From an uncultured Clostridia bacterium (lineage in GTDB: Bacteria; Bacillota; Clostridia; Peptostreptococcales; Anaerovoracaceae), in the NCBI GenBank assembly GCA_944388495.1, contig CALXIZ010000098.1, positions 1 through 64,000 of the forward strand: a stretch of 64,000 nt of DNA, read 5' to 3'. The translations under genes and the position numbers were made by a program. Within the stretch, counting starts at the first letter, position 1. The number at the start of each line of letters is the position of its first letter. A model generated the notes under the pieces. It saw only the letters and a list, made by a program, of their open reading frames with translations. It was not told the DNA's origin and did not search any database. Below are positions 1 to 64,000 of the stretch, piece after piece.

Positions 1-792
1 CGATTGTCTGTATTACAGACAGAAAATACAGTCAGAAAAATCTGCGATCTTTTTGAAGGATTACAGAAACAGGTCATCCGCGGGAATTTACAGTCTGATG
101 CGGAATCGGCGGAACCGGCGGATACAGATTTCAGGCAGGAGGGAAAAGAGAAAATGAGACGGAAAAATATGATGGTTGTCATCGTGATCGCATTGATTCT
201 GTCCGGGACAGCGGCATTCACGATTTATGCCCGGGATTCGGATGCTGATAACAGAAATACGTCTGCCGGTATACCGGCGGCAGAGGAAATGTCCGCATCG
301 GTATCCGCCGGATCAGATGAAGGAGGGCTGCGGATCACTGTTCTTTCCGGTGTCGAAAAGGAGAACAGCGAAGTTCTGCTGCCGCCGTATGAAGAAGTCT
401 GCCTTCTCACAGATGACGGAAAGAGATACGGAGCTTCCGGCTTTGACGGGAAAGATACCTTTACTTTTTCTGACGTGCAGGAACCGCAGGGCGGGATGCA
501 GCTGGTTCTGCCGTATCTGACGGTGAGAGAAAACGGCATCCGGACAGAGCTTACGCTGAAAAAGAGCGCAGGCTCTGAAGGATCATCCGCGCCATCGGAA
601 CAGGAAGGTGAGATTTTCACACTCGGAGGCCGGAGTCTGATTCTGGAAGAAGCCGAATGGTCGGATTATACGGAACAGTTCAATATGAAGGCACCGGACG
701 GGCGTGTCGAACAAGTCCGCCAGCCGGCTCAGCGGATCTCGCTGCGGATCGGAGGAGAAGTCCGGATCGATGTAGCGGGGAGGAATCGGTAG
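1..792 (+). CDS. Membrane-anchored protein of unknown function (possibly 5'-partial)
   Basis: The frame is open from the first base of the window, so the gene may begin upstream. An internal ATG at 154 follows AGGAGGG (137-143) at a 10-base distance and would give a complete 212-residue protein starting MRRKN. One hydrophobic segment lies just after that Met (MMVVIVIALILSG onward), preceded by Arg/Lys, so the N-terminus is probably cytoplasmic and the remaining ~180 residues extracellular. The outer part is rich in Glu, Gly and Ser and has no motif I recognise. The architecture resembles extracytoplasmic domains of DUF4179-like or anti-sigma-associated proteins, but that is only a guess from shape. 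A terminator hairpin follows at 891. Confidence 0.5.
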   Translation, partial: RLSVLQTENTVRKICDLFEGLQKQVIRGNLQSDAESAEPADTDFRQEGKEKMRRKNMMVVIVIALILSGTAAFTIYARDSDADNRNTSAGIPAAEEMSASVSAGSDEGGLRITVLSGVEKENSEVLLPPYEEVCLLTDDGKRYGASGFDGKDTFTFSDVQEPQGGMQLVLPYLTVRENGIRTELTLKKSAGSEGSSAPSEQEGEIFTLGGRSLILEEAEWSDYTEQFNMKAPDGRVEQVRQPAQRISLRIGGEVRIDVAGRNR

Positions 793-890
793 AAAATAAG
801 AGAGGCGGTATGGCTGTTCGGTTTTTTATGACCAAGACTCCTTTTTCGAGGGATCTGCGGAGCCTGAACTGCAGAGCCCTGATTAAAGTA

Positions 891-922
891 CAGGAGATGA
901 AGCGTGCCTCATCTCCTGTTTT
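891..922 (+). terminator. Hairpin with T-run between convergent genes
   Basis: CAGGAGATGA (891-900) pairs perfectly with TCATCTCCTG (909-918) across an 8-base loop and TTTT follows. It lies downstream of the first gene and also just beyond the stop of the convergent toxin gene, so it may serve both, although the T-run favours the plus strand. Confidence 0.7.
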
Positions 923-935
923 GCAGTATTTCGGG

Positions 936-1238
936 TTACAACAAAAACCGGTAGTCCCGGCGGCCATAGAGGATACGATGTATTTGCACCGTATCCCCGG
1001 ATACTATGTAAAATACCAGATAGTTTTCTACAATGAGACAGCGATAGCCCCTGGCAGCCAGCGCCAGATCCCTCGGTTTCGGACATCGTTCCGGCATATG
1101 CGACAGGCTTACAATCTGTCCGGTCAGTAAATCATAGTAGCGGAGCGCAGCTTCTTCCGATAAAGTATTCAGATAATCTATAATCTCCATCAGATCCTGC
1201 TGGGCGGCAGGATAAATTTTGACCTTATAATTTTCCAT
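936..1238 (-). CDS. RelE/ParE-family toxin
   Basis: This 100-residue protein starts MENYKVKIYPAAQQDL and ends with the pattern VFYIVSGDTVQIHRILYGRRDY, typical of the RelE/ParE fold: small alpha/beta proteins that either cleave ribosome-bound mRNA or poison gyrase. The start at 1238 is preferred over the longer frame because it overlaps the antitoxin stop by 14 bases, the usual coupled arrangement, and because homologues begin just before the KVKIYP strand. The second gene of a two-gene operon. RelE-like versus ParE-like activity cannot be decided by eye; the ARGYRCLIVENYLVFY core leans towards the ParE-type subfamily. Confidence 0.85.
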   Translation of the reverse strand: MENYKVKIYPAAQQDLMEIIDYLNTLSEEAALRYYDLLTGQIVSLSHMPERCPKPRDLALAARGYRCLIVENYLVFYIVSGDTVQIHRILYGRRDYRFLL

Positions 1239-1497
1239 GAACGCGCTCTCGCATTTTCCTGGAAAAATTTTCAAAATCGACGCCTTCTGCTCCGGAGGCA
1301 ATTTCCTGCTCGGCAGCAGCCAGTTTGCCGTAAAGGTCAATCAGTGCCTGCTGCCTTTCGTATTCCTCTATACTTATCACTACCATGTCGCCACTGCCAT
1401 TGCGGGTGATGTATACCGGTTCCCGGGTCTGCCGGCAGTAATCTGAAATCTCATTAGCGTTATTCCTCAAATCTGAGATAGGACGTATGCTTGGCAT
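1225..1497 (-). CDS. Phd/YefM-family antitoxin
   Basis: A 90-residue protein with the classic Phd/YefM N-terminus: MPSIRPISDLRNN, then EPVYITRNGSGDMVVISIEEYE, the DNA-binding and dimerisation half. The rest (about residues 55-90) is a charged helical tail expected to wrap the toxin. AAGGAGGTAAT on the minus strand (about 1502-1512) precedes the ATG. It is first in the operon and overlaps the toxin gene by 14 bases. Such antitoxins normally repress their own promoter, and conditional cooperativity with the toxin is a known property of the family; no operator was identified here with confidence. Confidence 0.87.
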   Translation of the reverse strand: MPSIRPISDLRNNANEISDYCRQTREPVYITRNGSGDMVVISIEEYERQQALIDLYGKLAAAEQEIASGAEGVDFENFSRKMRERVHGKL

Positions 1498-1815
1498 AAA
1501 TATTACCTCCTTGTCGTGATCAGTATAGCAAAATTCGGAGTGAATAACAATATGAATTCTGAGTAAATAAGTAAAGAAAGACAGGAATAATTGACAAAGG
1601 CAGGTGATAGTTTCTGCTGCCTTTCGTCATAAATTTCACAATATCCGGACTGTTTTCAAGTATACTGTACAGCCCGGCATCGTTTGTATTTTTAAAAACA
1701 AAAAAATTTGCAGATATCCAGATAAAAATAAGAAAAACAAAATTAAAACGAAAAAGATAAATCAATCCGCTCGTTCTGACCGGAACCGGATGATCTGTTA
1801 AAAGTCAGATTAATC

Positions 1816-1845
1816 TTGAGAAAAAACGAAATCAGCATCTATAAT
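1816..1845 (+). promoter_or_regulatory. Candidate sigma-A promoter upstream of the FNT channel gene
   Basis: TTGAGA (1816-1821) and a perfect TATAAT (1840-1845) are separated by 18 bases. A start near 1852 would give a leader of roughly 250 nt before the channel gene. The stretch 1498-2099 holds no gene that I can support; besides this promoter it has AT-rich sequence with several TATAT tracts and the hairpin at 1949. Confidence 0.5.
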
Positions 1846-1948
1846 AACAACATGAAATGAAACGGGTTCAGACGGCGCTGTATGCCATATAGCGTATATT
1901 CGATGTATATGATGTATATAAGAAACGGGAAAAAGACGGATATCACAG

Positions 1949-1992
1949 AAGCCTGCGGGCGCATTCTGAAAAAGGGATGTGTGCGCAGGCTT
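1949..1992 (+). other. Hairpin in the leader of the FNT channel gene
   Basis: AAGCCTGCG (1949-1957) pairs perfectly with CGCAGGCTT (1984-1992) around a 26-base loop. It lies about 100 bases before the start codon, within the presumed leader. There is only a short T-run after it, so it could be an attenuator or an mRNA-stabilising stem; no known riboswitch class is recognised. Confidence 0.4.
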
Positions 1993-2099
1993 TGACGGTC
2001 TTTTCAGAAAAATACGGATGAGTTTCGGAATGATTCCGGGAAGGCGGGACGGTCGATTTATGAAAAACCGGAGCGTCGCAGTATTTTAGGAGGTTAAAG

Positions 2100-2924
2100 A
2101 TGTACACACCAGCTGAAGTAACAAAAAATGTAGTCGGGATCGGAAAAGGAAAGGCGGCGCTGCCGGCGAGCCGTATGCTGATTCTCGGCATGATGGCGGG
2201 GCTGTTTATCGGTCTGGCTGCCGCGGCAAGCAATACGGTTTCCTGTACGGTTGTCAGCGGGAGCCTCGGGCGTCTTCTGTGCGGACTCGTCTTCCCGACA
2301 GGGCTGACGATGGTTCTCCTGGCGGGAAGTGAACTGTTTACGGGCAACTGTCTGATGGTAATTCCTCTTCTTCAGAGAGAAATCTCTCTGAAGGCGATGC
2401 TCAAAAACTGGATTCTCGTCTACATCGGAAATTTTATAGGCTCCCTTATCGTCGTTTTTTTAGTGTACTGGGGAGGACAGCTCGATCTGTTCGACGGCGC
2501 GCTCGCGGTAAGCACGATTAAGGTGGCAGCCACAAAATGTTCGCTTTCTTTTGCGGAAGCGCTGTGTATGGGTATTCTGTGTAATTTCCTGGTCTGTATC
2601 GCCGTATGGATAAGCTTTGCAGCGACGACGGTAGCGGGAAAAATCACAGGGCTTTTCCTGCCGATCATGCTGTTTGTTCTCTGCGGATTTGAACACAGCG
2701 TCGCAAACATGTATTATGGTATGGCAGGTATCGTTGCGGATACAAATGAAGTATATCATGCGGCGGCTGCGGAGACGGTCGCGAATATTTCAAATCTGAC
2801 GGCGGGAAATTTCTTTCTGATGAATCTCCTGCCTGTCACGATCGGAAATATTATCGGAGGTTCTCTGCTGGTAGGCTGTGTATACTGGTTTTCCTATCTT
2901 AAAAAAGGAAACAGAGACGCGTAG
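2100..2924 (+). CDS. Formate/nitrite transporter (FNT) family channel
   Basis: A 274-residue membrane protein with about six transmembrane helices. The FNT signatures are visible: LLAGSELFTGNCL in the first half and GFEHSVANMYY in the second, the latter carrying the central-pore histidine. FNT proteins form pentamers that pass formate, nitrite or hydrosulfide across the cytoplasmic membrane. In a fermentative anaerobe formate export or uptake is the likeliest role, but no pyruvate formate-lyase or nitrite reductase gene adjoins it, so the substrate is open. AGGAGG sits 8 bases before the ATG. A strong palindromic terminator follows at 2996, so it appears monocistronic. Confidence 0.9.
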   Translation: MYTPAEVTKNVVGIGKGKAALPASRMLILGMMAGLFIGLAAAASNTVSCTVVSGSLGRLLCGLVFPTGLTMVLLAGSELFTGNCLMVIPLLQREISLKAMLKNWILVYIGNFIGSLIVVFLVYWGGQLDLFDGALAVSTIKVAATKCSLSFAEALCMGILCNFLVCIAVWISFAATTVAGKITGLFLPIMLFVLCGFEHSVANMYYGMAGIVADTNEVYHAAAAETVANISNLTAGNFFLMNLLPVTIGNIIGGSLLVGCVYWFSYLKKGNRDA

Positions 2925-2995
2925 ATCTGCAGCCTGACGGCGGATTTGATCCGGCCTTCGGGATTGAACAAAATAAAATTCCGTTTGTCAGTTTC

Positions 2996-3026
2996 GCCGG
3001 AGTGTAAAAATTTTTTACACTCCGGC
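2996..3026 (+). terminator. Long perfect hairpin after the FNT channel gene
   Basis: GCCGGAGTGTAAAAA (2996-3010) is the reverse complement of TTTTTACACTCCGGC (3012-3026), with a single spare T between the arms; the A/T centre forms the loop. ATTTTGTG follows. Being symmetric it could act on either strand. Confidence 0.65.
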
Positions 3027-3148
3027 ATTTTGTGTCTATACGTAACTGAGTTTGTGCTGATTGCGGAGAATCGCCTCCCGCTTTATATATAGGAAACGGA
3101 AAGGAGGCGGCCTCTCCTGTTTACCGGCTGAAAGCCCGTAAAAATTTG

Positions 3149-3193
3149 ACGCCGCCGGCGACAAAAAACAGCAGGCATATTCTCCGGCGGCGT
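3149..3193 (+). other. GC-rich hairpin upstream of tex
   Basis: ACGCCGCCGG (3149-3158) and CCGGCGGCGT (3184-3193) form a perfect 10-bp stem with a 25-base loop, about 165 bases before the tex start. The 3027-3357 stretch has no gene. A TATGAT at 3196 lies just after the stem, but I see no matching -35 box. Confidence 0.35.
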
Positions 3194-3357
3194 GGTATGA
3201 TACTCTTTACGATACAGGCCATATATCCGCTTCATACACAGCCGCACAGAGCCGTTCTGCGTTTCTGAAAGGCTTGCCCGATGCAGCAGAGGAAATCGCT
3301 GATGCGGGGCGGATGAGACAGGCGGGAAACATACAGAAAGTGAAAATGGGGGAAACT

Positions 3358-5745
3358 ATGGAAATATCGGAAAAACTGGCACAGGAGTTCGGGATACGGA
3401 GAAAGACCGTGGAGGATACGGTCGCGCTGATCGATGAGGGAAATACGATCCCTTTTATCGCCCGTTACCGCAAGGAGGTTACGGGAGGTCTTTCCGACGT
3501 GACGCTGCGCGACCTCGACGAGCGGCTGAGATATCTGCGCGGTCTGGAGGAACGCAAGGCGGAAGTGATCAGGCTGATCGAAGAGCAGGGAAAGCTGACC
3601 GGCGAACTGAAGAAAGAAATCGAAACGGCGGAAGTTCTCCAGCGTGTGGAAGATCTTTATAAGCCGTTTAAGCAGAAAAAAAGCACGAGAGCGACGAAAG
3701 CGAAGGAACGCGGTCTGGAGCCGCTGGCGGATATCATTTCGGCACAGGCGAGAAGCGGGGATGTCACTGCAGAGACGTCGGCCTGCGTGAATCCGGAAAG
3801 AGAAGTGACGACGCCGGAGGAGGCTCTGGCCGGCGCCTGTGATATTATAGCGGAGAGGATCGCTGATGATCCGGAACAGGTGGAAAAAGTCAGGAAATTT
3901 ACGTGGGAGACGGGAGTCCTGACTTCGGAGGCTGCCGATCCGGAAGAGAAGACGGTATATGATATGTATTATGACTATTCCGAGCCTGTGTCAAAAATTC
4001 CGAATCACCGTATTCTCGCCATGAACCGCGGAGAAAAGGAAAAGAAGCTGAAGATTCGTCTGAAGCTCGATGCGGAGGAAGTGTGCCGCCGGATCGCACA
4101 GGATGTGATCACCGCGGAGGAAAGCATTTCGGAGGGTCTGCTTCGGGCCGCCGTCGCCGATGCATATAAACGCCTGATGGCTCCGTCCGCGGAACGGGAA
4201 ATACGCAGCGAACTGACGGAAAAAGCGGAGAGAGAGGCCGTAAAGGTCTTTGCGAAAAATACGGAAAATCTCCTGATGGTGCCGCCGGTAAAGGATGCGA
4301 GAGTTCTTTCCGTCGATCCGGGATACCGGACCGGATGCAAGGTGGCTGCGCTCAGTGAGACAGGCAGGCTCCTGGCATATGCGACTATTTATCCGACGGA
4401 ACCGAAAAAAGACATTGCCGGGGCGGAGAGGATCCTGACAAAGCTGATTGAAAAGTTCGATCTGAATACCATCGTCATCGGAAACGGAACAGCATCGCGG
4501 GAGACGGAAAAATTTGTATCCGATTATATCGCAAAGACGGACAGAGATCTGAAGTATACGATCGTCAGCGAAGCGGGAGCCTCTGTCTATTCGGCTTCAA
4601 AGCTGGCCAGCGAGGAATATCCGGATCTCGATGTGACGACACGGGGAGCTATGTCCATCGGCCGGCGTCTGCAGGATCCGCTGGCGGAGCTGGTAAAGAT
4701 ATCGCCGAAGCATATCGGAGTGGGTCAGTATCAGCACGACATCAATCAGAACCTTCTGGACGGCGCACTGACCAATGTCGTGGAGGACTGTGTAAACCGC
4801 GTGGGCGTCGATCTGAATACGGCGTCTCCGTCTCTGCTCTCCTATATCTCCGGCATAAATTCCGCCATCGCCAAAAATATTGTGGCTTACCGCGAGGAAA
4901 ACGGAGCGTTTGTGAACCGCCGGCAGCTGCTTAACGTTCCGAAGCTGGGTGAGAAAACATTTAAGCAGTGTGCGGGATTCCTGAGAATCCGGGACGGAGA
5001 AAATCCTCTCGATTCGACGGCAGTTCACCCGGAATCCTATGAGATCACGGAAAAAATGCTCGCGACGCTCGGCATGGACAAAGAAGTCATCCGCCATGGC
5101 GGGACGAGGGAGATCGAAGACCTCATCCTCGCAAAATATCCGGATCAGGAGAAGAAGGCAGTCTCCGGCGGCCGCAGACACGGGGAAAAGGAGCGGCAGA
5201 ATATGCCGGGCGGCCGCAGGGCGAAAGCGACGGCCGGAGGAAGACCGGCAAACGGACTGGCGGCGCTGGCCGTTCTCCTGGAGGACGAAAATTTTAATAA
5301 GAAGAAAAAGAGCAGAAAGGAAAAGGAGCGGGAAAAAGCGCAGGAACAGAAACAAAGAAAGCAGAGCCTGAAAAAGAGTATCGAAAAGATGGCGGAGGAT
5401 CTCGGCGTCGGGAGTCTGACGCTGACCGATATCGTGGAGGAGATCGAAAAGCCGGCCAGAGATCCGAGAGAGTCCATGCCGCCTGTGGTGTTCCGGCAGG
5501 ATGTGCTGGATTTCGAGGACCTGAAACCGGGCATGGAGATGACCGGAACGGTGAGAAATGTAGTGGATTTCGGGGCGTTTGTGGATATCGGCGTCAAAAC
5601 AGACGGGCTGGTTCATATTTCGGAAATCAGCGACCGCTTCATAAAGCATCCGATGGATGCCGTCAGCGTCGGGGACACGGTGAATGTCCGCATTCTGGAC
5701 GTCGACCGGGAACGTCATAAGATATCTCTGACGATGAAGTCATAA
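3358..5745 (+). CDS. tex: Tex-family S1 RNA-binding transcription accessory protein
   Basis: A 795-residue protein with the whole Tex order. The N-terminal helical domain runs to about residue 190 (IPFIARYRKEVTGGL is the family hallmark). A YqgF/RNase H-like domain starts near residue 314 (VLSVDPGYRTGCKVA). Helix-hairpin-helix repeats occupy about 480-550 (VGVDLNTASPSLLSYISG), and an S1 domain about 720-795 (GTVRNVVDFGAFVDIG). Tex binds nucleic acid and the RNA polymerase-ribosome interface and affects stress and toxin expression in some bacteria. Between HhH and S1 (about residues 598-680) there is an unusual Lys/Arg/Glu-rich, low-complexity insert, making it longer than the usual 715-780. 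The ATG at 3358 is preferred over earlier in-frame starts because homology begins at MEISEKL and a GGGGGAA stretch precedes it. Confidence 0.93.
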   Translation: MEISEKLAQEFGIRRKTVEDTVALIDEGNTIPFIARYRKEVTGGLSDVTLRDLDERLRYLRGLEERKAEVIRLIEEQGKLTGELKKEIETAEVLQRVEDLYKPFKQKKSTRATKAKERGLEPLADIISAQARSGDVTAETSACVNPEREVTTPEEALAGACDIIAERIADDPEQVEKVRKFTWETGVLTSEAADPEEKTVYDMYYDYSEPVSKIPNHRILAMNRGEKEKKLKIRLKLDAEEVCRRIAQDVITAEESISEGLLRAAVADAYKRLMAPSAEREIRSELTEKAEREAVKVFAKNTENLLMVPPVKDARVLSVDPGYRTGCKVAALSETGRLLAYATIYPTEPKKDIAGAERILTKLIEKFDLNTIVIGNGTASRETEKFVSDYIAKTDRDLKYTIVSEAGASVYSASKLASEEYPDLDVTTRGAMSIGRRLQDPLAELVKISPKHIGVGQYQHDINQNLLDGALTNVVEDCVNRVGVDLNTASPSLLSYISGINSAIAKNIVAYREENGAFVNRRQLLNVPKLGEKTFKQCAGFLRIRDGENPLDSTAVHPESYEITEKMLATLGMDKEVIRHGGTREIEDLILAKYPDQEKKAVSGGRRHGEKERQNMPGGRRAKATAGGRPANGLAALAVLLEDENFNKKKKSRKEKEREKAQEQKQRKQSLKKSIEKMAEDLGVGSLTLTDIVEEIEKPARDPRESMPPVVFRQDVLDFEDLKPGMEMTGTVRNVVDFGAFVDIGVKTDGLVHISEISDRFIKHPMDAVSVGDTVNVRILDVDRERHKISLTMKS

Positions 5746-5890
5746 AACCTGTTTCTGCGGGTCCGGAACGGTACGGTCCGGAGAACCGCCGCTTTGCGGA
5801 CATGCCGTTATGTAAAATCTGAGAAAAACGTGTAGGTACAGCCGGGGTTTTTCCTGCGTGATATGTTATATTATCGTAGGAGGAAATGCG

Positions 5891-7297
5891 ATGAAAAAGA
5901 AGCTGTTGAAAGATCTGAGAAGATCCGGCGGAAAAGAGAGCCGCGATCTTCTCATCAGAGTCGTAAGTGAAGACAATGACAGAACATTAAAAGAGGATCT
6001 GAAAAATTTTCACGCCAGTGAGATCGCTGACGTCTTTGAATATCTGAATACGCATGACCGGCGGAGAATTCTGCGGGCGGTCGATCTGGACACAGCGGCC
6101 GAGATCTTTTCCTTTCTGGAGGAATTCGACCCGTATATCCATGAAATCGACAATCAGAAAGCGGCAGACATTCTGGAAAATATGGATATCGGCGATGCCA
6201 TCGATCTCCTGCAGGAGCTGGAGCCTCAGAAGCGCGCGCAGATCGCGGCTCTGCTTTCGGACGACACCCGGACGGACATCCGTGAAATCTGTTCTTATGA
6301 TGAGGAAGAGATCGGGCGGCGGATGACGACGAATTACGTATGTATTTCCAGAACCTTTTCGATCAAGCAGGCTATGCGTTCTCTGATCGCACAGGCGAGT
6401 GAGAATGACAATATCTCCAATATCTATGTGGAAGATGAAGAGGGACGCTTCTACGGCGTGATCGATCTGCCGAAGCTGATCATCGCCCGGGCGGAATCGG
6501 ATCTGGAAGAGCTGATTCAGACCTCCTATCCTTTTGTCTTTGCCGATGAGAAGATCGGAGACTGCATCGAAGATCTGAAAAAATATGAAGAGGATTCCAT
6601 ACCGGTGCTGAGCCGTGCCTTTGAAATTGAAGGCGTCATCACTCCTTATGATATCATCGAGGCGTCCGAGGATGAGATGGGAGAAGATTACGCGAAATTC
6701 GCGGGTCTGACCGAAGAGGAGGAGCTCAACGAAAATATCCTGCACAGTCTGAGAAAAAGACTTCCGTGGCTGACAATCCTGTTGTTTCTGGGCACGTGCG
6801 TATCTGTCGTGGCCGGTCTGTTTGAAGGAGTCGTGGCACAGGTGACGCTGATCGTCAGCTTTCAGTCTCTGATCCTGGGCATGTCCGGAAATGTGGGCAC
6901 ACAGTCGCTGGCCGTGACGATCCGCACGATTACGGAGGAAGATCTGGACGGAATGGACAGGATGAGGCTGATTCTGAAGGAGCTGAGCATCGGTCTGCTG
7001 AACGGAATCATTCTGGGGAGTATTTCCTGTCTCGTACTGGGAATGTTCATATGGAAGATCAAGCACTATACTTTTATCGATGCTTTTGCCATATCGGGCT
7101 GCGCCGGCATCGCGCTGATGGCGGCCATGTTTGTCTCCGGATTTATCGGGACGATCGTGCCTCTCTTTTTCAACAAAATAAACATCGATCCGGCTGTGGC
7201 GTCCGGACCGTTTATCACGACGATCAATGACCTCGTGGGTGTCGTCATCTATTACGGTCTGGCGTGGATTCTGCTGGTGAACTGGATGGGCATGTGA
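5891..7297 (+). CDS. mgtE: MgtE-type magnesium transporter
   Basis: A 468-residue protein with the standard MgtE layout. The N-terminal superhelical Mg sensor covers about residues 20-130, including the DAIDLLQELEPQKRAQI repeat. Two CBS domains follow at about 130-260. A C-terminal five-helix channel starts near residue 290 and includes the selectivity motif GNVGTQS near 330. MgtE homodimers pass Mg2+ inward and the cytosolic domains close the pore when Mg2+ is plentiful. The ATG at 5891 is chosen over the frame's upstream ATG because AGGAGG (5878-5883) lies 7 bases before it. No M-box riboswitch pattern is visible in the 145-base spacer. A terminator follows directly. Confidence 0.94.
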   Translation: MKKKLLKDLRRSGGKESRDLLIRVVSEDNDRTLKEDLKNFHASEIADVFEYLNTHDRRRILRAVDLDTAAEIFSFLEEFDPYIHEIDNQKAADILENMDIGDAIDLLQELEPQKRAQIAALLSDDTRTDIREICSYDEEEIGRRMTTNYVCISRTFSIKQAMRSLIAQASENDNISNIYVEDEEGRFYGVIDLPKLIIARAESDLEELIQTSYPFVFADEKIGDCIEDLKKYEEDSIPVLSRAFEIEGVITPYDIIEASEDEMGEDYAKFAGLTEEEELNENILHSLRKRLPWLTILLFLGTCVSVVAGLFEGVVAQVTLIVSFQSLILGMSGNVGTQSLAVTIRTITEEDLDGMDRMRLILKELSIGLLNGIILGSISCLVLGMFIWKIKHYTFIDAFAISGCAGIALMAAMFVSGFIGTIVPLFFNKINIDPAVASGPFITTINDLVGVVIYYGLAWILLVNWMGM

Positions 7298-7320
7298 TTC
7301 CGGCACGGATCAGGTCTTAT

Positions 7321-7349
7321 GTCTCCCTTTTTCCGGGGGAGACTTTTTT
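7321..7349 (+). terminator. Terminator of mgtE
   Basis: GTCTCCC (7321-7327) pairs with GGGAGAC (7337-7343), followed by six Ts (7344-7349). Confidence 0.85.
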
Positions 7350-7361
7350 GTATAAGGAAAA

Positions 7362-7380
7362 CCACGCGTCGGACGCGTGG
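7362..7380. other. Second perfect hairpin after mgtE
   Basis: CCACGCGTC (7362-7370) and GACGCGTGG (7372-7380) are perfect inverted arms around one G. AAAA precedes and ATGGTTTTT follows, so the stem can extend slightly and could reinforce termination on either strand. Confidence 0.5.
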
Positions 7381-7459
7381 ATGGTTTTTATGCATCCGGT
7401 ATACCTCTCTTTTTATGTACTGTGCATACACGATACATGCTTCTCACGGGAGTAATTGA

Positions 7460-7488
7460 TTGCGAAGATAACTGAGGAATGATATAAT
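7460..7488 (+). promoter_or_regulatory. Promoter of the EF-G-like gene
   Basis: TTGCGA (7460-7465) and TATAAT (7483-7488) are separated by exactly 17 bases. A start near 7495 gives a leader of about 105 nt. Confidence 0.7.
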
Positions 7489-7601
7489 AAGTATGCTCAT
7501 TGTTTACGCATATTTTACGGTTTTCGGACCGGCCGCCGGCAGGCGGAAAAGTCCGGAAATTCCGACGTTATTATAATATCATCATGATAAGGAGGTACAA
7601 C

Positions 7602-9554
7602 ATGCAGGCTTATCCCAGCGAAAAAATCAGAAACGTAGCCCTCATCGGACACGGCGGGTGCGGTAAGACATCCCTTATGGAGCTCGCTCTGTTTGAGACC
7701 GGTGTGACAAACCGCGTCGGCACGATCGAGGACGGAAATACCGTTTCCGACTACGATAAGATGGAAATCGAAAAGGGGCATTCGATCAATATGTCGGTTA
7801 TTCCGATCGAATACAAGGACGTCAAGATAAACTTCATCGACACGCCGGGTCTTCTCGACTTTTCTCATGAGATGTACAGCGCGATCGAGGCGGCCGATAT
7901 GGCGCTGCTGATCGTGGACGCCGGTTCCGGAGTTCAGGTCGGAACGGAAAAAGCGTGGGATTTCTGCAAGACGCTGAAGAAGCCTACCTTTATTATGATC
8001 AAGCGTAAGGATAAGGACACTTACGATTTCAACGAGCTGGTAAGTTCGATTCAGAGTCAGTTCGGCGCCGTCTGCGTTCCGGCGAGTTATCCGATCAAGC
8101 CTGAGATGCTGGAAGCGCTGAATGAAATGATCGCCGAGACGGACGAAGAACTGATGAACAAATATTTCGACGAAGGTGTCTTCGAGGACTGGGAGTTCAA
8201 CAAGGGGCTCAGAAACGGCGTTGCTGCGGCGGATATCGTACCGATCTTCGCGTTCGACCCGGAAAACGGACAGGGCGTCAGCGCGATGCTCGATATTATC
8301 CGCAAGTTTGCACCGTCTCCGCTGCGTCATACGCCGTACAAGTATGTCGATGCCAGCGGCGGTGAGGATTTCGCTCTTCCTGAAGCGGACGGGCCGGTTA
8401 CGACACTGGTGTTTAAGACGCTGTCCGACCCGTTTGTCGGCAAGATTTCCATCATGAAGGTCATCACGGGCACGATTAAGACAGGTATGGAACTCGTCAA
8501 TACGAGATCCGGAAAAGCGGAAAAGATCAACAAGCTCGTCTTCCTGCGCGGCAGAACACAGATCGATACGCAGGAGGCGCACGCGGGCGATATCGTAGCC
8601 GTACCGAAGCTGGCCTATACGGAAACAGGCGATACGCTCTGCGACAGATCGAAGTCGAGAACCTATGTCAGCTTCAATTCTCCTGCGCCGACTCTCTTTA
8701 CGGCCATCGCTCCGGCGAAGAAGGGCGAGGAGGAAAAGATGGGCACCGGTCTGGCAAGACTGAGAGAAGAGGATCCGTCTTTCGTCGTACGTCATGATAC
8801 AGAGACGAAGCAGACTCTTCTGGGAACGCAGGGCGAGATGCAGCGCGGCGTTATTCTGTCGAAGCTGAAGGAGAGATTCGGCGTCGACGTCGTTACGAGC
8901 CCGAGAAAGATCGCTTACCGCGAGACGATCAAAGGCCATTCCGATGTACAGGGCAAGCATAAGAAGCAGTCCGGCGGCGCAGGCCAGTACGGCGACGTTC
9001 ATATCCGGTTTTCGCCTTCTCCGGACAAGGTGCTCGATTTCTCGGAACAGCTGTTCGGCGGCTCCATTCCGAAGAACTATGTTCCGGCAGTAGAAAAGGG
9101 CATCATCGAAAGTATGGAAAAAGGTCCTCTTGCGGGCTACCCGGTGGTAAATATCAAGGCCGTGCTTTATGACGGTTCTTATCACGACGTTGACTCCAAC
9201 GAAATGGCGTTCAAGATCGCCGCTTCGCTGGCATTCAAGAAGGGTATCACAGAGGCGAATCCTGTGCTGCTGGAGCCGATCATGCGTCTGGAAATCAGCA
9301 TTCCTGACGAGTATATGGGCGATGTCATGGGAGATATGAACCGCAGAAGAGCGCGTATCCTCGGTATGGAGCCGGTGGGACACGGAGTTCAGAAGCTGAT
9401 GGCGGAAGCGCCGATGGCCGAGCTTCTGGATTATCCGATCGCTCTCAAGGCGATGACACAGGCGAAGGGTTCCTTTACGCAGGAATTCCTCAGATACGAC
9501 GAAGTCCCTCATCATCTGGCGACGAAGATCATAGCGGAAGCGAATGCGGAATAG
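7602..9554 (+). CDS. EF-G-like translational GTPase (EF-G paralogue)
   Basis: A 650-residue EF-G paralogue with the G domain, domain II and C-terminal domains IV and V. The domain IV core GKHKKQSGGAGQYGDVHIRF and the MGDVMGDMNRRRARILG stretch are clear. P-loop GHGGCGKTS is at residues 16-24 and DTPGLLDF near 80. The G4 motif that gives guanine specificity (normally NKxD, here expected at 134-137) reads KRKD. The protein belongs to the clostridial EF-G-like group that accompanies, rather than replaces, canonical FusA; its exact task in translocation or ribosome rescue is unknown to me. AAGGAGG (7589-7595) fixes the ATG at 7602, shortening the open frame by 34 codons. It has its own promoter and terminator. 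Confidence 0.9.
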   Translation: MQAYPSEKIRNVALIGHGGCGKTSLMELALFETGVTNRVGTIEDGNTVSDYDKMEIEKGHSINMSVIPIEYKDVKINFIDTPGLLDFSHEMYSAIEAADMALLIVDAGSGVQVGTEKAWDFCKTLKKPTFIMIKRKDKDTYDFNELVSSIQSQFGAVCVPASYPIKPEMLEALNEMIAETDEELMNKYFDEGVFEDWEFNKGLRNGVAAADIVPIFAFDPENGQGVSAMLDIIRKFAPSPLRHTPYKYVDASGGEDFALPEADGPVTTLVFKTLSDPFVGKISIMKVITGTIKTGMELVNTRSGKAEKINKLVFLRGRTQIDTQEAHAGDIVAVPKLAYTETGDTLCDRSKSRTYVSFNSPAPTLFTAIAPAKKGEEEKMGTGLARLREEDPSFVVRHDTETKQTLLGTQGEMQRGVILSKLKERFGVDVVTSPRKIAYRETIKGHSDVQGKHKKQSGGAGQYGDVHIRFSPSPDKVLDFSEQLFGGSIPKNYVPAVEKGIIESMEKGPLAGYPVVNIKAVLYDGSYHDVDSNEMAFKIAASLAFKKGITEANPVLLEPIMRLEISIPDEYMGDVMGDMNRRRARILGMEPVGHGVQKLMAEAPMAELLDYPIALKAMTQAKGSFTQEFLRYDEVPHHLATKIIAEANAE

Positions 9555-9588
9555 AAAAAGTCCGGGTATACGGAGATCCGGATCAGAA

Positions 9589-9622
9589 AGAACTGCCACA
9601 GAGATGTGGCGGTTCTTTTTTT
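9589..9622 (+). terminator. Terminator of the EF-G-like gene
   Basis: AGAACTGCCACA (9589-9600) pairs with TGTGGCGGTTCT (9605-9616) with one T-G wobble and a GAGA loop, followed by a run of Ts to 9622. Confidence 0.88.
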
Positions 9623-9781
9623 ACGGATAGCCTGTCTCTGACTGTCTTGCGAAAAAAGTCTGTATTCACTATAATTAATATAGATAAAAAACAGGTAAAA
9701 TCCGGCGGCGTTTTCCGACGCTTCTTCGGCACCCGTTTCCGGCTGCCGGCAGGCCGGAGATGACAGAGGAGCAGAAAAAAG

Positions 9782-10336
9782 ATGGAATATGAGATGACAA
9801 TCGCAGGTCTGAAGCGTTCGCTTCCGCTCTGTAAAGTATCAGATGAGCTGTATATCGGCGCGTTCGTCATATTCGGAGATCCGGAGCTGACGACGGCATG
9901 TGCGGAGGAACTTCTGAAGAGAGTGCCGCAGTATGACTATATGCTGACGGCTGAGGCGAAGGGAATTCCGCTCATACATGAGATGGCGCGTCTTGCGGGG
10001 AATCAGAAATATTTTCTCGCGCGTAAGAAGGCAAAGCTCTATATGCGGGATGTATTTGAAGTCGAAGTGAAGTCGATCACGACGGAAGGCGTTCAGAAAC
10101 TCTATCTGGACGGCTCGGATGCGGATCTGATGAAGGGAAAACGCATTCTGCTGGTGGATGATGTGATATCCACGGGAGAATCCATGGCCGCTCTGGAAAA
10201 ACTCGTGGAAAAAGCCGGCGGAACAGTCTGCGGCAGAGCAGCCATTCTGGCAGAGGGAGATTCCGGAAGGAGAGAGGACATTATCTATCTGGAACAGCTG
10301 CCGTTATTCTATCCGGACGGAAAACCGAAGGAGTGA
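9782..10336 (+). CDS. Adenine phosphoribosyltransferase-like protein
   Basis: A 184-residue type I phosphoribosyltransferase. The PRPP-binding loop ILLVDDVISTGES lies at about residues 121-133, and MLTAEAKGIPLIHEMA near 57-72 matches the hood/PPi-loop region of the APT-like group. Such enzymes attach a purine base to PRPP in cytosolic salvage, though this subgroup, with ARKKAKLYMRDVFEV in the middle, is often annotated only as PRT-family protein and may prefer another base or be regulatory. A GAGGAG site precedes the ATG. It stands 60 bases before the Rrf2 regulator gene, without an intervening terminator, so the two may be cotranscribed. Confidence 0.8.
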   Translation: MEYEMTIAGLKRSLPLCKVSDELYIGAFVIFGDPELTTACAEELLKRVPQYDYMLTAEAKGIPLIHEMARLAGNQKYFLARKKAKLYMRDVFEVEVKSITTEGVQKLYLDGSDADLMKGKRILLVDDVISTGESMAALEKLVEKAGGTVCGRAAILAEGDSGRREDIIYLEQLPLFYPDGKPKE

Positions 10337-10395
10337 AAATCCGGGGAACCCGTACCGCACAGGAAACAGTCTGAGAGATATCGGGGGTGTTTACG

Positions 10396-10887
10396 ATGAA
10401 GATTTCCACAAAAGGAAGATATGCGCTGCGGATGCTGCTGGATCTGGCGGAGCATAGAAAAGAAGGATATATTCCTCTCCGGGACGTGGCGGAACGACAG
10501 GGAATTTCCAAAAAGTATCTGGAACAGATCGTCCCGGTGCTGAGCAGAGCAGGTCTTCTGTCTGCCAGCAGAGGCTTTCAGGGAGGATACCGGCTCGTCC
10601 GGGAGTCGGAGGATTACACTGTGGGTGAAATTCTGAGACTTTCAGAGGGAGATCTTTTTCCGGTGGCCTGTCTGGCTCAGGATCCGAATCCGTGCGAGCG
10701 CTGCGGGGAGTGTATTACGCTGCCGGTGTGGGAAGGGCTTTACCGGACTATCAGTGAATATCTGGACGGAATGACGCTCGCCGATATTCTTTCAGCCTAT
10801 CCGGAGCGGAGCAATGAGGGCAGATGCTGCATAGACGAAGAAAAAAGTGTAAAAAAACAGCAGCCTCCGGGGATGAAAAATTTCTGA
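10396..10887 (+). CDS. Rrf2-family transcriptional regulator
   Basis: A 163-residue Rrf2/IscR-type protein. The winged HTH begins MKISTKGRYALRMLLDLA, with ISKKYLEQIVPVLSRAGLL as the recognition region and GGYRLVR as the wing. Cysteines at 92, 100, 103 and 106 (FPVACLAQDPNPCERCGEC) sit where IscR and relatives bind a [2Fe-2S] cluster, but there are four instead of three and the spacing differs. The protein may therefore sense Fe-S status, redox or cysteine supply; that is inference. No nifS/nifU or cysK gene follows, unlike typical iscR or cymR loci. The frame could start at 10387, but MKISTKGRYA at 10396 is the family N-terminus and is preceded by GGGGTG. Confidence 0.87.
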   Translation: MKISTKGRYALRMLLDLAEHRKEGYIPLRDVAERQGISKKYLEQIVPVLSRAGLLSASRGFQGGYRLVRESEDYTVGEILRLSEGDLFPVACLAQDPNPCERCGECITLPVWEGLYRTISEYLDGMTLADILSAYPERSNEGRCCIDEEKSVKKQQPPGMKNF

Positions 10888-10941
10888 CCGGATACGCTGT
10901 AAAATCAGTTCTTCGGGCACGGGGCGTGTCAGACAGATGAG

Positions 10942-10970
10942 AAAAAGCCTCTCCCGGGGACGGGAGAGGC
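10942..10970 (-). terminator. Terminator of the polysaccharide deacetylase gene
   Basis: On the minus strand the arms GCCTCTCCCG and CGGGAGAGGC (10961-10970 and 10947-10956) form a perfect 10-bp stem with a 4-base loop, followed by TTTTT (10946-10942). Confidence 0.88.
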
Positions 10971-10996
10971 GGAGAGAAGAGATGCAGACCGGAAAA

Positions 10997-12109
10997 TCAG
11001 TCGCGGCGGTGATGATGGGCCGGAGGAGTATCTTTTGTGATAGTGCGGAAGGTCAGACCCTTGTCACGGCAGGCACGGATGATTCCGGGAAGCGCTTCGA
11101 CGGTGCTTTCATGTCCGGCCGCGTCGTGCATGAGGATGATATTGTGCTTATATTTCAGACCGTTCTTTACATTCTGAATCAACAGCTGCGGATCTGGATT
11201 TCTTCCGGAAGCATCGGCGGAGTTGACATTCCAGTCAAAATACGGAATATTCCGTTCATTCAGAAACTGTATCATCTCTGTCATCGTCACTCTGCGTGAG
11301 GAGAGGGTATTGCTGCTGCCTCCCGGAAAACGGTAGAGTGTCGGCTCCGAACCGGTGATCTGTGTGAGCAGTCCGGAAATCCTTTCAAAGTCCGCGCAAA
11401 AGGCGTCCATAGATGCGTATATTTCTCCGTAATTATGGGTATAGCTGTGCATTCCGATCGTATGTCCGGCTTCCGCGATCATGCGGTAGCGCTGTATAGA
11501 GGCTTCGTCAGTACGTCCGATGACGAAAAAAGTCGCCCTGATATCATTTTCGGCCAGGATATTCAGGATCTGTTCTGTGTTCCGGCTCGGTCCGTCATCA
11601 AAAGTGAGATAAGCATATCTTCCGTCGGCCGGATCCGGCTGTCCCGTACCTGCAGGATCGGATGGTGACGGAGGCAGAGAAGCGCCGCCCGTACTCTGTT
11701 CCGTATTGTTCGGGGCGCCGCCTTTATCCGGACTGCCGGCGCTGCTGACAGAGCCTGCAGAACTGCCGGAGTTTCCTGATTCCGAAGGCGTTTCTTTTAC
11801 AGAGGATCCTGCGTTTTCACCGGACGGCGGAACGGTTTCTTCCGCTGCCTGAGCGGCTGTCTCTGTTTCGGCGTCACGGTTCTGTTCTTCCTGCGGCTCT
11901 GTATTCTGCGAGCCGGAGTCGCTTTTTTCCCTCTCGGAAAGTTCCTTGTGTACGGCGGCGGAGGGATCCTGTTTTTCCTGATTCCGGACACTGCCCGGTA
12001 TCACAGCTGATGCAAGAAATACCGCGGAAATGATGATCAGAGCGGCCGACACCAGGAAGACAGGGGAAAAAATCTGTCGTCCCGCGCGGGCATTTTTCGT
12101 TTTTTTCAT
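10997..12109 (-). CDS. Membrane-anchored polysaccharide deacetylase (NodB domain)
   Basis: A 370-residue protein. A Lys/Arg-rich start and one membrane segment (about residues 14-36) are followed by a disordered Ser/Glu/Gly/Pro-rich linker to about 160 and a C-terminal NodB domain. All catalytic motifs are visible: TFDDGPS, the metal-binding HSYTH, RFPGG, DWNVNSAD and ILMHD. Such enzymes remove N-acetyl groups from peptidoglycan GlcNAc or MurNAc outside the cell, often giving lysozyme resistance. The linker length suggests reach across the wall. The end is basic and His-rich (PPAHHHRRD). Monocistronic, with its own terminator. Exact substrate (PgdA-like or other) is not decidable here. Confidence 0.92.
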   Translation of the reverse strand: MKKTKNARAGRQIFSPVFLVSAALIIISAVFLASAVIPGSVRNQEKQDPSAAVHKELSEREKSDSGSQNTEPQEEQNRDAETETAAQAAEETVPPSGENAGSSVKETPSESGNSGSSAGSVSSAGSPDKGGAPNNTEQSTGGASLPPSPSDPAGTGQPDPADGRYAYLTFDDGPSRNTEQILNILAENDIRATFFVIGRTDEASIQRYRMIAEAGHTIGMHSYTHNYGEIYASMDAFCADFERISGLLTQITGSEPTLYRFPGGSSNTLSSRRVTMTEMIQFLNERNIPYFDWNVNSADASGRNPDPQLLIQNVKNGLKYKHNIILMHDAAGHESTVEALPGIIRACRDKGLTFRTITKDTPPAHHHRRD

Positions 12110-12441
12110 GATTGTTCTACCTCTTTTGTACTTCGTCAGTTTCTCTATTCCCTGGAACAGTTAAGCGGAAATGAAATGGTATTCCCGCAGGGCCGGCCCG
12201 GACCGGGGAACGGAAAGACTGTCTCCGGCAAAGACAGAAATTTCCGGCTACGGCTCCGGGCGGAAAATGCCTCTGTTTCTGTTTTCATTATAAATCTTTG
12301 GCGGCGCGGAAAAACTGAAGAATTCTAAAGAAAAGGAGAAGATGCTGTCTCCAAAGGAAGGCGCGGATGGGATATCTTCCGATCCCGGAAAACAGTGATA
12401 AGAAAGTGATAAATTCCGGAAAAATGAAGAAAATGAGAGAT
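12110..12441. other. Intergenic stretch without a gene
   Basis: Upstream region of the deacetylase gene and downstream of the tRNA. It must hold the deacetylase promoter, but I see no convincing -35/-10 pair, no repeat and no structured RNA pattern beyond the tRNA terminator at its right end. Confidence 0.4.
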
Positions 12442-12473
12442 AAAAAAGCCCCGTGATCGTCGAAATCACGGGG
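12442..12473 (-). terminator. Terminator of tRNA-Arg
   Basis: On the minus strand the arms CCCCGTGAT and ATCACGGGG (12473-12465 and 12457-12449) form a perfect 9-bp stem, extended by flanking bases and followed by TTTTTT (12447-12442). Confidence 0.9.
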
Positions 12474-12480
12474 AATTTTG

Positions 12481-12556
12481 TGGTGCTCGCGGGGAGACTC
12501 GAACTCCCGACGCACGGTTTAGGAAACCGACGCTCTATCCACTGAGCTACGCAAGC
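12481..12556 (-). tRNA. tRNA-Arg (anticodon CCT)
   Basis: Read on the minus strand the 76 bases fold as a standard cloverleaf. The acceptor arms GCTTGCG and CGCGAGC are fully paired (one T-G), and the CCA end is encoded at 12483-12481. The anticodon loop is TTCCTAA, giving CCT, which reads AGG arginine codons. The T arm carries GTTCGAGTC. A terminator follows immediately, so it is a single-tRNA unit. Confidence 0.95.
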
Positions 12557-12703
12557 GCAGTTTTGCATACACTTTATGATATCACAGACGCGCTGCGATC
12601 ACAACAAAAAAATCGATACTGCCTCCGGCGGAAAAAGATCCGCCGGGACCGGAATTTCCGGTCCCGGTATGGACACAGACGGTTTCAGACGGAAAATCTG
12701 AAC

Positions 12704-13384
12704 TCAGAATGAAAGCTGAGGGAGCTCGATACCGTCTACGATGTCTTCCCCGAAGAAGAGAAATCCGCGGGAATGGATGAAATCGATGCATACGGAAGAC
12801 TGAATCATTTCAACCAGCGGCTCGTAAGCTGTAACAGAAGCAGCCAGCAGGAGACATGAGATGAGGATGTAAATCAGGACTCCTCCCTTTAAAATTCCGA
12901 ACAGCATACCCAGAATTCCGTCGACAGCGCCGACTTTTTTTGCCTTGTGAAATCCGCGGATCAGCCGTTCGAGAAGACGGATCAGCAGCTTTACCACGAC
13001 AAGGATGAGGAAAAAAGCGACGATGCTGACAAAGATACCGGCGAGGTTGTCGGCTACAGGACGCGCAGCCTGTTCCAGAGCGGAATCTGTGGAATTCGCC
13101 ATGGCCTGTGACACGACGGACGGCAGGTGGTCTGCGGCCGATTCCGGAAGAGTACTGCCGTCTGCGATCATGTCTTTGATGCGCCCGAGGACCGCATCAC
13201 TGATCGTCGTGGAGAGATTTGCCTTTTCATTGAGAAAATCAGCCAGAGTCGGAGAGTAAAACAGCGCGAAAAACAGCGAAAAAAGCCAGCCGAATGCGCT
13301 GGCAAAGGATTCGATGACGCCGCGTCGTTCTCCGTTGATAATACATATAATAAGTATTGCAGCTGCAATAAAATCTATAACCAT
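12704..13384 (-). CDS. CvpA-family membrane protein
   Basis: A 226-residue protein with four hydrophobic segments. The first begins right after the start (MVIDFIAAAILIICIINGERRG), the second contains FGWLFSLFFALF, and the last two enclose AVDGILGMLFGILKGGVLIYILIS. The GxxRG after helix 1 and the VDGILGxxFGxxKG motif define the CvpA (colicin V production) family. These are small integral membrane proteins, linked in different bacteria to toxin export, envelope integrity or MutS2-adjacent loci; the molecular role is not settled. The loop of about residues 60-110 is outside. The start at 13384 is preferred because AGAGGTGA precedes it and the 14 extra upstream codons look non-homologous. Confidence 0.85.
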   Translation of the reverse strand: MVIDFIAAAILIICIINGERRGVIESFASAFGWLFSLFFALFYSPTLADFLNEKANLSTTISDAVLGRIKDMIADGSTLPESAADHLPSVVSQAMANSTDSALEQAARPVADNLAGIFVSIVAFFLILVVVKLLIRLLERLIRGFHKAKKVGAVDGILGMLFGILKGGVLIYILISCLLLAASVTAYEPLVEMIQSSVCIDFIHSRGFLFFGEDIVDGIELPQLSF

Positions 13385-13693
13385 ATACTGTTCACCTCTG
13401 AATGATTTCTGCCGCCCCGGAGGCACTGCCGGACGGCGGGATAACTGTTATGATATCGTTTTTCTTTTTTCTGTTATGGCATGATTTTCTTTTTCCGATA
13501 ACTGCAGATCGTCTCCGGTGCCGCAGCGGAGACGGAGCGGAAGCAGCTCTGCTGCGGCAACTCTATTATATACTGTTTTCGCAGCGGAAAAACTTAAAAA
13601 AATATTACAGATTCAGGATTCTGAAAAAATTCTGTCTGACAGGGCGGGAATCAGGCTCCGTGTGCAATGCTATTAAAACAAGGCTATCACAAT
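13385..13693. other. Intergenic stretch between cvpA-like gene and TnpB remnant
   Basis: No gene is supported. The sequence holds the upstream region of the CvpA gene and T-rich tracts; the left end of the TnpB element begins at its right edge. Confidence 0.4.
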
Positions 13694-14249
13694 CCCACCG
13701 GCTTTAGACAGTGGGTTAAGGTAGTCAAAAGTAGTGGCTCATGCTATACTTGTGTCATAGGAATAAGGTTAAAAAGGCGGTGACAGAGAATGTTAAAAGC
13801 ATATAAATACAGGATTTATCCGAATAACAAGCAAAAAATGCAGATTGCAAAAACATTCGGATGTTGCCGTTTTATTTACAATCAGACTTTAGCATATCGA
13901 AAAGAAACTTACGAGCAGGATAAAAAATCTGTCAGTAAAATAGACTGTAACAATTACTGTAATAGGACATTAAAGAAGAATTATGAATGGCTGAAGGAAG
14001 TGGATAAGTTTGCCCTGACAAATGCGATCTATAACATGGATGCTGCATATCGGAAATTTTTCAAGGAACATGCAGGTTATCCAAAATTTAAGAGGAAGCA
14101 TGACAGCCATAAATCATATACAACAAATTTTACAAATGGAATGGCAGGGACTGCCCGAATTAACGCCTGTGGAGATAATAGGTTACGAGGTCTGCGAAGC
14201 AGGAAGCATATTGGCTTTAGACAATGGGTAGTTCACAGTAACTATTAGA
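13694..14249 (+). mobile_element. Internally deleted IS200/IS605-type TnpB element
   Basis: A short element around a shrunken tnpB. At its left, CCCAC (13694-13698) and GTGGG (13711-13715) form a hairpin around CGGCTTTAGACA, a sequence seen at IS605-type ends. GGCTTTAGACAGTGGGT (13700-13716) recurs with one change at 14213-14229, close behind the end of the tnpB reading frame. No tnpA is present. Ends are therefore recognisable while the catalytic part of tnpB is gone, so it could move only with a transposase supplied elsewhere. The exact outer borders and the target site are uncertain, and the left hairpin could instead be the right end of a second, lost copy. Confidence 0.7.
13790..14248 (+). 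pseudogene. TnpB (OrfB) with the RuvC core deleted
   Basis: The 152-residue frame starts with an excellent TnpB N-terminus: MLKAYKYRIYPNNKQ, then TFGCCRFIYNQTL and AGYPKFKRKHDSHKSYTTNF. This matches the family to about residue 115. Full TnpB proteins have about 370-420 residues. The frame then continues directly into GMAGTARINACGD, which looks like the tail that follows the zinc finger at the C-terminus of many TnpBs. The wedge and RuvC domains, with their Asp-Glu-Asp catalytic residues, and the zinc finger are missing. It looks like a precise, in-frame internal deletion, not random decay. RNA-guided nuclease activity is not expected. Whether the truncated protein is made is unknown. Confidence 0.75.
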
Positions 14250-14400
14250 CACGGTAAAATTATATAAAAGGATGAAAATCCGCAAAAGGTTCATTTTGCC
14301 GGAGAAGATTCTGTCTGTTATGCGGCGGGAAAATGACCGGCTGTCACGACCGGATACCGACGGATTTTTCACTTGGAAAAAGGAAGAAGGAAAAATCTGT

Positions 14401-14608
14401 GCTGCGGGAGCCTGCAGGCTCACCGCTACTGTGATACCCCGCGAATCCGGCCCGAAGGACACAGATGAGCGGATGGTATCACGTATGCGACGACCTCTTA
14501 GCGATCCGCAAGTCTGAAGAACAGAGGAAACAGACGCAGCGGGAGCTTAGAGGCTCACCGCTACTGTGATACCCCGCGAATCCGGCCCGAGGGATACAGA
14601 TGAGCGGG
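14401..14608 (+). repeat. Structured intergenic repeat, copy A (two units, 135-bp period)
   Basis: Two similar units lie 135 bases apart: 14401-14472 and 14536-14607. Each holds GGCTCACCGCTACTGTGATA followed by CCCCGCGAATCC and ends CAGATGAGCGG. Between them GGTATCAC (14475-14482) is complementary to GTGATACC in both the first unit (14431-14438) and the second (14566-14573), so two alternative hairpins are possible. A second stem can form between CCTCTTAGC and GCTTAGAGG with one mismatch. The same composite occurs inverted at 18512-18692. No coding potential is apparent. It lies right before the sensory hydrogenase operon. Confidence 0.85.
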
Positions 14609-14641
14609 AATGTGCCCCGTGCAGGGGCGGAGGAGAAGGAT

Positions 14642-14887
14642 ATGAAGACGGTTACAGTGTGTGTAGGAAGCGCCTGTCATATGAAAGGATCGCATCATGT
14701 GATCGATGAGCTCGACGAACTGATCAGGCGCTATGGTCTGGAAGATGATGTGGAGCTGAAAGCTTCTTTCTGCATGGATCAGTGTACAGGCAATATCGGA
14801 GCAAGAGTCGACGACAGGCAGATTTTCGATCTGACAAAGGATAATGTGGAAGAAGTGTTTCGGCGTGAAATTCTCGGAAACGGCTGA
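14642..14887 (+). CDS. Thioredoxin-fold [2Fe-2S] ferredoxin (NuoE/HoxE-like)
   Basis: An 81-residue protein, MKTVTVCVGSACHMKGS at the start and SFCMDQC near residue 44. Cysteines 7, 12, 44 and 48 match the four-Cys [2Fe-2S] site of the thioredoxin-like ferredoxin family also found in NuoE and in hydrogenase subunits. It is about half the size of NuoE and contains only this domain. GGAGGAGAAGG just upstream supports the ATG at 14642. It is the first gene of a three-gene unit with the PAS hydrogenase and the SpoIIE-type phosphatase, so it probably passes electrons to or from the hydrogenase-like protein; that role is inferred from context. Confidence 0.87.
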   Translation: MKTVTVCVGSACHMKGSHHVIDELDELIRRYGLEDDVELKASFCMDQCTGNIGARVDDRQIFDLTKDNVEEVFRREILGNG

Positions 14888-14995
14888 AATATACGGAACG
14901 CCGGACAAAGAATACAGAAAAAGAGCGGACGGGCAGCTGCGGGGCGGAAAAAGAACAAGAACTTCGGGAGACAGACTGTCCGGGAGGAGTAGAGG

Positions 14996-16765
14996 ATGAA
15001 TTCAGAAAATAAGAGAAGTGCGATGATCATGCGGCTGAAAGGGGCGAACTGCAAAAATTGCTACAAATGTGTCCGCGCCTGTCCGGTCAAGGCTATTTCG
15101 ATTCTGTCGGAAAAAGCAAAAATCGATGAGAAACGCTGCATTTACTGCGGACAGTGTTATCTAGTCTGTCCGCAGGACGCGAGAGATCTGCTGAGTGAAC
15201 TCGACCGGGTAAAAGCTATGATCGCAAACGGAGAAAAAGTATATATATCCATCTCATCGACATTCGGTGAATATTTCATGAATGCAAATCTCTGGCAGGT
15301 GGCGGCGGCGCTGAAAAAGCTCGGAGTGACCAGAGTGGAGGAGACGGCGATCGGAGCCATACGCGTCATGGAAGAATACGAAAAGCTGGCGGATGAGGGA
15401 GATATGAAGAATATTTTCACAAGCTTCTGCCCGTCTTCCAACTTCCTGATACAGAAATATTATCCGGAGCTGATACGTTATCTCGCTCCGGTGGATACAC
15501 CGATGGAGGCTCATGCGAAGATGATGCGCAAAGCCTACGGAGAGGATATCCGCGTCGTCACGGTGGGACCGTGTATTTCCTGTCATAAGCTGGCTGCCGT
15601 CACACAGAACGGGAGGCTGATCGATGCCTATCTCAACTTTGAGGAACTGGAACACTGGATGGAGAGCGAAGGCGTAAGAGTGACGCGGGAAGAGGACCGC
15701 GATACTGTGATGGTATCAAATTACCGTGCGCGGTATTTTGATGAAGCCGGAGGTGTGTTCCGTGCGCTGAAAGCAGACATCAAATATCATTATATGCTCT
15801 GGAATATCGACGGAGCGGGCCGTATCAAGAGTACATTCAAGGATCTCAACGATTCCATCCGCGGATATTTCATGGAGCTGGTAGGCTGTCAGAACAGCTG
15901 TCTTGGCGGACCGATCATGCGTCTGGCGGGAAAGGACACCTTCCCGGGCAAAGACCACTGGCTTTTTACCGTGAAGGATGATAACGGAGGCGGCGACCCG
16001 AATCCGTCCGAATCGGCGGAGGTTGACATCCGGAAAAAGTATATCAGCATGGATTTTTATGAACCGATGCCGACGGAAGAAGAACTGCGCGATCTTCTGG
16101 CGCTCGTCGGCAAAACGAAGAAGGAACATATGCTGGACTGCAGCGGCTGCGGATATCCGAGCTGCCGTGACAAGGCGATCGCTGTTTACCGCGGGATGGC
16201 AGATCCGTTTATGTGTATTCCTTATTCGAGAGACAAGGCAGAGGCGGAATCGAACCACCTGTTTGAATTCATGCCGAACGGTATCGTACTGACGGACAAG
16301 GAGATGAAAATCGCCGATGTCAATCCGAAAGCGCTGGAGATTCTGGGAGGAGAAAAAGAAGATTACCTGGACAAAGATGTCAGAGATATTATGCTTACTC
16401 AGTTTATCGACGACGCCCGAATGAAGGAACTCGATGTCATAAATGACGTGGTGGAGTGCGATAAACTGGATAAAGTGCTTGCCGTAACCTTCTTCCGCAT
16501 CACGAGACATCATCTCTATACGCTGGTCATCAATGATATGACGGAAGAGGCGGAAAAACGCCGCAAGGAAAGTCAGATGAGACAGGAGACGATCGACGTC
16601 GCTCAGGAAGTCGTTCAGAAACAGATGAGAATCGCACAGGAAATCGCCAGCCTGCTGGGCGAGACGACAGCGGAGACGAAGCTGGCGGTAAACCGGATGA
16701 AATCCATGCTCGTGACAGACGAAGAGGAATGGTACGAAGACGGGTGGTACAGCAATGAAAAGTAA
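14996..16765 (+). CDS. Putative sensory [FeFe]-hydrogenase with C-terminal PAS domain (HydS/HfsB-like)
   Basis: A 589-residue protein. Two [4Fe-4S] ferredoxin clusters come first (Cys 19, 22, 25, 29 and 48, 51, 54, 58), followed by an H-cluster domain. A four-Cys Fe-S module (Cys 382, 385, 390, 407; CSGCGYPSC) precedes a PAS domain (about 420-520) and a helical tail. The H-cluster motifs are divergent. The first loop is TSFCP where catalytic enzymes have TSCCP, so the proton-relay Cys is Phe144 and the ligand Cys145 is kept. The second is GPCISCHK (Cys193, with Cys196 where a Lys is usual) and the third GCQNSC (Cys298, Cys302). The PAS domain and this divergence fit group C hydrogenases, thought to sense H2 or redox state rather than produce H2. 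The downstream phosphatase overlaps by 11 bases. Confidence 0.88.
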   Translation: MNSENKRSAMIMRLKGANCKNCYKCVRACPVKAISILSEKAKIDEKRCIYCGQCYLVCPQDARDLLSELDRVKAMIANGEKVYISISSTFGEYFMNANLWQVAAALKKLGVTRVEETAIGAIRVMEEYEKLADEGDMKNIFTSFCPSSNFLIQKYYPELIRYLAPVDTPMEAHAKMMRKAYGEDIRVVTVGPCISCHKLAAVTQNGRLIDAYLNFEELEHWMESEGVRVTREEDRDTVMVSNYRARYFDEAGGVFRALKADIKYHYMLWNIDGAGRIKSTFKDLNDSIRGYFMELVGCQNSCLGGPIMRLAGKDTFPGKDHWLFTVKDDNGGGDPNPSESAEVDIRKKYISMDFYEPMPTEEELRDLLALVGKTKKEHMLDCSGCGYPSCRDKAIAVYRGMADPFMCIPYSRDKAEAESNHLFEFMPNGIVLTDKEMKIADVNPKALEILGGEKEDYLDKDVRDIMLTQFIDDARMKELDVINDVVECDKLDKVLAVTFFRITRHHLYTLVINDMTEEAEKRRKESQMRQETIDVAQEVVQKQMRIAQEIASLLGETTAETKLAVNRMKSMLVTDEEEWYEDGWYSNEK

Positions 16766-17945
16766 CAGTTTTTATGTTGACATCTACAGTCAGAGCCTTC
16801 TGAAAAAAGGAGAGGAACTCTGCGGCGATATGGTCAACGTCATACGCCGGCCGGATGAAACGATTCTCGTGCTGGCGGACGGTATGGGCAGCGGAGTCAA
16901 GGCGAATATTCTGGCCACGCTTACCAGCAAGATCATCTCCACACTCATGATAGGAAACGCGGGGATCGACGAATGTGTCGAGACGATTTCGGAGACGCTT
17001 CCTGTCTGCCGGGAGCGGGGAATCGCCTATTCAACTTTTACCATCGTCAGAGTAAAAAATGACGGCGAGGTCTATACGGCAGAATTTGACGGACCGGAGT
17101 TTGTCATGCTGCGCAACGGCGTCCTGGATGAGCCTGAAAAAAAGATGCGCGTTATCAGCGGCAAGGAAGTCTGGGAGTCTCATTTTTATGCCGAGCCGGA
17201 AGACATGATCGTCTCTTTTTCCGACGGCGTCATTCATGCCGGAATCGGACGCCTGATCAATCTGGGATGGAAGCGTGTCAATGTCATGGAGTTTATCCAG
17301 CGAAATTACCATATGAAAATGTCTGCGCGGACGATGACGAGAGATCTGCTGGAGGTGTGCAATCATCTGTACGAAGGGGAGCCCGGAGACGATACGACGG
17401 TGGCGACAGTGCGTATCATGCCGAGGACGACGACGAGAGTCATGGTGGGACCGGCATCCAGCGCCGAGATGGATCACGAACAGGTGCGCACGCTGATGTC
17501 GGCTTCGGGGCGCAAAATCGTCTGCGGCGGGACGACGTCGCAGATCGTAGCCCGGGAGCTGGGAAAAAAGATCGACGTCGATCTGAAATATTACGATGCG
17601 GAGATTCCGCCGATCGCTTATATTGAAGGAGTGGATCTGGTTACAGAGGGAATCCTGACGCTTTCGGCGGCAGAAAAGCTGATGGAAGCCTGCCGCAGAG
17701 AGTACGGCAGCAATGTGAAATCAGAGGAACCGGTCGATCTGGAGAAAAAGGACGGAGCGACGAAACTGGTGAAAATGCTGGTGCAGGACTGCACCGATAT
17801 CGTCTTCATGATGGGACAGGCGGACAATCCGGCTCATCAGAAGATCGATGCGCCGATCAACCTCAGCATAAAGGTGAGAATCGTACAGCATATGGCAGAA
17901 CTTCTGGACGAAATGGGGAAAAAATCCAGAATAGAATATTACTGA
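16755..17945 (+). CDS. SpoIIE-family (PP2C-type) serine phosphatase of the hydrogenase operon
   Basis: A 396-residue protein whose first ~225 residues form a SpoIIE/PP2C domain: CGDMVN (Asp25), LADGMGSG (Asp42), SFSDGVIHAG and GEPGDDTTVATV supply the metal-binding aspartates. The remaining ~170 residues (from VGPASSAEMDHEQ) are conserved-looking but unrecognised; they contain CGGTTSQIVARELGKKI and could bind a partner. Such phosphatases act on anti-sigma-factor antagonists or other phosphoproteins. It overlaps the hydrogenase gene by 11 bases, implying translational coupling and an output module: hydrogenase senses, phosphatase relays. No kinase or STAS partner is adjacent, so the target is unknown. 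Confidence 0.87.
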   Translation: MKSNSFYVDIYSQSLLKKGEELCGDMVNVIRRPDETILVLADGMGSGVKANILATLTSKIISTLMIGNAGIDECVETISETLPVCRERGIAYSTFTIVRVKNDGEVYTAEFDGPEFVMLRNGVLDEPEKKMRVISGKEVWESHFYAEPEDMIVSFSDGVIHAGIGRLINLGWKRVNVMEFIQRNYHMKMSARTMTRDLLEVCNHLYEGEPGDDTTVATVRIMPRTTTRVMVGPASSAEMDHEQVRTLMSASGRKIVCGGTTSQIVARELGKKIDVDLKYYDAEIPPIAYIEGVDLVTEGILTLSAAEKLMEACRREYGSNVKSEEPVDLEKKDGATKLVKMLVQDCTDIVFMMGQADNPAHQKIDAPINLSIKVRIVQHMAELLDEMGKKSRIEYY

Positions 17946-18127
17946 AATGCAATATTATGAAAAAGGGGCAAGATGAGATCCGACCTTACAGGGATAACTG
18001 AAAACGGCAGAGACAGGCAGGTGCTGCTGCGGCGGCACCTGTCTCCGGTTTGTGCGCCCGCCGGCAATCCCGTCAGTATCTGCCCGCATTCTCTCTGTCA
18101 ATCGTCCTCCCGCTGTACCCCGGCTGC

Positions 18128-18376
18128 TTATCGGCCGAACAGCCCTTTTTTCTCCCAGGGTTCTTTCCGGATTTCTCCTGCGTCATAGCCGGTGGCGGAA
18201 ATAGCCGAGCACAGAGCCTCCTCGTCCAGCTCCGTCTCTGCGATCACTGTAGTCTCCTTTTTTCTTCGGGAGGAGGTGACCTTTCTGACCGGAAAAGCCC
18301 TGCGCACCGCATCGTTCACATGGCTTTCGCACATGCCGCACATCATGCCGTCCACCCGGATCGTGTACTTCCACAT
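18128..18376 (-). CDS. Heavy-metal-associated (HMA) domain protein, CopZ-like
   Basis: An 82-residue single HMA domain: MWKYTIRVDGMMCGMCESHV carries the metal-binding MxCxxC motif (Cys13, Cys16), and TAETELDEEALCSAI-like sequence matches the second half of the ferredoxin-like fold. Such proteins shuttle Cu(I) or other soft metals to P-type ATPases or repressors. The start at 18376 is chosen because AGGAGGAACAGATA precedes it; an upstream ATG at 18427 is not supported. The C-terminus (EPWEKKGLFGR) is basic. No copA or csoR is adjacent. The Met-Cys-Gly-Met-Cys core is slightly unusual compared with the common MTCxxC. A perfect inverted repeat about 55 bases upstream is a likely operator. Confidence 0.85.
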   Translation of the reverse strand: MWKYTIRVDGMMCGMCESHVNDAVRRAFPVRKVTSSRRKKETTVIAETELDEEALCSAISATGYDAGEIRKEPWEKKGLFGR

Positions 18377-18428
18377 TATCTGTTCCTCCTGACATTTAAA
18401 ATGAGGTGATGTTATAAGTTTGTACATG

Positions 18429-18444
18429 GTTAGTAATAACTAAC
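18429..18444. promoter_or_regulatory. Perfect inverted repeat, candidate operator of the HMA gene
   Basis: GTTAGT-AATA-ACTAAC is a perfect 6-bp inverted repeat. It lies about 53 bases upstream of the HMA-domain start codon in a short AT-rich region, where a metal-responsive repressor such as a DtxR/MntR-type protein could bind. The regulator class is a guess from the TTAG...CTAA shape. Confidence 0.5.
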
Positions 18445-18511
18445 TTTAAAAATTATAGCGTATCCTGCGTTGACTGTCAAGGAACGAAACGATACAGGGC
18501 GGGAAATCCAT

Positions 18512-18692
18512 TCGCTCATCTGCGTCCTTCGGACTGGATTCGCGGGGTATCACAGTAGCGGTGAGCCTCTAAGCTCCCGCTGCGTCTGTTTTATTTGTTC
18601 TTACGACTTGCGGTTCGCTAAGAGGTCGTCGCATACGTGATACCGTCCGCTCATCTGCGTCCTTCGGACTGGATTCGCGGGGTATCACAGTA
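18512..18692 (-). repeat. Structured intergenic repeat, copy B (inverted relative to copy A)
   Basis: Reading the minus strand from 18692, the two-unit composite of copy A is reproduced with the same 135-bp period and roughly 15 base differences over about 180 bases by eye. GTGATACC (18688-18681), GGTATCAC (18644-18637) and GTGATACC (18553-18546) are all kept, so the same alternative hairpins can form. Within copy B both units read CCAGTCCG where both units of copy A read CCGGCCCG, so units resemble their neighbour more than their counterpart. The first unit starts abruptly at TACTGTG after a T-run. Copy B lies between the HMA gene and the Lrp gene. Confidence 0.85.
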
Positions 18693-18720
18693 AAAAATCG
18701 GTGTAATATGCCGTTTTGCA

Positions 18721-18748
18721 TTGCATTTTTATTCCGATATGGTACAAT
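18721..18748 (+). promoter_or_regulatory. Candidate promoter of the Lrp/AsnC gene
   Basis: TTGCAT (18721-18726) and TACAAT (18743-18748) with a 16-base spacer lie about 145 bases before the Lrp start. The remaining part of 18377-18891 holds the operator-like inverted repeat and copy B of the structured repeat. Confidence 0.4.
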
Positions 18749-18891
18749 TGATTGAAATTGTGTTGCGGCTTTGACCGTATTTTTTTTAGTGCGGACAGAA
18801 CGGATCCTGCGGGGAGAAGAAGATTATGATCTCTGCGGCCTGCCGATCTGCAGAATTTCGAATTTTTTAGTCCGGAGGGAATGAATTATAA

Positions 18892-19341
18892 ATGGACGTC
18901 ATTGATGTAAAGATTTTAGAAGTATTACAGGAAAATTCAAGGGTATCGATCTCAGAGCTGAGCCGGAAGGTCAATCTTTCGCTGTCGGCCGTGAGTGAAA
19001 GACTGAAAAAGCTGGAAAATTCCAATATTATCAGCAAATACACCGTGATTCTCGATCCGAAGCTTCTGGGCAAAGATCTGTCGGTAATGATCAGCATCGG
19101 TCTTGAATCCACGTCGCAGACACAGGCATTCCTTGATTTTGTGGATTCGGAACCGGAGATTCTGGAGTGTCACTATATAACGGGCGAATATGATTATATG
19201 CTGAAGGTGACGACGACAAACACGCATACTCTGGAGATGATCATGAACCGGATCAAGAGTTTTCACGGTATCAAGCGCACACAGACGAATGTCATTCTGT
19301 CGACGACGAAGCAGCTGCACAGCGTTTCGCCGGTACTGTAG
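18892..19341 (+). CDS. Lrp/AsnC-family transcriptional regulator
   Basis: A 149-residue protein of standard Lrp size. The N-terminal HTH runs over about residues 1-50 (MDVIDVKILEVLQENSRVSISELS, then LSLSAVSERLKKLENSNII), followed by an alpha/beta RAM domain with CHYITGEYDYMLKVTTTN, the usual effector-binding and oligomerisation signature. Members respond to amino acids and control their metabolism or transport. GGAGGG lies 12 bases before the ATG, somewhat far; another ATG at 18881 is out of frame. The tadA gene starts 9 bases after the stop, so the two are probably cotranscribed. Targets are not evident. Confidence 0.93.
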   Translation: MDVIDVKILEVLQENSRVSISELSRKVNLSLSAVSERLKKLENSNIISKYTVILDPKLLGKDLSVMISIGLESTSQTQAFLDFVDSEPEILECHYITGEYDYMLKVTTTNTHTLEMIMNRIKSFHGIKRTQTNVILSTTKQLHSVSPVL

Positions 19342-19349
19342 AAGAGAAG

Positions 19350-19817
19350 ATGATGAGAGAGGACGATACGGCTCAGCGTTTCATGGCGGAAGCGCTGAGT
19401 CTTGCCCGTCAGGCGGCAGAAGCGGGAGAGGTTCCGGTGGGGGCGGTAATCGTCCGCGGCGGAGCAGTCATCGCACGTGCCGCAAACAGGACGGAAGAAA
19501 AGAAAGATCCCACGGCTCATGCGGAAATGCTGGCCATCGGAGAAGCTCTGAAGGCGGTCGGCGGCTGGAGGCTGACCGGCTGCGACATGTATGTGACACT
19601 GGAGCCCTGCGCCATGTGCGCCGGCGCCATTGTTCACGCTAGAATACAGAATCTTTATATCGGGACGGAGGATCCGAAGACGGGAGCCTGCGGATCTGTT
19701 CTGGACATCACGGGAGATACCCGCCTGAATCACCAGCCTCATGTGGAGAAGGGGATTCTGAGGGAGGAATGCTCCGATTTATTGAAATGTTTTTTCAGAC
19801 AGCTGAGGAGGAAATGA
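19350..19817 (+). CDS. tadA: tRNA-specific adenosine deaminase
   Basis: A 155-residue cytidine-deaminase-fold enzyme with the zinc and catalytic residues in AHAEM (His57, Glu59) and PCAMC (Cys87, Cys90). TadA converts A34 to inosine in tRNA-Arg(ACG), enabling decoding of several CGN codons. The subfamily signature GWRLTGCDMYVTLEPCAMCAG and NHQPHVEKGILREECSDLLKCFF at the end are typical. Two adjacent ATG codons (19350 and 19353) could start it. Nine bases after the Lrp gene and 3 before the next one, so it is in the middle of an operon. Confidence 0.95.
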   Translation: MMREDDTAQRFMAEALSLARQAAEAGEVPVGAVIVRGGAVIARAANRTEEKKDPTAHAEMLAIGEALKAVGGWRLTGCDMYVTLEPCAMCAGAIVHARIQNLYIGTEDPKTGACGSVLDITGDTRLNHQPHVEKGILREECSDLLKCFFRQLRRK

Positions 19818-19820
19818 TAT

Positions 19821-20558
19821 ATGAAGCGATTTGCAGGCATCGTAATGACGGCGATTCTGCTCACAGTAATATGCGTCATGCCGGTGAGCGCCGCGGACTT
19901 TGAGCTGAAGGATTCAAACCCGGAACAGGGATACGAAAAGGTCGAAGTCAGCAACGTCATGATCAAACTGTTTTTCAGTGAAAATGTGTCGGAGGAAGCG
20001 ACACAGACGGCGAACGAAGGTAAAATTTCGATGAAGGACAGTTCCGGAAAAGATGTGAAATTTACTGTGATTTACGACAGTAAGGATGCGTCAAAGATCA
20101 GTCTGCTGGTGGACGGTGACCTGCAGGAGGAAGAAAAGTATACAGTAGAAGTAGACGGAAGTCTCGTATCTGATACCGGAAGCATGCTGGGAGAAAATGA
20201 GGAACTCAGTTTTTCCACCAAAAAAAGAGATTCCGGAGCAGGATATCTGCTGCTGATGTTTCTGATGATCATCGTCATGATGGTCATGACCTTCCGTGAT
20301 CAGAAGAAAAAGATGATGGAAGGCGATATGGACCCGCTGGCGGGGATCAATACCAATCCGTACAAACTGGCAAAGGAAAAAAATATCAGTGTTCAGGAAG
20401 CTGTAAAGCTGATAAACGAAGAAAAGGCAAAAGCGCTGAAAAAAGCCGAAAAGATGAATAAAAAAGCCGGAGCGCAGGAAGAAGACGAAGAAGAGGAGAC
20501 CGCAGAGGAGAAGGTCTACCGGGTGAAGACGAAGCGCGTGGTAAAGCGGAAGAAATAG
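19821..20558 (+). CDS. Exported Ig-like (SbsA/CopC-like) domain protein with membrane anchor
   Basis: A 245-residue protein. A signal peptide (about 1-24, ending VSAAD) precedes one Ig-like domain to about residue 132 (NPEQGYEKVEVSNVMIKLFFSENV resembles bacterial Ig-like/CopC beginnings). A membrane helix follows at about 140-156 (GYLLLMFLMIIVMMVMTF), and then a cytoplasmic tail with NPYKLAKEKNISVQEAVKLI, a Lys/Ala-rich helix and an acidic run before a basic end (KTKRVVKRKK). The topology is thus one outside domain linked to a long inside helix. The function is not known to me; its neighbours tadA and glnS point to a cotranscribed housekeeping operon rather than a pathway. Confidence 0.75.
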   Translation: MKRFAGIVMTAILLTVICVMPVSAADFELKDSNPEQGYEKVEVSNVMIKLFFSENVSEEATQTANEGKISMKDSSGKDVKFTVIYDSKDASKISLLVDGDLQEEEKYTVEVDGSLVSDTGSMLGENEELSFSTKKRDSGAGYLLLMFLMIIVMMVMTFRDQKKKMMEGDMDPLAGINTNPYKLAKEKNISVQEAVKLINEEKAKALKKAEKMNKKAGAQEEDEEEETAEEKVYRVKTKRVVKRKK

Positions 20559-20587
20559 ATCGGAAAAACAGGAGGAAAAGGACGTAA

Positions 20588-22273
20588 ATGGCGGAAGAAA
20601 AAAAACCGGAAATGAAGCCGGCAGAGGAAAAGACGGAAAGAGAGAGCGTCAACTTTATTCACAGTATCATAGAGAAAGATATCAGAGAGCATTTCTACGA
20701 CAGATCGATTACGACCAGATTTCCGCCGGAGCCGAACGGATATCTGCACATCGGTCATGCGAAATCGATCTGCCTGAATTTTACGACAGCGGCGAAGTAC
20801 GGCGGAAAGTGCAACCTGCGCTTTGACGATACAAATCCTGTCAAAGAGGACACGGAATACGTGGAATCCATTCAGGAGGATGTGAAATGGCTTGGATTCG
20901 ACTGGGATGAGACTCGTTTTGCTTCCGATTATTTCGATACGATGTACGAATGTGCCAGGAAGCTCATCCGCAGGGGAAAGGCTTTTGTCTGCGGCCTCAA
21001 TGCAGAGCAGATGAAAGAATACCGGGGCACTCTGACGGAGCCGGGCAGAGAAAGTCCGTACCGCAACAGAAGCGTCGAAGAAAATCTCCGGCTGTTTGAG
21101 GAGATGAAAGAGGGCAGATATGCCGACGGCGAGATGGTGCTGAGAGCGAAGATCGACATGTCCTCTCCGAACATGAACATGAGAGATCCTATCCTCTATC
21201 GCATCGCGCATGCGGAGCATCACAACACGGGAACGAAATGGTGTGTTTATCCGATGTATGATTTCGCGCATCCTATAGAAGATGCCATCGAAGGTGTGAC
21301 ACATTCGATCTGTACTATGGAATTTGAGGATCACAGACCTCTTTACGACTGGGTTCTGCGCGAGACGGAGTGGGTACAGCCGCCGAAGCAGATCGAATTT
21401 GCCCGTCTCAATGTGACGAATACGCTGATGAGCAAACGTCTGCTGAAGAAGCTGGTCGATGAGGGCAAAGTGGAAAGCTGGGACGATCCGCGCATGCCTA
21501 CGATTTCGGGGCTGCGCAGAAGAGGATATACGCCGGAGGCGATCCGGGATTTCTGCGAACGCATCGGTGTGGCGAAGTCGAACAGCACCGTCGATGTAGG
21601 ACTGCTGGAAAACTGCATCCGCGAGGATCTGCAGCCGAAAGTGGAGAGCCGCAACGTCATCTTCGATCCGATCAAAGTCATCCTCACAAATTATCCTGAG
21701 GAACAGACAGAGGAATGCGAGCTGGAAAATAATAAGGAAAATGAAAGCCTCGGTACGAGAAATGTGCCGTTTTCCCGCGAGCTGTATGTGGAACGCGAAG
21801 ATTTTATGGAAAATCCCGTAAAAAAATATTTCCGCCTCTTCCCCGGAAATGAGGTCCGCCTGAAGGGTGCGTACTTCATCACCTGCAATGACTTTAAAAA
21901 GGACGAAGACGGAAAAGTCACCGAGCTGTACTGCACTTATGATCCGCAGACGCGCAGCGGTTCCGGATTTGAAGGCAGAAAGGTCAAGGGAACGATTCAC
22001 TGGGTGGATGCGAAGACAGCGGTACCTGTCACGGTGCGGGACTTCGGATACCTGCTGAAGACAGATGAGAACGGAGAAGAAGTGGAAAATCCGGACACTC
22101 TGACGATTCATCACGGTTTTGCGGAACCTTCCATTCTGCAGTCCGAGCCGGGAACACGCTATCAGTTCTTCCGCCACGGCTATTATGCGGAAGATACGAA
22201 GCTCAGCAGTCCGCAGGAGAAGGTTTTCAATCAGATCGTCGGACTGAAAAGCTCCTGGAAGCCGAAAAAATAG
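20588..22273 (+). CDS. glnS: Glutaminyl-tRNA synthetase
   Basis: A 561-residue class I synthetase. [15 protein letters not shown] near the N-terminus carries the HIGH motif, and [11 protein letters not shown] is the KMSKS equivalent. The C-terminal part with [20 protein letters not shown] is the anticodon-binding beta-barrel region of GlnRS. It charges tRNA-Gln directly, so this organism need not rely only on the GatCAB route. Length is normal. AGGAGG lies 12 bases before the ATG. Last gene of the Lrp-tadA-Ig-glnS run; a terminator follows at 22329. No T-box leader is visible. Confidence 0.95.
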
Positions 22274-22328
22274 AGCGGCAGAAAAAAGAAAAAACGGCAG
22301 CCGGCCGGAGCCGGCGGAATAATAAGAA

Positions 22329-22370
22329 AGAGAAGGCTTTCCGATATGCGGTGAAGACCTTCTCTTTTTT
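22329..22370 (+). terminator. Terminator of glnS
   Basis: AGAGAAGG (22329-22336) pairs with CCTTCTCT (22358-22365) over a 21-base loop, followed by TTTTT. Lies directly before the convergent phosphatase stop codon. Confidence 0.75.
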
Positions 22371-22374
22371 CTCG

Positions 22375-22836
22375 TTATTTCATGCTTCCTTCTATGTAAT
22401 TCATCAGAGCGAGGCAGCCCTCCAGGATATCGTCGTAGGCTTTCTGAAAATTACCTGTATACCACGGATCGGCAATATCGCGGGGCTGATCCGAAAAATC
22501 GAGGAGGCGGTGAACTTTTCCTTCGTGATCGCCGGGAAAAATCCGCAGAATATTGCGTACATTTGTCTCCTCCATGCCGATGATATAGTCGTAGAGATCG
22601 TAATCGCGGGGTTCCAGCAGTTCGGCGGTTTTACCTTCGCAGGAAATTCCCTTTGCGGCGAGCAGATCTCTGACCGGAGGATAAACCGGGTTTCCGAGTT
22701 CCTCGCGGCTGGTGGCCTTCGACGCAGTATAAAAGCGGTCTTTCACACCCCTCTTTTCCGCCAGATCGCGGAAGACGAATTCTGCCATAGGGGAACGGCA
22801 GATGTTGCCGTGGCAGACAAACAGTAATTTTATCAT
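22375..22836 (-). CDS. Low-molecular-weight protein-tyrosine phosphatase
   Basis: A 153-residue LMW-PTP. The P-loop VCHGNICRSPM (catalytic Cys8, Arg14) lies at the N-terminus, and the general-acid Asp is in IADPWYTGNF near residue 125. These cytosolic enzymes dephosphorylate tyrosine (sometimes arginine) residues, in Bacillota often on capsule or stress proteins. No BY-kinase neighbour is present. The start at 22836 is chosen because homology begins at MIKLLFVCHGN and GAGGAATTC precedes it; the 14 extra upstream codons are unlikely. Convergent with glnS and upstream of nothing obvious. Confidence 0.92.
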   Translation of the reverse strand: MIKLLFVCHGNICRSPMAEFVFRDLAEKRGVKDRFYTASKATSREELGNPVYPPVRDLLAAKGISCEGKTAELLEPRDYDLYDYIIGMEETNVRNILRIFPGDHEGKVHRLLDFSDQPRDIADPWYTGNFQKAYDDILEGCLALMNYIEGSMK

Positions 22837-22928
22837 GTTGAATTCCTCCTCATATATTATAACCGGATATCTCCGCAAATAAAAAACGGGCCGTTTGTAA
22901 ATCGGATGAGAGACAGGCTTTTTTTCAT

Positions 22929-24866
22929 TCAGCTGCCGTCTCTCTGCCTGCGCGTTTTATTTTCGTAATAACGTCTTTTTTCGCCGTACATTTTCTGTTC
23001 GGCAGCTTTGATCAGTTCGTCCATGGAAAAGATGTTTTCTTCTCTCTGAATGCCGGCGGAAATATGATAGTTCCGGAGCTCAAGCTCTGATTTCATCCGG
23101 CTGCACAGTGCGGCGGCCTCTTCCTCACTGACATCGGGGAGAAATGTGACGAATTCATCTCCGCCGATGCGGTATGAGTACTCCGATCCGAAGGTTTCCC
23201 TGATTTTTCCGGCCACTGTCTGCAGCATCAGATCGCCGGCTTTGTGTCCCTGCGTGTTATTGAGTTCGTGAAGTCCGTTCACGTCGATATAGACGCAGGT
23301 GAGAGAGGAAAAAAGCCCCCCGGAATACCGCATGAGATCCTCTTCGTAGCGGTTTCTGTTATAGAGTCCGGTCAGAGAATCGCGCTCTCCCTGCCTTTTC
23401 ATGGCGGCGTGAATACGGACATTGTAACACAGCATGCTGAAGCTGAACTGAACGCTCTTCAGAATCGCGGTATGATCGCGGCCGTCCGGCATATTGCACG
23501 CTGCGAGGATGCCGCAGACTTCACCCTCCGGCGTCTCGACCGGAACCGCCGTGATGGCGGAAACAGAGGAAAAGAGTTCCGGTGTTCCGGGAGACAGAAG
23601 ACATTGAATCTCTTCGGAATCGTGTGTTTCGAGCTCTTTGTGTCCCCGGCCGAAGAAATCGAACAGTCCGGTCATGCATCTTTCTTCTCCCTGAGATTTT
23701 TTCTGAAGACGTCCCTCCTCATCGGGCTGCCAGAAAAAGAAGTTTTCTCCGAAGTCGTATCCGGGCGGCGCGATCATCCAGAATGCGGCTTTTTCGGCGG
23801 AGGCCATACGGGCGATTTTCTCCAGGGCGAGCATGATGTTTGATCTCTGCTCATGGGCATTGAACAGCAGCTTTTCCACATCGTAGATATGACTGATCGT
23901 ATCCAGCTGCCTCTGCTTTTCTGTCATCTGAACTCTGACATGGCGGAGCATCCACAGAAAATACAGCAGGAAACAGATGATCTCGATGAGGAGAAACACG
24001 TTCAGAAATCTTTCTATTATACGGGCTCCTGAAAATACGATGTCCTCCGGAACGGAGAGGGCGATCCGCCAGTCATTGATCGCCATGGGAGTGTAGTAAA
24101 AATAGAGATATTCACCGGTCGTCTGTGAAAGAAAGACGACATAAGCGCTTTTTCCGTCGGTGAGTCCCTGCTTCAGCTGTTCGTGATCGTATCCCGGCGG
24201 CATTTTCCTTTCACCCAGGTCCCATATATTTCCGAGTTCGTCGTGCCAGGTATCGAGCAGAAAATTTCCGCTCGATCCTTCGATGAGATATATCGCAGCT
24301 TTTCCTCCGTACGGGGCGGCTCTCAGCTCCTCGGGAAGCCGGTTGAGCTCGATGATTCCGTACAGCATGGAGACTGTCTCTCCGTTCCGGATGACCGGCA
24401 CGTAATGGCGTATGATATATTTCCCGGGATCGGTGAGGGCCGTTTCTCTTTCTGAGATATGGGCGCCGAGAGCCGCTTCTTCTGTAAATGACAGGCGGCC
24501 GTCTGTATCGAGATGCTGCCCGTTTTCCGTGAGGACTGTATCATCGGGAAGCAGCATGGCGAGGCCGGAGGTCATGCCTATCGTATGGAAAGAGTCCAGC
24601 AGCCGCCAGAGTCCGGGCGAGGCCGGATCATCGTATTCCGCTGCGAGCGCAGCCAGAAGCTCCAGCTGTTCTCTGTCGTTCTGAGCGTAGATCTCGATAT
24701 CCCGGGCCAGAGAGTCTGCTTCTTCATAGAGTCTTTCAAAACTGTCGTTTTCTTCTGCCTGATTGATCCAGCGAACGGTGACGAATGAGAGAGTTACTGT
24801 CACGAAGATCAGTATCAGAGTCACCGCCAGCGATTTTCGCCAGTGCACGCCGCCATTTCTTATCAT
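22929..24866 (-). CDS. Membrane diguanylate cyclase (dCache-GAF-like-GGDEF)
   Basis: A 645-residue protein. The first membrane helix lies at about residues 11-32. An extracellular sensor region of about 250 residues resembles a dCache domain (YIIRHYVPVIRNGETVSMLYGIIELNRL is typical). A second helix lies near 285-305, and a GAF-like segment follows (AITAVPVETPEGEVCGILAACN). The GGDEF domain (about 480-635) has an intact RIGGDEF active site and DSLTGLYNRNRY at its start, so c-di-GMP synthesis is expected. No RxxD inhibitory site is visible just before GGDEF. The protein likely turns an outside ligand signal into c-di-GMP; ligand unknown. No EAL gene lies nearby. Confidence 0.9.
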   Translation of the reverse strand: MIRNGGVHWRKSLAVTLILIFVTVTLSFVTVRWINQAEENDSFERLYEEADSLARDIEIYAQNDREQLELLAALAAEYDDPASPGLWRLLDSFHTIGMTSGLAMLLPDDTVLTENGQHLDTDGRLSFTEEAALGAHISERETALTDPGKYIIRHYVPVIRNGETVSMLYGIIELNRLPEELRAAPYGGKAAIYLIEGSSGNFLLDTWHDELGNIWDLGERKMPPGYDHEQLKQGLTDGKSAYVVFLSQTTGEYLYFYYTPMAINDWRIALSVPEDIVFSGARIIERFLNVFLLIEIICFLLYFLWMLRHVRVQMTEKQRQLDTISHIYDVEKLLFNAHEQRSNIMLALEKIARMASAEKAAFWMIAPPGYDFGENFFFWQPDEEGRLQKKSQGEERCMTGLFDFFGRGHKELETHDSEEIQCLLSPGTPELFSSVSAITAVPVETPEGEVCGILAACNMPDGRDHTAILKSVQFSFSMLCYNVRIHAAMKRQGERDSLTGLYNRNRYEEDLMRYSGGLFSSLTCVYIDVNGLHELNNTQGHKAGDLMLQTVAGKIRETFGSEYSYRIGGDEFVTFLPDVSEEEAAALCSRMKSELELRNYHISAGIQREENIFSMDELIKAAEQKMYGEKRRYYENKTRRQRDGS

Positions 24867-25237
24867 AAATATTTTCCCCTGTCTGTATGCCTTTCTGCCT
24901 TTTATTGTAGCTCACCACGTTGAAAAATGAAATATGTACTTTTTGAGAGTCTCCGGCTCCGTATTATATCTGTTCTGTAAAAAGATTTCCTGATGATTCT
25001 GCGGAAAGGCAGAAACAGATAACAGGGAAATATATATAGAAAACCGTAATATAAGGATATGATTATATAATAATTATAATAAATAGAATTTAAATGATAT
25101 TAATTGAAAAATAATGATAAAATTTATTTGTGATATTGATAAATAAATTGATTGGATATATACTGTAAAAAGAAGTTTTTGTTTGAAAAAGAGGTTATGC
25201 AATAGCATAAGCCTGATAAGAAAGGAGTAAGCTAAAA
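24867..25237. other. AT-rich intergenic region with leader hairpin
   Basis: About 370 bases without a gene, strikingly AT-rich between 25020 and 25190 compared with its surroundings. Near the right end TTATGC (25195-25200) and GCATAA (25205-25210) form a hairpin with an AATA loop, extended by AGG/CCT, just before the AAAGGAG ribosome site of the first di-Mop gene. I do not recognise a Moco riboswitch here. The AT-rich part probably holds promoters for the divergent genes. Confidence 0.5.
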
Positions 25238-25654
25238 ATGAAAATCAGTGCAAGAAATCAGCTGAAAGGCACGGTAAAGAAGATCGAGGAGGGTGCGGTG
25301 AACGGTATCGTCGTCATCGATATCGGCGGTCAGGATGTTTCCGCTACGATTTCCATGACATCGATCAGGGAACTGGGACTCGAAGTGGGAAAGACAGCTT
25401 ATGCCATCATCAAGTCCACGGAGATGATGATCGCGGCGGGTAAGATGAAGATCAGCGCCAGAAATCAGTTTGCCGGCAAAGTCGTTTCCGTCGAGGAAGG
25501 CGCGGTAAACGGCATCGTAAAGGTCGAAATCGCACCGGGTACAGTAGTATCCTCCACCATCTCGATGAATGCGATCAGAGAGCTGGATGTGAAAGAAGGC
25601 GGCGATGTTACAGCCGTCGCCAAGGCGACGTCCGTCATGGTAGGCGTGGAATAG
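25238..25654 (+). CDS. Di-Mop molybdate-binding protein (molbindin), copy 1
   Basis: A 138-residue protein made of two tandem Mop/TOBE domains, each starting KISARNQ (residues 2 and 71) and containing EEGAVNGIV and STEMMIAAGK-like or ATSVMVG ends. Di-Mop proteins such as ModG assemble into trimers that bind molybdate or tungstate at interface sites and act as cytosolic storage or delivery. AAAGGAG precedes the ATG. A second, divergent copy follows 130 bases downstream, so the locus encodes four Mop domains. No ModABC genes are next to it, which is unusual, so the supply route is elsewhere in the genome. Confidence 0.9.
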   Translation: MKISARNQLKGTVKKIEEGAVNGIVVIDIGGQDVSATISMTSIRELGLEVGKTAYAIIKSTEMMIAAGKMKISARNQFAGKVVSVEEGAVNGIVKVEIAPGTVVSSTISMNAIRELDVKEGGDVTAVAKATSVMVGVE

Positions 25655-25784
25655 ACCGGACGGAAAAAACGCGGAATCGGAGACGCAGCGGTACGAAACG
25701 CGGTATAATATCACTGCGGTATGACACGGTATGAGATGGAGGGAGGAGATTTTCTCCGGCTTCAGGACAGAAAGGGATGTGCTT

Positions 25785-26231
25785 ATGAAAATCAGTGCGA
25801 GAAACCAGCTGGCAGCAGCGGTAAGCGGAATAACAGAAGGAGAGATAAACGGCCTTGTCGGACTCCGTCTTTTGGATGGCCAGCATCTGACAGCCAATAT
25901 TTCCATGAAAGCGATCGAGTGGATGCAGCTGAAAGAGGATAAGCCGGTCTATGCTGTCATCAAGGCGACAGAGGTGATGATCGCTGCGGAAAGAGTAAAG
26001 ATCAGTGCGAGAAATCAGCTGGAGGGAAAGATTATCGATCTCAGAGAAGGTGCGGTAAACGGCATGGTGCTGGTGGATATCGGCAGCGGTCAGCAGATCA
26101 GTTCCACGATTTCCATGGAATCGATCAGAGAACTCGGTCTTCACACAGGAATGGATGTCTTCGCCGTTTTCAAAGCGACGTCGGTTATGATCGGTCTGGA
26201 ACTGGACAGCATCAGCTTCGGGCTGATGTGA
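25785..26231 (+). CDS. Di-Mop molybdate-binding protein (molbindin), copy 2
   Basis: A 148-residue paralogue of the preceding gene, with Mop units starting at residues 2 and 70 (both KISARNQL). It differs at many sites: the first unit reads GEINGLVGLRLLDGQHL where the first copy has GAVNGIVVIDIGGQDV. It ends with an extra LDSISFGLM tail. The start at 25785 is chosen because the family begins MKISARNQ; the frame opens 18 codons earlier. The divergence suggests an old duplication and perhaps different oxyanion preference or mixed trimers. A terminator follows at 26288. Confidence 0.88.
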   Translation: MKISARNQLAAAVSGITEGEINGLVGLRLLDGQHLTANISMKAIEWMQLKEDKPVYAVIKATEVMIAAERVKISARNQLEGKIIDLREGAVNGMVLVDIGSGQQISSTISMESIRELGLHTGMDVFAVFKATSVMIGLELDSISFGLM

Positions 26232-26287
26232 TATCTCACCGTGAAAAAGGCGCTTCGGATGAGCGACGGAAATACGGAGTTTCCGCC

Positions 26288-26306
26288 CGCTCTCCGGAGC
26301 GTTTTT
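26288..26306 (+). terminator. Terminator after the di-Mop genes
   Basis: CGCTC (26288-26292) and GAGCG (26297-26301) form a short stem with a TCCG loop, followed by TTTTT. Confidence 0.7.
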
Positions 26307-26372
26307 CTGTTTCTGAAAGTGTTTTTCTCTTATTTTCTTGACAGCTTTTGTGAAAAAATGCATGATGAAGAA

Positions 26373-26390
26373 ATGTAAATGTCATGTAAA
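26373..26390 (+). promoter_or_regulatory. Direct repeat ATGTAAA, 11-bp period (candidate response-regulator site)
   Basis: ATGTAAA occurs at 26373-26379 and 26384-26390, one helical turn apart, giving GTAAA-N6-GTAAA. It lies about 46 bases before the response-regulator gene. The same spacing and core occur before the VTC operon at 28658. OmpR/PhoB-type regulators bind such tandem half-sites, so autoregulation is a reasonable inference. Confidence 0.5.
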
Positions 26391-26435
26391 AAATTTATAC
26401 GGCGGTACGGGAAAACAGGAGAGAGGAGTGGTCAG

Positions 26436-27110
26436 ATGAGATTGCTGCTTGCTGAGGATGAAAACGGTATGGCAGAGGCACTTTATGAAATTCTTACGTA
26501 TCATAAATACCTGACGGACGTCGTCTCTGACGGAGAGGAAGCTCTGGCATACGCCAGAAACGGACAGTATGACGGGATGATTCTGGATATTATGATGCCG
26601 AAAAAGAGCGGACTGGAGGTACTGCAGACTCTGAGAAAGGAAGGCTGCAGAGTTCCGATTCTTCTTCTGACAGCCCGGAGCGGAGTAGAGGACAGAATTC
26701 AGGGACTCGATCTGGGAGCGGACGATTATCTTCCGAAGCCTTTTGTCATGGGGGAACTGCTGGCGAGAGTCCGCGCCATGCTTCGCCGAAGAGAGGAATT
26801 TACGCCTGATATCCTCAGATGCGGGGATGTATCGCTCAATCGCGGCAGTTACGAGCTGAGCGCAGGGGAAAGAAGCTTCATTCTGACGAAGACAGAATAT
26901 CTTCTCATGGAGCTCCTCATGCTGAATCAGGGCAATTATCTCTCATCGGAGACGATCCTGGAAAAGGTGTGGGGCTATGATACGGAAGCAGAGCGGGGAA
27001 CGGTGTGGGTCTATATCTCCTATCTGAGAAAAAAACTGGCGGATCTGGACGCCGGCGTGAAAATCAGAGCCAGAAGAAATATCGGATATACGCTGGAGGT
27101 TCTGTCATGA
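26436..27110 (+). CDS. OmpR-family response regulator
   Basis: A 224-residue response regulator. The receiver domain (1-120) has the acidic pair in LLLAEDEN, phospho-acceptor Asp51 in MILDIMMPKKSG, and the Lys in LPKPF. A winged-helix output domain follows (about 130-222) with TKTEYLLMELLMLNQGNYLSSETILEKVWGYD and VYISYLRKKL. The ATG at 26436 has GAGAGGAG upstream; the longer frame start is not supported. Its stop overlaps the kinase start by ATGA, so the pair is coupled. The regulator is the probable ligand of the GTAAA-N6-GTAAA repeats here and before the next operon. Confidence 0.94.
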   Translation: MRLLLAEDENGMAEALYEILTYHKYLTDVVSDGEEALAYARNGQYDGMILDIMMPKKSGLEVLQTLRKEGCRVPILLLTARSGVEDRIQGLDLGADDYLPKPFVMGELLARVRAMLRRREEFTPDILRCGDVSLNRGSYELSAGERSFILTKTEYLLMELLMLNQGNYLSSETILEKVWGYDTEAERGTVWVYISYLRKKLADLDAGVKIRARRNIGYTLEVLS

Positions 27111-28435
27111 TCCGGACACTGCGGAGAAAGTTTATCCTCACCGCTATGACGGCTGTTTCGATTCTTCTTGTCGTCCTGATCGGCGCCATCAATGTATCGA
27201 ATTGTCTGGCGGAGATCGGTCAGGCTATGCAGTTTCTGGAGATACTTACCGGAGAGGATACCGTGATTCCTCCGGGAGGACGGAAAGCATTCCCGCAGAG
27301 ACTGTTTGACTTTCAGCCGGGAAACGGTGAAAACGGGATTCCGGACGGGACTTATTTTACAGTCAGACTTGATGAAAACGGAAAAGTTCTTCATTCCGAT
27401 GTGAGCCACGCCGGCGGCATATCCGGAGCAGAGGCGGAAAAATATGCTGCAGAGGCTCTTGAGAGAGGGGAATTGTCCGGAAGAGACGGGAAGTTTTTTT
27501 ATCATATAAAAGAGTCTGCGGCAGAAGACAGACGGGAGTATCAGGCGGCGTTTGTGGATTTTTCGGACAGGCTTCAGACTGTTCTGCGCATACTTTTTCT
27601 TTCAGCGGTCATCGGAGCGGTATGCTGGATGCTGATGCTTCTTCTCGTCTTTTTTCTGGCGGAGAGAGCGATCCGTCCGATTGCGGAAAACATGGAAAAA
27701 CAGAAACAGTTTGTCACCGATGCCGGGCATGAGATAAAGACTCCTCTGGCCATTATTCTGTCAAACACGGACGCTTTGGAGCTTCACAGCGGCGAGTCGA
27801 AGTGGAGCAGAAACATCCGCGCGCAGACGATGCGTCTTACCGGTCTGATGCAGAATCTTCTGACGCTTGCCGGAACAGAAGAGGGCGGAAGAAAAAAATC
27901 CGCGGCAAAACTCTGTCTCAGCGATCTTCTGAGAGAAACGGTGCAGCCGTTTTATGAGCCGGCCTGTGTGAAGCATCTTTCCTTCCGGGAAGACATCGAT
28001 GCCGGCGTCATGACGGAAGGAAACAGAGATCAGCTGGTCAGGCTTTTCTCGGCTCTGGCGGACAATGCCGTGAAATATGCGGAGGAAAACGGAGAAGCAG
28101 GCGTTTCACTGAAACGTTCGGACCGGTCGGAGATTGTGATCCGTTTCTGGAATACCTGCGGAACATGGCCGCAGGGCGATCCGGAAAAGTGGTTTGACCG
28201 CTTTTACCGGGGAGACAGCGCGCGCACTCAGAAAAACGGGGGCTACGGGATCGGTTTGTCTGTTGCCCGGGCGGTAACGGAGGCGCACGGAGGAACCATC
28301 GGCGTAAAAATCAGCCGTGTGCAGGAGAGGGAGGATATGGACGCTCTCTGTCTGACGGACGGAAGGAGCGGAGACGGCGCGCACGCGGCTCTCATCGTTT
28401 TTACGGTCAGGCTTCGGGAAAGCTCCGGAAGATAA
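27107..28435 (+). CDS. Sensor histidine kinase, partner of the OmpR regulator
   Basis: A 442-residue membrane kinase with helices at about 9-31 and 163-185 around a sensor domain of about 130 residues outside the cell. The sensor has no family I recognise (FTVRLDENGKVLHSDVSH suggests a PAS/Cache-like fold). The H-box DAGHEIKTPLAII contains His208. N-box LADNAVKYAEENG and G-box NGGYGIGLSVARAVTEAHGG complete the ATPase domain. A short insertion rich in Asp/Glu/Arg follows the G-box region, before a normal end. It starts inside the regulator's stop codon (ATGA). A pair of hairpin terminators follows, so the kinase and regulator form their own operon. Confidence 0.93.
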   Translation: MIRTLRRKFILTAMTAVSILLVVLIGAINVSNCLAEIGQAMQFLEILTGEDTVIPPGGRKAFPQRLFDFQPGNGENGIPDGTYFTVRLDENGKVLHSDVSHAGGISGAEAEKYAAEALERGELSGRDGKFFYHIKESAAEDRREYQAAFVDFSDRLQTVLRILFLSAVIGAVCWMLMLLLVFFLAERAIRPIAENMEKQKQFVTDAGHEIKTPLAIILSNTDALELHSGESKWSRNIRAQTMRLTGLMQNLLTLAGTEEGGRKKSAAKLCLSDLLRETVQPFYEPACVKHLSFREDIDAGVMTEGNRDQLVRLFSALADNAVKYAEENGEAGVSLKRSDRSEIVIRFWNTCGTWPQGDPEKWFDRFYRGDSARTQKNGGYGIGLSVARAVTEAHGGTIGVKISRVQEREDMDALCLTDGRSGDGAHAALIVFTVRLRESSGR

Positions 28436-28474
28436 ATATGTGAAGAAGAGGGAAAATACAGAAGGAAGAACAGG

Positions 28475-28540
28475 CCGGCCGCCCTGGCAGGGCGGCCGGA
28501 AAAGGACAGGACTGAGGAATCCCGTCCTTTTCTGTTTTTT
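28475..28540 (+). terminator. Double hairpin terminator after the kinase gene
   Basis: CCGGCCGCCC (28475-28484) pairs with GGGCGGCCGG (28490-28499). Directly after it AAAAGGAC (28500-28507) pairs with GTCCTTTT (28524-28531), followed by CTGTTTTTT. Two stacked hairpins separate the two-component operon from the VTC operon. Confidence 0.85.
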
Positions 28541-28657
28541 GAAGTATAAAAACTGAAGACATTGTGACGGATGCGTGTAGAAGAGATGAAAACTGTCTTT
28601 TCCGCCGGGAAAAGAGGAAAAGAGAGGATTTTTCTAAGCTTCGGTTAAGGAAGTAAA

Positions 28658-28676
28658 CGTAAAATTCTCGTAAAAT
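28658..28676 (+). promoter_or_regulatory. Direct repeat CGTAAAAT, 11-bp period (candidate response-regulator site)
   Basis: CGTAAAAT occurs at 28658-28665 and 28669-28676, again GTAAA-N6-GTAAA as before the response-regulator gene. The position, about 20 bases before the VTC start codon, is close for an activator site, so the transcription start could lie within or after it, or binding could repress; a second GTAAA at 28653 adds a third half-site. Confidence 0.5.
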
Positions 28677-28696
28677 CAGTGAAAGGAGGGAAACAG

Positions 28697-29368
28697 ATGG
28701 ATTTCCGGCATGAATGGAAACATGAGATCAATTACTCTGATCTGCTCGCTGTGCGTCAGAGACTGCGCGCCGTGGCGGATACCGATCCGTATGCCGTCAA
28801 CGGAAAATATGAGATAAGAAGTCTGTATTTCGATAATGTCAGCGACAAGGCTCTGAGAGAAAAGCTGGAGGGGCTGAGCCGGCGCGAGAAATTCCGCATT
28901 CGCAGTTATAACAATGATATATCGTATATACGGCTGGAAAAGAAGCTGAAGCGGGACGGACTGGGAAGAAAGAGCAAAGCCTCTCTGACGGCCGGGGAAA
29001 CACAGGCTCTCATCGACGGAAAATATGACTGGATGCGGGAGAGCAGAGAACCGCTCATCGTCGAGCTCTACAGCAAGATGATGTCGCAGGGACTGCGTCC
29101 GAAGACGATCGTAGAATATACGAGAGAGCCCTTTGTGTTCGGGCCCGGGAATGTCCGCGTCACGCTGGACTACGGACTGCGTACGGGAATTCTGTGTACG
29201 GATTTTCTGAATCCGGACTGTGTGACTGTTCCGGCGGGAAGACCTGTCGTCATCATGGAAGTGAAATGGGACGCCTTTCTTCCGGATATCATACGCGATG
29301 CTGTTCAGATTCCGGGACGGCGGACGGCAGCTTTTTCAAAATATGCGGTCTGCCGCATTTACGGATAG
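28697..29368 (+). CDS. VTC-domain (polyphosphate polymerase-like) protein
   Basis: A 223-residue protein consisting of a VTC domain, the tunnel-fold module that in yeast Vtc4 makes polyphosphate from ATP. The basic and acidic residues lining the tunnel appear kept: RHEWKHEI at the start, KFRIRSYNN, IRLEKKLKRDG, VEYTREPFVF and the late EVKWDAFLP. No transmembrane helix. The ATG at 28697 follows AAAGGAGGG; the alternative GTG at 28679 is inside the ribosome site. First gene of a three-gene unit with DUF4956 and CotH, an association known in Bacillota and Actinobacteria. Product (polyphosphate or another phosphoanhydride) is inferred. Confidence 0.9.
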   Translation: MDFRHEWKHEINYSDLLAVRQRLRAVADTDPYAVNGKYEIRSLYFDNVSDKALREKLEGLSRREKFRIRSYNNDISYIRLEKKLKRDGLGRKSKASLTAGETQALIDGKYDWMRESREPLIVELYSKMMSQGLRPKTIVEYTREPFVFGPGNVRVTLDYGLRTGILCTDFLNPDCVTVPAGRPVVIMEVKWDAFLPDIIRDAVQIPGRRTAAFSKYAVCRIYG

Positions 29369-29383
29369 AAAAAGGAGAAAAAT

Positions 29384-30055
29384 ATGACTTTCAGCGATAT
29401 ATTCAAATCGAGTTTTCTCGAAAACATCAGCAGCGTTTCTCTGACAGACATGGTGCTGGCACTGGCGCTGGCTTTCGGGATCGGAATGTTTATCCTTCTG
29501 ATCTATAAAAAGACCTTTGCGGGAGTGATGTATTCATCCGGCTTTGCAGTCACTCTGGTGGCGCTGACGATGATTACAACGCTCGTTATCCTCGCGGTAA
29601 CCTCGAATGTGGTACTCTCCCTCGGTATGGTCGGCGCACTGTCCATCGTGCGTTTCCGGACGCCGATCAAAGAGCCGCTGGATATCGCATTTCTGTTCTG
29701 GTCTATCGCGGTGGGCATCGTCCTGGCCGCCGGCATGATTATCCTGGCGGTTCTCGGCAGCATCGTGATCGGAATCGTCCTTCTGATATTTGTTAACAGA
29801 AAATCTCATACCAGTCCGTATATCGTCGTGATACGATGCGAGGATCATGCCAGCGAGACAGAAGCCGCCGCTTTTCTGAGGAAGAATTCGCAGCGCTGTG
29901 TCGTAAAAAGCAAAACGGCACAGAAAGGTGAAGTGGAGCTGAACATGGAAATCCGCCTGAAGGATGACAATACGGATTTTATAAACACTCTGGCGGGAAT
30001 GCCGGGAATATCCAGTGCTGTTCTGGTCAGCTACAACGGAGATTATATGGGATAG
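29384..30055 (+). CDS. DUF4956-family membrane protein
   Basis: A 223-residue protein with four or so hydrophobic segments in its first 145 residues, including SLGMVGALSIVRFRTPIKEPLDIAFLFW, the DUF4956 signature with Arg residues within the membrane region. The C-terminal ~75 residues are soluble (SPYIVVIRCEDHASETEAAAFL) and resemble a small alpha/beta ACT-like domain. Its consistent partnership with VTC and CotH genes suggests it forms the membrane part of a polyphosphate or phospho-transfer machine, with VTC inside and CotH outside; this is inference. AAAAGGAG precedes the ATG, 15 bases after the VTC stop. Confidence 0.88.
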   Translation: MTFSDIFKSSFLENISSVSLTDMVLALALAFGIGMFILLIYKKTFAGVMYSSGFAVTLVALTMITTLVILAVTSNVVLSLGMVGALSIVRFRTPIKEPLDIAFLFWSIAVGIVLAAGMIILAVLGSIVIGIVLLIFVNRKSHTSPYIVVIRCEDHASETEAAAFLRKNSQRCVVKSKTAQKGEVELNMEIRLKDDNTDFINTLAGMPGISSAVLVSYNGDYMG

Positions 30056-30067
30056 GAGGAGAACGCA

Positions 30068-31756
30068 TTGTCAACACACAGATATATCGACCGGATCTGC
30101 TGTGCCGTGCTCCTCTTTACACTTCTGCTGACAGGGATATTCATCTGGGCAGCGGAATCAGGTGTCATTTCCGACGCATCCTCAGAGATGGAATATGAGG
30201 AAAAGCTCTTCGATGCTTCCTGTGTTCACACGATCGATATCATCATGGAGGACTGGGACGGATTTCTGGAAACCTGTGAAAACGAAGAATATACGCAGTG
30301 TTCTGTCATCGTCGACGGAGAGGCTTATGCGGATGTGGCTATCCGGGCGAAGGGAAATACTTCGCTGAGTTCGGTGGCAGCTTACGGCAATGACCGCTAC
30401 AGCTTTAAAGTGGAATTTGATCATTATGACAGCGGGAAAAACTATTACGGTCTTGATAAACTGAATCTGAACAACTGTATTCAGGATACCACCTATATGA
30501 AGGACTTTCTCTGCTACCAGATGATGAATGACTTCGGCGTCAGCGCACCTCTCTGCAGCTTTGTCTCGGTTTCGGTAAACGGAGAAAAGTGGGGACTTTA
30601 TCTGGCGGTGGAAGGCGTGGAAGACAGCTTCCTTCAGAGAAATTACGGTTCGGATCACGGTCAGCTGTATAAGCCGGACAGCATTAATCTCGGAGGAGGC
30701 CGGGGCAATGCACCGGATGAGGAAGAAGCGGAAAAACTGTTTGAACAGTCCGGAGGAAATGCCGGCGGCTTTGGAGAAAAAACAGAAGAGACAGCGGACG
30801 GAAACGATATTTCCTCAGAAACACGGCAGGAGATGCCGGAGTCCGGAGATTTTCCGGAAGAGATGCCGGAACCCGGTGACTTCGCGGGAAAAATGCCCGG
30901 AGGCATGGGCGGAGGTGACGACGTTTCTCTGATTTATACGGATGATGAGTATGACAGCTATTCCAATATTTTCGATAATGCGAAGACCGATATTACAGAT
31001 TCGGACAAGGACCGGCTGATCGAGTCACTGAAGCAGATGAATGAAGGCGAAAATATCGAATCTGTCGTCGATGTGGAGGAAGTGATCCGCTACTTTGTCG
31101 TTCACAACTTTGTATGCAATGCTGACAGCTATACGGGTATGATGATACACAATTACTATCTGCATGAGGAAGACGGACAGATGTCTATGATTCCATGGGA
31201 TTATAATCTGGCCTTCGGCGGATTCCAGTCGATGACGGATGCGACGGATACTGTCAATTATCCGGTCGATACGCCGGTGTTCGGAGGCACGACAGAGTCC
31301 AGACCTATGCTGGCATGGATTTTCAGCGATGAAAAATATACAGAACTTTATCATCAGTACTTCCGGGAATTTCTCACGGAATATTTCGACAGCGGATATT
31401 TTGAGGAGATGTTTGATTCTGTCATAGAAATGATCGCACCGTATGTCGAAGAGGATCCGACAGCCTTTTATACGTATGAGGAATTTCAGAACGGTACGCA
31501 GACGCTGAAGGAATTCTGCCTGCTGAGAGCGCAGAGCATAGACGGCCAGCTTTCCGGAAATATTCCGTCGGACAGCGAAGGACAAAGTGAGAACAGCTCG
31601 TCCCTTGTCGATGCTTCTGATCTCGATCTTTCCGCGATGGGAGATATGTCCGGCATGATGCAGGCAGGCCCGGGAGATTTCGGAGCGGGCGGAGGATTTT
31701 CGGGCGGAAAATCTCTGACTGAGAGCGGCGGTGATCCGCCCGGTTCCGGAGAATAG
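30068..31756 (+). CDS. CotH-family kinase, membrane-anchored and surface-exposed
   Basis: A 562-residue protein. A TTG start at 30068 is favoured: TAGGAGGAG lies 6 bases upstream and the codons then encode an N-terminal membrane anchor (about 10-30). The CotH kinase domain shows AIRAKGNTS, KLNLNNCIQDTTYMKDFL, the loop NFVCNADSYTGMM and the metal-binding MIPWDYNLAFGG. CotH proteins are atypical protein kinases, acting on spore coat proteins in Bacillus. Between about 220 and 290 lies an acidic Gly/Met/Pro-rich insert with MPEPGDF-like repeats, and the C-terminus is Gly-rich. Last gene of the VTC operon. Being outside the cell, it would need an extracellular phosphate donor, perhaps supplied by its operon partners. 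Confidence 0.87.
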   Translation: MSTHRYIDRICCAVLLFTLLLTGIFIWAAESGVISDASSEMEYEEKLFDASCVHTIDIIMEDWDGFLETCENEEYTQCSVIVDGEAYADVAIRAKGNTSLSSVAAYGNDRYSFKVEFDHYDSGKNYYGLDKLNLNNCIQDTTYMKDFLCYQMMNDFGVSAPLCSFVSVSVNGEKWGLYLAVEGVEDSFLQRNYGSDHGQLYKPDSINLGGGRGNAPDEEEAEKLFEQSGGNAGGFGEKTEETADGNDISSETRQEMPESGDFPEEMPEPGDFAGKMPGGMGGGDDVSLIYTDDEYDSYSNIFDNAKTDITDSDKDRLIESLKQMNEGENIESVVDVEEVIRYFVVHNFVCNADSYTGMMIHNYYLHEEDGQMSMIPWDYNLAFGGFQSMTDATDTVNYPVDTPVFGGTTESRPMLAWIFSDEKYTELYHQYFREFLTEYFDSGYFEEMFDSVIEMIAPYVEEDPTAFYTYEEFQNGTQTLKEFCLLRAQSIDGQLSGNIPSDSEGQSENSSSLVDASDLDLSAMGDMSGMMQAGPGDFGAGGGFSGGKSLTESGGDPPGSGE

Positions 31757-31761
31757 ACGGA

Positions 31762-31786
31762 CGCGGGCCGGGAAAAACGGCCCGCG
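31762..31786. terminator. GC-rich hairpin between convergent cotH and thiD
   Basis: CGCGGGCCG (31762-31770) pairs with CGGCCCGCG (31778-31786). There is no T-run after it on either strand, so it may work as a barrier or weak terminator for both converging operons. Confidence 0.45.
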
Positions 31787-31816
31787 GGACAGCGGAGAGA
31801 CGGGAGAGGCCCGTCT

Positions 31817-32611
31817 TCAGCGGATGCTGTATGTGTGATCGAGCGGTCCGTTTCCGTGTCCGAGATCCAGGCCGGAGGCGATGGCGCCGGTGACATATTC
31901 CTTTGCGAGGAGGACACTTTCCTCGGCGGAGCGGCCTTCCGCAAGGCGGCAGGCGACGGCGGAGGAAAGTGTGCATCCGGTTCCGTGAGTATTCGCGGTG
32001 GCGATCCGCTTTCCGTAAAACCAGCGGGCAGTATCCGTGTCGAGAAGAAAATCATCGGCCGTTTCGCCGAGATGTCCGCCCTTGATGAGAACAGCGCAGG
32101 CGGTGCCGGGGATCAGATCCGCAATCCGTGCGGCGGCTTTCTGCACATCGTCCGGTGTCTTTATGCTCATGCCGCAGAGAGCCTCCGCCTCGGGAATATT
32201 CGGCGTGATAACTCTGGCGAGAGGAAAAAGCTCCTGTACGAGAGTCTCTGCGGTACTGTCCCGCATGAGCTTTCCTCCGCTGGTGGCGACCATGACGGGA
32301 TCGACGACGATATTTCCGGCTTCGTATTCTCTCAGCTTTTCCGCGACGATGCGGACGATATCGGGATTGGATACCATTCCGATTTTGACGGCATCCGGAC
32401 GGATGTCACGGAAAACGCAGTCGAGCTGAAGCGCCGCAAATTCGGCGGAGACTTCCGAGATGCCGAAGACGCCGGTGGTATTCTGTGCTGTCAGCGCTGT
32501 GATGACGCTCATGCCGTACATATCATGAACGGCGATTGTCTTCAGATCGGCCTGAATCCCGGCGCCTCCGCTCGGATCAGAGCCTGCGATGGTGAGAATT
32601 TTTTTTATCAT
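31817..32611 (-). CDS. thiD: Hydroxymethylpyrimidine/phosphomethylpyrimidine kinase
   Basis: A 264-residue ribokinase-fold enzyme of normal ThiD length. Family motifs are clear: TIAGSDPSGGAGIQADLKT at the start, DPVMVATSGGKLM in the middle, and TANTHGTGCTLSSAVACRLAEG with the catalytic Asp-like anion hole region. It phosphorylates HMP to HMP-P and then HMP-PP in cytosolic thiamine synthesis and salvage. AAAGGAG precedes the ATG. It is the last gene of the minus-strand run CytX-ThiE/HAD-ThiD, 14 bases after the fusion gene. thiC and thiM are not in this window, so the locus looks like HMP salvage. Confidence 0.95.
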   Translation of the reverse strand: MIKKILTIAGSDPSGGAGIQADLKTIAVHDMYGMSVITALTAQNTTGVFGISEVSAEFAALQLDCVFRDIRPDAVKIGMVSNPDIVRIVAEKLREYEAGNIVVDPVMVATSGGKLMRDSTAETLVQELFPLARVITPNIPEAEALCGMSIKTPDDVQKAAARIADLIPGTACAVLIKGGHLGETADDFLLDTDTARWFYGKRIATANTHGTGCTLSSAVACRLAEGRSAEESVLLAKEYVTGAIASGLDLGHGNGPLDHTYSIR

Positions 32612-32625
32612 TTATTCTGCTCCTT

Positions 32626-33933
32626 TCATCTGAGCCCCGGCCATTCTTCAAAGGAATTGAGATAAAGTGAGGCGATCGTGCGGATCGTTTCTATGTCAGA
32701 GGCGGAATTGTCGTCGTAGACGGCCGCTACGGGAAAGCCGGCGGACGCCGCAGAGCGTACGGCGTGAAGGACGTCTTCAAAGACGAGAGTCTGATCCGGA
32801 GCGGTTCCCAGACGTTTTGCCGCTTCGATATAGATCTGAGGGCTTCTCTTGGAAATACCGAGTTCTCCGCAGGTGAGAATATCGCGGAAAAAAGGAAGAA
32901 GTCCGAGTCTTTCAAAAGCCGGAAGAATCAGATCTCTGTCGGTGGCCGTAGCGACACACAGCGGGATTCCCGCTGCATAAAGCTCTTTTATGACGCGCAC
33001 AACACCGGGCTTGCAGCCCAGGTGCAGACGGTAATCATCGCGTACCATCTGCAGAACACGGGCTTTGATCTCTTCCGCGGTTCCGGGGATGCCGAACTGT
33101 GCGCGGAACAGCTCCGCTCCCTCGTCGAGAGTGACAGCCTGCAGTCTCTGACCGATATTTTCAGGAAGAGACACCCCGTTTTCTTTCAGAAAACGGTATC
33201 CGAGCGTGCTCCACATTTTCATGGAGTCGAGAATCGTCCCGTCCACGTCGAAGATGGCGCCGCGGATCTGATCTGCGGAGAGAGAAAACGCGCTGCCGAT
33301 TCCTGCGCGGTCGAGTCCGGCGATGAGGTCCTGTGCGGCCCGTTTCGGATTTTCCGAGGCAAAGAGAGCGGAAACGACAGCGATGCCGTCGATGCCTGTC
33401 CCCCGAAGAAGGTCTGTGTTGGCGGAATTGATGCCGCCGATGGCCACGACGGGAATCGTCACTGCGCTGCAGATTTCCGCAAGCGTTTCCGGAGAAACGG
33501 GAACGGTATTTTTTTTTGTCGGAGTAGGAAAGACGGCTCCCACTCCGAGGTAATCGGCGCCGTCTTTTTCCGCCTGCACGGCTTCCTCCGCCGTATGTGC
33601 GGAGACACCGAGAATTCTGTCCTCGCCGATCATACGGCGTATCTGCCGGACGGAGCCGTCCTCCTGTCCGATATGAACGCCGGCAGCGCCGCACTGCACG
33701 GCGATGTCCGCTCTGTCATTGATAATCAGAGGCACGGCATATCTGTCTGTGACGGCGAGAACCTCTTCTGCGAGCTTCAGAAGCCGGCTGTCATCTGCGT
33801 TCTTTTCCCGGAGCTGAATCATGGATGCTCCGCCCTTTATGACCTCCTCCACAGCCTGCGGGAGGCGGAGTCCGTGAAGATTTCCGCTGTCTGTAACGGC
33901 ATACAGGCGGAGTTTTTTTCTGTCTGGTCTCAT
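32626..33933 (-). CDS. thiE: Fusion of thiamine-phosphate synthase (ThiE) and a HAD phosphatase
   Basis: A 435-residue two-domain protein. Residues 8-208 are ThiE: GGASMIQLREK, INDRADIA, GVHIGQED, LGVGAVFPTPTKKN and VVAIGGIN are all present, so HMP-PP plus thiazole phosphate should give thiamine phosphate. Residues 225-435 are a beta-phosphoglucomutase-like HAD hydrolase, with nucleophile Asp229 in FDVDGTILDS, the motif II Thr in CVATATDRD, Lys in ISKRSPQIY and VFEDVLHAV. A phosphatase joined to ThiE could dephosphorylate a pathway phosphate (thiamine phosphate or an HMP or thiazole phosphate), but the substrate is not known. Both halves keep active-site residues. 12 bases separate it from the permease stop and 14 from thiD. 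Confidence 0.92.
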   Translation of the reverse strand: MRPDRKKLRLYAVTDSGNLHGLRLPQAVEEVIKGGASMIQLREKNADDSRLLKLAEEVLAVTDRYAVPLIINDRADIAVQCGAAGVHIGQEDGSVRQIRRMIGEDRILGVSAHTAEEAVQAEKDGADYLGVGAVFPTPTKKNTVPVSPETLAEICSAVTIPVVAIGGINSANTDLLRGTGIDGIAVVSALFASENPKRAAQDLIAGLDRAGIGSAFSLSADQIRGAIFDVDGTILDSMKMWSTLGYRFLKENGVSLPENIGQRLQAVTLDEGAELFRAQFGIPGTAEEIKARVLQMVRDDYRLHLGCKPGVVRVIKELYAAGIPLCVATATDRDLILPAFERLGLLPFFRDILTCGELGISKRSPQIYIEAAKRLGTAPDQTLVFEDVLHAVRSAASAGFPVAAVYDDNSASDIETIRTIASLYLNSFEEWPGLR

Positions 33934-33945
33934 AGTATCTATCCT

Positions 33946-35412
33946 TTATTTATCTGTTTCTTTTTCTTTATTTCTTTCTTTCCGGCTTTCTTCCGGATCA
34001 CGCTTCAGCTTCTTCTGCGCTGCTCTGCAGAGAATCAGAAGCTCATCAGGAATACGGGAAAGATATCCTGTGATGATGCGGGCGGCTGACACCAGAGCGA
34101 AGACGGACAGCGCGCTGCCGGCGGGAGTCATATTTTCCTCGAGAATATGGAAAAGAAGAAAGCCGAAGATCCACAGAATGAAGTTTCCGGACCGGATGAC
34201 CGGACAGCTTTCTTCTTCAGTCTCCCGTGCGCCGTTCCTCCGGACGAAAGTCTCCTTTTTGTCAGAAGCTCCGTTTCTGCCGCCTGTACATGCCTCTCTC
34301 TTTATGCGGACGGCCTGAAGAAAATCTGATATGAAAACAGCGGTCATCGGTATGAAGGCGGACGTCACAGGAAAGAAGTATTCGCCGAAGCGGTCCGCGG
34401 GAACGGCTGCGGCGAAGAGGAAGGCTGCCGTTCCGGCTGCTATGGCTCCTTTTTGCCCGTCTATTTTATCACAGATAAATGCGAAATTCACTCCCGCAAA
34501 GCGGAGGCACAAAAAGGCGGACAGGGAGACGGGAAACAGAAGCAGAATCGCTCCTGCGCCTGAAACAGCGGACGAGGACAGAATTTCCGCGATATCCGGC
34601 ATTCTGAGAGCAATCACAAGGCCGCTCAGGAGTGCCGTGCAGCAGCCGGCGATGAAGGCGAACGCGGAAACGGCGGACACGCAGAAGACACGGTGAAACC
34701 GTCCGGCGCCGCGATTTTCGCCGGAGAGTCCGGAGGCGTCAGCTCTGATCCGCACTGACGCTGTGTAATCAGCGATGAGAGGCAGGCAGAAGAGAGGTAA
34801 AGCCGCGGAAAGGCTGACGATATCGCCGAATCCGGCGCGGTAGCCGGAAAAAGAGAAAGAACTGCCGTCCTCCGCGCTTTCGCGGAAAAGAAGCAGAAGA
34901 AACAGAAGCATCGATACGGCGGACAGAACACAGACAGGCGTGAGTTTCTTCGGACCGGAAAGCAGCAGGAGAAGGACAGTGATTCCGGCGGGAAGGATCA
35001 GCAGCGTCTGTACGGCAGCCTGTGAAAGAGAAAGGCCGCAGGCGGAGACGAAGAGCGGAGACAGCATGACGGCGCTTTTCCGTATCAGAAAGGCTGTCCA
35101 GAAGATCATCTGCACGAGATTGAGTACGGCGAAGAAGACGGCGCCGGCCTGTCCGAAGGAGGAGACGGATGCTTCGGTGAACCGTCCGGCAGATATTTCA
35201 CCGTTTTTTCCGATGAGGAAGAAGAGAAAACCTCCGGCCAGCTGGCCTGTGATCAGTGCGGCTGCGCCGGCACTTCTGCCCAGAGGGGCGGCCGCCATAC
35301 CGGCGCAGACGGCGGGAAGACAGAATGCCGCGCAAAACCAGATCAGACCGGCCTGCAGTACGGGTCTGTATTTTCCGGCCGGATTTTGAATACTGTTGTC
35401 TCTGTTTTTCAA
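33946..35412 (-). CDS. CytX-like NCS1 permease, probable hydroxymethylpyrimidine transporter
   Basis: A 488-residue polytopic protein with about 12 hydrophobic segments. The opening GLIWFCAAFCLPAVCAGMAAAPLG and SSFGQAGAVFFAVLNLVQMIFWTAFLI match the CytX branch of the cytosine/purine (NCS1) permeases, associated with HMP uptake when linked to thi genes. The start is TTG at 35412: AAAGGAG lies 7 bases upstream of it, whereas the longer frame has no good site. A charged, Arg/Lys/Glu-rich loop near residues 395-425 precedes the last helices, and the tail is highly charged. First gene of the thiamine operon. No TPP riboswitch pattern is visible upstream. Homology is moderate, so the family assignment carries some doubt. 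Confidence 0.72.
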   Translation of the reverse strand: MKNRDNSIQNPAGKYRPVLQAGLIWFCAAFCLPAVCAGMAAAPLGRSAGAAALITGQLAGGFLFFLIGKNGEISAGRFTEASVSSFGQAGAVFFAVLNLVQMIFWTAFLIRKSAVMLSPLFVSACGLSLSQAAVQTLLILPAGITVLLLLLSGPKKLTPVCVLSAVSMLLFLLLLFRESAEDGSSFSFSGYRAGFGDIVSLSAALPLFCLPLIADYTASVRIRADASGLSGENRGAGRFHRVFCVSAVSAFAFIAGCCTALLSGLVIALRMPDIAEILSSSAVSGAGAILLLFPVSLSAFLCLRFAGVNFAFICDKIDGQKGAIAAGTAAFLFAAAVPADRFGEYFFPVTSAFIPMTAVFISDFLQAVRIKREACTGGRNGASDKKETFVRRNGARETEEESCPVIRSGNFILWIFGFLLFHILEENMTPAGSALSVFALVSAARIITGYLSRIPDELLILCRAAQKKLKRDPEESRKERNKEKETDK

Positions 35413-35564
35413 TGAGTCTCTCCTTTCTGCCGGCGAAGAACGGACGGGCGGAAGCTGCGGAGACCGTTTTTCGGAAAAGGGCAGATATGAAAAAGCTGAA
35501 TTTATACTGTAATAATTCATATTGCGGAGTGAGCGGTTTCATCACCGAAACAGAAACAAAAAAG

Positions 35565-35589
35565 AAAAAATCCGGGGGGAAAACCCCGG
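35565..35589 (-). terminator. Terminator of the unrecognised minus-strand gene
   Basis: On the minus strand CCGGGG (35589-35584) pairs with CCCCGG within 35577-35572, with a T-rich loop, followed by TTTTTT (35570-35565). It separates this gene from the thiamine operon. Confidence 0.85.
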
Positions 35590-35602
35590 CGGAAGTGACG
35601 GA

Positions 35603-36568
35603 TCAGAGCAGAATGCGGTAGATCCATCCGTTTTCTTCGATCAGTACAGTATTTCCTCTGCAGGAGTATCCGTCGAGAGGCAGACTCTCCTCACGGTCGC
35701 ACAGGACTCTGCAGGGAACAGGGTCGGTGGCGTCGGAACCGAGCCATACGGTGGAAGGAACGGAAAAGTTCCTGTGAGATGTCTTTCTTTCATCGTGAAG
35801 AATCTCTCTGCCGCCGGAGAAGGAAATGAGATAGCCGCTGTGGTTCTGCGCTTCGGTCAATCCCTCGATTACCGTCCCGAACAGGCAGTTTCTGTCGATA
35901 TATGAAATGTCGCCGGGAGCGAGACGTATGATGGGATCCTCCAGATCCACAGCGATCAGCGCGCGGTCCTCGGAATCGATATTCAGCTCTGTGATGACAG
36001 TGTTTCTGTTGTCGGAAAACATGTGAAGCAGGTTTCCGTCGGTGTCGTACCATTCCAGGAGGGGAAGGATCGTGCCGTTCTGTCCGATTCCCGCATGCTC
36101 GATGCTGAGATCCGCCACAGGCATGGAATCGAAGCCGCAGGTATCGCTGAAATAGCAGCTGTTGTCATATCCGATCAGAATATGCCCCTGCCGGTTGACC
36201 ATACAGCGGCGGACTTCGCTTCCGAGGATTTCAGTGCTCAGAACCTCAGGGGGCTGTCCCGCCGACAGGCGCAGGCGCATCATATACTCTGAGGTGCCGT
36301 CGTAGAGCAGAAGGATCCAGACATCCTCCGTCTGGCGCGCTGCAAAAAAGATCTCGTCCCGGAGAGGGATTTCACAGAAAAAGTCACTGTTGCTGCACTC
36401 TCCGACGATACCCAGAGCATAGGTGCCGCTTTTTTTGTGGCAGAACAGGAGGGCTGTTCCGAAAAAATCATCGGGATTGAAGGTGAGAAGATTCCAGTCA
36501 TCCCGCTTTTCCCCGGGGATACAGCGATTCCAGGGATATAATTTTTCTGCTGTAAAATCTTTTGTCAT
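35603..36568 (-). CDS. Conserved-looking protein of unknown function
   Basis: A 321-residue soluble protein with no signal peptide or membrane helix, which I do not recognise. It is rich in beta-strand-like stretches with aromatic residues and turns, such as VWILLLYDGTSEYMMRL, GHILIGYDNSCYFSD and ENGWIYRILL. The pattern of repeated strands with GN/DN turns would fit a WD40- or beta-propeller-like fold, but I cannot count blades with certainty. AAAGGAG lies 7 bases before the ATG, so translation is likely. It stands alone between the prepilin peptidase and the thiamine operon, with its own terminator. Confidence 0.65.
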   Translation of the reverse strand: MTKDFTAEKLYPWNRCIPGEKRDDWNLLTFNPDDFFGTALLFCHKKSGTYALGIVGECSNSDFFCEIPLRDEIFFAARQTEDVWILLLYDGTSEYMMRLRLSAGQPPEVLSTEILGSEVRRCMVNRQGHILIGYDNSCYFSDTCGFDSMPVADLSIEHAGIGQNGTILPLLEWYDTDGNLLHMFSDNRNTVITELNIDSEDRALIAVDLEDPIIRLAPGDISYIDRNCLFGTVIEGLTEAQNHSGYLISFSGGREILHDERKTSHRNFSVPSTVWLGSDATDPVPCRVLCDREESLPLDGYSCRGNTVLIEENGWIYRILL

Positions 36569-36756
36569 CAGGTCTCCTTTTAATCAGATATCGTATGAAA
36601 TTACCGGAATTATACTTTATTTTTGCGTATTTGAAAATATGTGAAAAGGGATTCGTCTGCATTTTTTGCCCCAAAGAGAGGTCTGTCCCTTTTTCCGTCC
36701 TGCGCGGCCGCGGAAACTTCTCTCTGCAGGAAGGACTGCGGGCTGCGGAGCAGGCC

Positions 36757-37590
36757 TCAGACTGCAGGCTGAGCAAAGAGACAGACGGAAAAAGCGCAGA
36801 ATATCCGCGGCGCCATCGGCAGGGATCCGGAAATTCCGCCGCGGCCGGACAGCAGGCTGCGGAATGCGGAGCGGACGCACAGCAGGGAAGAAAGAAAAAT
36901 CATCTGAAAAATACTTCCGATGCCGAGAAATATGCCGCAGGCAGTGATCAGCTTGATATCGCCCATGCCGATTCCCTCTTTTCTCAGCGAAAGAAGAGAG
37001 AAAAGAGCGGCGGCAAGCATGGTCAGCAAAGCGGCGATTCCGCCGGACAGGCGTGATGCGGCAGAAAGAAGAAGACCGTCTGCCGTACCGCCGGACATGC
37101 AGAGGGCGGATAAAAGACCTGCCGCAGTCAGAAACAGGCTGACCTGATCGGGAATAATCTGATAAATCACGTCGCTCTGCACCGCTGCGGCGAGTGCCGT
37201 GAGACAGAGTACGGACACGGCGCATTCTGTCTGCGCGGAAAGGCTGCGGGAGAAGCGGGAGGAGAGCAGAAGACTGACCGCGGCAGCGCAGAAAAAAGAA
37301 GCTTCATATGTGCGGTGCGGCATGTCCTCCTGTGTGCGGCCCGACGGATTCACGAGGCGCGGCATATTATGCGGACAGAAGGAAAAGAGCGCGGCGGCCT
37401 GCGGCCGCATGCCGGGAATATGGACGCCTCTGACGGTCTCCTGCGCATCGCAGAGCCAGCCGGCGGGCATACTGCTGTACAGCGCGGCCGCCGCCGTGCC
37501 GGCCCGGACGCCTGCCGCCAGAAAGAGAGCGGTGAAAAAGACGGTGAATGATATACAGGACGGGTACGCCTGGATGTCTGTCGGATTCAT
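36757..37590 (-). CDS. A24-family prepilin peptidase-like protein
   Basis: A 277-residue membrane protein. The two catalytic aspartates of type IV prepilin peptidases are present: Asp140 in VQSDVIYQIIPDQ and Asp211 in GIGMGDIKLI. Hydrophobic helices surround them. The N-terminal part is atypical: it lacks the paired CxxC zinc motif of PilD and has its own Ala-rich helix with a Cys-containing loop instead. A24 peptidases cleave leader peptides of pilins and related exported proteins at the membrane; some archaeal and bacterial relatives have other targets. No pilin, ATPase or secretin gene lies near. AAGGAGA precedes the ATG. Confidence 0.8.
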   Translation of the reverse strand: MNPTDIQAYPSCISFTVFFTALFLAAGVRAGTAAAALYSSMPAGWLCDAQETVRGVHIPGMRPQAAALFSFCPHNMPRLVNPSGRTQEDMPHRTYEASFFCAAAVSLLLSSRFSRSLSAQTECAVSVLCLTALAAAVQSDVIYQIIPDQVSLFLTAAGLLSALCMSGGTADGLLLSAASRLSGGIAALLTMLAAALFSLLSLRKEGIGMGDIKLITACGIFLGIGSIFQMIFLSSLLCVRSAFRSLLSGRGGISGSLPMAPRIFCAFSVCLFAQPAV

Positions 37591-37713
37591 GGTTTCTCCT
37601 TAAATTGAAAAAATTTCCATATAACGGATAGATGCAGTATAACATGGAAAATATTTACAATCAAGTGCGATTTCAGGAGGCGGACAGGTGAAATGCCTGA
37701 ACAGCGTGAAAGA

Positions 37714-37742
37714 TTGCAAGCATACATATCGGATGATATAAT
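37714..37742 (+). promoter_or_regulatory. Promoter of the truA operon
   Basis: TTGCAA (37714-37719) and TATAAT (37737-37742), spacer 17 bases. The leader would be about 35 nt. Confidence 0.75.
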
Positions 37743-37781
37743 AAATCTGATTACTTACAGACAGAATACGGGCATGTGACG

Positions 37782-38576
37782 ATGGAGAAAAATATATTGC
37801 TGACAATCGAATACGACGGCACCGGATTTTCAGGATGGCAGCGCCAGCCGGGAAAGCGGACGGTTCAGGGAGAGCTGGAGCGCGTGCTTTCGGTACTGTG
37901 TGCCTGTCCCGTTCAGATCGACGGGACGGGACGGACTGATGCGGGTGTTCACGCGCTCGGACAGTGCGCTTCTTTCAGCGGGGAGTTCGGAATTCCCACC
38001 GGCAGAATCGCTCAGGCGGCTAATGATATGCTGGCTGAGAGCCGGCTGCGGGGTGGAGATATCCGGATTCTTTCCGCAAGGGAGGTAAGACCGGGATTCC
38101 ACGCGCGTTTCAGCGCACGGGGCAAAAAGTACGTCTACCGGATCCGGAATGCGCACAGGATGCCGGTATTTCTGAGAAATTACCGCTATCATGTCAGAAC
38201 ACCGCTCGATATCGGTGCGATGCGGACTGCCGTAAAGGCTTTTGAAGGAACTCACGATTTTGCCGGCTTCATGGCGGCAGGAAGCAATCTGAAGGGAAGT
38301 ACAGTCCGCACGGTATGGGAGGCATCGGTGACAGCGCAGGCGCAGCAGGAGGAGCAGGACGGATGTGATATTGAAATCTCTGTCAGCGGAGACGGCTTTC
38401 TTTATAATATGGTACGCATCATGACGGGGACGCTGGTGGATATCGGAAGCGGAAAAATATTTCCGCAGCAGCTGCCCGGTATCATCGCTTCGAAAGACAG
38501 GGGGCGTGCGGGTCATACGGCTCCGCCGCAGGGTCTCTATATGGCTGAGGTGTACTACGACGAAGAAAGCCTGTAA
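37782..38576 (+). CDS. truA: tRNA pseudouridine(38-40) synthase
   Basis: A 264-residue TruA. GTGRTDAGVHALGQ holds the catalytic Asp53, and YRIRNAHRMPVFLRNY and GDGFLYNMVRIMTGTLVDIGSG are family hallmarks. It makes pseudouridine at positions 38-40 of the anticodon arm. The ATG at 37782 is favoured over GTG at 37776 because homology begins with the KNILLTIEYDGTGFSG strand; the ribosome site is weak in both cases. A clear promoter lies 40 bases upstream. It is followed after 60 bases by the deaminase gene. Confidence 0.95.
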   Translation: MEKNILLTIEYDGTGFSGWQRQPGKRTVQGELERVLSVLCACPVQIDGTGRTDAGVHALGQCASFSGEFGIPTGRIAQAANDMLAESRLRGGDIRILSAREVRPGFHARFSARGKKYVYRIRNAHRMPVFLRNYRYHVRTPLDIGAMRTAVKAFEGTHDFAGFMAAGSNLKGSTVRTVWEASVTAQAQQEEQDGCDIEISVSGDGFLYNMVRIMTGTLVDIGSGKIFPQQLPGIIASKDRGRAGHTAPPQGLYMAEVYYDEESL

Positions 38577-38636
38577 ATCATACAGATCATACATCATACG
38601 GAGAATGGACCGGATTTCCATTTCAGGAGAAAGTAT

Positions 38637-39164
38637 ATGGACGATAAGGGAAACGGCAGAAACGGGAAAAACGATAACGATAATGATAAAGAAAAAAAGG
38701 AAAACGGAGGAAGAGAAAAAAGACGGCCGGACTGGGATGAGTATTTCATGGAGATGGCGGAGGTGGCCAGAAAGCGGTCCACCTGTCTGCGAAGATCGGT
38801 GGGGGCGATTATCGTCAAGGATCACCGGATTCTTGCCACAGGATATAACGGTGTTCCGAGCGGGATCGAACACTGTGAGATCCGCGGATGTCTGCGGGAT
38901 CAGATGCACGTTCCTTCCGGACAGCGGCATGAGCTGTGCAGGGGAATCCATGCCGAGCAGAATGCGATCGTACAGGCGGCCTATCTGGGAGTGTCCATCG
39001 CGGGCGCTACTCTTTACTGCACCAATCAGCCGTGTATCCTGTGTGCGAAGATGATCATCAACGCCGGTATCAGGCGGATTGTCATAAAAGAGGGTTATCC
39101 GGATGAATTTGCCGGACAGATGCTGAAAGAAGCAGGGCTTAAAATCGAACGGTTAGGGGAATAA
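38637..39164 (+). CDS. dCMP deaminase-family protein (ComEB-like)
   Basis: A 175-residue zinc deaminase. HAEQNAI (His105, Glu107) and QPCILC (Cys133, Cys136) form the active site; the [18 protein letters not shown] and [15 protein letters not shown] patterns match the ComEB/dCMP deaminase group, which converts dCMP to dUMP for thymidylate supply. The first ~30 residues are extremely polar and look disordered (Asn/Asp/Lys-rich), an extension absent from most relatives. The start at 38637 follows AGGAGAAAGTAT. Lies in a run with truA, wecA and wecB; in other Bacillota the same gene also sits near upp/wecB-type loci. Confidence 0.9.
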
Positions 39165-39192
39165 AGAACGTGACAGTTCAGAGGTATTGACT

Positions 39193-40398
39193 ATGAAAGA
39201 GGTATTTATCGAGCATATCGGGCGGATTCTCCCGTATCTTTCCATCACAGCTGCGGCATTCATCATCTCTCTGCTGGTGACGCCGCTGGCAGTCCGGCTC
39301 GCTCCGAAGATCGGGGCGATGGATATTCCGAAGGATAACAGGAGAATGCACAAAAAAGCCATGCCGAGATTCGGGGGGATGGCGATCTTTGCGGGGACGG
39401 AAGCGGGACTGGCTGTCTTCTGCCACAGCGATCCGGAAGTGATCACTATCATCTGGGGAGGTATCCTGATCTATGCGGTGGGAGTGATCGACGATCTGAG
39501 AGGCCTGCCGGCGAAGCTGAAATTTCTTCTGCAGATCCTGTGTGCCACGGCGATCTATATCGGAGGCATACAGATCGATTTTGTCAAAAATCCTTTCGTA
39601 TCCGGAGCCTACATCCACTTTCCGCTGGCGGTCAGCCTGATCATCACAGTGATCTGGATTGTGGGTATTACCAATACGATCAATCTCATCGACGGACTGG
39701 ACGGACTCGCTGCGGGCGTCGCCGTCATCGCTTCGGGATATATCAGCTATGCCGCTTTTCTCAGCGGACAGTACGGCGTGGCTGTGGCCATGCTGGCTGT
39801 CACCGGCGGCGCTCTGGGATTTCTGCCGTTTAATTTTCATCCGGCAAAGATCTTCATGGGCGACAGCGGTTCGCTCTATCTGGGATTTATGATCGCGTCG
39901 ATTTCCGTACTCGGGTCGACGAAAGGCGCGACGCTGATCGTGACCATCGTTCCGTTTCTGGCGCTCGGTCTGCCGATTTTCGATACGGCTTTTGCCATCA
40001 TACGGCGCTGGATCAACGGAACGCCGATCATGGAGGCGGATAAAGGCCATCTTCATCACAGAATCATGGCTACGGGAATCGGACAGCGCAGGACGGTGCT
40101 CATCATGTACTGCATCAGCGCCATCATGGGAATGGTAGCTATCATGGTAGTCAAAAGAGAACTCGTCGAGGCCGTCGTCCTGACTGTTGTGGCTGCGATT
40201 CTTCTGTGTGTATTCGTGGCAGATCATCCGCGTCTCAGAGATATCATGCAGGAAGGAATTTCCGCCGTGCCGAAGACGGACGGAAAAAAATCACAGGCAG
40301 CTCAGAAAATTGAAGAAAAAGAAGCCTCTGCAGATGCGGGGAATGAAGGAAAAGAACCGCCTGCAGATCCGGGGGAGGAAGGAGAAGAACAGAGATGA
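39193..40398 (+). CDS. WecA/TagO-type undecaprenyl-phosphate GlcNAc-1-phosphate transferase
   Basis: A 401-residue membrane glycosyltransferase of the MraY/WecA family with about 10-11 helices. Key motifs are GVIDDLRGLPAK (Asp-Asp, Mg binding), NTINLIDGLDGLAAGV, FMGDSGSLYLGF and the HLHHRIMATGIGQRR loop. It links a UDP-sugar phosphate to undecaprenyl phosphate to start teichoic-acid or other wall polymer synthesis on the inner membrane face. The ATG at 39193 has GAGGT 7 bases upstream. The last ~45 residues are a Lys/Glu-rich repeat-like tail (EEKEASADAGNEGKEPPADPGEEG) outside the conserved fold. It overlaps wecB by four bases (ATGA). Confidence 0.92.
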   Translation: MKEVFIEHIGRILPYLSITAAAFIISLLVTPLAVRLAPKIGAMDIPKDNRRMHKKAMPRFGGMAIFAGTEAGLAVFCHSDPEVITIIWGGILIYAVGVIDDLRGLPAKLKFLLQILCATAIYIGGIQIDFVKNPFVSGAYIHFPLAVSLIITVIWIVGITNTINLIDGLDGLAAGVAVIASGYISYAAFLSGQYGVAVAMLAVTGGALGFLPFNFHPAKIFMGDSGSLYLGFMIASISVLGSTKGATLIVTIVPFLALGLPIFDTAFAIIRRWINGTPIMEADKGHLHHRIMATGIGQRRTVLIMYCISAIMGMVAIMVVKRELVEAVVLTVVAAILLCVFVADHPRLRDIMQEGISAVPKTDGKKSQAAQKIEEKEASADAGNEGKEPPADPGEEGEEQR

Positions 40399-41519
40399 AA
40401 GTGATGTCCGTTTTCGGAACGAGACCGGAGGCCATCAAAATGGCGCCTCTGGTGAAAAAACTGAAGGAGGATCCGTATTTCGAGTCTGTCCTCTGTGTGA
40501 CGGCGCAGCACCGGGAGATGCTCGATCAGGTTCTGGAGCTGTTTGAGCTGACGCCGGACTACGACCTGAACCTCATGAAGCCGAATCAGACGCTCAGTAT
40601 GATCACTGCCGGCGTGCTGACAGGGATGGACGAAGTCCTGGAAAAAGAAAAGCCGGATATCGTGCTCGTCCACGGAGATACGAGCACGACATTTTCGGCG
40701 GCTCTGTCCGCGTTCTATCACAGAATCCCGGTAGGACATGTCGAAGCGGGTCTGAGAACGTATGACCTGTATTCTCCGTTTCCGGAAGAGGCGAACCGGG
40801 TTCTGACGGGTCATATCGCTTCTGTTCACTTTGCGCCGACGCAGAGAAACAGAGACAATCTGATAAGAGAGGGAATCGATCCGGCGAAGATCACGGTGAC
40901 GGGAAATACAGTCATCGATGCGCTTCTGGAAGTGGCGGACAAACCTTACGAATTTGAAGACAGTGTCCTGGCCGGCATCGACTTCGACGCAAAAAGGGTG
41001 ATCGCCGTTACCTGTCACCGCAGAGAGAATCTCGGCGAGTATATGCACCATATTTTCGAAGCGATCCGCGATATTGCGGAGGAATTTGACGATGTGGAGG
41101 TGGTTTATCCCGTCCACATGAATCCGAAGGTGCGCAGAACGGCGGCGGAGGTATTCGGAGACCGCCCTGATATACATCTGATCGAGCCGCTTTCCTATCA
41201 GCCGTTTGTCAATCTGATGGCAAAGTCCTTCTTCATCATCACCGATTCCGGCGGCATGCAGGAAGAGGCTCCGTCTCTGGGAAAGCCCGTGCTCGTCGTG
41301 AGAAAGGAGACGGAAAGACCGGAGGCTCTGAGCGCCGGAACGGTAAAGCTGGCCGGAGTGGAGCGGGAAAAGATAGCCGCGATGGCGAGAGAACTGCTGA
41401 CAGACCGCGAGGCTTACGATAAAATGGCAAAAGCATCCAATCCGTACGGAGACGGAACAGCGTGCGAAAAAATTCTGGAGGCGTTGAAGTGGGCAGGAAT
41501 ACAAAACAGAAAATCGTGA
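40395..41519 (+). CDS. wecB: UDP-N-acetylglucosamine 2-epimerase (non-hydrolysing)
   Basis: A 374-residue epimerase: SVFGTRPEAIKMAPL at the start, VHGDTSTTFSAAL, HVEAGLRTYDLYSPFPEE and DSGGMQEEAPSLGKPVLVVRKETERPE all match WecB/MnaA. It interconverts UDP-GlcNAc and UDP-ManNAc in the cytosol, the ManNAc precursor for linkage units of wall teichoic acids and similar polymers. ATGA overlap with the wecA-like gene implies coupling of both steps. Its 3' end overlaps the start of the MalT-like regulator by 31 bases. Confidence 0.95.
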   Translation: MKVMSVFGTRPEAIKMAPLVKKLKEDPYFESVLCVTAQHREMLDQVLELFELTPDYDLNLMKPNQTLSMITAGVLTGMDEVLEKEKPDIVLVHGDTSTTFSAALSAFYHRIPVGHVEAGLRTYDLYSPFPEEANRVLTGHIASVHFAPTQRNRDNLIREGIDPAKITVTGNTVIDALLEVADKPYEFEDSVLAGIDFDAKRVIAVTCHRRENLGEYMHHIFEAIRDIAEEFDDVEVVYPVHMNPKVRRTAAEVFGDRPDIHLIEPLSYQPFVNLMAKSFFIITDSGGMQEEAPSLGKPVLVVRKETERPEALSAGTVKLAGVEREKIAAMARELLTDREAYDKMAKASNPYGDGTACEKILEALKWAGIQNRKS

Positions 41520-43972
41520 AGCCCCGCATTCTGCACAGGGCGCACGTCGCAAAAGACCTGGAAAAAATCTTTTCGACGCCGCTGTTCTTCGTCATTTCCA
41601 GCATGGGCTTCGGAAAAACGACGGCGGTCAGAGATTTTCTGAACAAAAAACGCAAGGTCAAAAATATCTGGTTTACCTTCGACGACGAGATGGTGGAGGA
41701 TATCTGGACGTGGGTCAAATTCTGCCGCACGGTTGAAATGACAAATGCTCAGGTCGGAAAGACGATGTTCGAAAAAGGAATGCCGCGCACAGAGCAGGAT
41801 TTTGATCATATCATCTCGGGAATCCGTTCCGTCATAGAGACGGAAACGGTCGTCGTGCTGGATGACATGCATCTGTGTCAGAGCGAGGTTCTGTCCGGCA
41901 TCGTGGAGCGTATCGCCTGTGCGGGAATCGAGCGTCTCCACTTTGTCCTCATCGGACGCTCCAATCCGATGATGGATGTGGACGAACTGGTCGCTCAGGG
42001 CAAAGCGCATGTGATGACACAGAAAAACTTCGAATTTTCCAAGCTGGAATCCGAGGACTTCTTCATACTGAATGATGCTCCGCTCAGCGAGGCTGAGACG
42101 GATGAACTCTATGAGAAGACAAAAGGCTGGACCTCAGCGCTCTATCTGGCTCTGATCTATTACCGGGCCTACGGAAGCTTCCGGAATATGGAGAGCGACA
42201 GCAGGCAGCTGATGCGCAGCGCCGTCTATGAGAGATACAGCGAAGAGGAGCAGCGGCTGTTGCTGCTCCTCTCGAAGCTCAACAGCTTTTCGCTGGATCA
42301 GGCGCAGTTTGTCACGATGAAATGGGAAGTGCGCGATCTGATCGTGTCCATGTATGAGAGCAACTGCTTTGTAAAATTCGACGCGAAATCCGGTCTTTAC
42401 AGTTTTCACGAGATGCTCCGTTCGCTCCTGAGGGAGGAGGCTGAAAAATCGGGTATCGATGAAGGAGCCGTTTTTGAACGCCAGGGCGACTGGTGCCTGG
42501 CGGAGGGCAACCGTCTGGGCGCCATCAGCGCTTTCAGCAAATGCGGGGATCATGAAAAGGTTCTCGATATCATGGCGGGAAGCTATGCCTCTTCTCTGAT
42601 GAATGTCGCACCGAGAGTCATCATCAAGGCGTTCAATAAGATCGATCTGGAGACAAAGCTGTCGAATCCCATCGGCTATCTCACGTATATCTATTCCTAC
42701 AGCGTGATTATCAGCACGAAAAAGGGAAGCAGACTGCTGGATGAAGCCAGACGTTATTATAACAAGATGAAAGATCTGCCGGACAGAGATCAGGTCATGG
42801 GAGAGATCGCCCTCATAGAAAGCATATCGGCATTTAACGATCTGGAGAAGATGTTTGACTGCTACCGGAGAGCAAACGAATATTTCAATGGCGGAATTTC
42901 GAAAATCTTCAACTCTGACGTCATCATCACCTTCGGCGTGCCTCTGACGCTGTTTCTGTATCAGCAGGAGCCCGGCACCATGGAAAAGCTGGTAAAGCTG
43001 GTGGAGGACGAATTCGAAATCTTCAATTATATCACGAACGGCTGCGGAGCCGGATACGAATTCCTCGTCCGTGCGGAGAGGGAATATTTCATCGGAAACT
43101 TTGAATCCGCGGAGATTGCGGCGCACAAGGCGATTTACAGAGCGAGGACGAGGGAGCAGTATTATATCGTCCTTTCGGCGTCCTTTATCCTGCTGCGTGT
43201 CGCCATGAACAGAGGACAGGTCAAAGAAGTGGACGATATTCTCCTGCAGCTGATGCAGGAGGTCGAGACTCAGGAAAATCCCATCATGCTCAGCTGCTAT
43301 GAGTTTATCCTGGGATATGTCTACAGTTATATGGGAAAGCACGATCAGATTCCGCGCTGGCTGAATGAAGGCAATATTCTCGATGCGAAGCTGATGGCGC
43401 CGGCCCGCAACACAGGCTATATCATCGTGGCCAAAATTCTGTGCGAGCGGGGCGACTATACAGAACTGGAGAATATGTGTCCGGAGCTGATCGAGCTGTA
43501 TACGGAGAAGAGAAATCTGATCGGTGTCATACTGGCTTTGATCTTTGACTGTATCTGCAAGTATCACAACAGCGGCCTGAACGATGCGAAGCCGATTCTG
43601 GAAAAGGCGCTGAAACTGGCGGAACCCGATGACAGTGTGACGCTCTTTGCGGAGCACGCCTATGAACTCATTCCGATTCTGGAGGCGATCGACACTCCGT
43701 TTGCACGGCGCATCATTCCGATGGCAAAACAGTTTGTCGGAGCCAGAAAGATCTGCCGCAGCAGCAGAAAGAGAAGGATTCCGCTGACAAAGAGGGAGTG
43801 CGAGGTGATGGATCTCGTAGCGGAAGGATATACGGCGGAGGCGATTTCAAAGATTCTGTTCGTCTCACATTCCACGGTGAAAAAGCATACCGCGTCGGCT
43901 TATGAAAAGCTGGGCGTGAATAAGAAGGCGGATGCCATCGCCAGATACAAAAAGATGATTTCTAAGAAATAG
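41489..43972 (+). CDS. MalT-like LuxR-family regulator (STAND ATPase)
   Basis: An 827-residue regulator. The P-loop SSMGFGKTTAV lies at about 37-47 and Walker B VVVLDDMHL near 125. A long helical TPR-like middle follows (about 300-750), and a C-terminal LuxR HTH (about 765-822: LTKRECEVMDLVAEGYTAEAISKILFVSHSTVKKH). Such STAND proteins oligomerise on ligand and ATP binding and activate promoters. The start is GTG at 41489: GGAGG (41477-41481) lies 7 bases before it, while the GTG at 41462 lacks a site. The 31-base overlap with wecB suggests translational coupling, an odd partner for a MalT-type protein. Possible ligands are unknown. A terminator follows at 44111. Confidence 0.9.
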   Translation: MGRNTKQKIVKPRILHRAHVAKDLEKIFSTPLFFVISSMGFGKTTAVRDFLNKKRKVKNIWFTFDDEMVEDIWTWVKFCRTVEMTNAQVGKTMFEKGMPRTEQDFDHIISGIRSVIETETVVVLDDMHLCQSEVLSGIVERIACAGIERLHFVLIGRSNPMMDVDELVAQGKAHVMTQKNFEFSKLESEDFFILNDAPLSEAETDELYEKTKGWTSALYLALIYYRAYGSFRNMESDSRQLMRSAVYERYSEEEQRLLLLLSKLNSFSLDQAQFVTMKWEVRDLIVSMYESNCFVKFDAKSGLYSFHEMLRSLLREEAEKSGIDEGAVFERQGDWCLAEGNRLGAISAFSKCGDHEKVLDIMAGSYASSLMNVAPRVIIKAFNKIDLETKLSNPIGYLTYIYSYSVIISTKKGSRLLDEARRYYNKMKDLPDRDQVMGEIALIESISAFNDLEKMFDCYRRANEYFNGGISKIFNSDVIITFGVPLTLFLYQQEPGTMEKLVKLVEDEFEIFNYITNGCGAGYEFLVRAEREYFIGNFESAEIAAHKAIYRARTREQYYIVLSASFILLRVAMNRGQVKEVDDILLQLMQEVETQENPIMLSCYEFILGYVYSYMGKHDQIPRWLNEGNILDAKLMAPARNTGYIIVAKILCERGDYTELENMCPELIELYTEKRNLIGVILALIFDCICKYHNSGLNDAKPILEKALKLAEPDDSVTLFAEHAYELIPILEAIDTPFARRIIPMAKQFVGARKICRSSRKRRIPLTKRECEVMDLVAEGYTAEAISKILFVSHSTVKKHTASAYEKLGVNKKADAIARYKKMISKK

Positions 43973-43996
43973 TATCCTTTTTGGACCATATCTTTC

Positions 43997-44025
43997 TTGA
44001 CAGAAATGCGTATAATAAATATTGT
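43997..44025 (+). promoter_or_regulatory. Candidate promoter between the MalT-like gene and its terminator
   Basis: TTGACA (43997-44002) and TATTGT (44020-44025), spacer 17 bases. A transcript from here would run about 110 bases to the terminator at 44111-44145, passing a small hairpin CCGAT/ATCGG near 44091-44105. The region also holds an inverted repeat GTCAGAAG/CTTCTGAC (44024-44031 and 44043-44050) that overlaps the -10 box. Confidence 0.4.
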
Positions 44026-44110
44026 CAGAAGGGACGGGAAAGCTTCTGACCGTGATATTTTGATATTTACTCACTCTTAACATATTTTTACCGATGATTT
44101 ATCGGGGAGA

Positions 44111-44145
44111 GACAGCCGAAGGCCAGCGGCTGTCTTTTCTTTTTT
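44111..44145 (+). terminator. Terminator upstream of metG
   Basis: GACAGCCG (44111-44118) pairs with CGGCTGTC (44127-44134), followed by TTTTCTTTTTT. Confidence 0.88.
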
Positions 44146-44172
44146 GCAAAACCCCCTGCGATATGATATAAT
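44144..44172 (+). promoter_or_regulatory. Promoter of metG
   Basis: TTGCAA (44144-44149) and TATAAT (44167-44172), spacer 17 bases. The -35 box overlaps the T-run of the preceding terminator. The leader is only about 35 nt, which leaves no room for a T-box. Confidence 0.75.
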
Positions 44173-44214
44173 AAACGCCGAAAATTCAAGGCATAAGAGG
44201 AGTTTCACAGAGAT

Positions 44215-46218
44215 ATGGACAAAAAGACTTTTTATATAACGACACCGATTTATTACCCGAGTGCCGATCTGCATATCGGACATACCTACTGTACCGTCAT
44301 GGCTGATGCGATGGCGCGTTTTAAGCGGGCGACGGGATATGACGTCCGCTTTCTGACCGGAACCGACGAGCACGGCCAGAAGATCCAGAAGATCGCGGAT
44401 GAAAACGGCGTGACGCCGCAGGAATATGTGGACGACGTCGTGGGCAGAATCATAAAGCTGTGGGACACGATGGAGATCTCCTATGATGATTTCATCCGCA
44501 CCACACAGGAACGCCACGTGAAGCGCGTTCAGGCCATCTTTGAAAAGATGTATGAAAAGGGAGATATCTATAAAGGCGAGTACGAAGGTCTTTACTGCAC
44601 GCCGTGCGAATCCTTCTGGACCGAGGTGCAGGCTGTGGACGGAAAATGTCCCGACTGCGGCCGCCCGGTGGAAAAGGCCAGCGAAGAAGCCTATTTCTTC
44701 CGTCTTTCAAAATATCAGGACAGACTGATCGATCTTCTGGAAAACAATCCGGAATTTCTTCAGCCGGAGGCGAGGAGAAACGAGATGCTCAGCTTCCTGA
44801 AGCAGGGGCTCGATGATCTGTGCATCTCCCGCAGCACGTTCGACTGGGGCATCAAAGTTCCTTCCGATCCGAAACACGTCATCTACGTATGGCTGGATGC
44901 TCTTTCCAACTATATCACCGCACTGGGCTATCCGGATGAAGAGGACGGTCTCTTTGCGGATTACTGGCCTGCCGACGTTCACCTCGTAGGAAAGGAGATC
45001 GTACGCTTCCATTCCGTCATCTGGCCGGCTATGCTGATGTCGCTCGATCTGCCGCTTCCGAAGAAGGTGCTCGGACACGGCTGGATTCTTCTGGAGGGCG
45101 GTAAGATGTCGAAGTCCAGAGGCAACGTGGTGGATCCTGTCAAGCTGATCGAACGCTACGGCATCGATGCGCTGAAGTACTTCCTGCTCCGCGAATACGC
45201 ATTCGGGCAGGACGGTCTTTATACAAATGAGGTGATGCTCAACCGTCTGAATTACGATCTGGCGAACGATCTCGGAAATCTGGTCAGCCGTACGGTGGCC
45301 ATGATTGAAAAATATGACGGAGGCATCGTTCCGGAACCGTCGGAGGCGGGAGAGCCGGATGAGGATCTGGTGCAGATGGCTGTGACGACGCAGAAACGCG
45401 TGGAAAAATATATGGACCGCTTCAGCTTCAACCTGGCGCTGGAGGAGATCTGGAAGCTGATCCGCAGGACAAATAAATATATCGACGAGACGGAACCGTG
45501 GGTTCTGGCAAAAGATGAGAGCAGAAAGCCGCGCCTGGATACGGTGATGCATCACCTGGCGGAATCGATCCGCATCATTTCCGTCCTCATCCATCCGTTT
45601 ATTCACAATACTTCGGAAAAGATCAGAGAACAGCTGGGTATCCCGGAGGAACCGGTGTGCTGGGAGGATACGGAGCGTTTTGACCTGATGACCGGCAGGA
45701 AGGTAAAAAAAGGTGCGCCTATTTTCCCTCGTCTGGATATCGAAAAGGAGATTGCCGAACTGGAGGCGATGACAGCGGCTTCGATGGCGGCGGCAAAGGC
45801 CAAGGCGGAAAAAGACGCGGGACATGCGCCGGAAAGTGAAAAAGGAAAGGCTGCAGATACAGAGGCGAAGGGCGGCAAACCGGAGGAGACGGAGAAAAAG
45901 CCTGAGATTACGATCGATGATTTTGAAAAAGTGGACCTCAGAGTGGGGAAGATCGTATCCTGCAGAAAGCATCCGAAAGCGGACCGGCTGCTTGTATCGC
46001 AGGTGAAAATCGGAGACGAGACGCGTCAGATCGTCTCCGGAGTGGCGTCCTCTTATTCACCGGAGGAGATGACGGGAAAAAATGTCATCGTCGTGGCAAA
46101 TCTGAAGCCGATCCGTCTCAGAGGCGAGGAATCCAGAGGAATGATTCTGTTTGCCGACAACGGCGAGCGTCTCGCTTTTGTAACGACGGATGCCGCTGAC
46201 GGAAACCGGGTAAAATAG
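44215..46218 (+). CDS. metG: Methionyl-tRNA synthetase with C-terminal tRNA-binding domain
   Basis: A 667-residue class I synthetase. HIGH is at residues 20-23 ([10 protein letters not shown]) and KMSKS at about 297-301 ([13 protein letters not shown]). A zinc knuckle with CTPC and CPDC lies at about 127-148. Residues ~565-667 form an EMAP/Trbp111-like tRNA-binding domain ([27 protein letters not shown]), joined through an Ala/Lys/Glu-rich linker. It charges initiator and elongator tRNA-Met. Length and domain set are usual for Bacillota. It has its own promoter and is followed by tatD. Confidence 0.95.
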
Positions 46219-46345
46219 ATACAGCAGGCTGCCGCTATCCTGTTTTCTGACAGGAGGCGGAGCGGAGAAAAAAGGAATCCGTCCGGTGAGCGGGCAGATG
46301 AGCCGGCAGACGGACGGATCTGTTCCGAATGGAGGGATCAGAACG

Positions 46346-47119
46346 ATGTTATTCGATTCGCACGCACATCTCGATGCTCCGGAATTTGACGAAGACCGGG
46401 AGGAACTGTTTGAGAAGCTCGTCACGGAAGGCGATATCTCTTATGTCGTCAATCCCGGAGTAAATCTGGAGACGTCGAAGCATGCCATAGAACTGGCACA
46501 GAAATATCCGTGGCTCTATGCGGCTGTGGGATTTTATCCTCAGGAAACGGGAGATATGGATGAAGATATGCTCTTTCTGCTCGAAGGTCTGGCCAAGAAA
46601 GAGAAGGTGGTAGCCATCGGCGAAATCGGACTCGACTATTACTGGGAGACGGTTCCTCACGATGTGCAGCAGTACTGGTTCCGGAAACAGATACAGCTGG
46701 CGATCCGGCTCGGCATGCCGATCGCCATTCATGACAGAGAGGCTCACGGCGATGTCATGCGCATCCTGAAGGAAGAAAAGGCGTTTGAAAATACGAGGGT
46801 GCTGATGCACTGTTATTCCGGAAGTGCGGAGCTGGCACGCCAGTATCTGAAGCTCGGATGTTATTTTTCGATCGCAGGGCCTGTGACATACAGGAATGTC
46901 AGAAAGGCGCCGGAGGTGATCGAAGCGATTCCGCTGGACCGCATGTGCATCGAGACGGACTCTCCTTATCTCACACCGATGCCGTTTCGCGGAAAGAGAA
47001 ATGATCCTTCGCTGATCCGCTACACGGCCGAGAAGATCGCCGAACTGAAGGGCGTCTCCTATGAAGAGGTGGCGGCGGCCACCTGTGAGACGGCGAAGCG
47101 TTTTTACGGGATCGGCTGA
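46346..47119 (+). CDS. tatD: TatD-family metal-dependent hydrolase
   Basis: A 257-residue TIM-barrel hydrolase. Metal ligands are in DSHAHLD at the start, GEIGLDYYW, IHDREAH, MHCYSGS and ETDSPYLTPMPFRGKRN, all typical of TatD/YcfH proteins, which have DNase or phosphatase activity in DNA repair or quality control. GGAGGG 7 bases before the ATG at 46346 excludes the longer frame. The metG-tatD order is a widespread conserved pair. Its stop lies 10 bases from the convergent phosphatase gene, with no terminator between. Confidence 0.93.
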   Translation: MLFDSHAHLDAPEFDEDREELFEKLVTEGDISYVVNPGVNLETSKHAIELAQKYPWLYAAVGFYPQETGDMDEDMLFLLEGLAKKEKVVAIGEIGLDYYWETVPHDVQQYWFRKQIQLAIRLGMPIAIHDREAHGDVMRILKEEKAFENTRVLMHCYSGSAELARQYLKLGCYFSIAGPVTYRNVRKAPEVIEAIPLDRMCIETDSPYLTPMPFRGKRNDPSLIRYTAEKIAELKGVSYEEVAAATCETAKRFYGIG

Positions 47120-47129
47120 TGTGTGTGAA

Positions 47130-47813
47130 TTATATGATCTGAAGCGCGATGACAGTCATATCGTCCCGCTCGTATTCTCCGTAGCGCACGGAAGCGTTCC
47201 GCAGAAGGCGTTCCGAAATGGCTCTGGGAGATTCGTCGGGATACTGAAGAATCAGGCTGGTGATCCAGCCGAGATGATGATCTGCGGGCGGTGATTCCGT
47301 GACACCGTCTGTGAGAAGAAAAAAGCGGTCTCCGTGTTCGATGGAAAAGGCGGCATAGCGGGTGTCCTCTTCTTCTATGATTCCGATGGGAAGGGCCGGC
47401 ATTTTCAGGATGCCGGCCCGGTTTCCTCTCTGGATGACGGTGGGAGCGCCGCCGGCTTTGTAGATGCTGCACATACCGCCGGCGAGATCGAAGACGGCGA
47501 GGTCGACGGTGGAGAAGCATTCGGAAGTCATATTGAGCGGCAGGGCCGCGTTGACGGAAGCGATAGCGTCGAGAGGCGGAAGTCCCACGCGCAGAAGCTG
47601 ATAGAGGCTTTCCAGCACAAATCTGCTGCAGCCGGAAGCTGTTCTTCCCGTTCCCATACCGTCCGCGATGGCGGCCACATAAGAGGACGGGGAAAGCCTT
47701 CTGCATATATAATTGTCGCCGGATACGCCTACCGATTTCGGAAGACCGCAGGAACCCGACAGAATGCCGAATTCCGGCAGGGGTTCCGTTTTCTTTTTAT
47801 GTCTGCCAAGCAT
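47130..47813 (-). CDS. Free-standing SpoIIE-type phosphatase domain
   Basis: A 227-residue protein that corresponds to only the catalytic C-terminal part of SpoIIE. SVGVSGDNY (Asp33), AAIADGMGTG (Asp51), FFLLTDGVTESP and YERDDMTVIAL give the metal-binding aspartates of PP2C phosphatases. SpoIIE itself (about 820 residues) has an N-terminal membrane domain and activates sigma-F by dephosphorylating SpoIIAA; this protein lacks the membrane part. It lies divergent to tilS, in the place spoIIE occupies near tilS in Bacillus. Whether it serves sporulation or a different partner-switch is not known from sequence. Confidence 0.85.
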   Translation of the reverse strand: MLGRHKKKTEPLPEFGILSGSCGLPKSVGVSGDNYICRRLSPSSYVAAIADGMGTGRTASGCSRFVLESLYQLLRVGLPPLDAIASVNAALPLNMTSECFSTVDLAVFDLAGGMCSIYKAGGAPTVIQRGNRAGILKMPALPIGIIEEEDTRYAAFSIEHGDRFFLLTDGVTESPPADHHLGWITSLILQYPDESPRAISERLLRNASVRYGEYERDDMTVIALQII

Positions 47814-47896
47814 TTTTTATCCTCCGATTGACTGATCGTTTCTGTGTGAAACCGGACATCTGTCCTGATTTCATCCTCTGCACTGTGTGTTTTTTC

Positions 47897-47930
47897 ATGC
47901 GGCCCGGAACAGTATTATCCCGGGCCGCAT
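47897..47930. other. Perfect 11-bp hairpin in the divergent region before tilS
   Basis: ATGCGGCCCGG (47897-47907) is the reverse complement of CCGGGCCGCAT (47920-47930), with a 12-base loop. It lies between the divergent phosphatase and tilS genes, so it is not a usual terminator position; no T-run follows on either strand. It may be an operator or leader structure. Nothing else is recognised between 47814 and 48085. Confidence 0.45.
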
Positions 47931-48085
47931 CTGTCTTGTGTCCTGCAGATGCTGATCTTATCTTAAAGGAAGACAGATACGGCGGACAGAGGGGAAAGAA
48001 CGACAAAATACACCGGATGGCGACAGAAAAAATACAGAATAAACGGAAAACAGAGGAAAAGAGAAAACAGCGAAAGGAGAAGATG

Positions 48086-49600
48086 ATGAGATACGGCTCA
48101 GGTGATCCGCATACTCTCGATAAGATCAGAAATACGATCCGTGAATACAGCATGATCCTGCCGGGAGAGCGTATTGTGGCGGGACTTTCCGGAGGGCCTG
48201 ATTCGGCCTGTCTTCTCCATGCTCTGTGCTGCCTGCGGGAGGAACTTGCGATCGGCGCGATCTGTGCGGTCCACGTCAATCACGGACTGAGAGAGGATGA
48301 AGCGCAGAGGGATGAGGCGTATTCCCGTCAGCTGGCGGAGGATCTGGGAGCGGATTTCCGGGTGTTTCACTTCGATATCGGAGCGGAGGCGGCACAGGAG
48401 CGTGTCAGCTCTGAAACGGCCGGAAGAAAGGCGCGTTACCGCGCTTTTGAAACAGCATGTGCCGATTTCGGCGCGGAGCGGATTGCGACGGCACATAACA
48501 GCAATGACCAGGCGGAGACGATTCTGATGAGAATTCTTCGCGGCACGGGAATACACGGACTTTCCGGCATCCGTCACTGCCGGAGAGCGGGCCGGAGGAC
48601 GGTTATACGGCCTCTTCTGGATATCGGAAGAGAGGAAATCGAAGCATACTGCAGAAGCTGCGGGCTGATCCCCGTAAGAGACCGTACAAATGATGAGGCG
48701 GTCTATACGAGAAATAAGATCAGACTGGAGCTTCTGCCGTATCTCCGGGAAAATTACAATCCGGATATCAGCAGTGCGCTGGTCCGTCTGGGACGCCTGG
48801 CGGCGGACGATGATGATTATCTGGAGCAGGTAACGGGTAAAATTATGCTTAAGCACTGGAATCAGGAAGAAAAAACACTTTCTGCCGACGCTCTCCCCGG
48901 TCTTCATCCGGCACTGGCCAAACGGGCGGTGAGAGAGGCTGCGGGAAGATCGGGAGCGGACAGTGATCTCGGGGAGAAGCACATCCGCGGCGTTCTGTCT
49001 CTGGCATCCGGAAAAAAAGAAGGCAAAGAGACCGATCTGACGGGAGGATATTATGTCCGTTATTCTTATTCGAAACTCTGGTTTCTGCGCAGAACAGACA
49101 GAACTTCTGCAGAGGATGCGGCGGGCAGAACGGGACTTACATGCACGGCTTCCTTTCCGGAGGAAAGGCTCGAAAAAAACGGAACAGCCGAAATTTTTCT
49201 CGGCGGCCGGGCTGTGAAGCTGAGGCTCATCTGCTCTGCGGAGGAAAAAGAGGCGGAAAAAGAAGCCGCCGGAAGCGGAAAGAGATGCTCTGCAGGCGGA
49301 AAGAGCGGCAGAGGCGGAGCCGTCTTCAGCCGGACGGTGTGTCTGGACTGGAAAAAACTGAAGGAACAGGACAATGTGATCTTCCGTTTCCGTCAGCCGG
49401 GTGACCGCATACGGCCGCGCGGAATGAAAGGACATAAAAAGCTCCAGGATTTTTTTGTGGACCGGAGAATACCGAAGCATCTGAGAGAGCAGGTTCCTCT
49501 TCTCGCTTCCGGAAGAGAAATTCTGTCCGCCGGCGGAGAAGCCGCGCAGGACTGCTGTCCGGACCCCGAAAGTACGGCCATTGTTTCTATTGAATATTGA
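48086..49600 (+). CDS. tilS: tRNA(Ile)-lysidine synthetase
   Basis: A 504-residue N-type ATP pyrophosphatase. The P-loop SGGPDS is at about 35-40, and HVNHGLREDEAQRDEAYS, TAHNSNDQAETILMRILRGTG and IRPLLDIGREEIEAYC are TilS hallmarks. The last ~90 residues form the C-terminal substrate domain (FRQPGDRIRPRGMKGHKKLQDFFVDRRIPKHLR). It modifies C34 of tRNA-Ile(CAU) to lysidine and is essential. Slightly longer than usual owing to a Glu/Lys/Gly-rich stretch near 380-410. Two ATGs at 48083 and 48086; the second has better spacing to AAGGAG. Upstream codons of the frame look non-homologous. Confidence 0.93.
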   Translation: MRYGSGDPHTLDKIRNTIREYSMILPGERIVAGLSGGPDSACLLHALCCLREELAIGAICAVHVNHGLREDEAQRDEAYSRQLAEDLGADFRVFHFDIGAEAAQERVSSETAGRKARYRAFETACADFGAERIATAHNSNDQAETILMRILRGTGIHGLSGIRHCRRAGRRTVIRPLLDIGREEIEAYCRSCGLIPVRDRTNDEAVYTRNKIRLELLPYLRENYNPDISSALVRLGRLAADDDDYLEQVTGKIMLKHWNQEEKTLSADALPGLHPALAKRAVREAAGRSGADSDLGEKHIRGVLSLASGKKEGKETDLTGGYYVRYSYSKLWFLRRTDRTSAEDAAGRTGLTCTASFPEERLEKNGTAEIFLGGRAVKLRLICSAEEKEAEKEAAGSGKRCSAGGKSGRGGAVFSRTVCLDWKKLKEQDNVIFRFRQPGDRIRPRGMKGHKKLQDFFVDRRIPKHLREQVPLLASGREILSAGGEAAQDCCPDPESTAIVSIEY

Positions 49601-49618
49601 AAATTACTGTGGTAAAAT
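49590..49618 (+). promoter_or_regulatory. Promoter of ftsH
   Basis: TTGAAT (49590-49595) and TAAAAT (49613-49618), spacer 17 bases, overlapping the tilS stop codon. A leader of about 37 nt would precede the ftsH start. Confidence 0.6.
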
Positions 49619-49661
49619 ACGATGATAATTGGGTTTTTGAACCTGCTAAAGGAGGATGGAA

Positions 49662-51794
<2,133 letters not shown>

Positions 51795-51836
51795 AGACAG
51801 CCAGTCCGACCCGCACACGGGAGGACAAACAGAATT

Positions 51837-52682
51837 ATGTTACTTGCATTTGACGTTGGAAATACCAATATCGTACTCGGGCTTTTCAAGGGAAAGAAGC
51901 TGATTCAGAGCTGGAGAATGGAGACGGATAAGAACAAGAGCGCGGACGAATACGGCATGATCATCCGAAATCTGTTCGATTATCACGGACTCAATATGTC
52001 GGATGTGAAGGATGCCATCATTTCGACAGTTGTGCCGTCCATCTCCTATACTCTGCAGCATCTGTCCATCAAGTATTTCAATATCAGAGCCATCGAGGTG
52101 GGACCGGGGATCAAGACCGGAATGGTCATCAAGTATGATAACCCGAAGCAGGTCGGTGCGGACCGGATCGTCAATGCCGTGGCGGCGTACGCAAAATACG
52201 GCGGGCCGCTGATCATTATCGATTTCGGTACGGCGACGACGTTCTGCTGTATTTCCGAAAAATGCGAATACCTGGGGGGAACCATCGCTCCGGGACTGAA
52301 GATATCGTCCGATGCGCTTTTCGAAAAGACGGCAAAGCTGCCGAGAGTCGAACTTTCGGAGCCGGGTCATGTGATCTGCCGCAATACGATCGAAAGCATG
52401 CAGTCCGGACTCGTATACGGCCACATGGGTGTGGTCGATTATATCATCCGTAAGATGAAGCAGGAATATCATTCGATGACAGGCGGAAATCCGAAGGATA
52501 TTACGGTGGTTGCCACCGGAGGCCTGGCGACGATGGTTTCGAAGGGAGTGGAAGCCATCGATCACGTGGATCGTCTCCTGACGCTGGAAGGCCTGAGTCT
52601 CATCTATGAGAAAAACAAGAATAATTTCGGCAACCGCAATAATCTCAGCAGGGAAAACATACAGCTGAAAGCGGAAGAGTAG
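51837..52682 (+). CDS. coaX: Type III pantothenate kinase
   Basis: A 281-residue ASKHA-fold kinase: [15 protein letters not shown] (phosphate loop), [30 protein letters not shown] and [23 protein letters not shown] are characteristic. It phosphorylates pantothenate in the first step of CoA synthesis. About 20 residues longer than the common 258 through an Asn/Lys/Glu-rich tail. GGGAGGAC precedes the ATG. It follows ftsH by 42 bases, as in other Bacillota, and is followed 23 bases later by dusB, so ftsH to lysS may form one operon. Confidence 0.95.
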
Positions 52683-52705
52683 AATATCTCAGAGAAAGGA
52701 TTTCC

Positions 52706-53674
52706 ATGAGCAGATATGAGATCGGCGGAGTATCTCTGGATACTCCGTATATCATGGCTCCGATGGCGGGGATTACCGACGGCCCTTTCCGCCGTCTCTG
52801 CCGGAGATTCGGCGCCGGCGCCGTCTATTCGGAGATGATCAGCGCGAAGGGCCTCTATTTCGACGACAAAGCGACGGAAAAGCTGCTTGCCGTTTATGAT
52901 GACGAGTTTCCCGTCGCCTATCAGATATTCGGATCGGATCCGTCCGTCATGGCCTATGCCGCGGACGCTCTGTCCTCGCGCAGAAACAGTATCATAGACA
53001 TCAATGCCGGATGTCCCGTACCGAAAGTTGTAAAGAGCGGCGATGGCGCCGCTCTTCTGCGCGATCCGAAAAAACTTTCGGATGTCGTGTCGGCCGTCGT
53101 AAAAGCGGCCGGAAAACCGGTGACAGTCAAAATCCGCTCCGGCTGGGATCACAATTCCGTCAATGCGGTGGAAAACGCGAAGATCATCGAGGCGGCAGGC
53201 GCGGCAGCCGTCTGTGTGCACGGAAGGACGAGAGAGCAGTTTTACAGCGGAGAGGCGGACCGCGCGATCATCCGCCGTGTCCGGGAAAGCGTAAAGATCC
53301 CGGTGATCGGAAACGGAGATATCTTCGATGTGAAAAGCTGCCGGACCATGTCTGAAGAGACAGGCTGCGAGCTGTTCATGATCGCAAGGGGTGCTCTGGG
53401 AAATCCGTGGATTTTCCGTTCTCTGTGCGAGGGCAGAGATTATGTGCCTTCTGCCCGGGAGCGGATCAGTCTGATGAAGGAGCACTTCTGTCTGGAGCTG
53501 GAGGAGAAGGGCGAATATACCGGAGTGCGCGTCATGCGCAAGCATATCGGCTGGTATATCAGAGGAATGCACGGCGCGGCCGCGATGCGGAGAAAAATAA
53601 ACGAGATGCAGAAGCCGGACGAGATCTTTGAGGCTCTTGACCGGCTGGCCGCCGGTGCGGCGGAAAGTCTCTGA
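52706..53674 (+). CDS. dusB: tRNA-dihydrouridine synthase
   Basis: A 322-residue FMN-dependent Dus enzyme: APMAGITDGPFRRLCRRFG, DINAGCPVPKV with catalytic Cys103, VKIRSGWD, VHGRTREQFYSG and GNGDIF are all in place. It reduces uridines in tRNA D-loops. The DusB subgroup and position before greA and lysS match Bacillus-type gene order. AAAGGA precedes the ATG. The domain order is normal: TIM barrel, then a helical tRNA-binding C-terminus (KHIGWYIRGMHGAAAMRRKINEM). Greater certainty over DusB versus other Dus types needs comparison. Confidence 0.94.
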   Translation: MSRYEIGGVSLDTPYIMAPMAGITDGPFRRLCRRFGAGAVYSEMISAKGLYFDDKATEKLLAVYDDEFPVAYQIFGSDPSVMAYAADALSSRRNSIIDINAGCPVPKVVKSGDGAALLRDPKKLSDVVSAVVKAAGKPVTVKIRSGWDHNSVNAVENAKIIEAAGAAAVCVHGRTREQFYSGEADRAIIRRVRESVKIPVIGNGDIFDVKSCRTMSEETGCELFMIARGALGNPWIFRSLCEGRDYVPSARERISLMKEHFCLELEEKGEYTGVRVMRKHIGWYIRGMHGAAAMRRKINEMQKPDEIFEALDRLAAGAAESL

Positions 53675-53725
53675 GTCTCTGAGTTTCGGAGACCGGAGGA
53701 AAGAAAGGAAACAGGTGATTAACGT

Positions 53726-54205
53726 ATGGCAAGAGAAGAAGTGCTGCTCACCCGTGAAGGGTATGACAAACTGGTTGCGGAACACGAAGAACTGGTAGCT
53801 GTCCGCAGACTGGAAGTTGCGGAAAGGCTGAAAGAAGCGATCTCCTACGGAGACCTTTCAGAAAATGCCGAGTACGATGCCGCAAAAAACGAACAGGCTG
53901 AACTCGAGGAAAAGATTCTCAAGCTGGAATCGATGATCCGCAACGCGAAGGTTATCGACGAATCCGAGATCTCGTCAGACCGTGTCAATCTGGGCCATAC
54001 GGTAAAGGTGGAATATCTGGAATCCGGTGAGGTCGAGGAATATACGATCGTCGGCTCAAATGAATCCGATCCGTTTGAAGGGAAAATATCAAACGAATCC
54101 GCTGTGGGAAGCGCGCTGATCGGAACGAAGATCGGCGAAAAGGTGAGCGTCGAGATTCCGGACGGGATCATCCATCTGAAGGTTCTCGAAATTTCCAGAT
54201 CCTGA
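53726..54205 (+). CDS. greA: Transcription elongation factor GreA
   Basis: A 159-residue GreA of standard length. An N-terminal coiled coil (about 1-75; [23 protein letters not shown] contains the tip acidic residues that enter the polymerase channel) precedes the C-terminal globular domain with [33 protein letters not shown]. It rescues backtracked RNA polymerase by stimulating transcript cleavage. AGGTGAT precedes the ATG. 51 bases after dusB and 146 before lysS. Confidence 0.96.
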
Positions 54206-54351
54206 CCAGAAAAAAGCGGACGGATACCGGAAAGAGACGGAGTATACAGAACGCACAGGCCGGACCGGAAGGAGAGAATGCTTCCGGCGGACCGGAAAGA
54301 GAGCGGAAAAGAGAAAAAGCAGGAAATATTGATACCGGGAGAGAAGGAAGA

Positions 54352-56307
54352 ATGAGCGAAGAACAGAACAACAGCACGGTGCAGGAAAAAACAGAGCAGG
54401 AGCTGAATGAACAGAGAAAGATCCGCAGGGAAAAGCTGGAGCAGCTCCGCGCGGACGGAAGAGATCCGTTCCGCTGGGAAAAATGGAATGTATCTCATTA
54501 CAGTGAGGATATCAGAAAAAACTTTGAATCTCTGGAAGACAGCGAGGTCTCTGTAGCCGGCCGTATCATGGCAAAGCGTGTGATGGGCAAGGTGTCTTTT
54601 ATCGACGTCCTCGATAAGCAGGGAAGAATTCAGTGTTTTGTGGCGAGAGACAATATCACGCCGGAAGAATATAAGATTTTCAAGACATATGATATCGGCG
54701 ATATCATAGGAGCTCGAGGTACAGTCTTCAAGACAAAGACAGGAGAGGTTTCCGTCCGTGTGTCGGAGATCGTGCTCCTCTCCAAGTCGATTCAGGTACT
54801 TCCGGAAAAATTCCACGGACTGACGGATACCGATATGCGTTACCGTCAGAGATATGTGGATCTGATCATGGACGATGACGTACGTGAAGTCTTCCGCAAG
54901 CGTGCGCGCATTATCAAAGGAATCCGCAGATTCCTGGATGATCGCGGTTATCTCGAAGTGGAGACGCCGATCCTGACTGTCATCGCCGGCGGCGCCAACG
55001 CGCGTCCTTTCGAAACACATCATAATACGCTGGATCTGGATATGAAACTGAGGATTTCCAACGAGCTTTATCTGAAGCGTCTGATCGTCGGAGGCCTGGA
55101 TCGTGTCTATGAAATGGGCAAAATGTTCCGTAATGAGGGCATGGATACGCGCCACAATCCGGAATTTACAAACATAGAGCTCTATCAGGCCTATGCAGAC
55201 TATAACGACATGATGGAACTGACGGAGCAGCTCGTATCTTCTCTCTGCCAGGAACTGTACGGAACGATGATTCTCGAGTATCAGGGAAAGACGTTTGATC
55301 TGACTCCTCCATGGGACAGAATCAGTATGGAAGAGGGAATTCTCCGCTGGCTCGGCGAGGACTTCTCAAAGGTGGAAACCGATGAGGAGGCACAGGCGAT
55401 CGCTAAAAAGCACAATCTGGAAGATGCGGACACGATGTCGAGAGGAAAAGTCATCGCGGAGCTGTTTGAAGAATACTGTGAGGATAAGCTGGACGGACCG
55501 GTATTCGTCACGGGACATCCGGTGGAGATTTCTCCGCTGGCGAAGAGAAATCCGGATGATCCGAGAATTACGAACCGTTTTGAAGCGTACCTCAACAAGT
55601 GGGAAATCGCCAACGCTTTTTCCGAACTCAACGATCCGATCGACCAGTATAACCGCTTCAAAATCCAGCAGCAGCAGCTGGAAGCGGGCGACGAGGAAGC
55701 GCATCCGATGGATCTGGACTACGTCAATGCTCTCGAAGTAGGCCTTCCTCCTACCGGAGGTCTGGGTATCGGAGTGGACAGACTGATTATTCTTCTGACG
55801 AATCAGCCGTCTATCCGTGACATCATCCTCTTCCCGACGATGAAGCCGCTGGACAAAAAAGGAAATGCACCGGCGGAGGAAAAGGAAGCCTCCGGCAGAG
55901 CGGAAAAAGTAAAGGAAGCGGCGGAGAAGATCGACTTTTCAAAAGTGGAGATCGAGCCGCTGTTCGAGGACTTAGTGGACTTTGAGACATTTTCGGAATC
56001 CGATTTCCGTGCGGTGAAAGTGAAGGAATGCGAAGCGGTACCGAAATCGAAAAAACTCCTCAGGTTTGTTCTCGATGACGGCACCGGAACAGACAGGACG
56101 ATCCTCAGCGGTATACATGAATATTATGAACCGGAAGAGCTGATCGGAAAGACCTGTATCGCTATTGTAAATCTGCCGCCTAGAAAAATGATGGGCATCG
56201 AATCTCAGGGAATGCTGATCAGCGCGGTTCATCAGGAAGAAGGAGCGGAAAAGCTTCATCTGCTGATGGTGGATGATCATATCCCGGCGGGAGCAAAACT
56301 GTATTAA
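54352..56307 (+). CDS. lysS: Class II lysyl-tRNA synthetase with an added C-terminal tRNA-binding domain
   Basis: A 651-residue protein, where bacterial LysS is usually about 490-510. Residues 1-500 are a normal class II enzyme: the OB-fold anticodon domain ([21 protein letters not shown]), motif 2 ([17 protein letters not shown]) and motif 3 ([14 protein letters not shown]). After an Ala/Glu/Lys-rich linker, residues ~530-651 form an EMAP/Trbp111-like domain ([23 protein letters not shown]...[14 protein letters not shown]) similar to the one on MetG. The extra domain should raise tRNA affinity. Fusion of it to LysS is known in some Clostridia and is inferred here from sequence. End of the tilS-to-lysS block. 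Confidence 0.94.
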
Positions 56308-56327
56308 AACGAAAAAAAATTATATAT

Positions 56328-56353
56328 GCGCGGATCGGTTTTCCGGTCCGCGC
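56328..56353 (+). terminator. First hairpin after lysS
   Basis: GCGCGGATCGG (56328-56338) pairs with CCGGTCCGCGC (56343-56353) with one T-G wobble and a TTTT loop. The following sequence (TGTCATTATT) is only weakly T-rich. Confidence 0.6.
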
Positions 56354-56406
56354 TGTCATTATTCAGGCAGGGCCGGGAACGGGAAGTTCCCGGTGTCTGC
56401 CACAGA

Positions 56407-56495
56407 AGCCGGCGAAAAAAGAAGTTCCGGAGTATACAGATTCTGTATCCGGCATATTTCAGGAAAAATCTTTTTTCGCCGGCTTTTTTCTTTTT
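56407..56495 (+). terminator. Large nested hairpin with strong T-run
   Basis: AGCCGGCGAAAAAAG (56407-56421) is the perfect complement of CTTTTTTCGCCGGCT (56470-56484). Inside lies a second hairpin, ATACAG/CTGTAT (56434-56439 and 56443-56448), flanked by CCGG on both sides. TTTTT, C, then TTTTT follow. The two-level stem is unusually elaborate for an intrinsic terminator. Confidence 0.7.
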
Positions 56496-56500
56496 ATCCG

Positions 56501-56538
56501 AAGGACGGACTAAGTCTGAAACGCAGACTGCCGTCCTT
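56501..56538. terminator. Third hairpin of the cluster
   Basis: AAGGACGG (56501-56508) pairs with CCGTCCTT (56531-56538); inside, AGTCTG (56513-56518) pairs with CAGACT (56524-56529). TCTTTCTG follows. On the minus strand it is followed by CGGATAAAAAG, so orientation is unclear. Confidence 0.55.
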
Positions 56539-56539
56539 T

Positions 56540-57365
56540 CTTTCTGTTTTTTTCCTGTTCTTAAAAAAAACAATATTTCCGTTTCCGGATATTACGGGCC
56601 GAGACTGTTAATCAAATAACGATCTTGTATAAAAACATATACATACAGTAGAGTATGTAAAAAATACGGCAAAAAACGGCAGAATGCCTGAAATTACACA
56701 GAGTCGAAAGTTGAAAAAATTTTAACAATTTAGTAGAAAAGCCAGAAAATATATATGTAATTTGGAAAAAATGACGAAAATAGCGTGAAATTGATATTTA
56801 AATTACTATCGGCGGTGTTATTGACAAAGAAAGATCGGCGTGCTATTCTACAGGTACAACGAAACATACATACAAGAATGTCAATAAAATTCAGATAAAT
56901 TGTCAGATCCGATAGAAAATACATACGGAAGCACAGCATAAAATACAGAAAAACAGATAAAAACAAATAAAAACAGATAAAAAAGAAATCAGAAAAGTTA
57001 CAGAAAAGTCACATCACAGCAGAAGATCACAGAAAAATATACAGACAGAGACGGTACGAAAGAAGATTTCCGGAAGGAAATCATGATCATATTTCGGAAA
57101 AGCTTTTTATCCGGAAAAAACGGCTGTCAGGCTGCACAAAGAAACAATACAGTATGCCACACAGTCGGAGTGCAGCGCCGGTTTCGGCGGATAAAAGGAG
57201 ATTCCGACGCAGATTTGAGTCCTCCGCGGAAAAAACGGATGCCTCAGAGCACCCGCAGAGAACACAAAGCAGTAAGGGGAATCTGCAGGCATCCTTTTAC
57301 GGCGGATTACGGGGGACATCCTGTGATATGTGACGGCCATCTTCTGATGTGCCTGTCCGGTTCCG
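56540..57365. other. Long gene-free region upstream of the alcohol dehydrogenase
   Basis: No gene is supported here. It holds AT-rich sequence to about 56820, the promoter at 56821, then an A-rich, T-poor tract at about 56938-57040 (AAAACAGATAAAAACAAATA-type repeats). Mixed-composition sequence follows to the palindrome at 57366. If the promoter is real, most of it is a long leader of the following gene. Confidence 0.5.
56821..56849 (+). promoter_or_regulatory. Candidate promoter of the alcohol/acid operon
   Basis: TTGACA (56821-56826), a consensus -35, and TATTCT (56844-56849), spacer 17 bases. A start near 56856 gives a leader of about 565 nt before the dehydrogenase gene. Confidence 0.6.
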
Positions 57366-57383
57366 TTAATAAACGTTTATTAA
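57366..57383. promoter_or_regulatory. 18-bp perfect palindrome before the alcohol dehydrogenase
   Basis: TTAATAAACGTTTATTAA reads the same on both strands. It lies 40 bases before the start codon, and a related half (TTAACGTTTTA) follows at 57392. Its size and AT-rich arms are like operators of redox or carbon regulators (Rex or CcpA class), but it does not match the Rex consensus TTGTTAA-N4-TTAACAA or the CRE exactly. Confidence 0.6.
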
Positions 57384-57423
57384 TATAAATCTTAACGTTT
57401 TATGTATTTTAAGGAGGATGCAG

Positions 57424-58581
57424 ATGTTAAACTTCCAGTTCTATGAAAAGGTAAAAGTACTTTACGGTGTGGGCGCAGTCGGTCAGCTCGGTGAACTGGC
57501 AAAGCATATCGGCGGAACGAAGGCGCTGATCGTCTCTGACCCGGGAATGAAAGCCACCGGCGTCATCGAAAAGATCGAAGCGGGTCTTGCCAATGAAAAT
57601 ATTCCGTACGTTCTGTTTGAGGAAAACGAGCCGAATCCGCCGATCGCGGCATGTGAAAAAGCGTTTGACGTTCTGACGGCGGAAAAATGCGACTTCATCA
57701 TCGGCGTGGGCGGCGGATCGAACATGGACTGCGCGAAAGGCGTCAACATTCTCAGATTCAATGAAGCCCCTCTGATTCAGTACGCAAACGGGGCGAAGCA
57801 TTTCGATGTGGGGCACGGTCTGATCATGATTCCTACGACTGCGGGAACAGGTTCCGAGATGTCTGACGGCTCCATCCTTTCGGATGAAAATCATATCAAA
57901 CAGAATTTTATCTCCGATCAGGGCGCTTTCGCGGAATATGCCATCGTCGATCCGGAACTGATGACCGGCATGCCGCCGAAGCTCACCGCTTCCACAGGTC
58001 TGGACGCATTTGCCCATGCGATCGAATCCTATATGGGAACGCTGACGAATGAATTCATACAGTTCCAGGCGGAGAAGGCGATCGATGAAATCGTGGAATA
58101 CCTTCCGCGCGCAGTTGCAGACGGAAAAGACATGGAAGCGAGAAAGAAGATGGCCGTTGCGGCGTCGGTAGCGGGATATCTGCTCGTTTACGGACATACG
58201 TGTGCCGGACATTCCATCGGACAGACTCTGGGCGGCTATTTCAATATTCCTCACGGCACGGCATGCGCATATGCTCTCCCTTGGGTCTGCGAATTTAACG
58301 CGCCGGCTGTTCCTCATTTTATCAGAAGGATCGGCGAGGCTCTGGGCGTTTCCTTCAGCGGAGACGAGACTCCGGAGGAAATCGGCCGCATGACGAGAGA
58401 AGCGCTTCTCAAATTCCGCGATGAAGACTGCGGTCTGATCGATATCAAAACATTCCCGTATGACGAAAGCAAATTTGAAGAAATCGCACAGGTGAGTGCG
58501 GATGAATTCTTCCAGCAGTTTAATCCGAGAAAAATGACAAAGGATGACTGTCTGGCTGTTCTCCGCAACATGTATGCTTAA
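57424..58581 (+). CDS. Iron-containing alcohol dehydrogenase
   Basis: A 385-residue group III alcohol dehydrogenase. The NAD(P)-binding loop GVGGGSNMDCAKG lies near 97-109, MIPTTAGTGSEMSDGS follows, and the metal ligands lie in GLDAFAHAIESYM and GHTCAGHSIGQTLGGYFNIPHG. It reduces aldehydes to alcohols in fermentation. The ATG at 57424 is chosen because AAGGAGG ends 6 bases before it; the frame's earlier ATG at 57418 touches the ribosome site. With the acylating aldehyde dehydrogenase next to it, it would complete an acyl-CoA to alcohol route. Substrate chain (ethanol, butanol or a hydroxy acid) cannot be told. Preceded by an 18-bp palindrome and a long leader. Confidence 0.92.
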   Translation: MLNFQFYEKVKVLYGVGAVGQLGELAKHIGGTKALIVSDPGMKATGVIEKIEAGLANENIPYVLFEENEPNPPIAACEKAFDVLTAEKCDFIIGVGGGSNMDCAKGVNILRFNEAPLIQYANGAKHFDVGHGLIMIPTTAGTGSEMSDGSILSDENHIKQNFISDQGAFAEYAIVDPELMTGMPPKLTASTGLDAFAHAIESYMGTLTNEFIQFQAEKAIDEIVEYLPRAVADGKDMEARKKMAVAASVAGYLLVYGHTCAGHSIGQTLGGYFNIPHGTACAYALPWVCEFNAPAVPHFIRRIGEALGVSFSGDETPEEIGRMTREALLKFRDEDCGLIDIKTFPYDESKFEEIAQVSADEFFQQFNPRKMTKDDCLAVLRNMYA

Positions 58582-58730
58582 AAACTGAAAACAGACTGAA
58601 AATATTGTGAATATCTCATGAAAATTGTCTGAAGAAAAGATGAAAAGTGAGTAACGGCGCCGGAGGTCTGCTGAAATCCGCAGGCCGCCGGTGAGGAAAA
58701 ATACATTTATTTTTTAAGGAGGCATGTCAA

Positions 58731-60170
58731 ATGCAGGATATCAATTTTATCAAAGAAGTCGTTGAAAGAGCGTTCGATCCGTTTTCGGAGCTGCCTGCGA
58801 TTTATGCGCAGAAGGAAAAGATGGTCGATGAATATATCGAAAGATCGAGAAAAGCGCAGAAAATCGTCGCAGGCTTCACTCAGGAACAGGTGGACAAGCT
58901 GGTAAAGGCGATGGCTGTGACCATCTATGAGCATGCGGAAGAGCTGGGAAAGATGGCGGCGGAAGAGACCGGTATGGGAGATCCTGAACACAAGGTGATG
59001 AAGAATATCGGAAAATCCACCGGCACATGGGCCGAACTGAAGGGAAAACCGAGCATCGGCGTCATCAGAACGGAAGAGGAAAACGGCGTCATCGTCCTGG
59101 CGAAGCCTCTGGGCGTTCTGGGCTGTGTTACGCCGACTACAAATCCGACGATCACTCCGCTGGTAAACGGGATGTGCGCCGTCAAGTGTGCGAATTCTCT
59201 CGTGGTATCTCCTCATCCGCGTGCGAAGAACACGACGATGAAGACGGTGGAATACATGAACGAAGCTATCATCGCAGCGGGCGGTCCTGCGGATCTCGTG
59301 CTGTGCATCGATAAACCGGATGTGGACGTTTCCGGTCTCCTGATGAAGAAAGTGGACGTCATCCTGGCGACAGGCGGTCCCGACATGGTAAAAGCGGCTT
59401 ATTCCTCCGGAAAACCGGCATTCGGCGTAGGCGCCGGAAATTCTCAGTCTATCATCGACAGAGGCATCGATTTCGACGAAGCGGCGGTTGACATCATCGA
59501 CGGCAGAACGTTCGACCTCGGCGTGATCTGCGCGGGCAATCAGTGCATTCACGTACACGAAGACGATTACGAAGCGATGAAGGCGGCGTGTGAAAGAGCG
59601 GGCGCTTACTGGGCGGACAGCGAGGACGAAGTGAATAAGCTCAGAGACACGCTCTTTATCGGCGGTACGCTCAACAAGGCTGTCATCGGTCAGGTTCCCG
59701 CGACGATGGGAAAAATGGCGGGCGTTTCCATTCCGGAAGACAGAACGGCGGTCATCATCAGCGCGAGCGGAACGGATGATGTTCTCTGCAAAGAAAAACT
59801 GACGACAGCGATCGCGGTCATGACGTATAAGACGTTCGACGAAGCGGTCGAGAATGCGTGTACGAATCTTTACCTCGAAGGTACGGGCCACTCCGCTGTC
59901 ATCTACTCCGACAATGACGATCATATTCTCGAAGCCGGAAAGAGACTCCCTGTGGGACGTATCCTCGTCAATCAGCCGGGACACGCGGCAGGCGGCGACG
60001 CGAGATTCAACGGACTGGAGGGAACGGTATCCCTCGGCTGCGGCTCCTGGGGCGGAAACAGTATTTCCGAAAACCTCACGTATCATCATCTGATGAATAT
60101 CTCGAGAATCGCTTACAGACATCCGATGCCGGGATGCGATGCAACTCCGGAAGAGATTTTTGCGGACTGA
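58731..60170 (+). CDS. CoA-acylating aldehyde dehydrogenase
   Basis: A 479-residue aldehyde dehydrogenase of the acylating (EutE/PduP/SucD/Bld-like) type: PLGVLGCVTPTTNPTITPLVNGM, FGVGAGNSQSII and catalytic Cys267 in LGVICAGNQCIHVHE. The enzymes interconvert acyl-CoA with aldehyde using NAD(H). The common ICASEQ around the Cys is ICAGNQ here, which may bear on substrate choice. AAGGAGG precedes the ATG. It lies 149 bases after the alcohol dehydrogenase and before ptb and buk, pointing to butyryl-CoA or a related C4-C5 acyl-CoA as the substrate, by context only. Confidence 0.92.
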   Translation: MQDINFIKEVVERAFDPFSELPAIYAQKEKMVDEYIERSRKAQKIVAGFTQEQVDKLVKAMAVTIYEHAEELGKMAAEETGMGDPEHKVMKNIGKSTGTWAELKGKPSIGVIRTEEENGVIVLAKPLGVLGCVTPTTNPTITPLVNGMCAVKCANSLVVSPHPRAKNTTMKTVEYMNEAIIAAGGPADLVLCIDKPDVDVSGLLMKKVDVILATGGPDMVKAAYSSGKPAFGVGAGNSQSIIDRGIDFDEAAVDIIDGRTFDLGVICAGNQCIHVHEDDYEAMKAACERAGAYWADSEDEVNKLRDTLFIGGTLNKAVIGQVPATMGKMAGVSIPEDRTAVIISASGTDDVLCKEKLTTAIAVMTYKTFDEAVENACTNLYLEGTGHSAVIYSDNDDHILEAGKRLPVGRILVNQPGHAAGGDARFNGLEGTVSLGCGSWGGNSISENLTYHHLMNISRIAYRHPMPGCDATPEEIFAD

Positions 60171-60324
60171 TAACGGATAAAAAAGGCACGGCAGTCAGCG
60201 GAGAGGACAGCGCAGACGCCTGATGCGTCTGCGGATGTCCGGATTCTGCGAAGAGCAGGGAAAAAGAAAAGAGAAAAAGAAAAGAACGGAGAGACAACGA
60301 CGGAAGAGATGGAAGGAGAAAGAG

Positions 60325-61287
60325 ATGGTACTGAAGGATTTTCACGATCTGATCAATAAAGTCAGATCTTCCGGGATCACAAAGAAGCTCGTGGCGGTAT
60401 CGGCCGACGATGAACATACGCTCGAAGCCGTCATGCAGGCGACGAAGGACGGCTTCGTGGAACCGTCGTTCATCGGAGACGCTGAGGCCGTCAGGCAGAC
60501 TCTCGAAAAACTGGGAGAAGACAGCGGCGCATATGAGATTTACGACGAACCGGATTTCGACAGAGCGGCCGAGCTGGGCGTCAGACTCATCAGAGAGGGA
60601 AAGGGCGACTTTCTGATGAAAGGCAAGCTGGAAACCTCTCAGATTCTGAGAGCGGCGGTGAACGAGGAGCATGGACTGGGAATGGGCGGCGTCATGTCGC
60701 ATATCGCGGTCAACGATGTCCCGAATTACCACAAATTCCTGATCACGACGGACGGAGGCATGAACGTCGCGCCGAATTTCAACATGAAGCTGGGAATTCT
60801 GGTCAACGCAGTCAATACGCTGCGCGCCCTCGGATATGAAAAACCGAAGGTGGCCGTACTCGCAAACGCGGAAAAGGTGGATCCGAAGATTCCGGAATCA
60901 GTGGAAGCGGGCCGGCTGAAGGATATGTATGTCAGCGGCGAAATAAAAAACTGCATCGTGGAAGGTCCGGTGGCTCTCGATATCGCCCTGGTAAAGGAGC
61001 GCGCCGAAGTGAAACACTTCGAAAGTCCTGTGGCGGGCGATGCGGATATCATTCTTTCTCCGAATATCTTCACCAGCAACACGCTGGGCAAATCCCTGGT
61101 GGAAATGGCCGGCGCGAAGATGGCGGGACTGATCGTAGGCGCGAAGGCTCCTGTCATTCTCACATCGAGGGGATCTTCTTCGGATGAGAAATATAATTCC
61201 ATCGTCCTCGCGGCTGCGGTAGCCGCCGGCAGCAGAGATATCACGAATGATCAGGTAGCCGATCTTACAGGACTGAAGTTCTGGTAG
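60325..61287 (+). CDS. ptb: Phosphate butyryltransferase-like enzyme
   Basis: A 320-residue phosphate acyltransferase of the Pta/Ptb fold: FLMKGKLETSQILRAAVN, MSHIAVNDVPNYHKFLITTDGGMN and ADIILSPNIFTSNTLGKSL resemble clostridial Ptb (about 300 residues). It exchanges CoA for phosphate on butyryl-CoA or related acyl-CoA. The start at 60325 follows AAGGAG; the frame's upstream extension is a Lys/Arg/Glu-rich stretch without homology. It is followed after 29 bases by buk, the usual partner. Preference for butyrate over branched acids is assumed from the family. Confidence 0.92.
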   Translation: MVLKDFHDLINKVRSSGITKKLVAVSADDEHTLEAVMQATKDGFVEPSFIGDAEAVRQTLEKLGEDSGAYEIYDEPDFDRAAELGVRLIREGKGDFLMKGKLETSQILRAAVNEEHGLGMGGVMSHIAVNDVPNYHKFLITTDGGMNVAPNFNMKLGILVNAVNTLRALGYEKPKVAVLANAEKVDPKIPESVEAGRLKDMYVSGEIKNCIVEGPVALDIALVKERAEVKHFESPVAGDADIILSPNIFTSNTLGKSLVEMAGAKMAGLIVGAKAPVILTSRGSSSDEKYNSIVLAAAVAAGSRDITNDQVADLTGLKFW

Positions 61288-61316
61288 AAAAACGATATCA
61301 GGAGGAACGGAGCAAT

Positions 61317-62387
61317 ATGGAAAAAATTCTGGTGATCAATCCGGGTTCGACTTCGACGAAGATCGCTGTCTACGAGGATGCCGAAAAGCTCTTCGTCACC
61401 AGTATCGAACATTCAAACGAAGAAATCGAAAAATACGACGCAATTTATGATCAGTACGAGTTCCGCAAAAATCTCATACTCGGGGAACTGGAGAAAAACG
61501 GCGTAAAGGCGTCCGATCTGACATGTATCATGTCGAGAGGCGGACTTCTGCCGCCCGTACCCGCCGGAGCCATCCGCGTCAATCAGGACATGTGCGATCA
61601 GCTCAGACTGCACCCGGTCAATGAGCATGCATCAAATCTGGGAGCGCCGATCGCTTATTCCATCTCACAGGAGAACGGAATACCTGCATTTGTCTACGAT
61701 CCCGTCACGGTGGACGAGATGATTCCGGTGGCGAAATTCACAGGCATTCCGGAGATGAGAAGGAGAAGTCTCGGACATAATCTGAATATGCGCGCCATGG
61801 CGCACCGCTATGCGGAAGAAGCAGGCAGAAGGTTCGAAGATGTGACGGTAATCACGGCTCATATGGGCGGCGGCACGACGATCGGAATTTATCAGGGCGG
61901 AAAGATCGTCGATATCGTCAACGATGAGGAAGGACCGTTTTCGCCGGAGAGAGCGGGGGGACTTCCGACGCCGCAGGTTCTCGATATGGCGTATTCCGGC
62001 GAGTATGATATCCGCGCTTTCAAGAAAAAGCTGAAAAACAGTTCCGGGCTGCAGGCTTATCTCGGCACAAAAGACGCCAGAACGGTGGAAAAGATGATCG
62101 CAGACGGCGATGAAAATGCGAAGCTCGTCTACCAGGCCATGGCATATCAGCTCTCCAAGGGAATCGGCGAGCTGGCTACCACCGTGTGCGGCAGAGTGGA
62201 CGCCATCATTCTCACCGGAGGCATCGCTCATTCGAAGATGTTTACGGACTGGATCACGGAGCGCGTTTCCTTTATCGCTCCCGTCGTCATCTATGCGGGT
62301 GAAAATGAGATGGATGCTCTGGCAAACGGCGCTCTGCGCGTACTCCGCGGAGAGGAAAAAGCGATGGATTTCGTGAAGGATTTTTAG
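61317..62387 (+). CDS. buk: Butyrate kinase
   Basis: A 356-residue acetokinase-family enzyme: LVINPGSTSTKIAVYED at the start, MSRGGLLPPVPAGAIRVN, HMGGGTTIGIYQGGKIVDIVND and ILTGGIAHSKMFTDWI match Buk. It makes ATP from butyryl phosphate (or isobutyryl/isovaleryl phosphate), the final energy-yielding step after Ptb. Length is normal. AGGAGGAACGGAGC precedes the ATG. Twelve bases separate its stop from the MFS gene, so the operon likely continues. Confidence 0.95.
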   Translation: MEKILVINPGSTSTKIAVYEDAEKLFVTSIEHSNEEIEKYDAIYDQYEFRKNLILGELEKNGVKASDLTCIMSRGGLLPPVPAGAIRVNQDMCDQLRLHPVNEHASNLGAPIAYSISQENGIPAFVYDPVTVDEMIPVAKFTGIPEMRRRSLGHNLNMRAMAHRYAEEAGRRFEDVTVITAHMGGGTTIGIYQGGKIVDIVNDEEGPFSPERAGGLPTPQVLDMAYSGEYDIRAFKKKLKNSSGLQAYLGTKDARTVEKMIADGDENAKLVYQAMAYQLSKGIGELATTVCGRVDAIILTGGIAHSKMFTDWITERVSFIAPVVIYAGENEMDALANGALRVLRGEEKAMDFVKDF

Positions 62388-62399
62388 GGAGGAGCCGTT

Positions 62400-63635
62400 A
62401 TGGAACAGAATACACATAAGACTTCCTCCTTCCGCTGGGCGGAACTGATCGTGGGAACGGTGATCCTGCTGGTTCTCGGTTCTCTCTACGCATGGTCCAC
62501 CTACCGCGGAACGCTGGTGGACGAGTTCGGATGGTCGATCTCGTCCGCACAGCTCACCTTTTCGATTTCCATGATGACTTTCTGCCTGGGAAGTCTGATT
62601 TCCGGCATCATTATCGGGAAGACAGGGCCGAAGGTGCCGGCGGTCGCCAGCGCGGTTCTCATGTTTGCGGGCCTTTTCCTCTCTTCCGTGATCTCCTCGC
62701 TGACGATGCTCTATCTCGCCTACGGCGTGCTGTATGGTCTGGGAGTCGGACTGGGCTACAACGCAGTCATGGGAACCGTCGTGAAATGGTTTCCTGACAA
62801 GACGGGACTGGCAAGCGGCATTCTTCTCATGGGATTCGGCATCAGCTCTCTGATCGTCGGCAAAGTCGGAGCGGCTCTCATCACCGGCATCGGCTGGCGC
62901 GATACGTTCCTGTATTTCGGAATCGCTTTCGGAATTATCGTACTCGTACTGTCTTTCTTCATCAGAACGCCGAAGCTGTCGGATATGGCCGGCATTCAGG
63001 CGGCAGGCGACAAGAAATCGGAACCTTACGCAGAGATGGATTTCAGGGGAATGCTCGCCACGAAGAATTTCTGGCTGTTTTTCATCTGGGTCATCATGCT
63101 GAGCGCTGCCGGACTGTGCATCGTGGGAAATTCCACAACTTTTGCCGACACGATCTGCAGCGACCTGGAGACAGCAGCCACGATTGCGGGCATCATCTCT
63201 GTATGCAACGGCATCGGCCGTGTCATCTTCGGCACGATGTTTGACGCCAGAGGCTACCGCATGACGATGATCTCCGTCGTCATCCTGTTTGTCATCGCGA
63301 CCGCCGTTCTTCTGGCCGCGTCCTTTACGGGAAGCTTCGCCGTACTGATTCTTTCCTATGTTCTGGCAGGACTCGCCTACGGCGGCGTTACTCCGACGAA
63401 TTCCGCGTTTATCGCGAAGTTCTACGGAAAGACGAATTACGCGCTGAATTTCAGCATCATCAATCTGAATCTTCTCGTCGCTTCCTATCTGCCTCAGGTG
63501 GCTTCCATGCTGCTCGACAAAACGGGAAGCTATAACAGTACCTTTTACTATATGCTCGTCCTGGCGGCCGTCGCGCTGGTCATGGTTCTGCTGATCAGAA
63601 CGCCTTCCGGCAGCACCTCCTCCCCGGCGAAGTGA
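62400..63635 (+). CDS. MFS transporter of the OFA (oxalate/formate antiporter-like) type
   Basis: A 411-residue, 12-helix major facilitator protein. LGSLYAWSTYRGTLVDEFGWS with its first-helix pattern, GLGVGLGYNAVMGTVVKWFPDKTGLASGI and RVIFGTMFDARGYRMTM are features of the OFA branch, whose founding member OxlT exchanges oxalate and formate; most relatives have unknown substrates. Following buk by 12 bases in the same run, it may carry the carboxylate substrate or product of the pathway (for example a short-chain or hydroxy acid). GGGAGGAGCC lies before the ATG. Confidence 0.88.
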   Translation: MEQNTHKTSSFRWAELIVGTVILLVLGSLYAWSTYRGTLVDEFGWSISSAQLTFSISMMTFCLGSLISGIIIGKTGPKVPAVASAVLMFAGLFLSSVISSLTMLYLAYGVLYGLGVGLGYNAVMGTVVKWFPDKTGLASGILLMGFGISSLIVGKVGAALITGIGWRDTFLYFGIAFGIIVLVLSFFIRTPKLSDMAGIQAAGDKKSEPYAEMDFRGMLATKNFWLFFIWVIMLSAAGLCIVGNSTTFADTICSDLETAATIAGIISVCNGIGRVIFGTMFDARGYRMTMISVVILFVIATAVLLAASFTGSFAVLILSYVLAGLAYGGVTPTNSAFIAKFYGKTNYALNFSIINLNLLVASYLPQVASMLLDKTGSYNSTFYYMLVLAAVALVMVLLIRTPSGSTSSPAK

Positions 63636-63773
63636 GGAGGTGACAGGAAAAGCGGCGCAGGTCCGGACGGATTTCCCGTACGAAATATCCTCTGAGAAAA
63701 GCCTCTCCGGCGAGATCATTTCCGTGGCTTATCGGCTTGCCGGCCGGCTTTTGTAAGACAAGGAGATAAAATT

Positions 63774-64000
63774 ATGGAAAACAAATCCCGTATAAAAATA
63801 GGTATTTACGGTATCGGCATTCTGATGATGGGTGTTATCGGTATTTCCGGAGCGCTCACGGCGATCGGGGCTCACTTCCCGGACGCTTCTCAGACGATGG
63901 TTCAGAATCTGATATCGATTCCATGTCTGGTGGTAATCCCCGTGACTCTGATCGTCGGAAAGCTGATGGATTCCGTATCGAAGAAGCTGCTGTCGATCAT
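63774..64000 (+). CDS. Second MFS-type transporter (3' end beyond the window)
   Basis: The frame starts at ATG 63774, after AAGGAG, and remains open to the last base, encoding about 75 residues: MENKSRIKIGIYGIGILMMG, then a segment with GALTAIGAHFPDAS and IPCLVVIPVTLIVGKLMDSVSKKLLSI. This looks like the first two helices and the first cytoplasmic loop of an MFS carrier, with the loop motif G-K-L-x-D. The protein continues outside the window, so family cannot be fixed. It is 138 bases after the OFA-type gene, suggesting a pair of carriers in one operon. Confidence 0.75.
   Translation, partial: MENKSRIKIGIYGIGILMMGVIGISGALTAIGAHFPDASQTMVQNLISIPCLVVIPVTLIVGKLMDSVSKKLLSI

Follow-up and report, generated by a model that had tools for sequence, protein, structure and literature searches.

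Why should two inverted copies of a structured repeat bracket a sensory hydrogenase operon? The initial annotation of the 64,000-nucleotide stretch of clostridial DNA analyzed here (the window) described each copy as two similar units 135 bp apart, with two alternative hairpins, and suggested a mobile or RNA-active element. We find that both repeats belong to a hitherto undescribed family of short DNA repeats that form hairpins and occur in the genomes of many anaerobic gut bacteria, where they have apparently spread by jumping from gene to gene. Both copies are present in the window: copy A on the plus strand at 14401–14608, as originally placed, and copy B on the minus strand at 18508–18692, its start being revised from 18512 to about 18508. 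Each copy repeats itself at a spacing of exactly 135 nt: the similar stretches span 72 nt (92% identity) in copy A and 50 nt (96% identity) in copy B. Between the copies, complementarity is 92% over 180 nt.

The 135-nt period corresponds to one unit of two hairpins (hairpin A, 59 nt; hairpin B, 73 nt), after which a second hairpin A (A′) follows that is truncated in both copies. While this period is correct for the window, it is not the general spacing: 135 nt is particular to copies A and B, because the unit measures 119–128 nt in most related copies, and elsewhere the spacing is 121 nt in the (A-B) arrays of genome G009 and about 89 nt in an array of approximately three units in G692, the last of which is truncated. 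A unit is laid out as TAC, hairpin A (TAC…GTA), hairpin B (CTTAGCGA…GAGCTTAG) and CACCG. Hairpin A is built from an outer stem (for example, TGTGATACC/GGTATCAC), a CCGC/GCGG stem, tandem G-A pairs, an ATC/GAT stem and a GNA-type triloop stem; GNA triloops are very stable in DNA. Hairpin B pairs CTTAGC with GCTTAG, including a T-T mismatch, and continues with tandem G-A pairs and inner stems. Arrays take the form (A-B)n-A, a further A being often present and frequently truncated; many copies run straight into a second A, complete or cut at varied points, and some into a partial second B. By eye, A and A′ are nearly identical inside several arrays, whereas the arrays differ from each other.

Repeat comparison resolves copy A into four parts on the plus strand. 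To the left of the first full unit lies a remnant of the 3′ half of hairpin B (GCTGCGGGAGCCTGCAGGCTCACCGC, 14401–14426), which resembles positions 14536–14561. It is followed by hairpin A at 14427–14485 (TACTGTGATACC…GGTATCACGTA, with inner stems CCGC/GCGG and ATC/GAT and tandem G-A pairs; defined by alignment, consensus fold and pair counts), hairpin B at 14488–14560 (CGACGACCTCTTAGCGA…GAGCTTAGAGGCTCACCG, with its conserved tip hairpin; defined by alignment, folding and pattern scan) and A′ at 14562–14607, which stops before its 3′ arm. On the minus strand, copy B comprises hairpin A at 18634–18692 (repeat comparison, BLAST and alignment), with its left end in a T-run at a …GATTTTT/TACTGTG boundary, hairpin B at 18559–18631 (BLAST and alignment) and A′ at 18508–18557, which repeat comparison places as truncated at GATGAGCG. 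The pairings first noticed in these copies, GTGATACC/GGTATCAC and CCTCTTAGC/GCTTAGAGG, are both real. GGTATCAC can also pair with the downstream GTGATACC, an alternative that the minimum-energy fold of the whole of copy A uses, but this is impossible in copies that have no second A, such as four copies within Rpn nuclease genes. The only Rfam match in the window at gathering score is a tRNA (12484–12556).

Copy A lies in the hydrogenase operon leader, between the RBS and a promoter-like TTCACA-17-TAAAAT sequence (14232–14260, plus strand). The first gene behind it encodes a thioredoxin-like [2Fe-2S] ferredoxin-like protein (14642–14887; PF01257 at 24.6 bits, just under the cut-off of 24.8), and profile matches identify a protein of the sensory hydrogenase type with Fe-hydrogenase C-terminal, ferredoxin and PAS domains (14996–16765) and a SpoIIE-type phosphatase (16755–17945), all on the plus strand. 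In a genus-mate (G001, Candidatus Alangreenwoodia gallinarii, Clostridia), the hydrogenase operon is about 84% identical; its leader is short and without the element, with TTGAAA-17-TAAAAT directly before the RBS, and copy A therefore lies inside approximately 360 bp added to the leader. Copy B is intergenic, between a minus-strand heavy-metal-domain gene, which has a perfect sigma-70 promoter at 18480–18452, and an Lrp gene on the plus strand (18892). The genus-mate also carries an element at this point, oriented the same way: an A hairpin into which a further element is nested, followed by a different B subfamily. Because the genus-mate has an element at the B site and none at the A site, copies A and B were probably acquired independently, and it is probably a coincidence that paired copies bracket the operon.

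The repeats are dispersed well beyond this locus. A nucleotide search of the host genome (G000; 2.06 Mb in 152 contigs, 93% complete) with copy A gave nine BLAST matches (E values of 3e-105 to 2e-14), and a further set of DNA-level matches was found in the genus-mate (87% complete), with zero among 59 other relatives. Using a covariance model built from 15 units and counting matches at E values up to 0.1, we found 21 in the host genome and 31 in the genus-mate; of 297 genomes sampled from the family, 32 matched at E values up to 0.001, mostly weakly. Copies within one genome are mostly 75–80% alike, so that no recent movement is seen except in the Rpn copies and the pair in the window.

At greater distances, the tip of hairpin B could be followed by a pattern scan (CTTAGCGATNNGCRAGNC…GAGCTTAG, with 22–23 specified bases) over 84,980 species genomes, which identified it in at least 117 further stretches where, by our own estimate, about one or fewer would be expected by chance. 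Among the matches listed, every record was from the Bacillota, belonging to Clostridia or Negativicutes (for example, Anaerovibrio slackiae). In a phylum sample of 398 genomes, the tip was present in 4 and the controls gave no hit, so the distribution is patchy. In 105 distinct tip sequences, the two inner positions that the pattern leaves free pair in 100% and 98% of cases, using several pair types; pairing at the three outer ones is 78–91%, versus 32–60% in shuffles. Clostridia and Negativicutes alike retain the T-T mismatch and tandem G-A pairs of the tip, which in these lineages is often carried on longer, different palindromes. The B-core pattern occurs in one viral contig. No Rfam family reached the B-core elements, the tested core sequences occurred in just two papers of the open-access collection searched, both unrelated, and plasmid and phage collections gave no match.

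The additional copies retain covarying pairing in both hairpins. Compensatory changes on both sides were found in 16 of 42 pairs (47 cells), and 0 of 500 shuffles reached the observed pairing or covariation; in slid-partner controls, the paired fraction dropped from 97% to 28–48%. When folded as DNA, the window units and locus L006 beat every shuffle, and among the sequences tested individually as RNA only L026 was equaled by shuffles (1 of 200). Structure kept at the RNA level should favor G-U over A-C on its own strand. The A1 cells comprised 600 Watson–Crick, 11 A-C and 6 G-T combinations, with no excess of G-U over A-C on the sense strand, and the genome-wide B-core set had a similar balance by eye. 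We therefore read the pairing as DNA-level. The Rfam 15 families, compared with the loci examined, gave none above the gathering threshold and no sensible match below it.

The left end of the element is precise (TAC), with T at position −1 in 29 of 32 genus copies. Copies sit in T-rich DNA, and target duplication is at most 1 bp. Tandem arrays start at a constant phase on the left and are truncated at varied points on the right, although the left phase is not always fixed, since copy A and locus L111 begin within a B remnant. By eye, the start of most copies in G692, G577 and G552 falls within the T-run of a terminator-like hairpin. In the genus, terminators were found at 5 of 32 copies, compared with 2.8% of random positions and 20% of random T-rich positions, and because the latter reach 20% terminator targeting is not demonstrated there. 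Upstream −10 boxes, present at 6 of 32 genus copies versus 4–6% in controls, are suggestive only; in G009 (97% complete), most units have a TGGTACAATG −10-like box directly before hairpin A. Copies are found in both orientations relative to neighboring genes, including on the antisense strand inside Rpn coding regions.

The Rpn genes also provide an empty site. Four Rpn nuclease genes across the host genome and genus-mate carry a 127-nt unit at the same codon, and an uninterrupted counterpart (337 aa, C159) exists in the genus-mate; the junction has a 1-nt ambiguity, so at most 1 nt was duplicated. This empty site reads ACTTCT and lacks the TAC found after T where a unit is inserted. Both Rpn halves are conserved, with a dN/dS of 0.05–0.14 for the N-terminal half. 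Two copies in the host genome have 2 differences in the last 60 nt before the insert versus 3–7 per 30 nt further away, and because they are near-identical just before the insert, spread among paralogues by conversion is a simpler explanation than an intron or programmed bypass. Loci L005 and L024 hold different subfamilies at the same position in two species, with upstream flanks 89% identical; shared positions of this kind, including that of copy B, can reflect conversion between old copies instead of new insertion. The earlier suggestion of a mobile element is supported by the dispersal of the copies, their precise left ends, the empty sites and the nesting of one insertion in another.

No consistent transposase partner was found among the Y1, PF12323 and Rpn tests. 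Y1_Tnp (PF01797) is absent from G000, G001, G009 and about half of the sampled carriers. Ends of IS200/IS605 elements were rejected as a direct source, as ten Y1 loci from Anaerovibrio and other carriers are without the hairpins; the four of these that were read look like ordinary IS200/IS605 elements with unrelated ends. A TnpB (PF12323) remnant at 13790–14245 adjoins copy A and is the sole PF12323 match in the host genome. TnpB was discarded as a general partner, there being no PF12323 match in G001, G009, G143, G211, G552, G577 or G692, and so was Rpn (PF12784) as the mobilizer, being found in some carriers, absent in others and present in genomes without hits.

We consider it likely that the copies are separate non-autonomous, palindromic, interspersed mobile DNA elements (REPIN/MITE-like) that probably moved as folded single strands. 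The hairpins would form in single-stranded DNA, whether on the lagging-strand template, at replication forks or in open transcription bubbles at T-rich tracts, and a putative trans-acting enzyme would recognize them, by analogy with REPINs and IS200/IS605 ends. Tandem units could result from the insertion itself or from later slippage. Copy A may have inserted between the operon promoter and the RBS after the split from the genus-mate, or may have been lost in the latter, and copy B lies at a site filled by an element in both species; an effect on the operon, if any, would be a side effect of the leader insertion. Against this reading weigh the lack of a consistent partner in the Y1, PF12323 and Rpn tests, the scarcity of recent movement, the option of conversion at shared positions, and the variable right ends, which an IS200/IS605-type mechanism does not predict.

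The nearest alternative is that these are true REP/REPIN sequences or IS200/IS605-derived MITEs, moved by a Y1 (HUH) transposase since lost from these genomes, which we regard as possible but doubtful. Mismatched imperfect hairpins, mostly extragenic positions and target duplication of at most 1 bp are all compatible with such an origin, as are tandem clusters with an extra hairpin, known from REPINs (PMC3116915), and the precedent of CGTC-type REPs, which have no dedicated transposase (PMC3733652). However, a Y1 gene is absent from G000, G001 and G009, the hairpin foot is without a conserved GTAG or CGTC tag, and the ends of Y1 loci in other carriers are unrelated. Another possibility, which we consider quite unlikely, is a new class of small mobile repeat, present in Clostridia and Negativicutes without the transposase of known small-palindrome systems, that would copy itself into T-tracts by primed synthesis on a circular hairpin template of RNA or single-stranded DNA and so acquire fixed left ends, tandem units and truncated far ends. 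Still less probable is a product of reverse transcription, in which a small, perhaps circular, hairpin RNA would be copied into nicked T-tracts. Group IIC introns insert right behind terminator-like hairpins, and the insertion of copies directly behind such hairpins would fit, as would a left phase that is fixed, mostly in a T-run, and (A-B)n-A arrays with varied right truncation; yet the A-C/G-U symmetry shows no sign of an RNA stage, slippage explains the arrays too, and the B remnants that begin copy A and L111 make the left phase sometimes variable.

A duplicated structured RNA, either a 5′-leader regulator or a small RNA whose A and A′ arms switch between exclusive folds to control the downstream gene, is unlikely. 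The position of copy A between promoter and RBS, the availability of both folds with the long-range pairing as the minimum-energy fold, and the −10-like boxes that precede most G009 units would all fit such an element. Nevertheless, A-C cells are no rarer than G-U (11 versus 6), copies lie in either orientation to their neighbors, even antisense within Rpn coding regions, many copies have a missing or truncated A′ arm, which switching would need, and the genus-mate operon manages without the element. With neither a G-U bias nor an Rfam family, the RNA-active reading proposed at the outset is unsupported. That the pair is no more than a local inverted duplication flanking the hydrogenase operon, as two inverted 92% copies on either side of one operon might suggest, is scarcely credible given the many more copies across the genome and genus, and given that the genus-mate, empty at copy A and with another subfamily at copy B, points to probably separate arrivals.

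If the mobile-element reading is true, the repeats represent a palindromic mobile repeat family that shares a single conserved tip hairpin and is present in two classes of gut anaerobes, and they would allow a direct test of which enzyme moves palindromic repeats without a Y1 transposase, a question that CGTC-type REPs already ask. Where copies lie in leaders, after terminators or within Rpn genes, they are candidate causes of expression change and rearrangement. Contigs break at several copies, which suggests that the repeats fragment metagenome assemblies.

Several known systems share part of this behavior. Group IIC introns resemble the copies in G692, G577 and G552, whose left ends lie directly behind terminator-like T-run hairpins, but the element is far too short and Rfam scans of the loci examined gave no ribozyme match. 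MITEs of DDE transposons (including RUP and Correia/NEMIS) are likewise small, non-autonomous, palindromic and intergenic, whereas the repeats described here have no terminal inverted repeats (TAC on the left, CACCG on the right) and no target duplication of 2 bp or more. Miniature IS200/IS605 elements (PATE-type) share two subterminal imperfect hairpins, asymmetric ends and duplication of at most 1 bp; here, however, the left-border TTAC is missing from the empty Rpn site, so there is no fixed tetranucleotide target there, and no element carrying tnpA or tnpB with these ends was found. The repeats matched a known IS-derived MITE in none of the tests made. REPINs and BIMEs (RAYT, IS200/IS605-related) are similar in being short imperfect palindromes that lie mostly outside genes, number dozens per genome with solo remnants, and form tandem clusters with an extra hairpin and no long target duplication, the hairpins being thought active as single-stranded DNA. 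The present repeats differ in having no GTAG tag and no RAYT/Y1 gene, in their units of approximately 90–135 nt with two different hairpins in direct rather than inverted order, and in the conserved CTTAG tip, which contains a T-T mismatch and tandem G-A pairs. CGTC-type REPs are also palindromic and without a dedicated transposase, and REPs have been reported within genes, including Xanthomonas recB at about the same site (PMC3733652), which compares with the Rpn insertions; CGTC is not a conserved foot here, and our repeat is longer and has two parts. While their defining tags and transposase are not matched, REPINs and CGTC-type REPs appear, by analogy, to be the closest kin of this family in behavior.

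Copies of the palindromic repeat unit (hairpin A, then hairpin B, often followed by a second, frequently truncated A) lie at, or no more than about 100 nt from, the end of several contigs, both in the window's own genome, G000 (C30, C35 and C69), and in its genus-mate G001 (C39, C106, C112, C135 and C153). The repeats therefore seem to break metagenome assembly, and element copy numbers are lower bounds. Hairpin A itself hosts a second two-hairpin element, ATGAAGCCCTAACCCG...GGTAGGTCTTACTCAAGAAATTCC...TTTTACTGA, which is nested at one fixed position in at least five loci (among L003, L028, L112, L102, L097 and L294, the last on G001 C123).

In the 121-nt-period arrays of the relative G009 (L316-L322), most units carry an extended -10-like box (TGGTACAATG) immediately 5' of hairpin A, and several of these arrays sit shortly upstream of genes. 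Within the window, an internally deleted IS605-type TnpB gene (13790-14245) has an IS-like right end (...TTTAGACAATGGGTAGTTCAC) adjoining the hydrogenase operon promoter (TTCACA-17-TAAAAT, 14232-14260, plus strand), whose -35 box, TTCACA, seems to be supplied by this end. In Negativicutes, the CTTAG palindrome is embedded in a longer repeat (L145, L158, L172, L184, L187 and L204). This larger repeat has terminal inverted repeats resembling TTTCAGGCTTGCTCGTAG and looks like a separate MITE.

The unit also interrupts four Rpn (PDDEXK_2) nuclease genes at an identical codon in all: L006 (G000 C62), L007 (G000 C35), L008 (G000 C30) and L016 (G001 C139). The Rpn copy at L008 is chimeric, since only 27 nt of Rpn sequence follow the unit before its reading frame enters an ORF of unrelated origin. 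In L006, another deletion begins immediately 3' of the stretch corresponding to those 27 nt. The insertion introduces a stop codon and shifts the frame, but for those N-halves that were compared dN/dS is 0.05-0.14 (dS = 0.7-1.7). Since Rpn genes are known as genes-within-genes, with a C-terminal antitoxin translated separately (PMC10327210), both halves of the split genes may still be expressed.
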